From: Hydra vulgaris
Taxonomy: Eukaryota; Cnidaria; Hydrozoa; Anthoathecata; Hydridae
Assembly (NCBI RefSeq): GCF_038396675.1
Contig: NC_088922.1
Span: 3,116,001 to 3,180,000 of the forward strand
Reading direction: 5' to 3'
Length of the DNA stretch: 64,000 nucleotides
Part shown: piece by piece, positions 1-64,000 of the stretch
Numbering within the stretch: position 1 is the stretch's first letter
How the letters are laid out: every line of letters begins with the position of its first letter
Made by a program: the position numbers and the translations under genes
Notes under the pieces: model-generated
The model's input: the letters and a program-made list of their open reading frames with translations, nothing else
Told to the model about the DNA's origin: nothing
Database searches by the model: none

Positions 1-905
1 GAAGAGTTACATAGCCACTATCAAAGAGGCACAAGCAAAAACCTATAAGAAAAGTCATGAAGATCCAGCAATTATCATCCTAGGAAGGAAACAATATAAC
101 ACAGGTGTACATCTACACCAGTCTAACAGATGAAGAAGGGGTTTGAGGCTGGTTAGCAGAAATATTCTGCTTACCCCTAAAGTCTTTGCCTAGGAGAGAC
201 AGTATTACAAGACAGTATCTGGATCCAGTTAACATCTGTCAAAATGAGTAATTTTATTGAGATACCATATCTAGCTTTTACTCAATCAAGAGCCCCAAGG
301 CAGGGGACTTTTAGCTGGATGCAGTTAACATCTGCCCAAGATGAGTATTTTTATCGAAGACACCATTCAAACTTTATTCAACCAAGAGCCCCAAGGTAGG
401 GGATTTTTAGCCTTTGCCTAAAAAAGTACACTTTACAAGGCAGTAGGGCATGGGGCAAGTAGTACTAAGTTACATACTACCAGTAGCAGGGTGATTGTGA
501 TGATTCTGAACTTGACCTGACCTAGAGTAATCAAAAGGCGCTACTTCCTGCAAATAGTATCTTGGTATTGACATTAATATTGGGCATGATATTTTAAAAA
601 TCCATTAGGAAAAATATTACATCTAACAAAATACTAGAGATAAGGGTGAGTGTAGGTTTTATAGTTGGAGTTTATAGTTAGTTAATGAGCTCACACTGCA
701 TCAAAACAGATTTAAATATTTAAACATAATACATACATACACAAAGTAATTTACGGGTGAGCCAACAGCGCGTCAGAGGTTCAGACAGAACACAAACATA
801 CAGATAGCAACTTTTGGGTGAGTCAACACCATGCCAGAGGTTTAAACACAACACAAACATACATATAAAGTAGATTAAAGGTGAGCTAAAACAGTAACTA
901 AGGCA
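1..905 (-). repeat. Interspersed repeat, copy 1 (5' part of a non-LTR family)
   Basis: From about position 50 to 870 this stretch matches 43040-43640 in the same order and orientation. Shared words include AGTCTTTGCCTAGGAG, GCTGGATGCAGTTAACATCT and GGTTCAGACAGAACACA. The right part holds degenerate units of about 60 bp that read on the minus strand as CVLSEPLTRCWLTRK-like peptides. At 41840-43114 the matching repeat is directly followed on the minus strand by endonuclease-RT linker and RT sequence, so this is inferred to be the upstream part of that non-LTR family. Only this half is present; the rest would lie left of the window. No gene is seen. Confidence 0.6.
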
Positions 906-1467
906 CCTCCAACTATATAAAAAACACAAAAAAAAAAAAAATTTTTATGTGTATATTTCTATAGGCATACCCTATAGTACTGATGACAGGAAGCAAACTC
1001 CCTCCAGCCTTTAGAAAGCGACTGGTTATTCCCAGTCTCTAATCATTGCAATTTTTTACAAAGCATCCTTATTCGACATAAGAATAATTATTGCAACTTT
1101 GTCAGAAGTGAATTAGTTTAAAAAAATATAAATATATATGCCAGTATTTAATAATAGTAATGCTTAAACTTAATTAAGTATACTTAAAAAAAAACACACA
1201 AAAAAACAAAGAGTTTTTTTAACTTTTATTAAAAATTAAAAAATAAATAACAATTAATAATTAATAATAATAAAGAAATATGATTGTTTTATAAAATTTT
1301 CGATTTGGTTATATAAGTATTTGGTTAAATTAGTGTAGCATTAAATATACCAGAACTGTGCCAAAATCTTGTATTTTACAAAACAAGGTTCTTGCGAATA
1401 AATTAACTACTGCATATCTGGACAAATAAGAGAAAGAGAGAGAATAAATAGCAGAGGCACAAGTTTT
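906..1467. other. AT-rich spacer, nothing recognised
   Basis: Poly-A and poly-T rich sequence with no coding signal, terminal repeats or RNA-like structure that I can support. Confidence 0.5.
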
Positions 1468-1803
1468 ATGAAACAAATCAATAATACCTTTATGTTAAAC
1501 AAATTTACAAGAACTAAGATTAGCTTTCAATTCTATTCAAACTTTTTCAAGCTTTTAAACGAAATAATTATGCTTAAAAAAAAAAAAAAAAATTACAAAA
1601 AATTATCCACAACCCTGGTTAGACATTACCTAAACAAACTGATCATAGAAAGAAAGGCCATAACTTTATGGATAAAATCACACATTTTTTTAAACTATGA
1701 TGATGTTATTGGTAAAGGCACAGATGAGATATTTAAAACTAGATCAACTTTTTGGATTAAAAACTGGATCAACTTTTATAATGATCTGCCAGATAAGGCA
1801 TAG
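1468..1803 (+). CDS. Short unrecognised ORF (111 codons)
   Basis: Open frame from ATG to stop encoding a lysine- and asparagine-rich peptide, with a more complex C-terminal half (LVRHYLNKLIIERKAI, then KTRSTFWIKNWINFYNDLP). It is not recognised. The first half contains a run of lysines from a poly-A tract and looks non-genic. The tryptophan-rich C-terminal part is less AT-driven and could be an exon or transposon remnant. No neighbouring splice site or partner frame was convincing. It may simply be a chance ORF. Confidence 0.2.
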   Translation: MKQINNTFMLNKFTRTKISFQFYSNFFKLLNEIIMLKKKKKNYKKLSTTLVRHYLNKLIIERKAITLWIKSHIFLNYDDVIGKGTDEIFKTRSTFWIKNWINFYNDLPDKA

Positions 1804-1928
1804 CTTATTCAATGCTAAATAAGCTATGCTTCAATGAGTCATGGTACAGACATGTCCTAAAAAATTAATGCTAAGCAATTTTTATTAAAACAATAACTAG
1901 AAATGCAAAACAATTTGGGCACCATGGT

Positions 1929-2046
1929 GTCTATTTTAAAATCTACTTTTACACCAGGTGTAATTTTACACCAGGTAAGTTTTACACCAGGTGTAATTTT
2001 ACACCAGGTCTATCTACACCAAATGTCTATTTTAAAATCTACTTTT
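1929..2046. repeat. Tandem and flanking duplication (TTTTACACCAGGTGTAA)
   Basis: Two copies of a 33-bp unit built from TTTTACACCAGGTGTAA (period 1947 to 1980) lie between two copies of GTCTATTTTAAAATCTACTT (1929 and 2025). ACACCAGGTGT is itself palindromic. Confidence 0.7.
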
Positions 2047-2303
2047 TTAAAACAATTAGTCTCCAGGTTAGATTTAAAAAATAAAACTGTATTGCCGTAT
2101 AAATTTTGCTACAGATTTTTTGCCAAAATCAACCATTCTCATTAATGTTGAAAATAAAATATTGCAGAATCAATATCTACTGAAGTATCCAATTAAGTGA
2201 TTAATATAGTTAAGATGACTTAGACTTAAGATTTTCAGATAAAAATATGTGTCAATAACTTGTTTAAACAAGAATCAATTGTTAGAAATATTTTATTTTT
2301 TTG

Positions 2304-2393
2304 TTGTGCTGTCTAAAAAATTCATTAATTCTCAATGGATACTTGAAAATTGAAATATCCATTAAGAATTAACTAATTTTTCAGACAACACAA
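2304..2393. repeat. Short hairpin element
   Basis: Inverted repeat with about 43-bp arms. TTGTGCTGTCTAAAAAATTC on the left pairs with the complement of the right end, which reads TTGTGTTGTCTGAAAAATTA; arms are roughly 88% identical with almost no loop. It is bounded on the right by a microsatellite. Probably a small foldback MITE. Confidence 0.7.
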
Positions 2394-2396
2394 TGT

Positions 2397-2530
2397 ATAT
2401 TGTACATACATACACACATGTATGTATGCATGCATGTATGTATGTATGTATGTATGTATGTATGTATGTATGTATGTATGTATGTATATATGTATGTATG
2501 TATATATGTATGTTTGTATGTACACACATG
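2397..2530. repeat. (ATGT)n microsatellite
   Basis: About 25 copies of ATGT/TGTA with a few interruptions. It generates spurious frames on both strands. Confidence 0.95.
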
Positions 2531-3115
2531 TACTCTCGAGTTCTTAATAAAAGATTGGGGGGGGGGATGCTTATTAGTTTTTGGAAAATTTTCCCACCCA
2601 CTTTAAGCTTATTAAGACCCATTTGGTACTTTTACTTGTTGTCAACAAAAACTTTTTATCTCAAAACTAAATAAAAAACCAGTGAAAATTGGCCTTAAAA
2701 ATTAGAAAATAATTCTTTTATTCACTGATAAAAACAAAAACTTTCAGTATAAACAGGTTTTAAAAATTGCTAACCTAGTAAATCTTAATATGTTGAAAAT
2801 GAGTGTTTTTTTATTTCTCACCAAAATATAAAACTTATATCAATATATTAAATCCTATTGAAATTACGAAAAACCAGCTGTTAGAAAATGCACATTTGAC
2901 TGCAAGCCACACTAGAATTAAATAGTTTTGAGCATATTTTGCAAAAAAGATTAGTTCATATTTATAAGCTGAAATTAAAAAAAAAAACTTATATTGTAAT
3001 ATAAAAAAATCCCTCTCGCCTCCTTTGTATTAAGGACTTGAGAAATTTAACAAGTTGCATCAGGTTCATAATTCTGAATCATTAACAAAATATTATACTA
3101 AAGTTAATACTTCAC
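2531..3115. other. AT-rich region downstream of the THOC1 exon
   Basis: On the minus strand this follows the THOC1 reading frame and would be its intron or 3' flank. Translating it gives no continuation of THOC1. A poly-G run lies at 2556-2565. No other feature is recognised. Confidence 0.5.
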
Positions 3116-3928
3116 CTCTGAAATATTGGTATTTATTAGATTCCAACCTTCTTTGGTGTAACACTTTGAAGGATTAACAAAATAGTCTTGTAAAGTCCAA
3201 AATTTTATGTAAAGATTATAATCAACTGGATTGTTTACTAACTCTCTATCCTCTACTGAATCATTTGGTTGAATTTCATCAAAATCTAACTTTTCTGTTT
3301 TAAAAAGTGTCACATTTTCAAGATGAAAATTACTCATTAAATTTAATGCAGATTTTTCTTCAACAGGAAAAAGTTGAGCAAGAAAAAGTTGAATTCTTCC
3401 ACAAAATACCGTATTTTGTGATTTTGACAATCTACGTAACATATCATTGCACATTCTTAACAAATGATTTTTTCCTGTACTAAAAAATGGTTCTGCATTC
3501 CATATTGAAACATTTTTCTCAATGTATTTGAACATTTTTTCACAATCACACAACGTCATTGTGTCAAATATATCACTAAGCAACAAAATAGGAAGATTTT
3601 TTGTACAAAACTGTTCTTTTGCATGAATAATGACATAATCTAAAAGCTCTTCATACTGAGATATGCACTTATCCATTTCCTTCTCAGAAATATCATTTTT
3701 ATCGCTATGGTGGAGATGATTATTACTAGCATATAAAATTTTACCTAAGGTTACTCGAAACGCTTGATCAGTAGCAAGCCTACAATCATTTTCAACTCCT
3801 TCATATTTTAAAAATAACTTCGAAATTGCTTCTGTTGTATATGGTTTGCTTTTAATAGAAATACAATCTATAACTTCATTTTGCATTGATAAGAAATCGA
3901 AATTATGACTATCAATAGAAACTACCAT
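3116..3928 (-). CDS. THOC1: THO complex subunit 1, N-terminal part
   Basis: The minus-strand frame runs open from ATG at 3928 to a stop at 3104 and is clearly THOC1, the TREX/THO subunit that couples transcription elongation to nuclear mRNA export. Recognised conserved stretches are DQAFR (about residue 54), the segment from about 150 to 185 with NHLLRMCNDMLRRLSKSQ and FCGRIQLFLAQLFP, the downstream LENVTLF, and PVDYNLYIKFWTLQDYF near residue 240. Family members are about 600-650 residues, so only the N-terminal 40% is here. The likeness ends at GWNLINTNISE, where CAGAG|GTGAAG resembles a splice donor (exon end 3116). No later exon is visible to position 1. It may be a large first coding exon followed by a long intron, or a 3'-truncated retrocopy, since vertebrate homologues split this portion into several exons. 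Homology is certain; functional status is not. Confidence 0.88.
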
Positions 3929-4140
3929 TTTGGAGAATTCAGAAATGATTAATCATTATGTTAATTTGTATCATAAATATTGAAAGCAAACTTGCATTCT
4001 CAATATTTAGTTTAGTCAGAGTAGAAACATGGAAAATGAAATGAAAAGCTCCGAGATTGATTGTCCTTCGCGTCCGCTCACGGGAACTTACTAACGGCTC
4101 ATAGCTTGACGGGAATACCATGTTCACACTAGCGACTCTT
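3929..4140 (-). promoter_or_regulatory. Possible 5' flank of the THOC1 gene
   Basis: Immediately upstream of the THOC1 start (minus strand), 4060-4115 is distinctly richer in G and C than its surroundings (CGCGTCCGCTCACGGGAAC), as often seen at animal promoters and 5' UTRs. Location and composition are the only evidence. Confidence 0.3.
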
Positions 4141-4590
4141 AACTATTAGTCAGTTTTGTTATATATTTGCAATTAAGTATTATTAGAAATTAGATTAACT
4201 GTAAATTTATTATGGATTTAAACCTAATTTTCAGAAAGTGACCCTAGGTACAGTTCAAAAAAAGTTTATAGTACTAAAGGCCGCTAATTTTTAAACCCTT
4301 CTATTTATGGAACTTTTTTAGTATAAGTCAATATACTTATACTAATAAAAAGTAACTAGTATTTTTTTTTTTAACAATATAACAATACATAAACTTGGTA
4401 TCTGAAAGAAGATCCAAAAGATCTTGTCGTCAGAACCATATAAAATATATCAAACGTGTATATATAATATAATAAAAATACAATTGATTTAATAATTATT
4501 AACAATTTAGAATAAACAAAAACAGAAAATAATTTTACATTTCAAAAATATTTATATATATTGTCAGTAGAAAGAATAAAGTTTTTTAAT
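4141..4590. other. AT-rich spacer
   Basis: No gene, RNA or repeat boundary recognised between the THOC1 upstream region and the 3' end of the retrotransposon. Confidence 0.5.
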
Positions 4591-6245
4591 TTAGTTAAAA
4601 ACAGAAAACGAAATTGACAAATCAAAATTTAGAACAACAATTTTGTTCCATAAATACGGTGCTCGATAGTTTATGCAAAATTGATTAAACTTTGTTTGAC
4701 AAAAGGGTTCAATTATTAAATTATTATTTCGTAAAGTATATTTGTTTATAGCTTTATGGGTAAAAAGATCTTTAAAAATGAACAATGGTTGTTCACTTTT
4801 ACAACGAAACATAAAACATAAAATATTATAGACATTGAGTTCGTAAACGTGCTTTAACGTTTTTAAATAAAATATTAGAATGAGAAAAACGATTTTCAAA
4901 ACATATTAAAGGCATTGCGTGTTTCTGACGATGGTAGAGATTTCGTAACTTACTTTTAGAGGTACTTCCCCAAACAATATTGGCATAATTTATATAGCTA
5001 TGAATAAATGAGTTGTAGAGTTGAATTAAATTTTGTTTATTTAGATAGTATCTGACCTTATATAGAATTTCAATACTTTTGACCAATTTAGTAGAAATAA
5101 AGTCAATATGATACTTCCATGTAATATTTTCATCAATGTAAATGCATAAAAATCTTGTGACCGACTCCATTTTTATTTCAATTTTATCAATGAAAAGTTT
5201 AGGTAAATTATTTGGTAAAAAACGCTTTTTTGCGAGGGAGTGGAAAAGGATCCGTTTTGTTTTGTCAATGTTTAAAGTTAATTTGTTGCACTTAAACCAG
5301 TTGGAGATGTGATTGAGTTCTTTATTCATATTTGAAAAAAGCTCATAAATGTCACTGTTTGACAGAAATAAATTAGTATCGTCCGCAAAAATGATACTCA
5401 TAAGGTTAGAAGCTTTATTTAAATCATTTATATAGACTAAAAACAAAAGTGGGCCAAGAATAGAACCCTGTGGAACACCACATTTTATGTCAGTTAACTT
5501 TTCATTTTGAAAATAATCTCCATAGAAAACAAATTGTTTTCTATTTGTCAAATAACTTTTATACCATTTTATTAATTTGCCATTAATTCCATAAAATTTG
5601 AGTTTCTTAAGTAGAATTTTGTGATCGACCGTGTCGAATGCTTTTGAAAGGTCAATGAAAATACCTAGTGTATATTGTGATCTACCAAATGAATTGGAAA
5701 TTTCACGAATGAACTGTGTAATGGCTTGTTCAGTTGAACAATTTTTTTAAAACCGAATTGATTTTTATATAGAAGTTTATTTAGATTAAGGTAATTGTAT
5801 GTTCTATTGTATATAATTCTTTCTAAAATTTTCGAGAAGGTTGAAAGAACTGAGATAGGGCAATATTTACTAATATTTGATTTTTTTCCGTCTTTGTAAA
5901 TTGGAGTAACTTTAGCTATTTTTAATTGGTCGGGGAATACACCTTGCTGTATAGATGCCCTGAACATTTTATAAAGAATACATTTTAAATTTTTAAAGCA
6001 ATCTATGACTATGTTGCCATTTATTTCGTCCGCACCTGCAGCTTTGTTTCTTTTAAGAGACTTGTAAGCTCTCTCAAACTGATCAAAAGATAAGTCAGAA
6101 TATAAATTATCTATAAAAAGCGAATTATTTAAAGGCTCTAGGAAATCACTAAAAGTTTTTTCCGTAATAGAGATGTGATCGTATCAGTTTCGCCATTTTT
6201 AAACAAGTCTGGAGCCTTGAATTTGGGCATTGAGAAATTGGGCCA
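4591..6245 (-). pseudogene. Non-LTR retrotransposon reverse transcriptase, 5'-truncated
   Basis: On the minus strand, overlapping frames form one RT of the CR1/L2/jockey type. In order: a linker with SLKRNKAAGADEINGN (~6040), KIAKVTPIYKDGKKSNISKY (~5900), ERIIYNR, then FIDLSKAFDTVDHKIL (~5650), GVPQGSILGPLLFLVYINDL (~5440) and the catalytic FADDTNLF (~5390), followed by thumb motifs (LYNSFIHSYINYANIVWG, ~4990) and the C-terminal INYRAPYLWN signature near 4670. All catalytic aspartates remain. Two frameshifts break it: one in a run of seven T at about 5743 and one in a run of five T at about 4861. Upstream of about 6245 the endonuclease ORF is missing, as in typical 5'-truncated insertions. 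It lies just upstream of the THOC1 promoter side. Confidence 0.9.
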
Positions 6246-6720
6246 CAGGTACACAAACTTCCCCTAGACCTTATTGGACCGCTTTCCTTAACAAAACATG
6301 GAAAAAAAGTGTATTATTATAATTACTGATCATTGAAGTAAATACCAAAAAAAGTGTTTTTCAAAGGGGATCTACCTAATAAAATAAGTAAAACACTCCA
6401 TCTTTAATACACCGACCTAATTTTAATAACTATCTAAAGAATAATGCAGAACTATTAATAAAAAAGTTATTTTCTAACTTAACAATGAAAAATTAACAAT
6501 TTGTGTAACTACTTTATTTTATAGATTTTTGGTACTCTTTAAAAAATTCCAAAATTTTAGATTATTTGATAAAGTCTATTTTCTCAAACCAATCAACGAG
6601 AATAAGGTTCAGAGTTTAAACTGGTAATGGTAAAGCTTTGAAAAAAGCTATTTGTTAATGATAGTATCATTGTAAAAAGGGGCTGCCGAAGTTCAAATTT
6701 TTTTAAAGCTTTCTTATAGT
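6246..6720. other. Intergenic sequence, nothing recognised
   Basis: AT-rich with no supportable feature. Confidence 0.5.
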
Positions 6721-7150
6721 TTGTCAATGCAGTCTAAAGACAAGGCCTTAGATAACTTAAGAGACTCATCTGGCTGGCTTGATGACACCTTGATTGATAT
6801 AGAAAAAAGCTTGTTTTTATATCAGTTTTCTAAAATATTTGGGTTTCCAAGTTTAAAATATCTGGATGGTTTTGCATTTTTAGTTGTTTTAATTCAGGTG
6901 GTTTTTCAGAAAGTTTCAGTTTTATGCAAATGATTAATGTTAGAAAATCATATAGGGTGTTTCTAAGTAATATGTCCTAATGTTGTTTCACATTAGAAGT
7001 GTGTTCAGTTTTATGATTCACTCTTTAATAGTTTAAGTAAAGATGATGCACCATTGTTAGTGCATAGAGTTGCACATGAAAATGATTGTGATTTTTTCTT
7101 AAAAGGGAATGCAACGGTTTTGTGTAGCAGTATCAACCTAAGTTTAATTA
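6721..7150 (+). pseudogene. C48 (Ulp1/SENP-like) peptidase domain remnant
   Basis: The first frame reads SGWLDDTLIDIEKSLFLYQF then GFPSLKYLDGF. The next motif, FLQMINVRKSYRV.LSN, is where this family has the catalytic His-Trp (HWVLLSN); here the position is changed. After a frame change comes VQFYDSLFNSLSKDDAPLL, matching the family's V.VYDSL.NSL segment. This order (W-L-D/T-D, IINV..HWV..SN, YDSL) is typical of the abundant C48-like proteins of cnidarian transposons and expanded gene families. The catalytic His-Trp pair and the downstream Cys region are not preserved and frames are broken, so this is a dead fragment. Family assignment is from motif memory only. Confidence 0.5.
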
Positions 7151-8186
7151 TTTAAAAAGATAATGACATGAGGTAACATTACCTAAAATATATTGAGAAT
7201 GGTAAATTAGAGATGTTTCCTTTTGTTACTGTGTTATACTGTCATAAAAGGTGTGCCTTTAATACTATCATTGTTGTGAATGTATCCTATTATTTCTGCT
7301 GGTTTTTGTTTTTGTTTTTGTTTTTATGACTTATTTAAATATTTAAATTCAATCAATAAGCATAAATATGTTTTTTTGTTTTTTATTATTGATTTGTTTA
7401 TGTACCTTATGTTTTGGTTAATATTTAGAAAGTTCATTACTTATTTTATTTTTGTAAGTGCTTTATAGATATCTAAAGTTATACAATTTGCTAATTTAGG
7501 TCAACTATTGCTTGTTCTTTCTTTTGTTATTGGCAAGATGATTTGTTTTGCTCACTTTGCAGTTGTTTTTTTCTTACTATCATCAGTTATTCATTTTATT
7601 AACTAGGGTTATCGATATAAGATATAGTTAATAGGTTAGTAGGTACAGTTATTAAAGTCAGTTTTTTATATACATACATTTGTTGCAGTTGCAGTTAAGT
7701 ATAGCTAATATTACAACTACACCAAAAGTAGTATTTAAAAATATGGCTATGTAATTTTTAATTATAATGAGATATTTGATCAATTTTTTTATAGAATATT
7801 GTGAATAAAATTGACTATTCTGGCATGTTGATGCCATGGCTCAAGTTGATTGAAAAAATACAAAGTTGCTTTGTATTTTTTCAATCAACTTAATGTGTTG
7901 ATAATAGGAATCAGTACAATTAGCGTAATTTTATATGCAGTAGTTAAATAATAATATCATCACGCATGAATAAATCTGTGGCGAGAAATTTTGGTTATAA
8001 AATAATGAAAGTAATTTTTTCATAAAAAAAAATATGCTAGCTAAAAATTCAATTCCTTTTTTTTAAAAACAGTGCATAGAAACATTTAGTTTTGACTTTA
8101 TTTAAAGATGCCATTTTTGTGTAATAAAAACATGCTCAAATTACCCAGTGTTTTTTATTGAAATTATCTTGTTTAAAGTCCTAATA
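7151..8186. other. AT-rich spacer with one hairpin
   Basis: No gene. A perfect hairpin at 7843-7891 is listed separately. The T-rich frame around 7280-7468 encodes only Phe/Tyr/Ile-rich low-complexity sequence and is regarded as chance. Confidence 0.5.
7843..7891. repeat. Perfect 23-bp hairpin
   Basis: AAGTTGATTGAAAAAATACA AAG is followed by a 3-nt loop and its exact reverse complement. Confidence 0.9.
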
Positions 8187-9806
8187 CAGCGGAGAAAATA
8201 GAATTAGCCTCACCTTTATTTTTTGTTCTAATTTAACAAAAATTGCTGGTAAATAATTATGAAATCTACTTTATTTCTTGTTACTTCTACTACAACTAAA
8301 AAGTTTATAAATTGGTATGCTTAATTAATTCCAAATGGAAAAAAAATTAAAAATATTCAATTTGTGGAGAAAATAGAATTAGCCTCATTAGCGTTATATA
8401 CAAAAAATAAAGAAAATATTTTGTTTTTTCGCTCATTTAGTATTTAGTATAGCTTCCTGAATTTTTAATGACTTCAAATATGCGGTTTGACATACTAGTC
8501 ACAAGATTTTGGATAGTTTCTATAGATATTTCATTCCAAGCTTCTCTGATACGAGTTTTCAGCTCCAAAGTGCATTCAAATTGCTTACCATTTTCATAAA
8601 CCTTTCTAGAAAGTATTCCCCATAGATTTTCAATTGGGTTAAGGTCTGGACTACGTGCGGGCCATTCCATTACGTGAATATTTTTTTCTCTAAACCAAGC
8701 TTTTGTAAGCTTTGAATTATGGATAGTAGCATTATCTTGTTGGAAAGTGAAAGTTTCACCCATCAATTCCTCACCATGTTCAAGTAAACTTATTTCTAAT
8801 AAGTCAATGGAGTCCTGTGAATTCATTTTTGTTGAAATCCATGCCAGTGGAAGTTTTCCAGCAAAGGAAAAAGCCCCCCAAACCATAACATTTCCACCCC
8901 CAAAGTTACGACTCATCCGAGTTTCTTTCTCTTTTCGAAGATCGTGCCAGTAATATTGATAGCCATCAGGACCATCTAGATTGAACTTTTTTTCATCACT
9001 GAAGAGAACTTGATGCCACTCTTCTTGCCAAGACATGTGTTCTTTCGCAAATTGTAATCTAACTTTTTTATGACGAGCAGTAAGTTTTGGTTTTGGTTTA
9101 CGCTTTTTCCAAACTGTGTTTGGATCTTCATGTAAGATTTGTCTCACACGTTGAACAGATACAGGTAATTGTAAATCAGCACGAATTTGAGATGCAGTCA
9201 TGTGCTGAGCAGCAGCACGACGTACAATAACTCGTTTAGTACGATTATCAATTTTACGTTTGCCACCACTTCCCTTATAGGCTCCATAATTAACGCCAAT
9301 CTTGAAGTAATTGTTAACCACTTTTGGAGATCTTTTAATTTTCTTTGCAATTTCCCGATTAGATAAGCCTGTATCTTTGTATGCTTTGATTACTGCTAAT
9401 TCTTCATTTGTTAAACGCTTACCACGTCCCATTTCAAATAAAGGTATCAAAAACCAAATGTTAAAAACTTTATGAGCACTGATTTCACAGTCTTTGTTTA
9501 ACTTACAAATAATAATAAAAAACTAACTCACAAATGCGTATCACCAGATCAAAATATACAAGTAAACTGAAAATAATTATTGATGAGGCTAATTCTATTT
9601 GTTACCGCAAATATCAAGTATTATACATTTTATGGTTTTATCAAATGTTCCGCAATTTAATTATGCTATATTATAATCTAAAAAGTTGTTATTTGTAACA
9701 GTAATTATATGTGTGTGGATACAAAAGTTGTACCGCACAAACTTGTTTACAGATTTACAAAATATTGGATCAGCACATGGTGAGGCTAATTCTATTTTCT
9801 CCGCTG
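8187..9806 (-). mobile_element. Tc1-type DNA transposon, complete (1,620 bp)
   Basis: The ends are inverted copies of CAGCGGAGAAAATAGAATTA (28 bp shared) and are flanked on both sides by TA (8185-8186 and 9807-9808), the target duplication of Tc1/mariner elements. A second copy of the terminal motif lies inside each end (8366-8387 and about 9584-9606), giving the IR/DR arrangement with two transposase-binding repeats per end about 180-200 bp apart. The single gene inside is open over its full length. Terminal repeats are almost identical, indicating a recent insertion. Confidence 0.95.
8437..9432 (-). CDS. Tc1-family DD34E transposase, intact
   Basis: The frame is open from 9450, but the family start is most likely MGRGKRLTNEELAVIKAY at 9432, giving about 331 residues, normal for Tc1. 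The N-terminal half has the paired-like helix-turn-helix region (GLSNREIAKKIKRSPKVVNN; second HTH near MTASQIRADLQLPVSVQRVR). The catalytic core shows VLFSDEKKFNLDG (first Asp), GGGNVMVWGAFS, FQQDNATIHNS (second Asp) and RSPDLNPIENLWG, with exactly 34 residues between the second Asp and the Glu, hence DD34E. It cuts and pastes the element by binding the repeated terminal motifs. No stop or frameshift is seen, so the protein could be active. Confidence 0.95.
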   Translation of the reverse strand: MGRGKRLTNEELAVIKAYKDTGLSNREIAKKIKRSPKVVNNYFKIGVNYGAYKGSGGKRKIDNRTKRVIVRRAAAQHMTASQIRADLQLPVSVQRVRQILHEDPNTVWKKRKPKPKLTARHKKVRLQFAKEHMSWQEEWHQVLFSDEKKFNLDGPDGYQYYWHDLRKEKETRMSRNFGGGNVMVWGAFSFAGKLPLAWISTKMNSQDSIDLLEISLLEHGEELMGETFTFQQDNATIHNSKLTKAWFREKNIHVMEWPARSPDLNPIENLWGILSRKVYENGKQFECTLELKTRIREAWNEISIETIQNLVTSMSNRIFEVIKNSGSYTKY

Positions 9807-10023
9807 TATAGCAGTAGTTTTAATTGCTTTTTGAAGAAAAACAAAAATTAGTAAAAAATTTTAATATTTTAACAGTACTAAATATTATTCTGTAATTTAG
9901 ATTCAAAAAATTTGAATTTTTAGCGTTCAAAGGTTTGAATTCATAAATTTGAAAAAAAAAAAAAAAACTAGCTTTTTTGTTTGTTTTTTTTTTCTCGCGA
10001 AAAACAAAGTAAAAATATAGAAT
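9807..10023. other. Spacer between Tc1 element and minisatellite
   Basis: AT-rich, with an A-run at 9951-9967; no feature recognised. Confidence 0.4.
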
Positions 10024-10213
10024 AACATAGTAGTATTGTTTCTTCGCGAAAAACATAGTAGTATTGTTTCTTCGCGAAAAACATAGTAGTATTGTTTCTT
10101 CGCGAATAACGTAGTAGTATTGTTTCTTCGCGAAAAACATAGTAGTATTGTTTCTTCGTGAAAAACATAGTAGTATTGTTTCTTCGTGAATAACATAGTA
10201 GTATTGTTTCAAC
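10024..10213. repeat. 28-bp minisatellite containing TTCGCGAA
   Basis: Seven copies at exact 28-bp spacing (CATAGTAGTATTGTTTCTTC GCGAAAAA type), each with the palindrome TTCGCGAA or its TTCGTGAA variant. Because 28 is not a multiple of three, all frames repeat the same peptides out of phase (CFSRRNNTT, FAKKQYYYV). Confidence 0.95.
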
Positions 10214-10346
10214 AAAAAGTGGCTTAAAATTTGATCTTTTAATGATATGTTTTCTTAAAAAAAATCATTATACATCAAAAATTAGTTCTAATTATCAGGT
10301 TGGTATTTTTTTTACTTAAATAATGTTTTTTTTTTTAGCTAATTTA

Positions 10347-10500
10347 AAGTGCTCATATTTCCAAGTGGTCTGGGTAATATGAGCACTTTTGCTTCTTTTT
10401 TAAAATCTCTGTGTTTTTTAAGAAAATATTTTAGGTGCCCAAATATCAAATTGGATCATAAGTTAAGATTCCTAAAAATTGTTTATTCGCAAAAACTCTG
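10347..10500. repeat. Left part of a small host MITE cut by the Harbinger element
   Basis: GGGTAATATGAGCAC at about 10372 reappears in inverse orientation at 17209-17223 (GTGCTCATATTACCC). Taking the Harbinger element out joins these as a sequence of roughly 190 bp with short inverted ends, so a MITE-like host is plausible. A further inverted GTGCTCATATT lies at 10351. Confidence 0.4.
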
Positions 10501-10680
10501 GGTGCTTATTCACAACTTTTCCGTAACTCTTGCGTAGCTGAGCAAAAGTTATGAAAAACTTACGCAAACTATTTTTTGCGTAACTATTTGGTATTCACAA
10601 CTTTTTCGTAGCGTTTGCGTAAAGTTAAGGTTGCGCATGAGTTACGCAAAACTTACGCAAAAACTTACGCAAATATTTAA
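10501..10680. promoter_or_regulatory. Left subterminal TTGCGTAA/TTACGCAA repeats
   Basis: About eight copies of the 8-mer or one-mismatch variants in 180 bp, in both orientations, mirrored at 16920-17161. Such clustered subterminal words are the usual binding sites of the Myb-like protein and transposase in Harbinger elements. The binding role is inference. Confidence 0.6.
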
Positions 10681-10744
10681 AAACTATTTGTATAGAATAA
10701 GTAGTTAGTATTACTAAATTCTTTTGTTTTGATAGGTATCTACT

Positions 10745-11041
<297 letters not shown>

Positions 11042-11400
11042 ACTAAGAACGTATATTTTCCCAAAAAAGGAAGTGAAGATGAGATGGAGAATTAAGGAGA
11101 ATGAACGATTGAGAGAGAGATGTTTCTAGTAATTTCTTCCTTATTTGGGGAAATACACGTACTTAATTTAAATTTTAAATGTTTCTTTAACTAATTTCTT
11201 GATTAATTAAATTAAAATAATATACTATTTACGCTTGAGCAGATAGGACTTTTGGTCAAGCTGTATAACGAGAATAAGAGATTGCTTGATGGAAAATTTT
11301 CTCCTTGTAAAAAAGATTTATTTTAGATATATATTATATAATAATGATAAAACATTTTTAATGTTAATAAAAAATTTCTTTTTATTAACATTATTTTTAG

Positions 11401-12963
<1,563 letters not shown>

Positions 12964-13479
12964 TAAATGTACATTATCTAATTCATATTATCTAATAAAT
13001 TGATTTGTTATTAATTTTATTTATTACCTAATAATAGTTAAAAATGTTCATCATTAGCTAAAAACGAATGTTCGAATGGCAAAAAATGAAACATGAAACA
13101 AAAAAAATTCTTAAGTGAATAGCATAGCTGTTCTATTATTGATTTAAAATAATTTGTTCTAATGTTGATTTAAAAACAAAAGCTAAATTTTTAAGACCCT
13201 TTGCACATTAATAGCATCTTAGAATAATCAAATCAATATTATAGTTTTAATAAATTGAATGTTATTTTATATTTGTTGATTAATTTAACATATTTTCAAA
13301 ATAAAACAAAAATTAATTTATACAATTCCATATGAACTTATAGACGTAGACATCGCACAAAAACATAGACATAAATATCATTATTAAAGTTTAAAAAAAG
13401 ATTTTTATTTTACACACTAAATTTCTTAAATAAAGAAAGCTTTTTTTTTTAAATAACAGTTTTATTTAATAACACAACG
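12964..13479. other. Convergent 3' regions inside the Harbinger element
   Basis: Gap between the stop of the Myb-like gene (+) and the stop of the transposase (-). AT-rich, with AATAAA-like signals on both strands; nothing else recognised. Confidence 0.5.
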
Positions 13480-14994
13480 TTATAAAACATGTCTATTGGC
13501 AAACATATAGTTTTTCAAATCATTTCTTCTAGTTAAACCAAGTCGAATTTGGTTGATTTGTCTTCGACCAACGTGATAAAAATTACTATTATTTTCAGTG
13601 CTGTTATTATCTGTTATCATCTCAGTGTTACCAACTGCATCGTCGCTAGCTACTACATTATCTGGCTCTTCTAAACCCATTGAATTGCACATATTCTCAA
13701 GTAATACACAAGTATAAATGATCGAACAGCACTTGGTAGGAGAATATTGAAGAGTTCCGCCACTTTTATGTAGACATCTCCACCTGTTTTTGAGACTGCC
13801 AATACAACGTTCTATTCTACTTCGAACCCTTGAGTGGGTTTTGTTGAAAAACATTTCTTCAGGGGTAATTGCAGGACTAAATGGTGTAATCATGACTGGC
13901 GATAACCCGTATCCTGAATCACCAAAAAGAAAACCTGCAACTGGATCAGCTTCCATCGTTTGTTTTAAAGTAGAATTTGAATTAACAAAAGCATCATGAC
14001 ATGATCCTGGATATTTAATTACTACATCTCTGAACTGTCCATCATAATCGACAACAAATTGGCAATTTATAGCTGAATAGCCTTTTCTAAAAAATGAAGC
14101 AAAACATATTAATAAACAAAATGAACGAATTTTTATAAGTTAAAATGTATAATTACACTATAACTATAATTAGGAACTAGAATTTTAACTCTTCAATATG
14201 ATCATTTAGATCCTACAGATACTTCAATATGATCATTTAGACCCTTTACTCCACAAGCCTCAAAATAACTTTGTTTCACTTTAGTTATTTCTTCTTGACT
14301 ACTGTACCATTTGACAAGGTAACTGTAGTGTTGCATAAATGACTCACAAAACTGATGGATTATTCGGCTAGTGCTAGCCTGGCTCATCTCAGAAGTGTCG
14401 CCTAAAATTAAAAAATAATAAACTTTCATAGCTTCTTTCTTTCAATTCTTGAATAAAAACTGTGATTTTATACAAGATGTGTGACCTTAACTTTTAACCT
14501 TACAAAATAATACATAGTTTTGTGAAATTGCAGTTATTCTAAAAAAATTAATATGTTCTGTTAATTTAAAAAATCATGTTTGGTTTTTGTCTCTTAAAGA
14601 ACGTACATTTATAATCTAAACACTGGACTAATATCAATTAAGTGAAGCATTAGCTAACATGTTTACTTTTTTTTAAGTATTTTTAAATACATTTCAATAA
14701 CATATATAAATATATACACATAATATAATTCTTACCTATTGGATTTTGAAAACTTCCTGTTGCTAGAAACCTTAAAGATACAAGTACTTTAGTTTCTGGT
14801 AAAATGGAATTGTTTTGGCCAGTTGTTGAAGACAGATCATCCTGTAGAGTGTTAACAATCTCAGATATTTTACGCAACGGTAAACGAAATTTCTGACGAC
14901 ATTCAACATCTGAAAAATCATTAAGGACAGTACGATGAGCCTTTCGCCAATTTTGATTTTGGAATTCAATTTCTTGAATCATTTGAATATCCAT
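13480..14994 (-). pseudogene. Harbinger (HARBI1-like) DDE transposase, split gene, damaged
   Basis: Minus-strand exons: 14994-14736 (MDIQMIQEIEFQ, then RKFRLPLRKISEIVNTLQ-type DUF/HTH region, ending LRFLATGSFQNPIG at donor AG|GTAAG); 14401 to about 14212 (GDTSEMSQASTSRIIHQF, the Harbinger helix-turn-helix, then YFEACGVKGLNDHIE); and 14086-13480 (KGYSAINCQFVVDYDGQF, FLFGDSGYGLSPVMITPF with second Asp, RVRSRIERCIGSLKNRW with Glu). Exons 1 and 2 join in phase (G|GC). The segment expected to hold DGTH with the first catalytic Asp is degenerate: LNDHIE is followed by an 18-23 bp tandem duplication (14196-14240) and stop codons. The gene is therefore probably inactive. It would recombine the element ends together with the Myb-like protein encoded opposite. 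Confidence 0.82.
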
Positions 14995-15714
14995 TTTAAC
15001 TAGAATATTTCAAATAGCATTTCAAATAGCTAATTTAATATGCTATTCTATATAAAATCATATAATATTATTCTGTATATATTACTAAATTAGTAATTTT
15101 AAATCAATAACGTATTTATTGCACCTAATAATAATATTATTATTATGCGCAATGAACACGTTATTGATAAACACGCTGTTGATATAACTAATATATATAT
15201 ACATATATTAAATTTGATATACACATATTTTATTATAATAAAATGTGTGTGTAAAAATGTATGAGTAACAATGATGTTACTCACACATACACATATATTA
15301 AATACGTGTGTATGTATGAGTAACATATAGTAACAAAATCTATGTGTATATTAAATTTAATATATGTACATGTATTAGTAATATATATTATTACTAAAAG
15401 ACTTTGATGAATATTGTACATTATTATTATATGTAGGGTAAAGTGGGGTATTAAGCCCTATGGGGCATTAAACCCCATTTACTCTGTTTATATAATAAAA
15501 TGCCTAAATAATATTGCATCTATATTAGCACAAATATTAACTCTCTCTCTTTCTGAGAGAGAGGTAATATTTAGAGAATATTTAGAGGTAATAGAGAGAT
15601 TATAGTAATATAGTAATAGAGAGTAACATAATAGAGAGAGAGACAAGAGTATAAAGTATATACTTCAATAATATTATTGTATATAGATTTGTATATAGTA
15701 TTTGTATAGTATTG
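14995..15714. other. Non-coding interior of the Harbinger element
   Basis: AT-rich sequence upstream of the transposase. GGGTAAAGTGGGGTATTAAG at 15434 resembles the TIR style of pogo-like elements in this window but has no partner. Short GAGA and ATAGAGAG microsatellites lie at 15541-15650. Confidence 0.5.
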
Positions 15715-16027
15715 TATATAATATAGTTGTATTATAATACAACCATAAGTTAATATAGTATGGATATATCATATAGTTTTGTAATATGACAATAAATAGC
15801 TATTAAGGTAACTTAACTTACTTACTAAGTTATTGGCTTACTACAAATCTATATGAAATATTCATACTAATATGGATATATCATATATAATCATTAAGTT
15901 ATCTTAATAACTCTCATATATATCATTAAGTTATCTCAATAACTATTTATTGTCATACTACAAAACTATAGGATATATCTATACTATAATACCTTATGGT
16001 TGTATTATAACACAACTATATTATATA
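15715..16027. repeat. Long inverted repeat, ~105-bp arms
   Basis: The left arm (from about 15715, containing TTGTATTATAATACAACCAT) pairs with the right arm ending about 16027 at over 90% identity, around a centre that is itself partly palindromic (ATGGATATATCAT, TTAAGTTATC repeats). Confidence 0.85.
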
Positions 16028-16109
16028 CAAACTAAAACATATACTAAATTATATAAATATTACAATTGTATACATATACAACATAATAAAACTATATGTT
16101 ATACAAACT

Positions 16110-16159
16110 AAAACAGGGAGAGCGACCATAGTATTACTATGGTCGCTCTCCTTGTTTTA
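16110..16159. repeat. Hairpin GGGAGAGCGACCATAGTA
   Basis: 50-bp near-perfect hairpin (one mismatch, 1-nt centre) of unusually high GC content for this region: GGAGAGCGACCATAGTA and its complement. Confidence 0.95.
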
Positions 16160-16239
16160 GCCAAGCTATAAGAGCTCTCATATCTATATAATATCTATAT
16201 TATCATTCTATATCTATATAATCATATTATCATTCTATA

Positions 16240-16357
16240 TAATGGATGGTTTGCTCTAGTGTGAACCATCTAATACCATATAAGAGAGCTCTCTAGAGAG
16301 CTCTCCATATATATAGTACCATATAAGAGAGCTAGCTCTCTTATATGGTATTAGTCT
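16240..16357. repeat. Nested small palindromes (ACCATATAAGAGAGCT)
   Basis: ACCATATAAGAGAGCTCTCTAGAGAGCTCT-type sequence with three interleaved inverted repeats, including AAGAGAGCTAGCTCTCTT at about 16324 and GATGGTTTGCTC/GAACCATC. It shares GATGGTT..GAACCATC with the centre of the next palindrome. Confidence 0.8.
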
Positions 16358-16382
16358 AATACGTATGTATTATTTAAGAAAT

Positions 16383-16701
16383 GTATTATTTAAGAAATAA
16401 CTTAACGTATGTTAATATATGGAAAATATGTTATTATATTTACCAAAAATATAGAAGTACTACATAAGCTTGTTTTAAGGTGAAAAAAATATATACATAC
16501 ATTTTATATAATGGATGGTTCACTCTAAATTGAACCATCTAATAGATGGTTCAATTTAGAGTGAACCATCCATTATATAAAATGTATGTATATATTTTTT
16601 TCACCTTAAAACAAGCTTATGTAGTACTTCTATATTTTTGGTAAATATAATAATATATTTTCCATATATTAACATACGTTAAGTTATTTCTTAAATAATA
16701 C
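16383..16701. repeat. 319-bp near-perfect palindrome
   Basis: Arms of 158 bp around a 3-nt centre at 16541-16543 (AACCATCTAATAGATGGTT). I found only one mismatch along the arms (near 16431). It would extrude as a cruciform or transcribe as a long hairpin RNA. Confidence 0.95.
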
Positions 16702-16799
16702 AACTATAACCTTTTTTTTTACAACAACAATAGCAATATATTATATTTCTATTGTTGTTGTTGTTGTTAAAAAAAAGGTTATAGCTGTATTTTTTAAGT
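16702..16799. repeat. Hairpin with (CAA/TTG)n arms
   Basis: ACAACTATAACC with a T run then CAACAACAATAG at the left pairs with TATTGTTGTTGTTGTTG, an A run and GGTTATAGCTGTA at the right. It abuts the 319-bp palindrome without a gap. Confidence 0.85.
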
Positions 16800-16919
16800 A
16801 AATAACTTACGTATAGCAGTATAATATTAATATAAGTATATAATTTATTGGCAGTTACAAACAAAATCTGAAATCTTTTACAATAATTAAAACGCCATTT
16901 TTTAATATTAGATGATTTA

Positions 16920-17161
16920 AAGTTACGCCAAACGTAAGTCAGAAAATAGCAGACGTAACTTTTCTTGCGTAAACTTCGCTGAGCACTTTTTAGGAAAATG
17001 TTGTGAATACCGTTTTTTAGACTTTTTGCGTAAGTAAAAACTTACGCAAAAACTTAAGTTTTTGCTTAGGCAAAGTTTGTGAATATGACTTTGCGTAACT
17101 TTGAACTTACGCCAAAACTTACGCAAATTTTTGACTTACGAAAGAGTTGTGAATAAGCACC
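16920..17161. promoter_or_regulatory. Right subterminal TTACGCAA repeats
   Basis: Mirror of the left end, with about ten TTACGCAA/TTGCGTAA or near matches, ending with the terminal inverted repeat at 17161. Confidence 0.6.
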
Positions 17162-17581
17162 CTGGACCCGGCATAATAATTTTAAAAAATATTCCAATTT
17201 TCACTCAAGGTGCTCATATTACCCTAATCTACCCTATATTATGCCATATTTTTATACTATATAGGTTTGTAATTCCATGTGGAAAAATCGAATTTCTTCC
17301 GAAAATGCCAAAGTTTCAACCAAGTTAAATTTTTTTCAAAAGAACTTAAAAACCATGATTTATTTTGCTATTAATATTTTGTAAGGATATTTTGATCTTG
17401 TTTTTAAAACAAAATTTTAATTTAGCATCAAGTGTGTCGTTTCTTTAATGTCGTTTTTACTTAAAACGTAAGAAGTAGTAAACTAAGTTTAGGTCATATT
17501 TTATTATTATTGTGCTGTACATACATTAAACCCGCTAAAATCGTCGAATAATACCCGTCAAGGTTGTTATTCAACGGTAGT

Positions 17582-17860
17582 ACAGTAGCGGTGTAGTGGT
17601 AGAGCGCTCGCCTCATAAACGATAAGTTCCGAGTTCGATCACCACCACGTCCCTGGTAGTACCGCGCTCAACTTGGTTCTCCGCGTAGCGGTCTTGTTCG
17701 TCAAGGTTCGTGTTTCGTAGTTAAAGAGTTGAGAGAGGGTTGTAACAACAACTAAAGCAGCCTCCTCGACTTAGTGACTTTTTTGGCCTTGAGGAGGTAA
17801 ATTAACACACGAAAAAGGCTAGACACGAACTAATAAACTCTCTTCTTTTCTTTTTTCTGC
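17582..17860 (+). mobile_element. tRNA-derived SINE
   Basis: The head resembles a tRNA: GTGTAGTGGTAGAGCGC (A box/D arm), a CTCATAA anticodon loop (CAT) and GAGTTCGATCACC (B box/T arm). A unique body follows (GCAGCCTCCTCGACTTAGTG, GGCCTTGAGGAGG) and a pyrimidine-rich TCTTCTTTTCTTTTTT tail. This is SINE architecture, not a functional tRNA gene, because the acceptor stem is not paired. Family name unknown to me. Confidence 0.75.
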
Positions 17861-18280
17861 AATAGCATCAGAATACTTTCCTTATTATTTATCTGCGTAG
17901 AATCAAGTAACAATTACAAAATTTACAATTGTTAGGTTTAAGGGTTAAAGATAAATAATTTAACGTAAAACATTTTGCTAAAATGCACATAAAAATTATT
18001 TAGGAATACAAAAAAAGCTTTTTCTTAAAAATATTTTTTACGTCATACTATACTATAAAGATATAAATTACGACCAGAATATACGTTGTGAGTTAAACAT
18101 TTTTAAAAGTAGTAAATTATCACTATAAAAATGCTTTATAATAATAACAACTCGCATGACAAAGTAAATGCGAGTTTTAGTTCGGTTAACGTATGTTATT
18201 TTTTTTTTTAATTTGTTCGTCTGGGTTAACAAAAAATGTCTTGATTGTTCAATTTGTCTACTTATTTAACGATTAACTTA
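17861..18280. other. Spacer between SINE and Academ-like element
   Basis: AT-rich; small hairpin AACTCGCAT...ATGCGAGTT at 18149-18176. No gene. Confidence 0.5.
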
Positions 18281-18758
18281 AAGTCCTGTCAAAATAGTCG
18301 AAAAAATAGTGGTAGGTTTGCATTAATTCGCATAGAGCAGAAAAGTGGTACAAACGTTGGCGACATTATTGAAAATAAAATATAAAAAGTCTCCAATGAT
18401 TCCACATCTGCAAAAAAAGTTATTTAATGGCAAAGAATAAAAATTTGTTTTTTTGCTAGTGCTTTTTACTATTTACAGAAAAAAAAAGGTTATGCGGCTT
18501 TTCTATGATCTTGAATAAAAGCAAGAAACTATTGCAAGAAACTGTTTTAGGGGGTTTTAATTATTGTTTAGCCGTTATAAAATAAATTATATTTAATTAA
18601 AATTAAGTTTTTATAATTGTTATATGTTAAAAAAAAAATAAGAGCATTAATGAATGGACCTTTCCCATAAATCGGCAACTGCGCAATGCATTGTGGTAGT
18701 TGTATTCATTTAAATCAAAACAATCCGATTAAAGTATTAGGAATTAAATATTATTATA

Positions 18759-20013
18759 ATGATTAGTTCTTTTAATGCTAATTTAGAAAATAAAATTGAT
18801 GCTAGTTCTTTTCAGAACTCTTGCCAGGCATCTAAAGCTATGTTTCGGGAACTTAAGCATGATGAGCTTATTGTTGTTGACGAAGAAGAATCTATAAACA
18901 AGAGTATATCAACTTGGTCAAGAGACATTTCACTTTTACCAAATATATCTCACAATTTTATCAAGAAATATCTTGTTAATGATACTATACATATTGATAA
19001 TTGTAAAAAAGGAGCCAATAAACTCCAAACTCTTGGCTATCGTTTATTTAAAGAAAAGATACCATTCATTACCAAATTGTTACGAAACCTCAACTTTACA
19101 ACTTCAAACTCTTTGTAAAGGTTTAGAAAATCTCTGCCAGGGGACATATATATCTTCAATAATTCGTGATAATAACTTTCAGGCATGTTCCTTTTTTAAT
19201 TCATCTCTGTCAACATTTATAGACAATGATATTGCAGAACCTTTTAGTAAAAAAGATGACCGATTGATTATTATTACTCTATTTGACAATTTAAAAAAGG
19301 TGATTGATTTAAGTTGTTTGTCTACTGAACAAAAAGCATTTGTAGAATTACATTTAATTGTTGATATTGAGGAAGCTAAAAATATTGAAGTCAATACAGT
19401 TAAACAATCTGAAAGTACATTATGGTATCAAGAAAGATGCAAACGATTGACAGCTTCAAATTTTGGTACTGTAATAAATAGGTGGAAAAAAATTTACCCT
19501 ACATCAATTTAAAAAAAATGTTTACAAACAAAAAATATCAAAGCAGGAGAAAACTGTATGTGGGGAAAGGTTAATGAAGATATAGCAATAAAACTATATG
19601 AAAACATAACGAAGTCAAGTGTTACTCGATGTGGTTTTTTTATAAACCCAAAATGCCCTTGGTTGGGTTGTAGCCCTGATGGAGTAGTTAGCCCTGAAAA
19701 AGTACTTGAAGTGAAATGTCCTTCTTCAAAAAAACATTTAACAATTAAAGAAGCGTGTCAAGATAAAAACTTTTATTTGAAATTTAACGATGGTGCTCCA
19801 AAATTAAAAATAAACCATCCTTATTACTATCAGTGTCAAGGCGTTATGGCACTAACAGAAACTAAAACAATTGATTTTATTGTATACACAGAAAAATCAT
19901 TGCACATCGAAACAATAGAGTATGATGCGGAATTATGGAATACAATTATTTTTCCAGAGTTAACAGATTTTTATTTCAAATTTATGTCATCAGAAATATT
20001 TAAAGTAAAATAA
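18759..20013 (+). pseudogene. ISL2EU-encoded YqaJ-like exonuclease, frameshifted
   Basis: Three frames join into one protein. Frame 1 (18759-19118) is an N-terminal region with GYRLFKEK. Frame 2 (to 19512) ends with STLWYQERCKRLTASNFGTV, the start of the YqaJ/lambda-exonuclease fold. Frame 3 (19558-20013) has MWGKVNEDIAIKLYENI, CPWLGCSPDGVV (catalytic Asp), VLEVKCPSS (E-x-K) and HPYYYQCQGVMAL (Gln motif), so all active-site residues of the phage-type recombinase nuclease are present. Frame changes occur near 19060-19090 and in the A8 run at about 19513. In ISL2EU elements this protein accompanies the transposase and presumably processes DNA ends. Apart from frameshifts it is well preserved. 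Confidence 0.85.
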
Positions 20014-20060
20014 ATGTTTACAGAATATTTATAAAATGTTTCTTTTTTTGTCTGGTTACA

Positions 20061-21769
20061 TTATTTGCTATCAGTTTTTATTAGAGGTGGCAGAAAAGTA
20101 ACTAAATAACAAACTATGACCCATATTTTGTTCATGTCAGCAGCCATTGAAAGTGGAAATGTGTTTTGTAATATTCTGTAGTTTTTGATTCTTGCAATTG
20201 CACGTTCGACATGAATTCGCACAGATGCAATTCGTCTTGTTTCTAATTCTTTTTCCAATGTAAGTTGAAAATCGCCTTCAAGAAATGGTGGTATGTTGAG
20301 ACTAATTCCTTTTGGTAAGTCATTTACGATATCGAAACCTCTATCAGCCATCAGGCTATCACCTTTTTCTAATAATTTTAGTATGCCACAGTGATTTGTT
20401 ATCTGTTTATCACTTGATCTTCCAGCATATAAATCAGATACAAATGTAATGGCACCACTCGGTGCAATACCAATCAAACCCTTTGCTGTGTGATGATGTT
20501 TATATTTTGAAAACATAGCTGATTGAGTGCGATAGCTAGATGGCATCACAGTAAATATTTCTGTACAGTCTATAATTACACGAGTATTAGGGTATACATC
20601 TTTAAAGCAGCTAGGCATTGTTTCATTAACTAGTTTTTTTGTTGGCCATATTGGAATTGATCTAAATTTTATGTGCAAAAAATCATACCAAGTAATTAAT
20701 ATCCTACTGGTAGTGCTTGATGAAATATTAAACCGTATTGCTAAATCTTCTATAGGAAAGGCGCAACGTAGTCGAATTAGCACCATGAAAAATTCCTCTT
20801 CAACGTTTAATATACGTGATCTTCCTCTTGTTTTAGATGAAGAATTTTCACTTAAATCGTCAGCAACAGTAGACATTGAACCCCAATAATTTAGTGAATA
20901 TATTTCTGGTTCTAAAAACTTCATGACTACTTTAAATAGTTCAAAATTTTCAAAACCTGTGTAAAATTTGAAATGTTCTTTGTTATGTTTAAACCTTTCA
21001 ACTGTAAATTGTGATAGAAGTATTTTGTCATTGAGCTTACATATAGCTTCTTTTTGAGTGTTTTCTAACGCTTGTTTTTCTTTTATAATGTCCTCAATTT
21101 GATCTTTAAGAATTTTTTTTTCTTGTTTTAATGTTTCTTCGTAGCTTAAAACAGGTGTTGATAGTTCTTCACTATAAGGTATTTGTATTGTTTTATGTAT
21201 TAAACCAAGGCTATTTTTGGTTTTCCTTGGTACACGAGCAGTTAGCTTAACTGTTTTTGGAATAATTGTTGGAACATTATTCATATAAGTTTTTTTGTTC
21301 CCTTGAAAGTGTGCTGAACAAACTCTGTGAGAAGAAGAAGGACTAAAGTCTTTTCTGCTAATTTTGGCTAACCATAACTTTCTTAACACTTTTTCCTTGG
21401 GTATAACATAAAATGATAAGTTTTTATTACGCTTAGAATTATTAAACAATTTGGTACACAACAAGTACATCCACCACTTGTTGAACTGAAGTCAACTTCA
21501 CTGTGTTCAACTTCTCTCAGTGAGATCGAATTCTGTGAAAAGAGTGAAGTTAAACTTTGTGAAAAGAGTGGTTCACTGTTTTCGCAAAGTTCAACTTCTC
21601 CGTTAAAAGTGAGTTCACCTTCAGTAATTTCACTATCATCTTCACTGTTTTCATAAAGTTCAATTTCACTGTTTTCACAAAGTTCAATCTCACTGTTTTT
21701 ACATAATTGAACATCACTGTTAAAATTTATTAGGCTTTTCGACATTTGTTTTGATTTAAATGAATACAA
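20061..21769 (-). pseudogene. ISL2EU THAP-domain DDE transposase, one frameshift
   Basis: The minus-strand start at 21769 (MYSFKSKQMSKSL) gives an acidic repeat region (IELCENSEIELYENSED), then a THAP zinc finger: CTCCVPNC, frameshift at about 21455, FNNSKRNKNLSFYVIPKEK, KLWLAKISRKDF and HRVCSAHF (C2CH). A coiled coil follows (EETLKQEKKILKDQIEDI), then a helix-turn-helix (FPIEDLAIRFNISSSTTSRI) and the DDE_Tnp_4 core with IIDCTEIF (Asp 1), LMADRGFDIVNDLP (Asp 2) and RIHVERAIARIKNYRIL (Glu). One missing base after the second THAP cysteine codon is the only lesion seen. From 21470 to 20061 the frame is fully open. THAP binds the element ends and the DDE core cuts. Possibly active but for one base, or an assembly error. 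Confidence 0.9.
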
Positions 21770-21813
21770 CTACCACAATGCATTGCGTTTTTGCCGATTT
21801 ATGGGAAAGGTCC

Positions 21814-22062
21814 GCATTACGTATAAAATTTATTTGATAAGTTTTTAAAATAAAACTTTTTTTAAAGTTATTTTTATGACCCCTCTCATGAAAAATTATT
21901 AACAAATTCTTTTGCATGACTTTTTAAACTAAATTTTCCCTTCATACCAAATTACGCGCGTTCAATTTGTCTTAAACGATATTCTGGCTTATGCAGTTAA
22001 TATGTTTGGTTATTGTTAAATATTTCTCATAAGGATTTGTACTATTTAATACTTTTCTTAAA
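21814..22062. other. 5' region of the Academ-like gene
   Basis: AT-rich sequence between the ISL2EU insertion and the first Met of the decayed Academ-like gene. No promoter motif is clear. Confidence 0.4.
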
Positions 22063-25000
22063 ATGTCGCAATTATGCTTGTGTAGTAAACTTTTAACAAC
22101 AAATGAAACAGTTGTTGTTGATCGAGGAATGAAGACTTTAATTGATTCAAGTGTCGATAGAAATGACGGGTTCCTTGAGTACCTAAAAGGTCAGAAATCT
22201 GTGACAACTCATGTACAGTGCCGTAAAGTGTATACCCGGAAGAATTCTATTGTGGCATTTAAAAGACAGCAACATATGGATCAAGCCAGTATATCCAAAA
22301 CTAGTCCACCTCGTACCAGAGTTCGCATGAGTGAATCCAATTTTTGTTTCAAAAAATATTGTTTATTTTGCGGCGATGAAGCGAATGAAGAGGCTGAAAA
22401 AAAGAAAGCGCAAAATGTTCGTTGTAAAATTAATAAAGTTGTTACCCTAGAATTCAAAGAGTCGATTCTAAAAGTTGAAGATCTAATACCACAAATAAAG
22501 GAAATTCTTTTAGCAAAAGACTTCGCAGCAAAAGCTCATGTGCCAATACAAATCTATCAAAATGATGGTGTAGTCGGTATAATGAAATAAATGTGCAATA
22601 TTTCCCTTATGAAAGTGAAGCATCAGTATCTCTACTTCAAAAAATAGATGCCATATGGTTCTATGTTAAATACAAGAATTTATCATTACCCGTTTGGAAT
22701 GGTTTTGTCGAACATTTAACAAGTAATATGATGAATTTTTCTGAATCCAAAATTTTATTTTTACCATTTATTCACCAACCAGCAAATAACTACAGTACTA
22801 TATACACTACTTTACTTTGTGCTTTACAAAATGCAAAAAATTATTGTCACGAAGTATGCATTATTACTTTTGATCAACCTGTTTATGCAAAAGCTAGAGA
22901 TATCGTATCTGCAGCACCTGATGGATCTGAACTTTTGAAGATCGTAATAAGACTTGGAGGGTTTCTCTTAATTATGTCATTTTTTTGATTAATTGGTTAT
23001 ATTATGCAACGTAGTGGCATACAAGAGGTGCTTTTGTTAATTTATGCACCTAAGTCATTAGAAAAAATGTTCAATGGTTATGCTTACGCGAGAGCTGTTA
23101 GAGCCCATACATTACATCAGCTCACTTTAGCAATAATAATATTAAAAAATCTTGTTATTTATGACGAGAGAGCTGCAAGTCTTAATATTACCGTTGAAAA
23201 TGTCATAAATAACATAATTTTGTATAATGATATCGAAAGTGGTGACGATAATAAATATACGAAAGATTTCTTTAACAGTTCAATAAAAAGCTAAAGGAAT
23301 TTGAAAAACGAGGACCTACAGCAAAACTATGGATAGAATATTTTAATATGGTGCCGATAGCAAAGAAATTTATAAGAGCTGAACACATGGGAGATTGGCA
23401 AGCTTATTTGAACAGCATTAAAGAAATACTTCATTATTTCCACGCAACAGGACATTTTCTTTATGCTAAGTCTGCGCATTTGTATTTGCAGGATATGCTA
23501 CAATTAGAAAAATTAACAAACTGTATTATTTATTAAAAATTTATCGAAAGATTTTTCACCGTTAGACGTTGCGATAAGCTCAGTTGTGGTGCTTCAACAG
23601 AAATGGTGATCGAGCAGTCAATGATGAAATCAATGAAGATAAATGGAGGTATTGCTCGAGGAAGAAACACAAAAGACAGTGCTATAAGTAAATGAGTTTA
23701 TGACATGCATGCAATAAATACTTTTTGTGAAGGATTGGAAGATCTGGTAGAGTGGATGCAACAGATCAGCATGTAGATGCAAGTGATTCACGAATAAAGA
23801 AAGATTCTAGAAATACCGAAAAACTTTATAAGTGGTTTGAATTGCATGATCCTTTCCCAATTGTTAAATAAATCACATCTATTGCGAGTTGAGTCGTCGG
23901 TGATAATAAAGTTAACTATCATAAAGCTCGTGAAGTTGGAATTGCTTCTATGTCTAAGATGGCCGGGCAAATATTTAATATCAAATTAAAACGCTCTGAT
24001 AAAATACTTCCTCTTTTAACCATGAGTAGTGTCATAAAGGTTCATAATGAGAAAGTACCTGTAGATCCAGTATTGTTATTTCAACGTATGAGTATTACTA
24101 AGACATTTGAGAAAGAAATTGAAAATATTTTTGAATATGAACTAGCCCCCTATCCATTATCATTATTTGATAAAACTGGAATGCGTAAAACAAAAAAATC
24201 AGCTCTTTACAATTCTTTGAATCTGTGAATATTAAAATTGACAGCGCAAATGCCAGTTACATCATCGATAGAGGATATTTATTACACCGCGTTGTGTGGG
24301 ATCGAGAGGAAGCGTTCAACGTTATTTTTGATAAATACATTCAGTATGTACATAGATATTTTGGTCATGAAGTCCCTATAGTAGTATTTGAGAGTTATAC
24401 TGATTATAAAAAAAATGTTAAAGCTGCAGAACAGCGTTGTCAAACCACAAAAACATCTTTATTTTATGATGTCATTTTTGATCAATTTATGACGGTTCCA
24501 ACAAGCCGACAGCAATTCCTTACCAATACTCACAACAAATCTTGCTTCATTTTAATATTATGAGAAAGGTTAACAGCTGCAAATATTATAGTGAAGCAAG
24601 CTGATAATGACGCTGATGTCCTCATAACTGAAACAGCCATAGAACAATCCAGTACATCAAATACAACTATCGTTGTCGGTGAAGATGTTGACTTATTAGT
24701 ACTACTGCAAGAACTCCAACTGATAAGAATATTTTTTTTGAAACCCGGGAAAGCTCAACAACCAACAGAAATATCTTCATCAAAAAGTTTATCTGCTTAT
24801 CCAAAATGTCAAAATCATATCTTATTTTTACATGCAATTACAGGCTGTGATAATACATCAACATTTTTCAGAAGGGGTAAAACAACGGTATTTAAATTGT
24901 TTGAAAAACATGATTTAACTAATTATGTCGAAGTATTTCAAAGGATCGACTCGAATCCACAACACATCATCGCAAACGGGATTCGTTTTCTCTAAAGTTG

Positions 25001-25602
25001 TTTGTATAGACAAGTATAGATATTCAAGTTTTGTAAAAAATACCTGGAACAATAAAAGAGTGCAATTATCTTGTCTTCCTCCAACATCTGGTTCTGCTTG
25101 TCAACACTTATATCGAGTGTACTATCAAATTCAAGTATGGCTAGGCAATCAACTGGACCCAACAGACTGGGGGTGGAATTTAGAAGGTAATACATTGGAG
25201 CCAATTCAAACTTTACTTTCATCTGCTCCAAAAAAACTTCTCAACACCATCTTTTGCAATTGCAAAAGGGGTTGTAGTGCAAAATGTAGTTGCAAAAAAG
25301 TCGGTTTATTGTGTTCACCAATATATACTAATTGTCGAGGCCAGTCTTGCTCCAATATTGATTTAATTTCAACAAATGAAGATTTTGATGATGTTAATGA
25401 TGAGACAGCTAATGTATCTTTTTCACATTTCGAGCTAAAAAAAAAAGAAGAAGTAGAGGAGGGAGAAGACGACAAAGAAGTAAAAGAGGAAGAAGATGAA
25501 GAAGAAGAAGAAGAAGAAGAAGAAGAAGAAGAAGAAAAAAGGCGAAGAAGATATAGCATACTATTATATTTAATAATATATAGTAATAACACTATTATAT
25601 AG
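22063..25602 (+). pseudogene. Academ-like XPG/PIN nuclease with Cys8 motif, multiply broken
   Basis: A chain of collinear plus-strand frames (22063-22590, 22593-22988, 23004-23294, 23348-23536, 23950-24228, 24225-24563, 24591-24995, 24925-25602) forms one protein of about 1,150 residues. N-terminus: LCLCSKLLTTNETVVVDRG, THVQCRKVYTRK and CLFCGDEANEE (zinc-binding style). Middle: GIQEVLLLIYAP and GDWQAYLNSIKEILHYF. Nuclease-like region: IIDRGYLLHRVVWDREEAF, VPIVVFESY (usual VFDGY altered), DNDADVLITETAI, TIVVGEDVDLLVLLQEL and HAITGCDNTSTFFRRG, matching XPG-N/XPG-I acidic motifs. C-terminus: eight cysteines in CNCKRGCSAKCSCKKVGLLC plus TNCRGQSC, followed by an acidic (GAA)n-encoded tail. At least six frameshifts or stops kill it. 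The protein family is abundant in cnidarians; the Academ assignment rests on XPG plus Cys8. Confidence 0.75.
25441..25548. repeat. (GAA)n tract
   Basis: GAAGAAGAA repeats encoding a poly-Glu tail at the 3' end of the Academ-like gene. Confidence 0.9.
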
Positions 25603-25804
25603 CAAATAAAACATTATTTATAGATTATGTTGAATAAGACTTCTTCGATTTTAGATTTGCAATATATCAGGAATAGTGATTCTTAGAAAAAAAAAGTATA
25701 AAGACAATTTTTGGAGATAATTTAATGATCTAAAACTTTTGCTCGATTTATTTATTTTTTTTGATAAAATTTACCGTTTACCGGAAAAATATGAAAAACC
25801 ATTT
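25603..25804. other. 3' flank of the Academ-like gene
   Basis: AT-rich, precedes the right terminal inverted repeat. No other feature. Confidence 0.4.
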
Positions 25805-26304
25805 TTTTCTACTTTTGACCTTGAATAACTTTTTTTGCAGATGCAGAATCGGTGGGGACTTTTAATATTTTTTTTGTGAAAATGTCCCGAAGGTCTGTAC
25901 CAAATTTCAGCTCTATGCGAATTATTGTAAACTGTATTGTCTATTTGGACCGGACTATTAAGGTAAAGTGACCAAATTCGAGCGTGTGACCAAATTCCAG
26001 CCACATTTTAAATTTAATATTTCTGTCTTGGTTTTTGCTTTAAGTTTATAAATGCGACTTTTTTGAGACTGGTATGAACTCAACCAATAAAATAATAACA
26101 TTATTTTAGTTGGCGGGTGTTTATAATAGAAGAAACATCATAACAAATATTTATCTCAAAAAAGTATTACTTTAGATTTAAAAGTAACTCTTGTGTCTAA
26201 AAGTAACTCTTACTTGTAAGATATTTATTATAAATATATTTTATCCTCATATTTTAAAAATATTTTATAAATATTTAACTAAATAAATGCATATAGGGGA
26301 ACCT

Positions 26305-26540
26305 GTTGTACCTTTGACCACTTTTTGCTTTAAGGCGTTTTTTGCGTAGCCTATTGTGTAAATCCAAACCATTCAAACTTTATAATATTCTCTTATATTT
26401 TGCCCAAAAATTATACTTAGAACTTTTTTTTCATTTGACCAAGAAGTATCTTTTTCCCGCGTTTTAAAAAAAGAAGTCTATTGGTCAAAGGTACAACACG
26501 TACGTTGTACCTTTGACCGATGCGCGTTGTTCCTTTGACC
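26305..26540. promoter_or_regulatory. Left subterminal GTTGTACCTTTGACC sites
   Basis: Copies at 26305-26319, 26483-26497 (inverted), 26504-26518 and 26526-26540 (one mismatch). The copies at 26483 and 26504 form a tight inverted pair. Likely binding sites for the element's own HTH protein. Confidence 0.65.
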
Positions 26541-26937
26541 AAAATGTTATTATTAAAAAATCATGCAATGTTTGAACCCTTTTTAATATTTTAGCTTGTT
26601 ATATATTATATAGAAACTTTTGGTCCATCTTATATCAATAAAAAAAATCTAATTATTTTGTAATCAATCCTAATTGTCTAAAAAAAAACTAGATGCTACT
26701 TACATGAAATAATTAGGATTAAGGTCCAAAACTTTAAACGCGATTTAATTGTACAAAACATATTTTCTAATATATACAGTTATTTTTATTATTTTAGATA
26801 AGAAAAGAGCCAAAATATATTTTTATAACTTATGTTAGCTGGCGGTCTATATTCATTTACATATGATCATAATGCTTTTTATAGAAAATATCTTAATGAT
26901 GACAACAAAAAATACAATGATAAAAGAGTAAAATATA

Positions 26938-28871
26938 TTAACTATTGCAAATAGTCAGATCAACATCAAACATAAGATACTGACGCTTAGATGAACCATG
27001 ACCAATACTTGGTGGTGGAAGTTTCATAATAATATCCTTAAGTTCCAAATCATAAAGATTGTCATCTTCTCTTATAAACTTGTTACAAAAGTCTCCTGAT
27101 TTCTTAAGGTACTTAATTTTGTAAACTATACCAACAACTTCTAAAACTTCTGCTACATAAAATCTAGAGCATTTCTTTCCAGCCAACTTGACAATTAAAA
27201 AATCTCTAGAAACAATTTCACTTTCATTATCAAGTATATTTACTCCAAAATCAATTTCATTAGAGCTTTCATCATTTAAATATATGTCAGACTGACTAAA
27301 AATAATCTGCTTTGCCATTTTTTTTCTTTTGCTTGAAGAGGTCTTTTTAAATTGTTGGTTATTAGATTTTGAATCTAGAATAACTTTAATTTCAGGGGTA
27401 TCAGTTAGAATACATAATTTTCTATTACGTCTTTTTGAAGTATTTGTTTTTCTTAATTTGGCTTTAGGATGAGGTCGTATTATCTCAGGTGAAACAATTG
27501 ATCTTGATGGTAAACTCACAGTAGGGATTTCCCCTAAAACAATAGATGACGTTGATGGTACACTGGATGGAGCAGTTTTAACATCAATAATCTCATTAGA
27601 AAGGCAAGCTTCAGTATTCACTATTGGCCTATCAGTAACATTTGCAGCTAAAAAGTCAATATCAGTAAAAATATTTTCATTAAATGGATAAAATCCAGTA
27701 CATTTAAAACTGTTTATAATATTATTTGGTACAAAAGCATGAGGATAAGCTTGACCAACAAGGTAAGATATATCATAAATTGTGACTGGTTTACCAGCAT
27801 TGCCTGGTGATATCATCCAGTTATTCATGGCATTGTTATAAAAAGTTTTAAATGATCCAAAAACACTACGATCAAGAGGTTGCATTTTATGGGTTGTGTG
27901 AGGATGAAATGTCATTAAAACTATGCCTGATTTTTTTGCTAACTCAATAACAGAAATGTTTACATGACTCTCATGATTATCCATTAATAAAAGAACAGGT
28001 TTTTTAATTGACGGTCGCACATTACTAATAAAATGTTCAAGAAATTGCACAAAAATGACTTCATTTGACCATCCAGACTTATTAGCTGCTCATACACTTC
28101 CAGGAGGACAATTATTTAACATGTAGTCTTTGAATTTAGCACGTGGAAATACAAGTAATGGTGGAATGCTATTTCCAGTAGCATTAATGGCTGCAATCAT
28201 TGTTACATTGTTGCCTCGTTCAGCACTAGTTATGCTCCCTATTTGTTTTTTACCTTTTGGAGCTAGAATTTTTGGTGGTACGTGGACTGTGGTAATTCCT
28301 GTTTCATCACAGTTCCAAATATTTGATGGGTCAAAATGATAACGTTCTAAAACATTTTTGTAATTTTTATATACAATTCTTACAGTTTCTCTATTGAATG
28401 CAAAAGATCTACCAAGACTTGTAGGTTGTGGTTTACGTAGAGATAGCTTGTTATTATATCTTTTGCGAAAATCTCGCAGCCATTGTTCACCTGCACATTT
28501 ATTTTTCATCCATGAAGTTTCAATTTTTTTTCTGATTTGCTAAAGCATAATGCAAAGGATCTTATCTGCTTTAATGTAAGTCCATAATGCATATTTGCAG
28601 CATCTGCCAAGTAGTTTACCAAAATAAATTCTTCTTCAGTTGAGAATACTTTTTTTGGTTTGGTATGTGAATATAAATATTCGCAACTACCAGATTTTTT
28701 AAACTGCTTCAACTGATATATTAAAGTTGACTTTTTAATGTTGCAATGTCTTGCAGCTTCACTTAAACTCATTTTTTGTTGAAGCACAAAATTCACTGCA
28801 TTTAGCATATCCATTTCGGAAATCTTTTTGCGAAAAACACCAATCTTGCTCCTTGGCATTTTAAAACTAAA
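26938..28871 (-). pseudogene. Pogo/jerky-like DDE_1 transposase, two lesions
   Basis: Starts at MPRSKIGVFRKKISEMDML on the minus strand. HTH: MSLSEAARHCNIKKSTLIYQ. CENP-B-type second HTH: EEFILVNYLADAANMHYGLT then GEQWLRDFRKRY. DDE_1 core: IWNCDETGITTV (Asp 1), ERGNNVTMIAAINATGNSIP, VLLLMDNHESHV (Asp 2) and FHPHTTHKMQPLDRSVFG (Asp 3). A lysine-rich tail with KIRPHPKAKLRK-like motif ends at 26938. Lesions: one base lost in an A8 run (minus; about 28530) and a TGA replacing the Gly codon after PPGSV at about 28088. Everything else is open, so the copy died recently or carries assembly errors. About 640 residues when read through, as usual for jerky-like transposases. Confidence 0.92.
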
Positions 28872-29201
28872 ATATATTAACAAAATTAATTAACTATTTC
28901 GATACATTTAATTCCCTATAGCTGAGCAGAAACTAGGTAATAAAATGAACTTGACAATAATATTGCTTCAGCTGTCCAACTAACTAAACTAACAAAATTG
29001 ATTATTCTAAGTGTAGTAGTGGTTCAAGAATAAATAGTGAATTGCATTAAAATTCAATGGAATTATTTCATCATCATAATACTAGAAACAATTTTGCATT
29101 AAAAAGCAATAAAGCACAGACGACGCCTAATAAGGTAGATTATAAATTTTATAATCTTGCCCTCTTAAAGTCCGCAAATTATCGAGGAAGCAGTTTTTAT
29201 T

Positions 29202-29599
29202 GGTCAAAGGTACAACGTCCTTGACTGGTCAAAGGTACACGAGATGGGTTTCTTTAACAGTTATTGTCTTAATCCCCATTTACGGTCAGACATAATCATC
29301 CAAAATTTTCCATAACAAAAAAAAGATGTTGGGTAATGTTTATAATGTCGTAGATGAATCAAACAACAATTTATCACAGTTTTAAAATCAGAATAAGATT
29401 AACACAAATATTTACTTTTTAAGAGTCAAAACTTATAAGTGCTTGTGGATCAATACCATCTATCCCAAGTATAATGTTTTACGATAAGAAGAGTTGTCAT
29501 GGACTACTATTTCAAATGACACTTCCCGTTTTTTTTAAATAATAATAGTAAGCCAACAGAGTAGAGTGACCAAAGGTACAACGTGGTCAAAGGTACAAC
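29202..29599. promoter_or_regulatory. Right subterminal GGTCAAAGGTACAAC sites
   Basis: Copies at 29202-29216, 29227-29240, 29568-29582 (one mismatch) and 29585-29599, mirroring the left end. Confidence 0.65.
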
Positions 29600-29965
29600 A
29601 GGTTCCCCTACTTAAGATTGATAACTTTTAGGACATACATGTAACATTAAGTACTTATATTAAAAGAATAAAATCTACTAATATAAATAATTTATATTAG
29701 TAGATTTTATTCTTTTAATATAAGTACTTAATGTTACATGTATGTCCTAAAAGTTATCAATCTTAAGTATATGCATTTATTTAGTTAAATATTTATATAA
29801 TATTTTTAAAATATGAGGATGATGACTTAAAAATAAACAAAAGTCTAAGTAATTGAAAGATATCATATTGTTTCATGTAGATTATTGCTTATAAATGAAA
29901 TTGTATTAGAAAATAATCTTTAATTGAAAATTTTAATAATTTTTAATATAAACTTTTCATCTTAG

Positions 29966-31765
29966 AATGGCTAATAATAATAAAAAAATTCATAATAAGA
30001 AACAATGTCATCCAACTCGAGGTAAATATGTGAAATATAAAGAGGAAGTGTTACTTGAAGCTATAAACAGTGTTATTAGTTCACTTTAAATGTCCGTTAG
30101 AGCTGCTGCTAAATCTTTTAAAGTACCCCGAGCAACTTTGCAGAGCTGGATAAATGGAAAAGTTTAGATTGGTGCAAAAGCAGGATTAATAATTTTAATG
30201 CCATTTGATCTTGAAAAAAAGTAACTTGATTTTTAAGACAACAGAGCTAGAATGGGCATTGGTTTTGGAAAAAAACAATTCATGGTAAATGCTGGGAAGC
30301 TTGTCATAAAATATGGATATTCTTTTAAGAATGGCAAACCATCTAATAAATGATAGTGACTACTTATAAATTGATGTAACAAAAAAGTAACTCTTCGACA
30401 TCCAGAATCAACAGAATCAGTTCATCATTAATGCATGAATAAATGATAAAGGTGGCAAATTATTTTACTGCACTTAAAGAAGTCATTAAGGACTGTCAGC
30501 CTGAAGTAATATGGAAAATGGATGAGACAGGGCTGCAGCTAGACTTTAAGGTGCACAAAATTGTTGCTGCAAAAGGAACTGAATATTTACAAATAAGAAC
30601 AAGTGGAAATCGAGAAATGATTCCTTTAATTGTTTGTGTAAATGCAGCAGGAAGAGTCTTACCACCACATCATGTGATTCCAAACGGGAAGGCAGTAAAA
30701 TTTCTTTAAAGTTTTCAAGTTCTAGATGCCCCTGAAGCAACCAACTGGAGTCAAAGTGAATCTGGATGGACTAAACAAGGGATTGCAAAACTGTAGCTTG
30801 AGCTTACATTTTTAAAAAACATTGGACCACAACGATCAAACTGTATTTAAGCCATTTAAAGTTTCATATAATAAAGCAGCCCAGGATATGATGTCTAATC
30901 ACCCTGGGGTTATAATAAACAAGGCCAATTTTACACGAATTTTAACCAAAGCCTGGAGTACAAGTATGACAAAGCTAATTTTGAATTTGGCTTTAAACCA
31001 TGTGGATTCTTTCCATACAATCCTTCGATTATTCTGGCTAAAGCTTACTTGCCAAACTATGTGTATTCTGAAGACAGGTTTGTGACTAATCTCTTTGATC
31101 AAATTAAAACAATTGATAACATAACAACAATTGAGCAGATTAATCAAATAACAGACAGCACAAAAGTGCTAGATATTGAGTTAGAACAACATCTAATTAC
31201 CAACCTAAGATTTGCTATAGCAAATGATCATGACTATTTAGCTGAATCAATAACCGTAGTAGAAATTCCAGAACATAACAGTGATAGTTTTGTGGAACTA
31301 AGTATGAAAACTATAGAACTAAAAGCTGAAAGTAATAAAGCTGCATTTACTAGTAAGTTTCAAGACAGCTTCAGGATTATGTCTGACTCTGAAATTGAAC
31401 AGCCTATTGATCAGCATGAAATTGATTTTACAGTTTCAACTCCTTTAGCTTCTGATTTTGTAAAAACTAGATCTTTTTCCCAAAATTTCTCTTTTAAGAA
31501 TTCATCATATCCAGAAGATTGAGATAATGATATTTTGCCATACTCAGATCCAATTTTACAAAGTCCAAAAAAGTTAAGAATTCAGACAAGTTTTTAGTGC
31601 TTACTTCTAAAGGAAGCATATGAGTCACAATTAAACCAGATGCAAAATAAAGCTCAAAATGAAACGGGAAAGAAAAAGCATAAGTTGAAAAGACTACAAA
31701 ACTTTAAAAAAAAGGAAGCAAAGGTATTGTCAAAATTTAATCCTAGAAAAAAATTGCTATAAAAC
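29966..31765 (+). pseudogene. Jerky/pogo-like transposase, heavily decayed
   Basis: A psq-type HTH is readable from MANNNKKIHNKKQ through stop codons (SVRAAAKSFKVPRATLQSWI). Then IWKMDETGLQLDF (Asp 1) with KIVAAKGTEYLQIRTSGNRE and LIVCVNAAGRVLPP, then DAPEATNWSQSESGWTKQGI. The block with the second Asp (D-N-H-x-S-H) is deleted: NIGPQ runs straight into NDQTVFKPFKVSYNKAAQDM near 30835. A frameshift precedes ANFEFGFKPCGFFPYNPSII, and a C-terminal region reaches a lysine-rich end. Several stops and two large gaps make it non-functional. It is more divergent than the two pogo-like genes A and B and belongs to the older host element. Confidence 0.85.
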
Positions 31766-32505
31766 GAACCGATAAAAGTATAAAAAACTGTGTAATTTGA
31801 TTATGTTGTTATGAATTTTTTTTCTTAGTGTTTAAATAAGTCTTTTATAGAGCTCACTGAATTCTTTTTTTTTGTTGTTGTGAATATTATATTCTGTTCA
31901 AATCTTTTAAAACAGAAGTATTGATTATTGCATTGACATTAATTATTACATTTACATTAATTATCCTGATTTACATATAATAGGTTCTTATTTAAAATAT
32001 TAAACCCAGTTTTGTGTTTGGTTTTTAATTGCATTAAAAAAAAATTTACTTTTATTTGTTACCAATATGTATACGTTTTTTTTTCTTGCTCATGGACAAG
32101 GTGGTGCAACTCCTGAAAACATATTTTTTTTTAGGTTAAGGCATCTTTATTAAGTTTAGGCAAGTTTATTTATTGATGAATGCTTAGTATTAAGTTAAGC
32201 AATCATTTTCTAACTGATGGTTAAGAACATGTTTATTTAAACTTTAAACTAAATAAACTTTAAGTTCAATTTTGCTAAAACTGTTTTACTTATTGTTTAT
32301 CTGTCAACCGGTTAATTTGTAGGATTAAAAAAATTATTGATTCAATATTTAGTAATACAATTAATTTTAAAATATTTTAAATGCCAACCCATAAAAGTAT
32401 TAGTAAAAAGCTTGTTTTTTTATATTGGTTGTATTTAGGTTCATTCCGCATACGCCTGGCTGAAATTTGGTCAAAGTGGCTGTATTTTAGTCTAGTTTAT
32501 ATACT

Positions 32506-34749
32506 TTTTGTAATTGTTGTTTTTTCAAGAAATTTTCATTTATAATAATTGCTGTAATTATATCCTAAATGCTGAAAGATTTATCTTTCAAGAAATATAT
32601 AATTTTCATGTAGACCTTTTTGTTAATATGTCTGTAGAAACAATTTGGAAAGATGCGGTTGGAATATGATCACTTTTTTTCTATTTAACGTGACATCGGA
32701 ATAAATGTTTCTGGAGCAAGACGTTCCATGAGTGTTTGCACGTAAAACAAAATTTTACTTGAATATAAAATAACGTCACGCAGTTTTGTATATAACTTCT
32801 TTTTTAATTGTTAAATTTGATAGGTAAATTTAAATGCCCATAATTCTCAGAAAAAAGGGTTGTTTTTTATTGGGTTTTATTATCCCTTTCGATATAGATC
32901 TTGGCTTTTATGAATCAGCCTATGTACACCCAAAGTCTATTACATACTGTTAGATATTAAGTTAAGTTAAAACTTGACAAGTCAGGTAAAAAAAGAAGTT
33001 TAGTGATTAGATAAAAAAAACTTTATCGTTAATACGTCGGTTAGAAATATAATAAATCTTAACTTGTTTCCCACTAATGACACCAAAAGTTATTTTAAAA
33101 AATCCATTTGTACCAAGCTACATTTGATACATTTGCTGAACTTTACATGGTCAATGGATATTTTGTGACGAAGCATTAGTTGTTTCTAAACTACAAAGTA
33201 AAAGTACTTTGAGAATTAATAAAACGTTAAATTATTGTTATGTCTTTTTTTTCAAAATTTTGTCTATTTTTACTCATATGTTTAAACTTATAAGTAAAGA
33301 TAGACAAAATTTTACAATATGAAAATATTTTTCTCTACTAGATCAGTCTGGGTAGTTGGGTACTTTCCAAATTGGAATGATTAAACAAACAGGCAATTCA
33401 GTATGGCTTGATTTGGAAACATGATTTTCATTAAAGTAATTAATAATAATTATGCTTTAAGTTGATCTGGCTTATCAAAAGAGTTGAGATTGTGAGAAGT
33501 TATTTTATTAAATCTATCTGAATTGTTAGATACCTTCCACTGGCTATTTATATTTTATACTTAGGATAATATTAGCCTTATTTAAATATATTTAAGTAAC
33601 AATGCTTTTTATAAAAATCAACAATACAAAAAATCTTGATATAGCCACAATATATAATTTTAGTCTTTTTTCAGCTAAAGTTCAATAGAATTAAATGTAT
33701 TGTTTTTGCCCATAATATATGTACTTTTAAAGACTTTGTTTGAGTATCAAAATAAATTTTATCTATAAAAACTCTACAGAATTTAATTAATTCTATGCAA
33801 CTTTTATAGAAATAAAATAGTTTAATACAAGTTCTATAGAAATTTTTGTCTTGTATGATAGCTTAATGGAAATTCTATTTGAGTTTGATTTATATTAAAT
33901 CAAACGCTAAACTAAGGTCTTAAACTTCAGATGCCAGGTCTACATATTAAATTAATAAGCTTTTTTGGAAACATATGTTATAAATAAACTAAAAAAAAAA
34001 AAATTGTACAGTATTAAATATGAGTTTTTATAATCATAAGAATATATAATAATACCATAAAAATAAATAATAATATATATTACATACATAGTAAGAGTAA
34101 TAATACATAGTAAGAGTAACAATAATACTAATATTAAATTAAAACAATACAAAAATTGTTGTTAGAATATTAGTAACAATAGTAACAAAAAAATCAACAA
34201 TAACAATAATAATATTACCAATGTATGAAAAAATAATAAGATAATAAAAAATAAAAACTTTTACAAGCACTTAATGCTATCAAGATTCCTACAGCAGGTA
34301 AAGATAAAGAGATTAGTAACAATAACATGCCAAAAAAATTATTTATTATTTTTGTCTAGGATAATTTCTTAAATCTTGCTGATAAAAAAAGTCCAGTTTC
34401 CTGTTTTCAGATATGCATTCTTGATTTCAGAAGCAATATAATTTCACAATTAAGTTGATTGATACTTTATAGAACATAGCCATTATAGCCATTCTATAGA
34501 AGATGTTTGAATCAAAGTTTGAATAAAAAGTCTAGTTTGAGTTACTTTTATAATAAACACGCATCTTGCAGTCAATTATTTTATAATAAATCAAAAAAAA
34601 CTAAAAACACACCTTGAAATTTTCATCTTAAAATTTTCATCACATTCTATTATATAGTAGCTTATATGTTACACTTTTTCAGGATATACATTAAAAATAG
34701 TTAAAAATAGGCATGTTTTTTATACGAAAATAATTTTTTTTGTAAGTTA
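32506..34749. other. 2.2-kb AT-rich region without genes
   Basis: No coding signal. It holds a hairpin at 33254-33313 and scattered A/T runs. The minus frame at 33952-34152 is low-complexity Ile/Tyr/Leu and is ignored. Confidence 0.5.
33254..33313. repeat. 21-bp arm hairpin
   Basis: AAAATTTTGTCTATTTTTAC at the left pairs with the right arm ending TAGACAAAATTTT; one mismatch, 18-nt loop. Confidence 0.85.
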
Positions 34750-34789
34750 TTTAATTTTTTGTTTCAGGTGTTGCTTTTGCTATATGTCC

Positions 34790-35046
34790 AGAGCTCGCTT
34801 CGAACTCTTGCTTTTAAAGCAAGATTTCTTCAATATCCTGCTTATAAAGCAACAGCTCTTCAATCTCTTGCTTATAAAGCAAGAGTTCTTCGATCTTTTG
34901 CTTATAAAGCAAGAGTTCTTCGATCTCTTGCTTATAAAGCAAGAGTTCTTCGATCTCTTGCTTATAAAGCAAGAGATCTTCGATCTCTTGCTTTATAAGC
35001 AAGATCGATTGCTTATGAAGCAAGCGCTAACCACTGCGCCACGGCC
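34790..35046 (-). mobile_element. tRNA-like SINE head with amplified anticodon arm
   Basis: On the minus strand, GGCCGTGGCGCAGTGGTTAG (A box) leads into an arm GCTTGC-TTCATAA-GCAATC with a 7-nt loop containing CAT. Seven further copies of the 5-bp stem/7-nt loop arm (CTTGC-TTTATAA-GCAAG type) follow at exactly 30-bp spacing (plus-strand starts 34807 to 34987). The T-arm-like GAGTTCGAAGCGAGC closes the unit near 34795. The repeat unit also carries a TCGAAGA piece resembling part of the T loop. No normal tRNA could be processed from it. Confidence 0.7.
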
Positions 35047-35122
35047 ACACAAGTACAACTAAACAAGCAATAAGGAGCTTAAGTTCCGATTATTATATTC
35101 AAAGTTATATATATAGAAACGC

Positions 35123-35273
<151 letters not shown>

Positions 35274-35727
35274 TTTTTTTTTCCGAAGGGATTTCTAAGT
35301 TTCTAAGGTATCGACATTTGGTATTTACAGTAGTTTTATAAACCGTTAATTATCCAAAGGTTTCGATGTAGTATTCTTAAAATCGTTTTTAATATAATCT
35401 CTGATATTATTGGTTAGATTGTTTTCTTTGCCATTTTTAACAAATACGTCTATCGGAAAATCAATTTCTTGTCTGAAAGCATTTTTTTTTTTGCACCTCA
35501 TAAAATCATTTTGAATACGCCGAGAACGGTATTAGGGTTGATGCTTAAGTTCGGTTTAAGTTAAATATCAACGATTGCTTCTCTTCAATGTGCTCAAAAT
35601 TTATAAGATTCATTCATTGTGTTTGTAATATTATTATCTAAAAAAACTAAAGTGTTTTAAATGATTATTGGGCTCAAAGTGTTTATCTGGGTGGGTGACT
35701 TACGTTGTTTTACGGGATTTATGTTAT

Positions 35728-35822
35728 CCAGAAGGCACGGGATGAAAAAAAGACGTTTTATAAACGCCTTTTGAACGTTTCGAATGTCTTTTGAACATTT
35801 TCCCGTCCCGTGCCTACTGTGG
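35728..35822. repeat. MITE of the CCAG..GGCAC hairpin family
   Basis: Inverted ends CCAGAAGGCACGGGA and CCACAGTAGGCACGGGA (right end, complement) enclose AACG/GACGTTTT motifs. Related copies lie at 48294-48425 and 61475-61581. Confidence 0.7.
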
Positions 35823-36822
35823 CTAAATGCAAAACCCCATCTAAATATATAAAAAATAAAAAAGTTCAATTTATGTACGCAGATTCTAAAATTGTTAATT
35901 GATTTATTGATTTTCATTACTAAATCCATAATGTTTTTTTAACCCTAGCAACGTCCATAAGAGCGGTGTAGAATCTTGTTAAAAAATCACAGCTATAAAG
36001 CGGAACTTAAAGTAGTTGTAGTAAAAAGCTTGGTTTGGCTTCTCCATTCATCCAGCAAGTGATATACATTTGGGTTATTAAATCATAACAAAGGTTACTG
36101 TATTTCTCAAGCTTATAAACAGACAAATATTTTTAAGGTTTATTAAGAATGAATAAATATTCAGAGTGAAATCAAGAACTACAAGTAAAAAAAGGAGAAA
36201 AGCTTTTTTAGTAAAAGGATTTAACAGTCTTGATAATGTTAATACCTTAGTGGAGTTTAATGATAATTCTGCTGTAGATGTTTTAATTGAATCAAATGCC
36301 ACAACTCTTAAGTATGTAAGATACCTAGTAATTGTTGCATTTGATTGGGGCATATCCAGGGGTACAGGGGACGTTAAAAACTTTTTTAACTGTATAAAAC
36401 TAAACACATTTTTCAGAAAAAATTGCTTTTTTACAGAAAATATAAATTTAAAAAAACCAAAAAGTGATTATAATTTTTATAGCAGACTATTACTCTATAT
36501 GAGAGGTGTATGTTAGAGTTTGAGGTGGGTATAGTGGTTATGATTTAACATACCCTAGTATTAAAAATTATTTGTTTTCGTACATGTTTTTATCACTGCA
36601 AACATAAGTAGAATTAGTATACAAAAAAAAAAAAAAAAAAAAATGCACCCCGCCCCCCACCGCACCTCCACCTTCATTCAACCTTAAAAAATGTAAAAAG
36701 AAACTATAAAATTTTTGGAACAGTTTTTTTATTTTTAGGGATAACTAAAATATTTTACTCTAAAGCATTAACTGATCGTTTAACTACTTTTTCTCTTAAC
36801 CTTATATCTACACTGTCTAAAT
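35823..36822. other. Region without recognised gene
   Basis: A 116-codon frame at 36166-36516 (+) is not recognised and has no supporting context. A20 and a C-rich tract occur near 36630-36670. Otherwise nothing supportable. Confidence 0.4.
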
Positions 36823-37811
36823 CTGTAATCGGGAACCTGCGGCTCTTTTGTTGAAGAAATGTGACTCTCATATAGATTTACAACGTTAAAAATTTAACTT
36901 CTTTTTATTTTTACTTTTGTATTTTCTAGAGTATTTTCTACTTAATTCCCCCCCCCCCTATATATTTATGCAATATTTTTTGTCTCTATGTTTTCTAGTT
37001 TTTCATATATTTTTATGTACTATTCTTTTATGTGTCTATTTTTTCCAATTTTTCAAAAATGAAGGATAAAACTAATCATTTTTGAAATTTTTTTGCACAT
37101 TTTTTTATTTACTATATGCCTATTTGCCAATTTTTCCAAAAATGAAAAAGAAACATATCATATATATTGATATCATAGATATTGATGCGATGGTGCTTCG
37201 AATGCAAAGTACAAAAGCAAAAATATATTTGAGCAATTATTCGAATTTATATTAATATAACAAACTTATTTTAATTATTATTTATTTTGACTTTCAATTA
37301 TTCAAATATATTTTGTAGTTGTAATTTAATTTTAGCTTTTTTGGTATACTAAGACTGGTAAGTTAATTATTATTTATTTTAGCTTTAGTATTCAATTATA
37401 TTTTTTAATTTTTTTATAACGCATTAAAACTGGTAGATCATAATGAGCACCAAAAAAAGAAATGTTGCGGATGAAAATAGAAGATTTAATAAACTATGAA
37501 CTAAAAAATATGCAGTTTTAAAAAGTGATGGTAATCCTCTATGTTAAATATGTTCTGTGAATAAAAATCAAGCAATGTTGAACGACATTTTGAAGGAAAA
37601 CATAAAGAATTTGCACAAAAATATCTCGAAGGTGAACGCAGAAAAAAAGCTAATAATAAATTGCAACGAAAACAATTAATTCAACAAAATTGCTTTTCAA
37701 ATTATGTTCATTCCGGATCGACCACAACTGAACAAGCTTCGCATTATCGTTGCAAATTGCAAAAGCTGGTAAACCATTTACAGATGGTGAGTTTTTGAAG
37801 GATTGCATGTA

Positions 37812-40733
37812 GGGGAGATGGGGGCGCATTGATCGCCGGGGCAGTATGATCTTTTGGCTTTTACTCGTTCATTTTTGCCTTACTAGAAGTGAGGTTGCAA
37901 TTTAATTAACCATTATGCTTCCCTAATTGATTATTCGTAATATTTTTTCATAAGGTTATCAGCGTCAAAAAAAATAAAGAAATATTGTTTTTCGTCATAA
38001 AAAGTGATTTTTTTAAATCGTACTATAATTCAAATATATTTTTATTTAGATGTCTATGGGTTAACAACAATTTTATTTTAAATTTGTAAGTGTTAGGTGT
38101 ATAATATGATATATAATTTTTATTTGGCTGCAATTTATACAGTAGATATTGCTATCAATATGTTACCTATACCTATTGGGGTACATTGATCTTTGACTAT
38201 GCGGGGCCCATTGATCGAAGGATGAAAGTGCCCCATAGAAGACGAAGTGCCCCATGTTTTTGTTTATAAGCAATACAGTTAAACGAATGGAATTGTATTT
38301 ATAATTTAAAAAAAAACTATATATAAACAAACAATAGCTTTTAGCATTTCATTTTTTAAATCTACTTATGTTATATGCTAGTAATAATAATACTATTATT
38401 TTATAATATCAAAAGAATAATATTTAACATAATAATTAAAAAATATTTAACATAATATTATTATGTTAAATATTAGCATTTATTAAAAACATATGTTTTT
38501 ATTGATATATTTTTTTACAGATCTTAAAATGGTTAGAAATAGAATTAAAAAAACAAATAAAGTTGCTATACCAAGTGAAACAATGAAAGTAGCTGTTAAT
38601 AAAGTTTTAGAAGGAACACAACTGAATGTTGTAGCACGTCAGTTTAACATAGATAGAATGACTTTAGAAAGATATTGTCGTAAAAAGAGGCTTAATCCAA
38701 ATGAAGCTTTCAAGCCTAACTACAACAATAGACAAGTTTTTACAGCAGAAGATGAAAAAAGTTTATCAAGTTATTTACTAATTGCATCAAAAATGAACTA
38801 TGGCCTTTCAACTAGGTCAACGCGATTATTGGCATATGAATTTGCTTTAAAAAACAATAAGATATGCCCATCATCATGGATCAAAAATAAAATTGCAGGC
38901 ATTGATTGGTTGCAAGGTTTTATGAAAAGACAACCAGAGTTGTCTCTACGAACACCTGAAGCAACGAGCTTCGCTCGATCAACAGCTTTTAACAAACACA
39001 CTGTAAGAGAGTTTTTTCAAAATCTTAAAACGGTAAGAAATCGATATAAATATAATCCTAACTGTATATATAATGTTGATGAAACTGGTTTAACAACTGT
39101 TCAAAAGCCGGTAAAGGTTTTAGCTGGTAGAGGAAGCAAACAAGTTGGAAGAATCATATCTGCAGAACGAGGAACATTGGTAACTGTATGTTGTGCCTCT
39201 AATGCTATTGGAAATTCAATTCCTCCATTATTTATTTTTCCTAGGGTAAAGTTTCATGATTACATGATTAAGGAAGGACCTCCTGGATGTGTGGGATTTT
39301 CAAATCCTTCTGGTTGGATGAACTCAGAAATTTTCATAGAATGGATTAAACATTTTGTTAAATATTCAAACTGTTCTCAGGAATCTCCAGTTTTGTTACT
39401 TCTCGACAGTCATGAAAGTCATATTTCTGTTAAAGGCTTGGAGCTTGCAATTCAACACGGAATTACAATGATAAGTTTTCCTCCCCATTGCAGCCATATT
39501 TTTGCAGCCTTTAGACAGAACTGTTTTTGGACCATTGAAAAGGTTTTACAATTCTGCATGTGATAATTGGATGGTTTCAAACCCAAGACCAATGACCATT
39601 TATGATATTGTTTCAATAGTTCGAGAACCGTATACAAAAGCTTTCTCACCATCTAATATACAGACAGGATTTAGAGTAGCTGGCATTGAGCCATTCAATT
39701 CTGAAATTTTTAAAGATGACGAATATTTACCATCATCAGTTACAGATAGAGCTGCTCCAGATACAGTTACTGTCACTCCTGTCAACAACATGGAATCTGA
39801 AATGATACCAGCACATGTTAATCACATAGAGTCTGAAATAACTATAGTAAATATTGAAACAAGTATTTTAAACAAAGTGTCAACAAGTGTTGCTTCTATA
39901 ATCTCACCTGAGGTTTTAAAACCTTACCCAAAAGCATCTGCCAGAAAAAAAAAAGTTAAAAGTAGGCAGTTAAAAACAAGGATCTTGACTGATACTCCTG
40001 TCAGAAATGAAATTCGTTTGTCAAAAGAAAAGAAAATTTTGAAGCAAACCAAAAATCAACAAAAAGTCTCCACAAAAGATAAGAAAGAAACTAAGAATTA
40101 CTTGCTTAGGAATAAAAAACAATGTAAACCAAAAGCTGCTTCACAATTTGACTTTCACAAATGATGAAATATTCTTAATCAAAATATTGTACTTTTAACA
40201 AGTTTTGTAAACTTAAAAGTTGTATTCTTATTTTAGTCTTTATATTTCAGTTCTTATAAATTTCAAGTTGTTGTAAAGTTTTAAACGTATATAAAGCGGG
40301 TAGCTTATAGCTGCTGTGATTTATACATTTTTTAATTAAAAATTAGACTAGTGGGTTTAACTGCTATATTTAAAAAATAATTAAAAAATTTAGATGTATT
40401 ATATGTTATACAATATTACCCTTTGACTAAATTATTTACAAGATTTAGTTATAGAAGTGTTAAACGTTTAGATAATATTACGCATATAAGATCAATGTGC
40501 CCCAAGTCGGAGATCATAGTACCCCATAGTTTGGGGTACATTGATCTTTTGAGAGGGTTGTTTAAAAGTTAAAATTATTCATGTTTATCATTTTTTTAAA
40601 TCAAAATATTTATATATTCCAAAAGCCAGATAGTTCTACATGTGTTTCGTAGTTAATAAGTTTTTACATCTCTTTCAGGTTCTGCACAATTTTCAAAACA
40701 CTGCTACGACGATCAATGCGCCCCCATCTCCCC
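37812..40733 (+). mobile_element. Pogo-like transposon B (2,922 bp), nearly intact
   Basis: Inverted ends GGGGAGATGGGGGCGCATTG at 37812 and complement ending at 40733, with TA on each side (37810-37811 and 40734-40735), inserted inside the hAT transposase gene. Subterminal words GGGG..CATTGATC occur at 38178, 38203, 40490 (inverted), 40512 (inverted) and 40533. One transposase gene with a single frameshift. Confidence 0.95.
38529..40164 (+). pseudogene. Pogo/jerky-like DDE_1 transposase, one frameshift
   Basis: ATG at 38529 (AAAATGGTT, good initiation context) is preferred over 38493, whose extra 12 residues are hydrophobic and unlike the family. HTH: LEGTQLNVVARQFNIDRMTL. CENP-B-like HTH: EDEKSLSSYLLIASKMNYGL and GIDWLQGFMKRQPELSLRTP. 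DDE_1: IYNVDETGLTTVQ (Asp 1), VLLLLDSHESHISV (Asp 2), and FPPHCSHI, then after a +1 shift QPLDRTVFGPLKRF (Asp 3). The shift lies in a T5 run at about 39496-39501. It is the only lesion, so the protein of about 545 residues is one base from intact. Lys/Arg-rich tail with KPYPKASARKKKVKSRQ. Mobilises the element by binding CATTGATC-type sites, by inference. Confidence 0.92.
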
Positions 40734-41480
40734 TATACTGTTTCTGGAATTCTATATAATGATTTTAAAAACAAAGATTTAATACTATCAAAGATTAAAG
40801 ATATACCACTCTCGGCTAGAACCATGAAGGAACGAATTTTGAATATTGCAGAAGAGGTTTCAAACATGAAAATAGAAGATATTAAAACGGCTGAATTTTT
40901 GTCCCTGGCTATTGATGAATCTGTAGATGTCACTGATATATCTCAATGTTGCGTAATGGTCAAATACTTAACACAATTTCCGGTGTACATATCTATAAAG
41001 AAAACATGAAAGATACGCCACAGGATATCATATTCCAATGCTGGACTTCACTTCCAAATACTTATATAAATTCCAAAAAACTTGCTTTTGGTCTATTAAC
41101 CATTTTTAGTTCAACGTATAATTGTGAACAATTTTTTGATCGATGAGTTTTATTAAAAATAAATACCGAAGTAACAGAGGTAAGTACGCAGGCTCTACTA
41201 CAGTTGCATTCAACGAAATATCAGCCAAAATTAACCAAATTATCAAAAAAAGTTCCAATTCAGAACTCACATTAAATTTCATTTCACCAATAATAGTTGT
41301 TATTAGCTATAGATTTTTCTATCTTTTTATATATATAAATATATAATATGTGAATTTTATTTTATGATTTCAAGTTAATAAAAAAAACCTAAAATTTTAT
41401 ATTTTTGTGGCTCTTCATTATTATTTTGAATTTTTTTTAGCCGTTATGGCTCTTAGGTTAAAAAAGGTTCCCGACCCATG

Positions 41481-41839
41481 GTCTAAATTATCCACAGTCC
41501 TCTTCTTTTGATGATCTTAGTTTGCAAGAAATATAGTAAACTGTTACATTAGGGGGACATACTTTGGCATCACTAAACATACGATAAAATTCCTCACTAT
41601 CTATTTTGTGAAGTCTTGCGCTCGTTTGCTCCTATATAAATGTTTCTATACTAGTAAGTGTTGTATGTTTAAAATATTTTCCACTGCAATAAACAAACAG
41701 AAGTCAATTTTATCATCAATAAAGCATAAACTTGTTTCTGATTATAAAATATTTCGATTAAGCAACTTTACAAAAAAAAAGTCTGTTTGCAAAACAACAT
41801 GTTAAAAAGTCGAATGCTCTTACGTCACATAAAATGTTT
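41481..41839. other. Spacer, no gene recognised
   Basis: Short AT-rich interval between the hAT target duplication and the 3' end of the next non-LTR element. Confidence 0.4.
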
Positions 41840-43640
41840 TTTTATTATTAGTTATTTTTTATTCTGACTTCCAAAAAGGCTGCAAGCAGCCACTATTAAG
41901 TTAAGAGTTACTAGAAAACAAAGAATAGTGTTAAAGAGCAAGGAGTCACCAAGCTGTTACAGAAGTAAAATCAGATTTGAGATTGGCTGCCTGTTCTAAG
42001 ACATCGAAAATCTTGACTTTTTGACAAGACAGGAATATAAAGTTGAGTCATAAGCAAATAGAGCCGTTTTAGATGTAAGGTTGTCAGGAAGATTACTTAT
42101 GCAGATATAAAACAAAACAGGACCAAGTATAGAATCATTTAGTACTGAAGAAGCCGTTGCGCAGTGGTTAGAGTTCGGGTTCAGAGGTTCATGGTTCGAC
42201 GCCGGCCAATAAACGAAAATGAAAAAGACTAGTATGCTAAACTTTATTGAAAGTTTTTGATATGTCAAGAGCAATAGCCCTATCTTTGCCACATCCCTCT
42301 AATTAACAATAAAAATATTCAGTCACAGCAGCAAGTCAGCCGTAGAGTAAGAAAATTGAAAACCGTATTGATTGTCTGACTGTAGCATATTTGACTCTAG
42401 ATAAGATATTAGAAATTTGTTCATCAAAGACTCAAAAACTTTAGAAAAATTTAGAGAGAATTTCGGAGAGTTTTGGAAAACACTATTGTAAGACTTTAAC
42501 ACCTCAAGCCGTAGAAGAGTTTAACTAAGATGTAACTTTAGCAACGGAAGCTAACGTGATTTAAATCTTACAATGATTGAATCTAATTATTCCGACAATG
42601 GTTAATCTGTTTAATTGAATTGGAAGAAAGAGTATGGCCATAAGCATCAAATGCCAAATTAGAAGAAAAGATTTTCAAAAATAACTCTGCTTTATTCCTG
42701 GAAGATGTGATAAGATCAGTCCCATAAATAAAAGAATTTAGACCTACCTTTGTTAACAACGCTTTTCAAGATTTTTCAAAAGTCTCCAGAGCCTAACTTC
42801 TAAGATAAGATACGAGATTTTGTGAACTGAGAATAATGGAACTTAGCATCAGACAGCACCTTTTTACATCAATTTATTGTAACAATAAACAGGTTTTTGT
42901 TCTTAGGAGATTTGCTTTTTAGAAATAGATGAAAAATTTGATTACGATTAGATATAGCCACCGCACAAGTAGGTAAAAAGCATAGAGTAGAATGAGACTT
43001 GATTTGGAGTTGACATGAAGAAATAAAAGCTTTCATCATAGTCAGGAAACAATGTAACACATGTTTACATCTATGCCAGCCTATTTGATGAAGTAGGGGT
43101 TTAAGACTGGTCAAAAAACTTATTCTACTTGTCCCAATAGTCTTTGCCTAGGAGGCCTTTTACAAGATATTAGCTGGATGCAGTTAACATCTAGGTAAGA
43201 TGAGCATTTTTTTTATTAAGATATAATCTAGCTTTTACTCAACCAAGAGCTCCAACGCTGGGGATTTGTTTCTCTTAGGCTTTGCATAAACCAAATCAAA
43301 CCCTACAAGGTGTATGAGCAGAGTATGGGGTAGGTAGTACTGGGTTACATGATACCAAAACAGGGTGATTGTGATGAGCCTGAACATGACCTACCCTGGA
43401 GTAGTTAAAAGATATTGTTTCCTGCAAGCAAAACTTTAAAACATTGATAAAAATATTTTGGAAATGCATTCGAAAAAACATTGCATCAAACAGAATACTA
43501 GAGGTTAAAGTGAGCGTAGTATAGTTAGAGTTATTAATTGGTTATAGAGCTCACATTGCATCAGAGATTTAAACAGAACACAAACATACATAAAGTACTT
43601 ACGGACGAACCTATAACGCGCTAAAGGTTCAGACAGAACA
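41840..43640 (-). pseudogene. Non-LTR retrotransposon, decayed (family 2)
   Basis: Read on the minus strand: 43640-43115 matches the repeat at 1-900. Then CAVAISNRNQIFHLFLKSKS and CKKVLSDAKFHYSQFTKSRI (endonuclease-RT linker), NKAELFLKIFSSNLAFDAYG, QSDNQYGFQFSYSTADLL, KDRAIALDISKTFNKV, and SILGPVLFYICISNLPDNL with the active site degenerated to FAYDSTLYSCL near 42070. The 3' end at about 41870-41920 (CTGCAAGCAGCCACTATTAA) is shared with both flanks of the insertion at 55345-56315. Many stops and frameshifts. A tRNA-like segment is inserted at about 42140-42215. Not functional. Confidence 0.8.
42140..42215 (+). mobile_element. tRNA-like (SINE head) insertion inside RT relic
   Basis: GCCGTTGCGCAGTGGTTAGA (A box) and GGTTCGACGCCGGCC (B box) lie 30 nt apart, as in tRNA genes. 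They interrupt the RT between the LDISKTF and SILGP motifs. Acceptor pairing is absent. Too short and irregular for a tRNA gene. Confidence 0.6.
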
Positions 43641-44049
43641 CACACACATACACACACATGTATATATACATACATATATATATCTATATAAATATATACA
43701 TACAAGTATATATAAATATATACTTTAACAATATCGACTGGCAGATGGAATTCAACAAACGCAATATTAATGACTATTGTAACACTTTCTTGAACCGCTA
43801 TTTCCTGTGACCAAATTAAAAACGGATTTGTCGAGAAAATGAATGGATAAATAGCGACATCAAGAACAAACTGAAAGCTAAAATGATGTGAGCGCACATG
43901 TGAAAAACTGTTCTGAAAGCACATGTGAAAAGCTGTTCTGAACAAGTGAAAAACTGTTTTGAGCGCACATGTGAAAAACTGTTCTGAAGTGAAAAACTGT
44001 TCTGACAGCTTCTTTATACCGTTATGCACAATTTTTTAGAAGTCGCTAG
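43641..44049. repeat. Tandem repeat (ACATGTGAAAAACTGTTCTG)n
   Basis: At 43890-44003 a unit of about 25 bp, GCGCACATGTGAAAAACTGT plus TCTGA, repeats five times with deletions. Before it lies TA/CA microsatellite sequence (43640-43730). The minus-strand frame over this area is a product of the repeats. Confidence 0.75.
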
Positions 44050-44398
44050 ATAAGGGGTGTTGTCCTGAAATATAAAAAAAGATTAACATAACAAGTTCAA
44101 AAAAGGAAGTAGACTCGACCCTTGAAATTACCGGCCTTTATTTTTACCATCAATTGTATGTAAATATATTTTTTACCATATTTGAAATTAGTTACATCCC
44201 AAAAGTAGAACAAATATTTTGGTAGAAAAATCTCAGCAAAGTTAATCAATATATTCATAAACCATACAGTAATAAAGTTTAACTATTCTACTTTTTAAAA
44301 ATAACTTATGTTGATATCAAGTTCTTAAAAGTTTACAAACAAAACAAATATTTACCACCCTAACACATAACAGACTTGGAAGTTGATTTAAATAAACC

Positions 44399-44520
44399 AG
44401 TGGCGGACTAAGACTTTTCGGGGCCCGGGACTATATATTTTGGAGGCCTTTTTTGTGTGCCACAGCGTAAAAAATGACCAAAAAAAAAAATAGATACTCA
44501 AAACTATTTCGGGGCCCCTA
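44399..44520. repeat. Possible hAT-type MITE remnant
   Basis: CAGTGGCGGACTAAGACTTT resembles hAT MITE termini, and GGGGCCC occurs near both ends (44440, 44512). Not enough to define the other end. Confidence 0.3.
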
Positions 44521-44549
44521 AATATGCGGAGTTATACTGAAATAAACTT

Positions 44550-46702
<2,153 letters not shown>

Positions 46703-46771
46703 GTACACCCTTTTGATGAGCGTAATTTAGAGCTAGTAAAGCTCTAAATTACGCTCATCAAAAAGGTGTAC
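46703..46771. repeat. 31-bp arm hairpin
   Basis: GTACACCCTTTTGATGAGCG then TAATTTAGAGC pairs with its complement after a 7-nt loop; one mismatch. Confidence 0.95.
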
Positions 46772-48293
46772 ATTACGCATGTTTTTAAGCACAAATCTAA
46801 TAATACCGGAATTCTTAAAGTGTTTACTTGATGTATGAGAGTCATTTAAAATTAAAATTAAAATGTTTATATCAAATTAATTATAAAATATTTATATCAA
46901 AATAATTATATTAAATTCGAAGAAAGTTTATTTGTCTTTTCTACATTACTTAAGAAAGCGCATTTTTGTAAGCTTAATCATTTTTCCGAGCCTCTCGATA
47001 CATTTAGGTGGAATTTTTCTTTTTTAAAAGATCTTTTGAATAATAATTATGGAGATTCGTAAAAACTATTTTGAAATTTTTTTAATACTTTATTGACTTT
47101 AGTAATACTTTATATATACATATATATATACATACGGTTTCTTTAAACGGTTAATTTTGATAAACGATGATAATAATTTTCATTTACTCGACTAGATTAT
47201 TTATTTACTGGTCGATTTATAAACATACTATTTACTAGTCAGTAAAAAGAACACCTTAAAAGTCACAAAAAAACAAACAAACAAACAAAAAAAAAACAAA
47301 CAGGAAAGTTAGCAAAGCATTGGAAATACTACACAATAAAACCTTTCGATTGTTGCGAAAGGTTTTATTGTGTAGTATTTCCCAGTTAAAACCATTAATG
47401 ATCTTAACTGGGATAATAACAATTATGTGAGACATCATTTTAGAAATACGTATTCAAATACTTATGTCGCAAAAAACTCTTAAAAAGAAGCTCTTACAAA
47501 GAACCATGTTTCGTTAATTTAGACCGTCTTGCATAATATAGGGGTTTTATTATTCATATAAGTTTTTTTAATATACTTGATAGCAAGGGTATTATTTTTC
47601 CTCAAAATATCGTAAAAATAAATATAGTAAAAATATTATATAGTTCTAAAATTTTGTTGTTGCAATTTTTCTATTTTTGCATTTACTTCGTGTAAACACT
47701 TTATCTTATAACATTTGTAAATGTTGTAAAATTTGTGCCAATATACCAATGGGCGTGTTATAAATGAAAAATTTTATAACTGAGTTTAATTTGTATTTTA
47801 TAAAGAACTTCACAACAATTTATGCAGTTTATCAAAGTCAATCTTTCTTGTATTTAAGTTTTTTATTTAGACATGATATATTTAATATACCTTGATTTGG
47901 TTTAAAGAGTCTTGATAAATATGTTAAATATATCTCGACTTGCCCTAGATCAAAAGGCAGCCATATCAAAGTAACTTATTTAACTAAATGGCAAGGTTTT
48001 ATGAAATAATGTAATGAAATAAGGTTTTAAAATTAATTATAACTTATAAAACATACCAAACTTATCTACGTTACATATTATAATATTGAATTTTTAAGTC
48101 GTCACTGTCTTAAACATTCACCCCCTCCTCCTGTACAAATGTCTACTGGAGGAGAGGGAGGGGGTGAGTACGTTTCTCCTCTTCCCCTCATACCTTCGTA
48201 CTACTAAAATGTGCTTTTTTAGAAAAAGTTTGTTTATTTTGTAAAAATACAGTTCAGCCTAAATTTTGCATTGAATATTTTTCTTTATGTCAA
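46772..48293. other. Non-coding AT-rich region
   Basis: Contains the hairpin at 47322-47382 and a short C/G-rich inverted repeat at 48117-48170 (TTCACCCCCTCCTCCTG against its complement). No gene seen. Confidence 0.5.
47322..47382. repeat. 27-bp perfect hairpin
   Basis: GGAAATACTACACAATAAAA plus CCTTTCG, 7-nt loop, exact complement. Confidence 0.95.
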
Positions 48294-48425
48294 CCCAGCA
48301 GGCACAGAACGTCCGATGAATAACTTAAGGACGTCCTAAAGACTTGGTACAGACGTCCGTGGGACGTCTATATGACGTCTTAAGGACGTCATATAGACGT
48401 CCAATGGACGTCTGTACCCGCCAGG
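48294..48425. repeat. MITE with GACGTC periodicity
   Basis: Ends CCCAGCAGGCACAGAACGTC and CCTGGCGGGTACAGACGTCC (right end, complement). Between them are ten ACGTC words in both orientations, several as full GACGTC palindromes, giving a self-complementary element of about 130 bp. Confidence 0.75.
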
Positions 48426-48883
48426 AAGAATGATCTATCGACTAATTGTAACTATTTTGTAAGTCGTATTTGTGTGGGCGGTTTTTTATGAATTTATTCA
48501 AATATTTATGGTTTTTCTACATTACTTTGTAATCATTTTTTTAGTTTAACGTGACTCACTGCTAAAAAAATCTATATTTTCATCAAAACTTGTTTTTTTT
48601 TGTATTTCTTTTGTTTTATTGCAATTTAACATAATTGAAAACGTTTTTAGAGTCTGTTTTAATATACCTTAAGTATATTTTGTGGCATTTCACTTTATTT
48701 AGATCTTTTAACTTTGCCATAACAATTTTATCATACTAGCGGCCTGTAGCAACACAAACTTATAATAATAATTGCCCTCTCCCTTTGTTTTAATTTAAGT
48801 TTTTTTTATCAAACTTGGTTAATTACACATTAGTTTAGTATGCCAGCATGGTTTGATAAAAGTTAACATTGAGTAGAAGTTGC

Positions 48884-49022
48884 TGTTGTTGTATGAAGTT
48901 ATTGTTGTTGTATGAAGTTATTTTTGCTGTTTGAAGTTATCGTTGTTCTAGAAAGTTATTGCTGTTGAATGAAGTTATTGTTGTTGCATGAAGTTACTGT
49001 TGTTGTATGAAGTTATTGTTTT
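48884..49022. repeat. 19-bp tandem repeat (TATGAAGTTATTGTTGTTG)
   Basis: Seven diverged copies at 19-bp spacing. Confidence 0.8.
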
Positions 49023-49359
49023 ACTTGCAAATGTTTGTAACTTTTATATAATGTAGTATAACTTATTGTTTTTCTAATATTTATTAGAACCTAGGAGTGA
49101 ACACAGCTATATTGTATTTTAATGAAGGAACAGGTGTGCAGAGAGTCATGAGTCACATTAACGTTAAGATTTGAAAGAAAAACAACAGTTTATTTATTTA
49201 ATTTAAGTATTATAAACTCTTAACTAATATTAACCAAAAAAACACATTAAAATAAAAAAAATAGAAGATTGTAATTTAAGGTCATTAACAAGAGTCGGCA
49301 AAATTAAGAGTAACAACTTGAAATGATTAAGTCTGGAAGTTTTTGAAAACTTTATTGTC

Positions 49360-49560
49360 TTATTAACATATTCACGTTTAAAAACTTTATTATTTATCAA
49401 CATTCACATTTTTATGTTTAAAAACTTTATTTTCATTTCTAAACTTCCACATTTTTATGTTTAAAACCTTATTGTCATTTATTAACATTTACATTTTTAT
49501 GTTTAAAAACCATATTGTCACTTATTAACATTCACATTTTTAGGCAATTATATTTTTAGG
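49360..49560. repeat. Diverged tandem repeat (~55 bp)
   Basis: TTTTTATGTTTAAAAACTTT, then ATT.TCATT.ATTAACATTC, recurs about four times, with one more related copy at 50070-50125 beyond the 21-bp minisatellite. Confidence 0.7.
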
Positions 49561-49684
49561 TGATAAAAACATGGAAATTAAGTAGTTTTAAAACTAAAAG
49601 TCAAATAAAACATTTATTATATCTGAGGTATCTTTATATTTTTACTAACTTATATCAGCTGTTGCTGCTTAACTACTTAATAAT

Positions 49685-50033
49685 TCTAATAATGTTATGT
49701 TAATGTCTAATAATGTTATGTTAATGTCTAATAATGTTATGTTAATGTCTAATAATGTTATGTTAATGTCTAATAATGTTATGTTAATGTCTAATAATGT
49801 TATGTTAATGTCTAATAATGTTATGTTAATGTCTAATAATGTTATGTTAATGTCTAATAATGTTATGTTAATGTCTAATAATGTTATGTTAATGTCTAAT
49901 AATGTTATGTTAATGTCTAATAATGTTATGTTAATGCCTAATAATGTTATGTTAACGTCTAATAATGTTATGTTAATGTCTAATAATGTTATGTTAATGT
50001 CTAATAATGTTATGTTAATGTCTAACAATGTTG
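49685..50033. repeat. 21-bp minisatellite, 16.6 copies
   Basis: Unit TCTAATAATGTTATGTTAAT plus G, nearly perfect, with only three single-base variants. The unit is a multiple of three without stops, so both strands stay open (MLMSNNV on +, LDINITL on -). Confidence 0.97.
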
Positions 50034-50125
50034 CAAGGGCTTTTGCTCTTACATATCATGTGAAAGCAAAAACATTTTTATATTTAAAAACTTTAGTCAT
50101 TTATTAACATTCACATTTTTAGGCA

Positions 50126-50978
50126 ACTTGTCATTTTTGAAAAACTATAACTTTTTAATGTAACATTTTGCTTGAAATTTATAGGTCATGTTTTACATGT
50201 AATGATGGAATTGTAGTAAAATTGAATCCAAAATCAAATCACTTTATGAATTATTGACATTTTTTTGTTTTATTTTATAAGCTAACCCTCTAAATTTTAA
50301 TGTTTTGCCAAAAAAATCAAATACTACAATTTTTACTAAAAAATATAGCAGTGATTTTGGTACAAGCTAATCATTTTATGTGCATAAAACGTTTTTCCAA
50401 ATATGAAGCTCCATTTTTTGAGTGGTTTCTAAGTTATTTAATTTCAAAATTTTGTTTAATATTGACGGATTTTGCAACCTTTTTAACAAGTTTTTTTAAT
50501 TTTGAAAAACATTTAATTTAATTTTTTACAAGTTTTTTTAATTTTGAAAAACAAACTGTTATAATATAACAATTTTATTGCTTTTTATTTATAATAAAGT
50601 TATGCTCTGATACTCTTTTTAGTTTAAAATTTTTTTAGTCAAGAGCTTAATTAAATAGAAGTTTATGATATTTAAGGTATTTATTTAAGGTGATTATTTA
50701 ATTGTATTTTTTTTTTGAACTAAAATAGTTTTTTTTTTAATATTTAAAATAAGTTGCAAGTATGACATTAATTCGCGAAATATGTGCAAAAATTCTACGA
50801 CAAAATTTTGTAATTACTGTCTAACGGATTCAATCATGTCTATCTGTATTTATCATCATTTCTTACAAAACTCGAATAAGTAAATAAAAAGTAACTTTAT
50901 TCTCAGTTTTTTGTTGATATTAGAATACTCTTTATAATGCTGTTTTTAGTTATTTGATAAGATGTCTTCATTTGAATC
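50126..50978. other. AT-rich spacer
   Basis: No feature recognised. Confidence 0.4.
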
Positions 50979-51226
50979 GGTGAATGTTAAAAGGACGGAA
51001 GTCCAATAATGGAAACCTTTGGGAAACTAAATAAAACTTCATTTTCCCCCGTAGTAAATTTTTGTTAATCGTTCAAAAATTATTATTGTTGATGGTGAAA
51101 AACATCATCCTCTTCAAAAAAAAAAATTATTAAACGATTAACAAATGTTTACTAGGGGGAAAATGCAGTTTGTTTTAGTTTCCCAAATGTTTACATAGTT
51201 GGACTTCCGCCCTGTTATTATTCACC
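50979..51226. repeat. 248-bp foldback MITE
   Basis: Ends GGTGAATGTTAAAAGGACGG and GGTGAATAATAACAGGGCGG (right end, complement). Arms of about 100 bp match at roughly 80%, sharing GGAAGTCCAA, TTTGGGAAACTAAA, CATTTTCCCCC and TTTGTTAATCGTT. Confidence 0.85.
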
Positions 51227-51875
51227 ATTAAACATTTTTTTTACATTTAGATTCATTTACCCGATTATTGTTTATTATTTCTTTATTACAATATTTATAA
51301 TACAGATACAAAAATATAAAAAATATAATTTTTAGTGGATTTGCAGTGGATCTTTATAGGCATTTAGGCTGTTTATTAGAGTTTTGTTCATCGTTTACTT
51401 ATTGAACCATTATTGGTAACAACATGTGATATAGTGGTTAGTCATTGGCTATCCACTTTTAGCAGCTGTCACTAATGGTTCACTAAGTATCCGTGAAGCA
51501 AGACTATAGTGGACCGCTCAAAATTCTATATAAATTGCCTAAAATTTTGCTCTAGAAAGTTTTTGTTTGGCTTATGAAAATGAACCTTGTGGTTTTCACA
51601 CATCTCAGTTACCATTAACTCATTAACTAGTTCTATTTTGTTCTCAAAATTGAATTACTTTGTTAACTTTAAATTAATGTTTAAAAAAGTTCACTCAACA
51701 ACGCATAAGTTGCTTTATTTAAACATTAAAATTTGGTCTATGTTGAAACCACGCTTTAAGTAAATATCGACATTGAAAAAGCGTAAAGATACCGGCTGGG
51801 TATTAAAACGTAAAGATACCGGCTGGGTATTAAAAACAAAACCTAATATTTTATTAATAAGGCTAATTATTACAC
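51227..51875. other. Spacer with 27-bp tandem duplication
   Basis: CGTAAAGATACCGGCTGGGT plus ATTAAAA occurs twice head to tail at 51782-51835. A weak inverted repeat lies around 51396-51490 (GAACCATTA). Otherwise nothing. Confidence 0.6.
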
Positions 51876-51953
51876 TTTACATATTTTTTTCATTTTGTCT
51901 CCATCATTTGGAATCTCGATGTTCATATCTCTAGCATTGTTTATATTAATAAC
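51876..51953 (-). CDS. Candidate terminal exon (27 codons)
   Basis: On the minus strand a textbook acceptor (TAAACTGAT then a T10 run and AG) precedes VININNARDMNIEIPNDGD and KMKKICKV-stop, followed within 20 bp by AATAAA. It joins in phase 0 to the donor TCT|GTAAGT at about 52099 of the frame upstream, extending CINQTFS. It may be the 3' end of the astacin gene, whose known exons lie upstream on the same strand, but the phase from 54440 does not fit directly, so at least one exon would be missing. Product unknown. Confidence 0.35.
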
Positions 51954-52099
51954 CTAAAAAAAAAATCAGTTTAAATAAAGTTATGGACTCAATGAAACAA
52001 AAAACTACACATTTTACTTAATTTTTGATAATGACTACTTAATTCCCTATTTACCCATAAAATAATAAATAAATCTGTTATTTGGTTGTTGAAGTAACT

Positions 52100-52212
52100 T
52101 ACAGAAAAAGTTTGGTTTATACATATAATTGTGAAATAAGTTTTGCAAACTTTATAATTTTTGGAGCAAAGTTTGTTCTCTCCCAGCCCATTTATAAATA
52201 TAAAAAGTTTTT
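52100..52212 (-). CDS. Candidate internal exon with three cysteines
   Basis: Minus-strand frame KKLFIFINGLGENKLCSKNY and KVCKTYFTIICINQTFS, bounded by a possible acceptor (GCAG) at about 52213 and a strong donor GTAAGT. Contains a potential N-glycosylation site (NQTF). It could encode part of a small cysteine-rich C-terminal module. Not recognised; listed because it pairs with the exon at 51876-51953. Confidence 0.3.
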
Positions 52213-52309
52213 TTTTATCCTGCTTCCGCAAACCAAAAAGATCAAAATTTAACAACAAAATTTCATTTAAAAGTATTAAAGTTACAGTTATATCAAGTTA
52301 ACCACTTCC

Positions 52310-52393
52310 TTATTTTAGGAGGCAGTAACTTATTTTTAGGAGGTTGTAACTTATTTTTAGGATGTTGTAACTTATTTTTAGGAGTTTGTAATT
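52310..52393. repeat. 21-bp tandem repeat (TAACTTATTTTTAGGAGGTT)
   Basis: Four copies with small changes. Confidence 0.9.
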
Positions 52394-52424
52394 TAACATA
52401 ACTTAACTTTTTTGCGGTGGAAAA

Positions 52425-53700
52425 ATAGAATGATTTACAGTGTCAAAAGCTTTTGGACAGAGCAATTTTCATCGACCTGTCCCACGCTTTTGACACTGTA
52501 AATCATTCCATTCTAATTAAAAAAAAGTAAAATTACGGAATAAAAGATAAAAACTTAAACTGGTTTGAAAATTGCTTGTCAAACAGAAAAAAATACTTAT
52601 CATGTGATAATATAGAAACAACCAAAAGTACTATAACTTTTGGAGTTCCATAGGATTCCATATTAGGACCTTTACTTTTTTACTATACATTAATGAGTTA
52701 TTTTCAACATTAAACTTATTAAATTTTATTTTATTTACAGATGACTCTAATTTTCCTTATTCTTTTAAAAATATTGAGAAACTTTTTAAAATAGTCAATG
52801 AAAAATTAAATAAAGCAAATGAATGGTTTATATGTAATAAATTGTCTTATAATGTTCATAAAACGAAATTTTCTCTTTTTCATATACCAAGCAAATCAAA
52901 AGAAATACTTATTCCACCCAATCTTCTAATTAATAAAACTGACATTCAAAGGCAAACAGAAGTTTGCCTTTTAATATAAACTCCATTGAAAAAAAAAAAA
53001 TCTCAAAAAACATTGGCATGATTGGTCGAGCATAATCATTTTTAAATTTTAGGTCCTTACAAAATTTATATTTTTCTTTTATACATAGTTACTTAACTCA
53101 CGGCAATGTCGTATGGGCAAGTGCTAATCACACTAAGTTAAGAAAACTGTACGGCGAGCAAAAACATGCTGTTATTGCTCGCTGTACAGTTTTTTTCGTA
53201 TTTGGAGCTGGTAAAGCTGTTCCTAGTGAACCTCTTTTACTTAGACCTCAGGGCCGACAACACGAGTTTCGAAGTAGGAGGAAAGGGGCGGGGTGCAATC
53301 GTTAATTTTTAAAAAGAGACTACTATATCTAGAATTTTCTTAATAAAAAAAAAAGAAAAAGGTTTATTAGAAAAAAAGTAAGGGCACGTGCCCCTCGTCG
53401 TCGTTGGGCCTGGATCTAGTGCCTTAAATATTTTCAAACTTAACATATATCTAGTTTTCAGTTCATGCATAAAGCAAATTGTAGACTATCCCAAAAAATT
53501 TTAAACTCATTTTGATCAAATACACCATAAATATGCTACAAGATTTTCAATAAACAACTTCGTTGTACCAAAATCTTATTCAAAACTGATTTCTTATTCA
53601 ATTCAGAATCGCGGGCCATTTTTGAGGAAAAGTTTATCAAACATTGATGCCAAGAAAAATATTTCACTTAATAAGTTTAAAATTAAATCAAAGCGGCGTT
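52425..53700 (+). pseudogene. Non-LTR RT relic with foldback 5' end
   Basis: Plus-strand RT: IDLSHAFDTVNHSILI (~52470), NWFENCLSNRKKYLSCDNIE, GVP.DSILGPL, FTDDSNF at the catalytic position (~52738), VNEKLNKANEWFICNKLSYN, FIHSYLTHGNVVWASANHTK and LRKLYGEQKHAV. Stops and frameshifts throughout. The first 38 bp (52425-52462) are an inverted copy of the FDTVNHSI-coding segment, forming a hairpin with 52480-52515. A MITE (53249-53412) is inserted near the 3' end. Non-functional. Confidence 0.85.
53249..53412. repeat. MITE with CAGGGCC ends
   Basis: CAGGGCCGACAACACGAG at the left and CAGGCCCAACGACGACGAG (complement of the right end). Locally GC-rich. Inserted into the RT relic. Target duplication not clear. 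Confidence 0.65.
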
Positions 53701-54439
<739 letters not shown>

Positions 54440-54655
54440 CTGGGCAGCTATACATTAAATTAATTTGTTTAATGTCAATCGCACTGAATCCTTTTGCTGT
54501 ACCAATCACCTTTTGCATTGTGGGATCTTTTGTTGTCATAGTTCTTTGACCTCCACCAAAAGCATTTTCTCCATAATGCATTATTGAGTAATAATCATAT
54601 GGTGTTCCCAAGCTGTCAACAAGACTTGGATATTTATCGAAATTATAACGTTCTT
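54440..54655 (-). CDS. Astacin metalloprotease exon with Met-turn
   Basis: 216-nt exon on the minus strand between TTTTAG at 54656 and donor CAG|GTTAGT at 54440. It encodes ERYNFDKYPSLVDSLGTPYD, YYSIMHYGENAFGGGQRTM and GFSAIDIKQINLMYSC, the C-terminal half of an astacin (M12A) catalytic domain. SIMHY is the Met-turn with the zinc-ligand Tyr, and the final Cys pairs within the domain. Joined to the exon at 63204-63275 the split codon A|AA gives Lys (NVPLKERYNF), so both frame and splice phases agree. Astacins are secreted zinc proteases; in Hydra they act in extracellular-matrix turnover and patterning. No damage seen. The exon is probably live. Further exons lie outside or were not recognised. 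Confidence 0.88.
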
Positions 54656-55344
54656 CTAAAATTAAATTAAGCTTAAAAATAATTAACACTTTGACAATGA
54701 TCGCACCTTTCATCAAGCAAAAACCTAAGATGTGTGGTTGTGTCATTGTCAGAGGCGTAGCCAGGATTTGATAACTTGGGGAGCGAATATTTTTTGAAAA
54801 GACGCCTGGGGGCTGGCGGGTCCCCTAAAAACAGGTTATGGGGGGGGGGGGAGACTCCTCAGAAATTTTCCCCCTGAATGTTGGCAACATCCAAAATGAC
54901 AAAAAACAGTTAACTACACTACAATAGTTTAATATTATAACAATTATAATAATTTTACATATTATTCTTGGCAATACAACAATAGTAGAGTGTGTAAAAC
55001 ATAATTTAGCTTCATTCGTCTAGGTTTCATCAGGGCAAAACCATTTAACACCACTTCAAGAATAAGGCCATTCACTAAGTTTCTTTCAATTGTCAGTAAT
55101 GCTAAAATGTCAGTAAGGCCAACAATCTTTCTTTGATCATAATAGACCGTAATTATAACTTAAGGAGCTTTAATCTGCTGAAGGATCTTTCTGCAGATGC
55201 ACTCAAAATAGACAACGTCATGTCACAGAGATCATTATTCAGTACAAATTTTAACACATTGTTAGTGTTCAACTCATTCGTGCCAATTTCTTTAAAAAGA
55301 ATTCTGAATGAATGAAATTCTTAAACAACATCATCCAGAGTGAT

Positions 55345-56315
55345 ATCTTTTTTTTTTCTTTTTTTTTAACAACTTCGCTTCCAACAAGGCTACAAGCAAC
55401 CACTATAAGAGTTGGAAGTTACTGAAGAGAAAAGATGAAAATTTTAGAGAAAGATAAAGATTAACAGACGACTTAAACGATTGCAAATGTAGTGTACAGT
55501 GGGTGGTGAACTTTAATTCAGATTAAACTCAATTTTTTTCAGCCAATCGTTATCGCAATAATTTAGATCTTCCTATATTTATGAACGGTGATGTACTCGA
55601 TGAGTCACCTACTCTTCATCTTCTAGGATTAACTCTTACTCCCAATCTTTCTTGGAAAACATATATCAAATCAGTTGCAAAATTAGTATCTGCTAAGGTT
55701 GCATCTCTTTATGGAGCTCGTCACTTTCTTACTTCGGATTCTATTCTCTATCTCTACAAATCTCAAATCCGGCCTTGTATGGAATATTGTTGCCATATCT
55801 GGGGCGGATCTTCTAATGATGCCCTTTCTCTTTTAGACAAGGTGCAAAAACGCATTGTAAACATAGTTGGACCTGCTCTTGCAGCCAACCTCCAACCATT
55901 ATCACATCGTCGTAATGTTTCTTCTCTTTCTCTTTTCTACAAGTACTATAATGGGCACTGCTCTAAAGAGCTAGCGTCTCTTGTGCCATCTACTATAATT
56001 CATTCTCGTGTTACTCGTCATTCAATTAAGTGTCATCCTTTTTATGTGACTGTTCCTAAGTGCTCCAAAAACGCTTATTCGTCTAGTTTTTTCCCTCGAA
56101 CATCAGCTCTTTGGAATTCGCTTCCTTTATCTTGCTTTCCTGATTCATATAATTTGCAATCTTTTAACTCGTCCATCAATCGTTATCTTGCTCTATAATC
56201 TTCATCTTTTTTCTTTCAGTAACTTCCAACTATAATAAGTGGCTGCTTGCAGCCTTGTTGGAAGCGAAGATGTAAAGAAGAAGAGAAGATATGAATCAGG
56301 AAAGCAAGATGAAGG
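55345..56315 (+). mobile_element. Non-LTR C-terminal fragment flanked by inverted 3' tails
   Basis: The open plus frame 55581-56198 encodes an RT C-terminus: PTLHLLGLTLTPNLSWKTYI, LYKSQIRPCMEYCCHIWGGS, LDKVQKRIVNIVG and FFPRTSALWNSLPLSCFPDS. The 3' UTR word TTGGAAGCGAAG with GCTTGCAGCC occurs downstream (56215-56268) and in inverted form at 55372-55425, there followed by a poly-A/T tract (55345-55370). A short inverted copy of the CTTGCTTTCCTGATTCATAT coding end lies at 56293-56315. The family is that of 41840-43640. It interrupts the hAT gene. Confidence 0.8.
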
Positions 56316-57536
56316 AAACATATCTATCGGATATTGCTCAAGAATATTAATCGGATATTGCTCTAAGAGAAATTTGATAAGTTCTAAACTATCCTTATCC
56401 TCATAATGCTTTGGATCTAGAAATTTAAACTTTGAAGCAATCTTCATGAACTGTTGAAATCGATTCTTTATTGTGCTGACAGAGCCTAGTGAGACCAGGT
56501 AGGTATCAACCACAAAATTCTTTCGGGCATCTTCTTTTCTCTCATCACTTGCAAGCTCATCATAATGAGCTTGCAATCATCATTTTTTTTTCCAGCTCTT
56601 TTCAGTTTATAAGCTGTTGCTATGTTGCATTTTAAAATCTTCTTTTTCCAGATCATTCAAACTAGCATAATAGCTTTCTCTAATATTGTTAAGTTGAGTT
56701 TCAAAGATTTTGATGTAGCTGGCAGTAACAACGATGTTTATAGTACTCTTCTGTAAGTATTGAGACAAATGAAAAGTCAGTGTTAATAGGTTACTCCAAA
56801 AGACTAGAAGAACAAAAAATTCAAATTTCTGAAGAGATACAAGAATTCCCTTAGCTACTGTCAGGTGCTTGGCTGTACAATTTTTTATTTGCCCTGCACT
56901 AATTTTTTTCAAAGCTACTACCAATGCTGGAAGATTCTGTAAAATAAAATTAACAGCTACATTTCTAGATGCCCATTTTATGTCACTGAGAGTTTTTGAC
57001 TTAAGGCAAAGTTTTCCATACTTTGACGTTGCTCTTCTTTGAGCAAAGTTACCCTAGGAAACTGCTAGTAAAAAATGTGTATACGGTTTTTAAAGTGCCA
57101 AAAAATAACTTTAATTGTAAATTAGAATTTACAGCGTCGACCAGCACCAGATTTAAATTGTGGGCACAGCAATGTGTAAACAAAACATATGGTGCAATAT
57201 CTTTAACTATTTTCTGCAAGCCAGAAATTTCACCAGACATGGTGCTTACACCATCATATAATTGAACATAGCACAGTTCTGCAGCAATATCCAGTTCATC
57301 TAAAGTAGACTTTAGAAGATTGCTTATGATGACAATGGAAGGCACTTTTGTATTGTATATACAAATTACATTGTAGGCACATTTTGTATAACCTGCATTT
57401 ATTCGAAACTTTGTATACACTTTTGCAGTAAGTCTCGAATAATTGCAGGTGTGATGCTTTCATTACAAAATAAGTGAGGGTCTGTTGGATAGCTCTTTTG
57501 GAAATCAATAATGGGCTTCACCAAAGTAGTATAATC

Positions 57537-57770
57537 TGTGACTGAGTCACTATCATCAGCTTCACGTTGTGGTGGTATATACGTACGATCTGTGACTGAG
57601 TCACTATCAACAGCATCACGTTGTGGTGGTATATCCGCACTATCTGTGAATGAGTATTATCAGCAGGATTATATCATGATGTGTGTTATATCAGCAGGAT
57701 TTGTGACGACTGTCAGTCCTGTGACTGAGTCACTATCATCACGTTGTGGTGGTATATCAGCACAATCTGT
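57537..57770. repeat. 54-bp coding tandem repeat
   Basis: CTGTGACTGAGTCACTATCA and ACGTTGTGGTGGTATAT recur four times with period 54 bp (18 codons). On the minus strand they encode IPPQRDADDSDSVTD units in the N-terminus of the hAT protein. Confidence 0.85.
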
Positions 57771-57931
57771 TAGTCTTCATTATCAGCATCAAGTACGACA
57801 AAATCTTTTGGTGTTTCTACAGGTTTTAAATACATTTGAACACTGCCATAGTTTTTTCGAAATTTTTTCGGCATCTTGTAGTTTTTTATATTCGTTTCCA
57901 GACAAATTCTTTTTTTTTTTAAATTTGACAT

Positions 57932-58340
<409 letters not shown>

Positions 58341-59689
58341 TGTCATAGATTACGCGAAAAACTGATAGAAAAACATGGGCTTTTGATTAGTCAACTTTAA
58401 GCACCCACTATAATCGGAAACATGTATCTGCGCTTTTAACGAGGTCACAGTGAATAAATGAACACAGCCGTGAATTAATGACAATGAATAGGAGCATAGC
58501 CAAATAACTTTAAAGTTGAGGGAGTGCAGGCACTGTAAATTATACTTTTGGCATACTTTTATTAATTAGATTAGTATAAAATCGAAATAATAGACATTTT
58601 GAAAATTGAGAAGAAAAAAAAAGAATTTTATTGATAGGAAAACTTATAAAAATATTTAAAAACTTAAAACATGTTCAAATGTTATCAGTTATAACTTGAA
58701 ACTAATAAATTCATTTTCATGTAGTTTGTTTCTTAAAAATGCATGAATTTAATCTTTAAGATCATTAATGGGCCATAGTAAATCAACCTATTGACTGTAC
58801 CCCGATTCAATGAGCCACACCATAACAAATTAAGTTTAAGTCTAATTTCTTGGGACATGAGTGTTGTTTAAGGAAAAGCTAAACTACTAAAAGGATTCAT
58901 AAAAATCAATCCAAATGAAAAACTTCAACTTTTAAAATTATTTCAATCGTAATCTCCATAACAAAAATAAGAAAGGGAAGAAAATTTCCTTTAATTAGCT
59001 AAAAACAAAAGTTACCTACCAAAAACCGATAGTCGAAAATTATGTGGTAACAACTATGAATAAAGATTGCTGATATATGAGCACATAAAATGATTAAATT
59101 ATCAGTATGACTCAATTACTCAATGTACACTGTACTCAATCCACTGTACCCCAACTTCCCCTACTGTGCTATGCGATTGCACTGTTATTTACGTTATTAG
59201 ATATTGCTTTATTTCGATAAAACAATTATGTTTTGATTATTAAATATTTCTGATTTAAAATGATTGTAAAGCTAAAAAAAGTTTGAATTAATAAACAAAT
59301 AAAGTTTGTTATCATGCATCATGACGAATTAAAGAAATCGTTAAAGAATTAAAAAAAAAAGAAAAGTTTTTAAAATTTTTTGATTTCAAATTTCTACATT
59401 CTTTAGCAAGTTTTATGTAAGATTTACTTTTTACTCTTATTGCTATCAAAACACAAGATGATTGCAGTGAGCACATGGCGTAAGAAAAAACGTCTTTTAA
59501 ACGTCTTTTGAACGTTTGCACGCGTTTTATAACATGAAAGTAGCTCATAAAATTGGCGTTAAAAACTTGGCTAGCTTTGAATTAAGTCCATTGATTTTTT
59601 CGTGGCATACTTAAAATGTAAATGATTTTGCTTCTAACTTATACATTAAAAAAACAACATGTTTACATGATTTTAAAAAATGCCCAAAC
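58341..59689. other. Region with transposon-end-like words only
   Basis: CTGTACCCCGATTCAATGAG at about 58796 and CTGTACCCCAACTTCCCCTA at 59145 resemble pogo-like terminal words but form no pair. ACGTCTTTTAAACGTC at 59490 resembles the CCAG..GGCAC MITE interior. No gene. Confidence 0.4.
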
Positions 59690-60480
59690 GACTCATTAGA
59701 AGAAAAACATTTTTTTTCGTCTTTTTCTCAACTGTGTCAGATGCTCAACTTTTATTGATAAAAAAACTCATTAAAGTATGACGAAACTCAAGCTTATGAT
59801 GGCTCTTTCTCCGATCTATTTTTTTTAACGTTTTTCCTAAATGGTCTTAGAAAATCATCTAGAAAAAAACAAAGGTTGTATGATAAATTCTTAAAAAATA
59901 AAATACAAAAAAATACAAAAATTGTTTTGAAAGATTAAAGAAGCAAATAAAGAAAAGAAATTTTTCTAACTTCTTAGAATATTAAATAGAAAATAGTAAA
60001 AAGGCATGGGAAGTAATTAAAGAAGTTACAGCAAAAAACAAACAGTTTTTACTTAAACATGTTTTAGTAAAACATGTTTAATAGATTTATATTACTCTTT
60101 TATCCATAGCTACATAAGCTATTGTAATATTTTTTGGGCAAGTACTTGCCCAGTATTGAAAAATCCGATCCAAGCCATTACTCCGGGAAATTAAAGATCT
60201 GAAGGTTTATGAGTTAAACCTTTTTTAAAACTTGTTATTTATGTTTAAATATTAAAATGACATGCTTCAAAAGTCCTCTAGTAACCGATTTCTAAAAATT
60301 AATCATAAATACTTGACGAGGTGCTTTATCCATAACTTTAACTTACATAAGACAACTCTTAAGATATCCGATTGCTCATTTTCATATATAGGACCTTGTC
60401 TATGGAACATAGTTCTTAATGAAAATAAAAACATAACCTCAATAAATTGTTTTAAAAATATAGTACAATAGAATTTACTT
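59690..60480 (+). pseudogene. Non-LTR retrotransposon relic (linker and C-terminus)
   Basis: Plus strand: RKSSRKKQRLYDKFLKNKIQ and KAWEVIKEVTAKNKQ belong to the endonuclease-RT linker. After a large deletion of the RT core come INCNIFWA-like residues and LLRKLKILKVYEL-type remnants (60110-60220). Then DCSFSYIGPCLWNIVLNENK and ITSINCFKNIVQ (60370-60470), the usual C-terminal S-Y-x-G-P-x-L-W-N signature. Broken in all frames. Confidence 0.65.
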
Positions 60481-61474
60481 GAATTAACAGACACAAACAT
60501 ACTTTTGTATTTAAAGTTTAAAAAAAAAAAAAATCCTTGTAATATTTCTTACTTAATCTAATTATTTTTTGTTGCAATTTATCGTATATTATTGTAATTA
60601 TGTATTTACTTGTTTTATATAATGAGTATATGTAATTTACATGGTGAGAAATTTAATAAAATACTTTATGCTTACTATAAGGGCTTGATGACAAGAATTT
60701 TGTCTTCAACTTGCTCCTGTCGTTACTAATTTCTATTTAAATTTTATGATACAATAATAATAATAATAAAAAAAAATGTAGAAGGTAACGGTGGAATTAA
60801 ATTTAGATATAGATAGAATATTATCTTATGGACAAAAAAAAGTTCAGGGTAAACATAGATAATGCTAGACTTCGTACTGCAGCCAAACTTAAACCTCTCT
60901 TTCTCATTGAACTTTTCACTGAATTGCATAAAACTTTGGTTTTATCATTTATATTATCGACTGTAGTCGCTGCACAAATAAACTTTCATCCGTTGTTCAG
61001 CCAACCAAAATTTTTCCTTTTGTTACTTTTCACTGAGATATTGTTATAGTAACTGATCTTATGTTTAATTGCAAAGCAATAGCAGGTTTAGTAGGTTGAT
61101 TGAATCTAGAACCCAAGCTCCGAACTTTTGAAACACAAACATGTTAAATTTTTTTTAGTATACATCAGTTATAATACCTTACACCCCTAAAGTTACTTTT
61201 CAATAGAGTGTGGAAGCACGATTTCAAAATAAAAGAAAAAAGGTTGTAAAATTTATTGATGAGCTGGCTAACGTTCAAAGCTATGAAACTACACAAGGTT
61301 GTTTCAGAGTAAATGTTTATATTCATACAATTGACATTTGTTTCAGATAAAGAGGTGATTTAAATTGTTGCAACATTTCCGGTTTCTGTTTCTAAAAAAT
61401 TCTTCTTATAATTTTAATGTTTTTTTGGCACACCCTCCATGGGTGTGCTAAAAATACATTATAATTATAAGCAA
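60481..61474. other. Spacer, no gene recognised
   Basis: AT-rich. The 73-codon frame at 60828-61049 is hydrophobic at its end and unrecognised; treated as chance. Confidence 0.4.
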
Positions 61475-61581
61475 CCCCAGTGGGCACGGTACGTTTTTAA
61501 ACTTTCTTTGGACGCTTTTATTAGATTTAAATCTAATAAAATTGTCTAAAGAACATTTTAAAAACGTAACGTACCCACTAG
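61475..61581. repeat. MITE of the CCAG..GGCAC hairpin family
   Basis: Arms CCAGTGGGCACGGTACGTTT and CTAGTGGGTACGTTACGTTT (right end, complement) around the palindrome ATTAGATTTAAATCTAAT. About 105 bp, nearly fully self-complementary. Confidence 0.85.
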
Positions 61582-62090
61582 AACAGAGCGAAGGAACTCA
61601 TATACAACATTATGTAGCCTATTTTGGGGTCCATTTTTTTTTTGGATATAGTTACAGTATTAATAAATTTTTAACTCTGCCCGTTTCCGTTATATTAAAT
61701 GAACAAATATTTTAAGAAATAACAAAGAGCGCGTTTGAAATGTTGATAAAAATGCTAAAGTTAAAGTTTATAAAGTTAAAAAAAAGCTAGGGATTTTTTA
61801 AATGCAAAATCCAGAAAGCAGGTATTATATTATTTAAAATTTCAAGATAGTTAAGCTCATAGGTTTGAAATGATAACCAATAATTAAATAATAGTTAAAC
61901 AAATTAGTTATATAATAACTATATAATATCCGTACTGGTTATGTCTTTTATTGTAATTTTTTTTTACTGTGGTCTATTTAAGTAAAAGACGTAGTTAATT
62001 CGTAAGAAATTTCATAAAAAGGCCACAGGACGTTGAGGGCTTTAGCTAAAAATTTGAATCTGGGCCCCTTACAATCTTGCTACGCCGTTG

Positions 62091-63203
62091 TCTATGTTTT
62101 CAAAAAACCTTTATTGTTTAGTTTTTATTTCCGTATGCATTATTGAAAATTTAGAAAAATTTTTTTTTAACTTTTTCTTCCTTCTCAAAATATTAGCTTT
62201 TAAGAAATTATATGATAAATTATCAAGTTTTTTTAATGAAAATTTGTATTTCAAAATATATAAATCATTAAGATAATATTGGGTAAGTAATAAGCAATTT
62301 TTCTAAGAGTTCCTAAAAAGATCGGAAAGCTCTGAAAAAATGGACCATTTTTTAAGTACGCCCTTAAAGTTTTTTTGTTCAAATCTTATTGTTGAAAACC
62401 ATACCAACTAAACGTTAGTCAGCTAATTCAGTTAGCCAATACCAGCATGCCCTTGGACTGCACGTATAACTAGTTAGACCATGTGATGGAGAAGAGAAGG
62501 GGAAATACTCTACGTAAAACACACTAGGAAAGCACTAGTTAGTATTGCTAGAACAAACGCTAAAGCCATTTCTGAAAGTTAATAAACACCCAATTAAGAT
62601 GTTGCCTTCAATTTTGTGGGAGGCGCGCTGCGTTGCGTACAAGAAACAGCTACTTTCTAACACTAAAATTATAACTTAACAAGCATTAAGAAAACCTTTT
62701 AAATAACGCCCAGGTAACAACAACGTTTACTTCCTCCATGACAATGTAAGTCTTCATTTTTCAAAAATTATTGCAGTTTGGCAGGGAAGTGTTTCACCCT
62801 ACTCGCCCAACTTAGCGCCAACAGATTATTATCCCACAAAAATGCTGCCACAAAAAGCAACCCTTTTTTAACCCTATTATGTTTAATATAAAGCAAGATT
62901 TGTTTTATACTATATATGTTAACAGCCGCTTGTATAAGGATGTTAAAGTCTGCAGCATTAGATTGAAGACTGAAGGAATATTAAAAATCTGGTTCTGATA
63001 GTACATTAGATTTTATATTACTGGCGAACATGGGAATATTTGAAGTTCTAATCGCATTTTAAACAGCCCGATACCAATTAATTAAAGATTGTAAAAGATT
63101 ATCCGTAGTTGAATCCAACTTTACTTTACATATCCAATGTTATCATATTATTTTATTATTTATATATTTTTGTTAATATTTATATATAATAAAAGGTACT
63201 TAC
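62091..63203. other. Remaining intron sequence
   Basis: Between the hAT right end and the upstream astacin exon. No repeat or gene recognised. Confidence 0.5.
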
Positions 63204-63275
63204 TTAACGGAACGTTATTCCAGTTTATTTCAACAAAATCGTCTCGATCTGTTCTGCTTTGCTCGTGAAAAAGTC
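63204..63275 (-). CDS. Astacin metalloprotease exon with zinc motif
   Basis: A 72-nt exon on the minus strand between acceptor ATGTTAG and donor A|GTAAGT. It encodes GLFHEQSRTDRDDFVEINWN NVPL, the second half of the astacin zinc-binding signature (HExxHxxGxxHEQSRxDRD): the third His ligand, the family-specific Glu and the RxDRD segment. The preceding HExxHxx half must be on the next exon upstream, outside the window. Phase 1 at the start gives the Gly codon G|GA, and the end joins exon 54440-54655 in phase. Both splice sites are consensus and the coding is undamaged, so a functional gene is likely. Confidence 0.9.
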
Positions 63276-64000
63276 CTAACATAAATATTACAAATAAAGA
63301 TTTTGTTTTCTTTAAAATAAACTTAAATAAACAATAAAATCTTAGAGCTATTTTTGTAAAACCCTTTTCTCAAATAAACTCTAAAATTACATTCAGTCCA
63401 AAATGTTATAACAATTTTGCTTTTTTAAAAAGTGAAATTAAAATTATAAATTTGGGAAAAAAGTAATAAATTTAAATGCTCTGATATAAAATATTTAATA
63501 ACCTTTTCATTCAAGTGAATTCATATTGTTGGATTTGTTTAAAATAGTAGTTTATTGAGATAAAAAAAAATATATATAGTACAACATTTTCATATTTTTA
63601 TTTCGTAAATTTGTATGTAACTTAAAGACCAGAAAAATAGCAGATTTTAAGTTTGAAATTATGAACAATTTTCCAATTGTAATAAGTTTTTCACACATAC
63701 GATAGGAGTTATAATATATTACTTAAAACTTGATTAAGTAATACATTACACCATAGTTAAATTAACATTAATGTTTATTGAGCCATAAAGTTTTTTATAC
63801 CAAACAATGGCACATCACCCCCTGAATTTTTAAATTTTTTTTCAAATAATTATATATTTTTTATAACTATAATTGCGCTTGATTGTAAAATTAAAAACCT
63901 CAAACATAAAAATAAACATAACTTTTTAGTTGTGCCTAAGAAATTAAAATAAATGCATGCTTTTTACTAAATTGAAAAATTCGTTTTCCAATTTTAAATA
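63276..64000. other. Upstream intron of the astacin gene
   Basis: AT-rich; no exon with the HExxH motif or other feature found. Confidence 0.5.

Follow-up and report, generated by a model that had tools for sequence, protein, structure and literature searches.

A dead DNA transposon of probable AcademX type in Hydra, with inverted terminal repeats, a 3-bp target duplication and one large broken gene

The window analysed here (64,000 nucleotides of the Hydra vulgaris genome, G000:C3:3116001-3180000) contains a broken gene for a large protein with XPG-like motifs, found together with a second transposon between two distant inverted repeats. This raises the question of whether the protein and the repeats belong to the same mobile element, and if so, to which class. 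Our results show that 18281-25957 is a single DNA transposon, now decayed, which ends in inverted repeats and is flanked by a target duplication of 3 bp, TTA. The unit is defined by its inverted repeats (TAGTCCGG...), the 3-bp duplication and one large broken gene, and it belongs to a multi-copy family. It is probably a cut-and-paste DNA transposon of AcademX type, and this copy is dead. The features are listed in Table 1.

The arms of the inverted repeat align without gaps over 119 nt (18316-18434 and 25814-25932) with 81% complementarity, and a gapped alignment extends them to the exact termini. The arm alignment scores 134, and none of 298 random pairs of stretches from the window scores above 32. 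The left terminus reads AAGTCCTGTC in the window copy, while the family form is TAGTCCGGTCAAAATAG and the subfamily form is TAATCCGG. A sequence-only reading of the locus had placed the two ends at precisely 18281 and 25957, had reported TTA on both flanks and had proposed that this copy shows its own ends, all of which is confirmed. It had also listed two words common to both ends. The first is present as written and the second holds at 19 of 20 letters, as the left copy reads A and not G before CATCTGC.

Table 1. Features of the Academ-like element and of the ISL2EU element nested in it (window coordinates).
Feature	Position	Strand	Basis or remark
Target site duplication TTA, left	18278..18280	.	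bases directly outside terminus
Left terminal inverted repeat	18281..18453	+	arm alignment, at least 40 genomic places
ISL2EU target duplication AT	18650-18651 and 21816-21817		
ISL2EU inserted in the window element	18652..21815	-	domains, inverted repeats, empty sites
YqaJ nuclease of ISL2EU	19513-20013	+	
THAP/DDE_Tnp_4 transposase of ISL2EU	20061-21491	-	
N-terminal coding piece (MSQLC..., C2HC-like by eye)	22063..22590	+	
Middle coding pieces, motifs FDQP, GGF, RAE	22566..23536	+	frame broken: TGA 22986-22988, shifts
Coding piece ahead of XPG-like segment	23893..24228	+	
XPG/PIN-like nuclease piece	24189..24995	+	motifs only
C-terminal piece: cysteine motif 25255-25350 and acidic tail	24919..25602	+	
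Right terminal inverted repeat, end GACCGGACTA	25794..25957	-	arm alignment, genome matches
Target site duplication TTA, right	25958..25960	.	bases directly outside terminus

A search of the genome (911.5 Mb, 15 contigs) with both ends, as the sequence-only reading had proposed, gave at least 40 matches to the left end (40 scored of 149 candidates) and at least 42 matches to the right end at 40 or more places (40 scored of 175 candidates). Owing to the similarity of the two ends, one place on C7 is included in both sets. For the XPG-like piece (24564-24992), at least 150 matches were obtained (335 candidates, 150 of them scored), and for the N-terminal piece at least 140 (150 scored of 193 candidates), where several matches may be parts of one copy. 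At 24 of 30 fetched loci of the XPG-like piece, the right end lies downstream on the coding strand, and in 21 of these 24 it is found 500-950 bp from a fixed reference point. Copies of the protein lacking the ends were looked for as well, and the right end was not found downstream at six of the 30 loci (L012, L014, L023, L035, L036 and L038), with L023 and L036 having a left-end match instead. The protein family of the window is transposon-encoded, as had been supposed from the window. Alternatively, the ends might be an unrelated repeat and the protein a host gene family lying between two of them by chance. The window by itself would allow this, and some copies of the ends have no protein hit; however, the frequent and regularly spaced right ends, the duplications directly outside the ends and the deleted derivatives described below all argue against it. 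We therefore reject the host-gene reading, which we regard as very improbable.

The deleted derivatives are six fetched pairs of left and right ends without an XPG hit. Had the ends enclosed unrelated genes, such pairs could have revealed it, but all six are internally deleted copies of the window-type element. L073, L074, L075, L076 and L078 have two junctions in common (3499 to about 4125 and 4391 to 5992 in the numbering of copy C10), and L077 has roughly the second of these. Three of the six carry a nested insert, mariner-like by eye. Five of the six could be scored for target duplications; these five are 3.1-4.8 kb long, each having its own 3-bp duplication, and include four of the five copies with both common junctions. 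The simplest reading is that a deleted form has spread by means of protein made by complete copies.

Altogether, 24 copies were able to show both ends: 12 near-full copies (the window included), six deleted copies, three of the sister family and three of other families. Five were left unscored, namely C15, C12 and C6b (in which one end is lost or damaged), F55 (no left end found) and L075 (whose end falls within a TA repeat). In 18 of the 19 scored copies, diverged families among them, the 3 bp directly outside the termini match, a count that is not blind because the terminus strings were chosen after the flanks had been inspected. The only miss is a copy at C13:10.25 Mb. Among mismatched pairs of left and right flanks, used as a control, 25 of 342 (7%) agree over 3 bp, and a 2- or 4-bp match was seen in none of the 19 scored copies. 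Point changes aside, the terminus type is the same throughout, TAGT...ACTA or, in the subfamily, TAAT...ATTA. When the first base of the window element, which is mutated, is included, its flanks (CTTAA ... TTAAG) read TTAA at either end, which might suggest a piggyBac-type element inserted at TTAA. Against this, 12 different triplets occur among the 18 copies that have a duplication, the 4-bp match fails in every scored copy, and Pfam scans gave no piggyBac domain. The duplications of the other copies thus lead us to reject a piggyBac-type element, to which we assign almost no probability.

The window copy of the Academ-like element is split by a second transposon, which the sequence-only reading had identified as ISL2EU. 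This holds: the Pfam scan gives THAP, HTH_Tnp_4 and DDE_Tnp_4 on the minus strand and YqaJ on the plus strand, the inverted repeat is 68 nt long and 96% alike, an AT duplication flanks the insert, and the site is empty (uninterrupted) in three relatives, copies C10, C15 and C14. The transposase frame is open across 476 codons. A THAP/DDE_Tnp_4 transposase, a YqaJ nuclease and a 2-bp duplication together form the set that we take to define ISL2EU, and the nested element, with the same transposase domains, YqaJ and duplication length, is an ordinary copy with nothing notable about it. It was inserted later than the Academ-like element because it sits inside it.

Eleven further copies of the Academ-like element were read across most of their length, and the aligned parts of the window element are 79.6-89.5% identical to them. 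The XPG/PIN-like piece of the window copy has the motifs DRGYLLHR, VFESY, DNDADVL, VVGEDVDLLV and AITGCD, and those named by the sequence-only reading are found in two pieces of one frame parted by a single in-frame TGA at 24561-24563. Compared with other copies, the window gene lacks about 950 bp between 22477 and 22478. In a DNA comparison, both sides of this stretch are present in nine of the 11 other assembled copies, 947-990 bp apart in eight of them and 2,283 bp apart in C6a, and only one side is seen in C12 and C6b. As the reading frame of copy C2 continues through the break point, the window copy carries a deletion, and intron loss was rejected as the cause of its shorter gene.

In the relatives, the protein begins with two C2HC-like motifs (by eye), followed by a middle region, the XPG-like segment and the C-terminal cysteines. 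DNx(D/E), FDQ(P)/FDH and G(G/P)FH occur in the middle region of five families, and DxxIEQ in four of them, with none found in F66. Judged by these motifs, the conserved middle region could be a DDD/E core. DNxD was read in the sister-family copy L052, and in the seven of 11 copies with the exact DNx(D/E) pattern, this motif lies inside the stretch of about 950 bp; the window copy does not have it. The C-terminal motif of the relatives, CxCx3Cx3CxCx6Cx3Cx2Cx4C, has nine cysteines. The eight counted earlier are correct for the window copy and not for the relatives, as one cysteine has become tyrosine in the window; it is kept in 14 of 15 other loci compared, L022 also having tyrosine.

The XPG assignment is a reading of motifs: an alignment of relatives shows conserved DGGxLLHR, VFDGY..K..E..R, DAD, DTDILVLL and GCDTTS...GK, which suggests an XPG-like nuclease. 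This segment, used as single sequences, as a profile and as a consensus, has no significant match in Pfam, NCBIfam or PDB. Among the sub-threshold hits, the PIN-like ones (XPG_I 0.12, NYN_YacP 0.011, Xni 0.052, fen_arch 0.053) are outscored by unrelated families (YbgS 0.0023, napF 0.0085). When the segment was compared by hhalign with XPG_I exons, the set being three exons from this genome only, the scores were not above those of shuffled sequences, with 39, 16 and 8 of 100 shuffles reaching the observed values. For one exon, the reversed sequence scored above the forward one, and the alignment with the first exon is collinear through the GCD motif. Single-sequence fold models of window sequences gave no usable fold (pLDDT 41 and 35). 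At curated cut-offs, no Pfam family was found in any scanned coding piece of the Academ-like element, and no NCBIfam family for the XPG-like segment.

Three diverged families, whose identity to a copy from the window family is 27-30% over the XPG-like segment, have inverted TAGT...ACTA termini and 3-bp duplications, and one of these is young. The young sister family (L050-L052) has copies of 5.8-5.9 kb with 96-98% mutual identity, termini TAGTCCGGTAGA and the duplications TTA, TTG and ATA; the open frames of L052 are 418, 379 and 588 codons long. F59 has the termini TAGTAGGA with inverted repeats of 313 bp, and F66 has TAGTGTAG with repeats of 108 bp, both with the duplication ATA. F55 yielded a right terminus only. 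Pattern-based scans with the 588-aa L052 protein returned no relative from GTDB genome contigs or from IMG/VR viral contigs, and a GTDB contig scan, for which an exon of this genome containing XPG_I served as query, returned no XPG-family sequence.

The nuclease of AcademX is of the XPG type. The Academ superfamily and its AcademX lineage were reportedly treated by Kapitonov and Jurka in Repbase Reports in 2010 and by Kojima in Mobile DNA in 2020. The Hydra element resembles AcademX in its inverted repeats, its 3-bp duplication, its long protein with nuclease motifs and its complete copies of near 5-6 kb. Membership of Academ is likely because of the 3-bp duplication together with the nuclease motifs, where the comparison with AcademX follows the published description rather than Repbase sequences. 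As stated in a portion of PMC10045372, AcademH and AcademX belong to the one superfamily Academ, AcademX makes duplications of 3 or 4 bp and AcademH of 9 or 10 bp, and this difference is related to the nuclease of AcademX as opposed to the helicase of AcademH. Whereas AcademH has, by that portion, a helicase and duplications of 9-10 bp, the Hydra element has 3 bp, and Pfam scans of its pieces gave no helicase. A portion of PMC9587614 places Academ among the superfamilies with a DDD/E transposase.

It is also conceivable that the element forms its own DNA transposon superfamily, working like AcademX and unrelated to it by descent. The likeness is one of description, and the lack of Pfam and NCBIfam families noted above would suit such an origin. 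However, the duplication length and nuclease motifs match AcademX as given in PMC10045372 (in part), and the 18 other scored copies, 3.1-6.8 kb long, lie around the mean of 5,565 bp reported for 100 bivalve Academ consensus elements in a portion of PMC10294476. We therefore hold a separate superfamily to be improbable, and the element is filed, going by the published descriptions, as a new, unnamed AcademX-like family. A literature search by title and opening of the abstract brought up no paper on Hydra Academ families, and words starting with "Academ" are absent from the main text of the 2025 Hydra genome paper (PMC12220107); Repbase lies outside this search and novelty is not claimed. If the Academ proteins of Repbase prove unrelated, the family may deserve a name of its own.

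For an element of AcademX type, the gene product would be a fused transposase. Its middle part, with DNx(D/E), FDQ, G(G/P)FH and DxxIEQ, might act as a DDD/E catalytic core, cleaving the DNA at the TAGT/ACTA termini and linking these to a target with a stagger of 3 bp. Binding of the ends would fall to the N-terminal C2HC-like motifs and the C-terminal nine-cysteine motif, and the XPG/FEN-like segment could trim the flanking or non-transferred strand. A bolder and rather doubtful version is that end processing always requires the FEN/XPG-type nuclease fused to the DDD/E-like core, and that this nuclease fixes the duplication at 3 bp. If true, the several families of this genome, the young one among them, would be material on why duplications are 3-4 bp in AcademX and 9-10 bp in AcademH.

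Collectively, these results assign to DNA transposons a protein family that no Pfam model covers, with ends and duplications exact for four families. The young family provides material to test a division of labour between the DDD/E-like core and the XPG-like nuclease. Apart from this assignment and the young family, the locus reflects ordinary transposon biology.

The Academ-like element is adjoined in the window by a three-piece transposase of the pogo/CENPB type, and a short inverted repeat falls between the two (see table). In three of the deleted derivatives of the element (L075, L076 and L078), a mariner-like insert was recognized by eye on the opposite strand, and it looks like one and the same insert in all three. 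The copy on contig C9 is interrupted by an unrelated open frame, which resembles a retroelement fragment when judged by eye.

Coordinates of features in and around copies of the element
Feature	Location	Strand	Details
Transposase, three pieces	window 26938-28889	-	DDE_1 2e-17; Psq-type helix-turn-helix
Inverted repeat	window 26301-26320 / 26482-26501		20 nt
Left-end copy L004	C3, 21.1 Mb		
Left-end copy L005	C3, 20.3 Mb		
Left-end copy L006	C3, 20.5 Mb		
Minisatellite	L006:2401-3142		40-bp unit
Unrelated open frame	copy C9 (C9:4.33 Mb), 3567-4292 of joined stretch		242 codons

Some matches to the XPG piece occur in pairs. L032 and L033, at C8:28.29 Mb and C8:28.60 Mb, have identical scores and opposite orientation and lie ~306 kb apart, which suggests an inverted segmental duplication. 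Further equal-score pairs, again oppositely oriented, lie at C6:19.35 Mb, C14:4.27-4.35 Mb and C3:41.17-41.20 Mb; at C4:23.74 Mb the paired hits share one orientation.

The three left-end copies on C3 have almost identical flanks (duplicated segments). All three continue into the minisatellite, which in L006 counts at least 18.5 copies at 98% and is truncated by the end of the locus. The minisatellite matches the beginning of the transposon's gene: part of the Academ-like element has become a tandem array.
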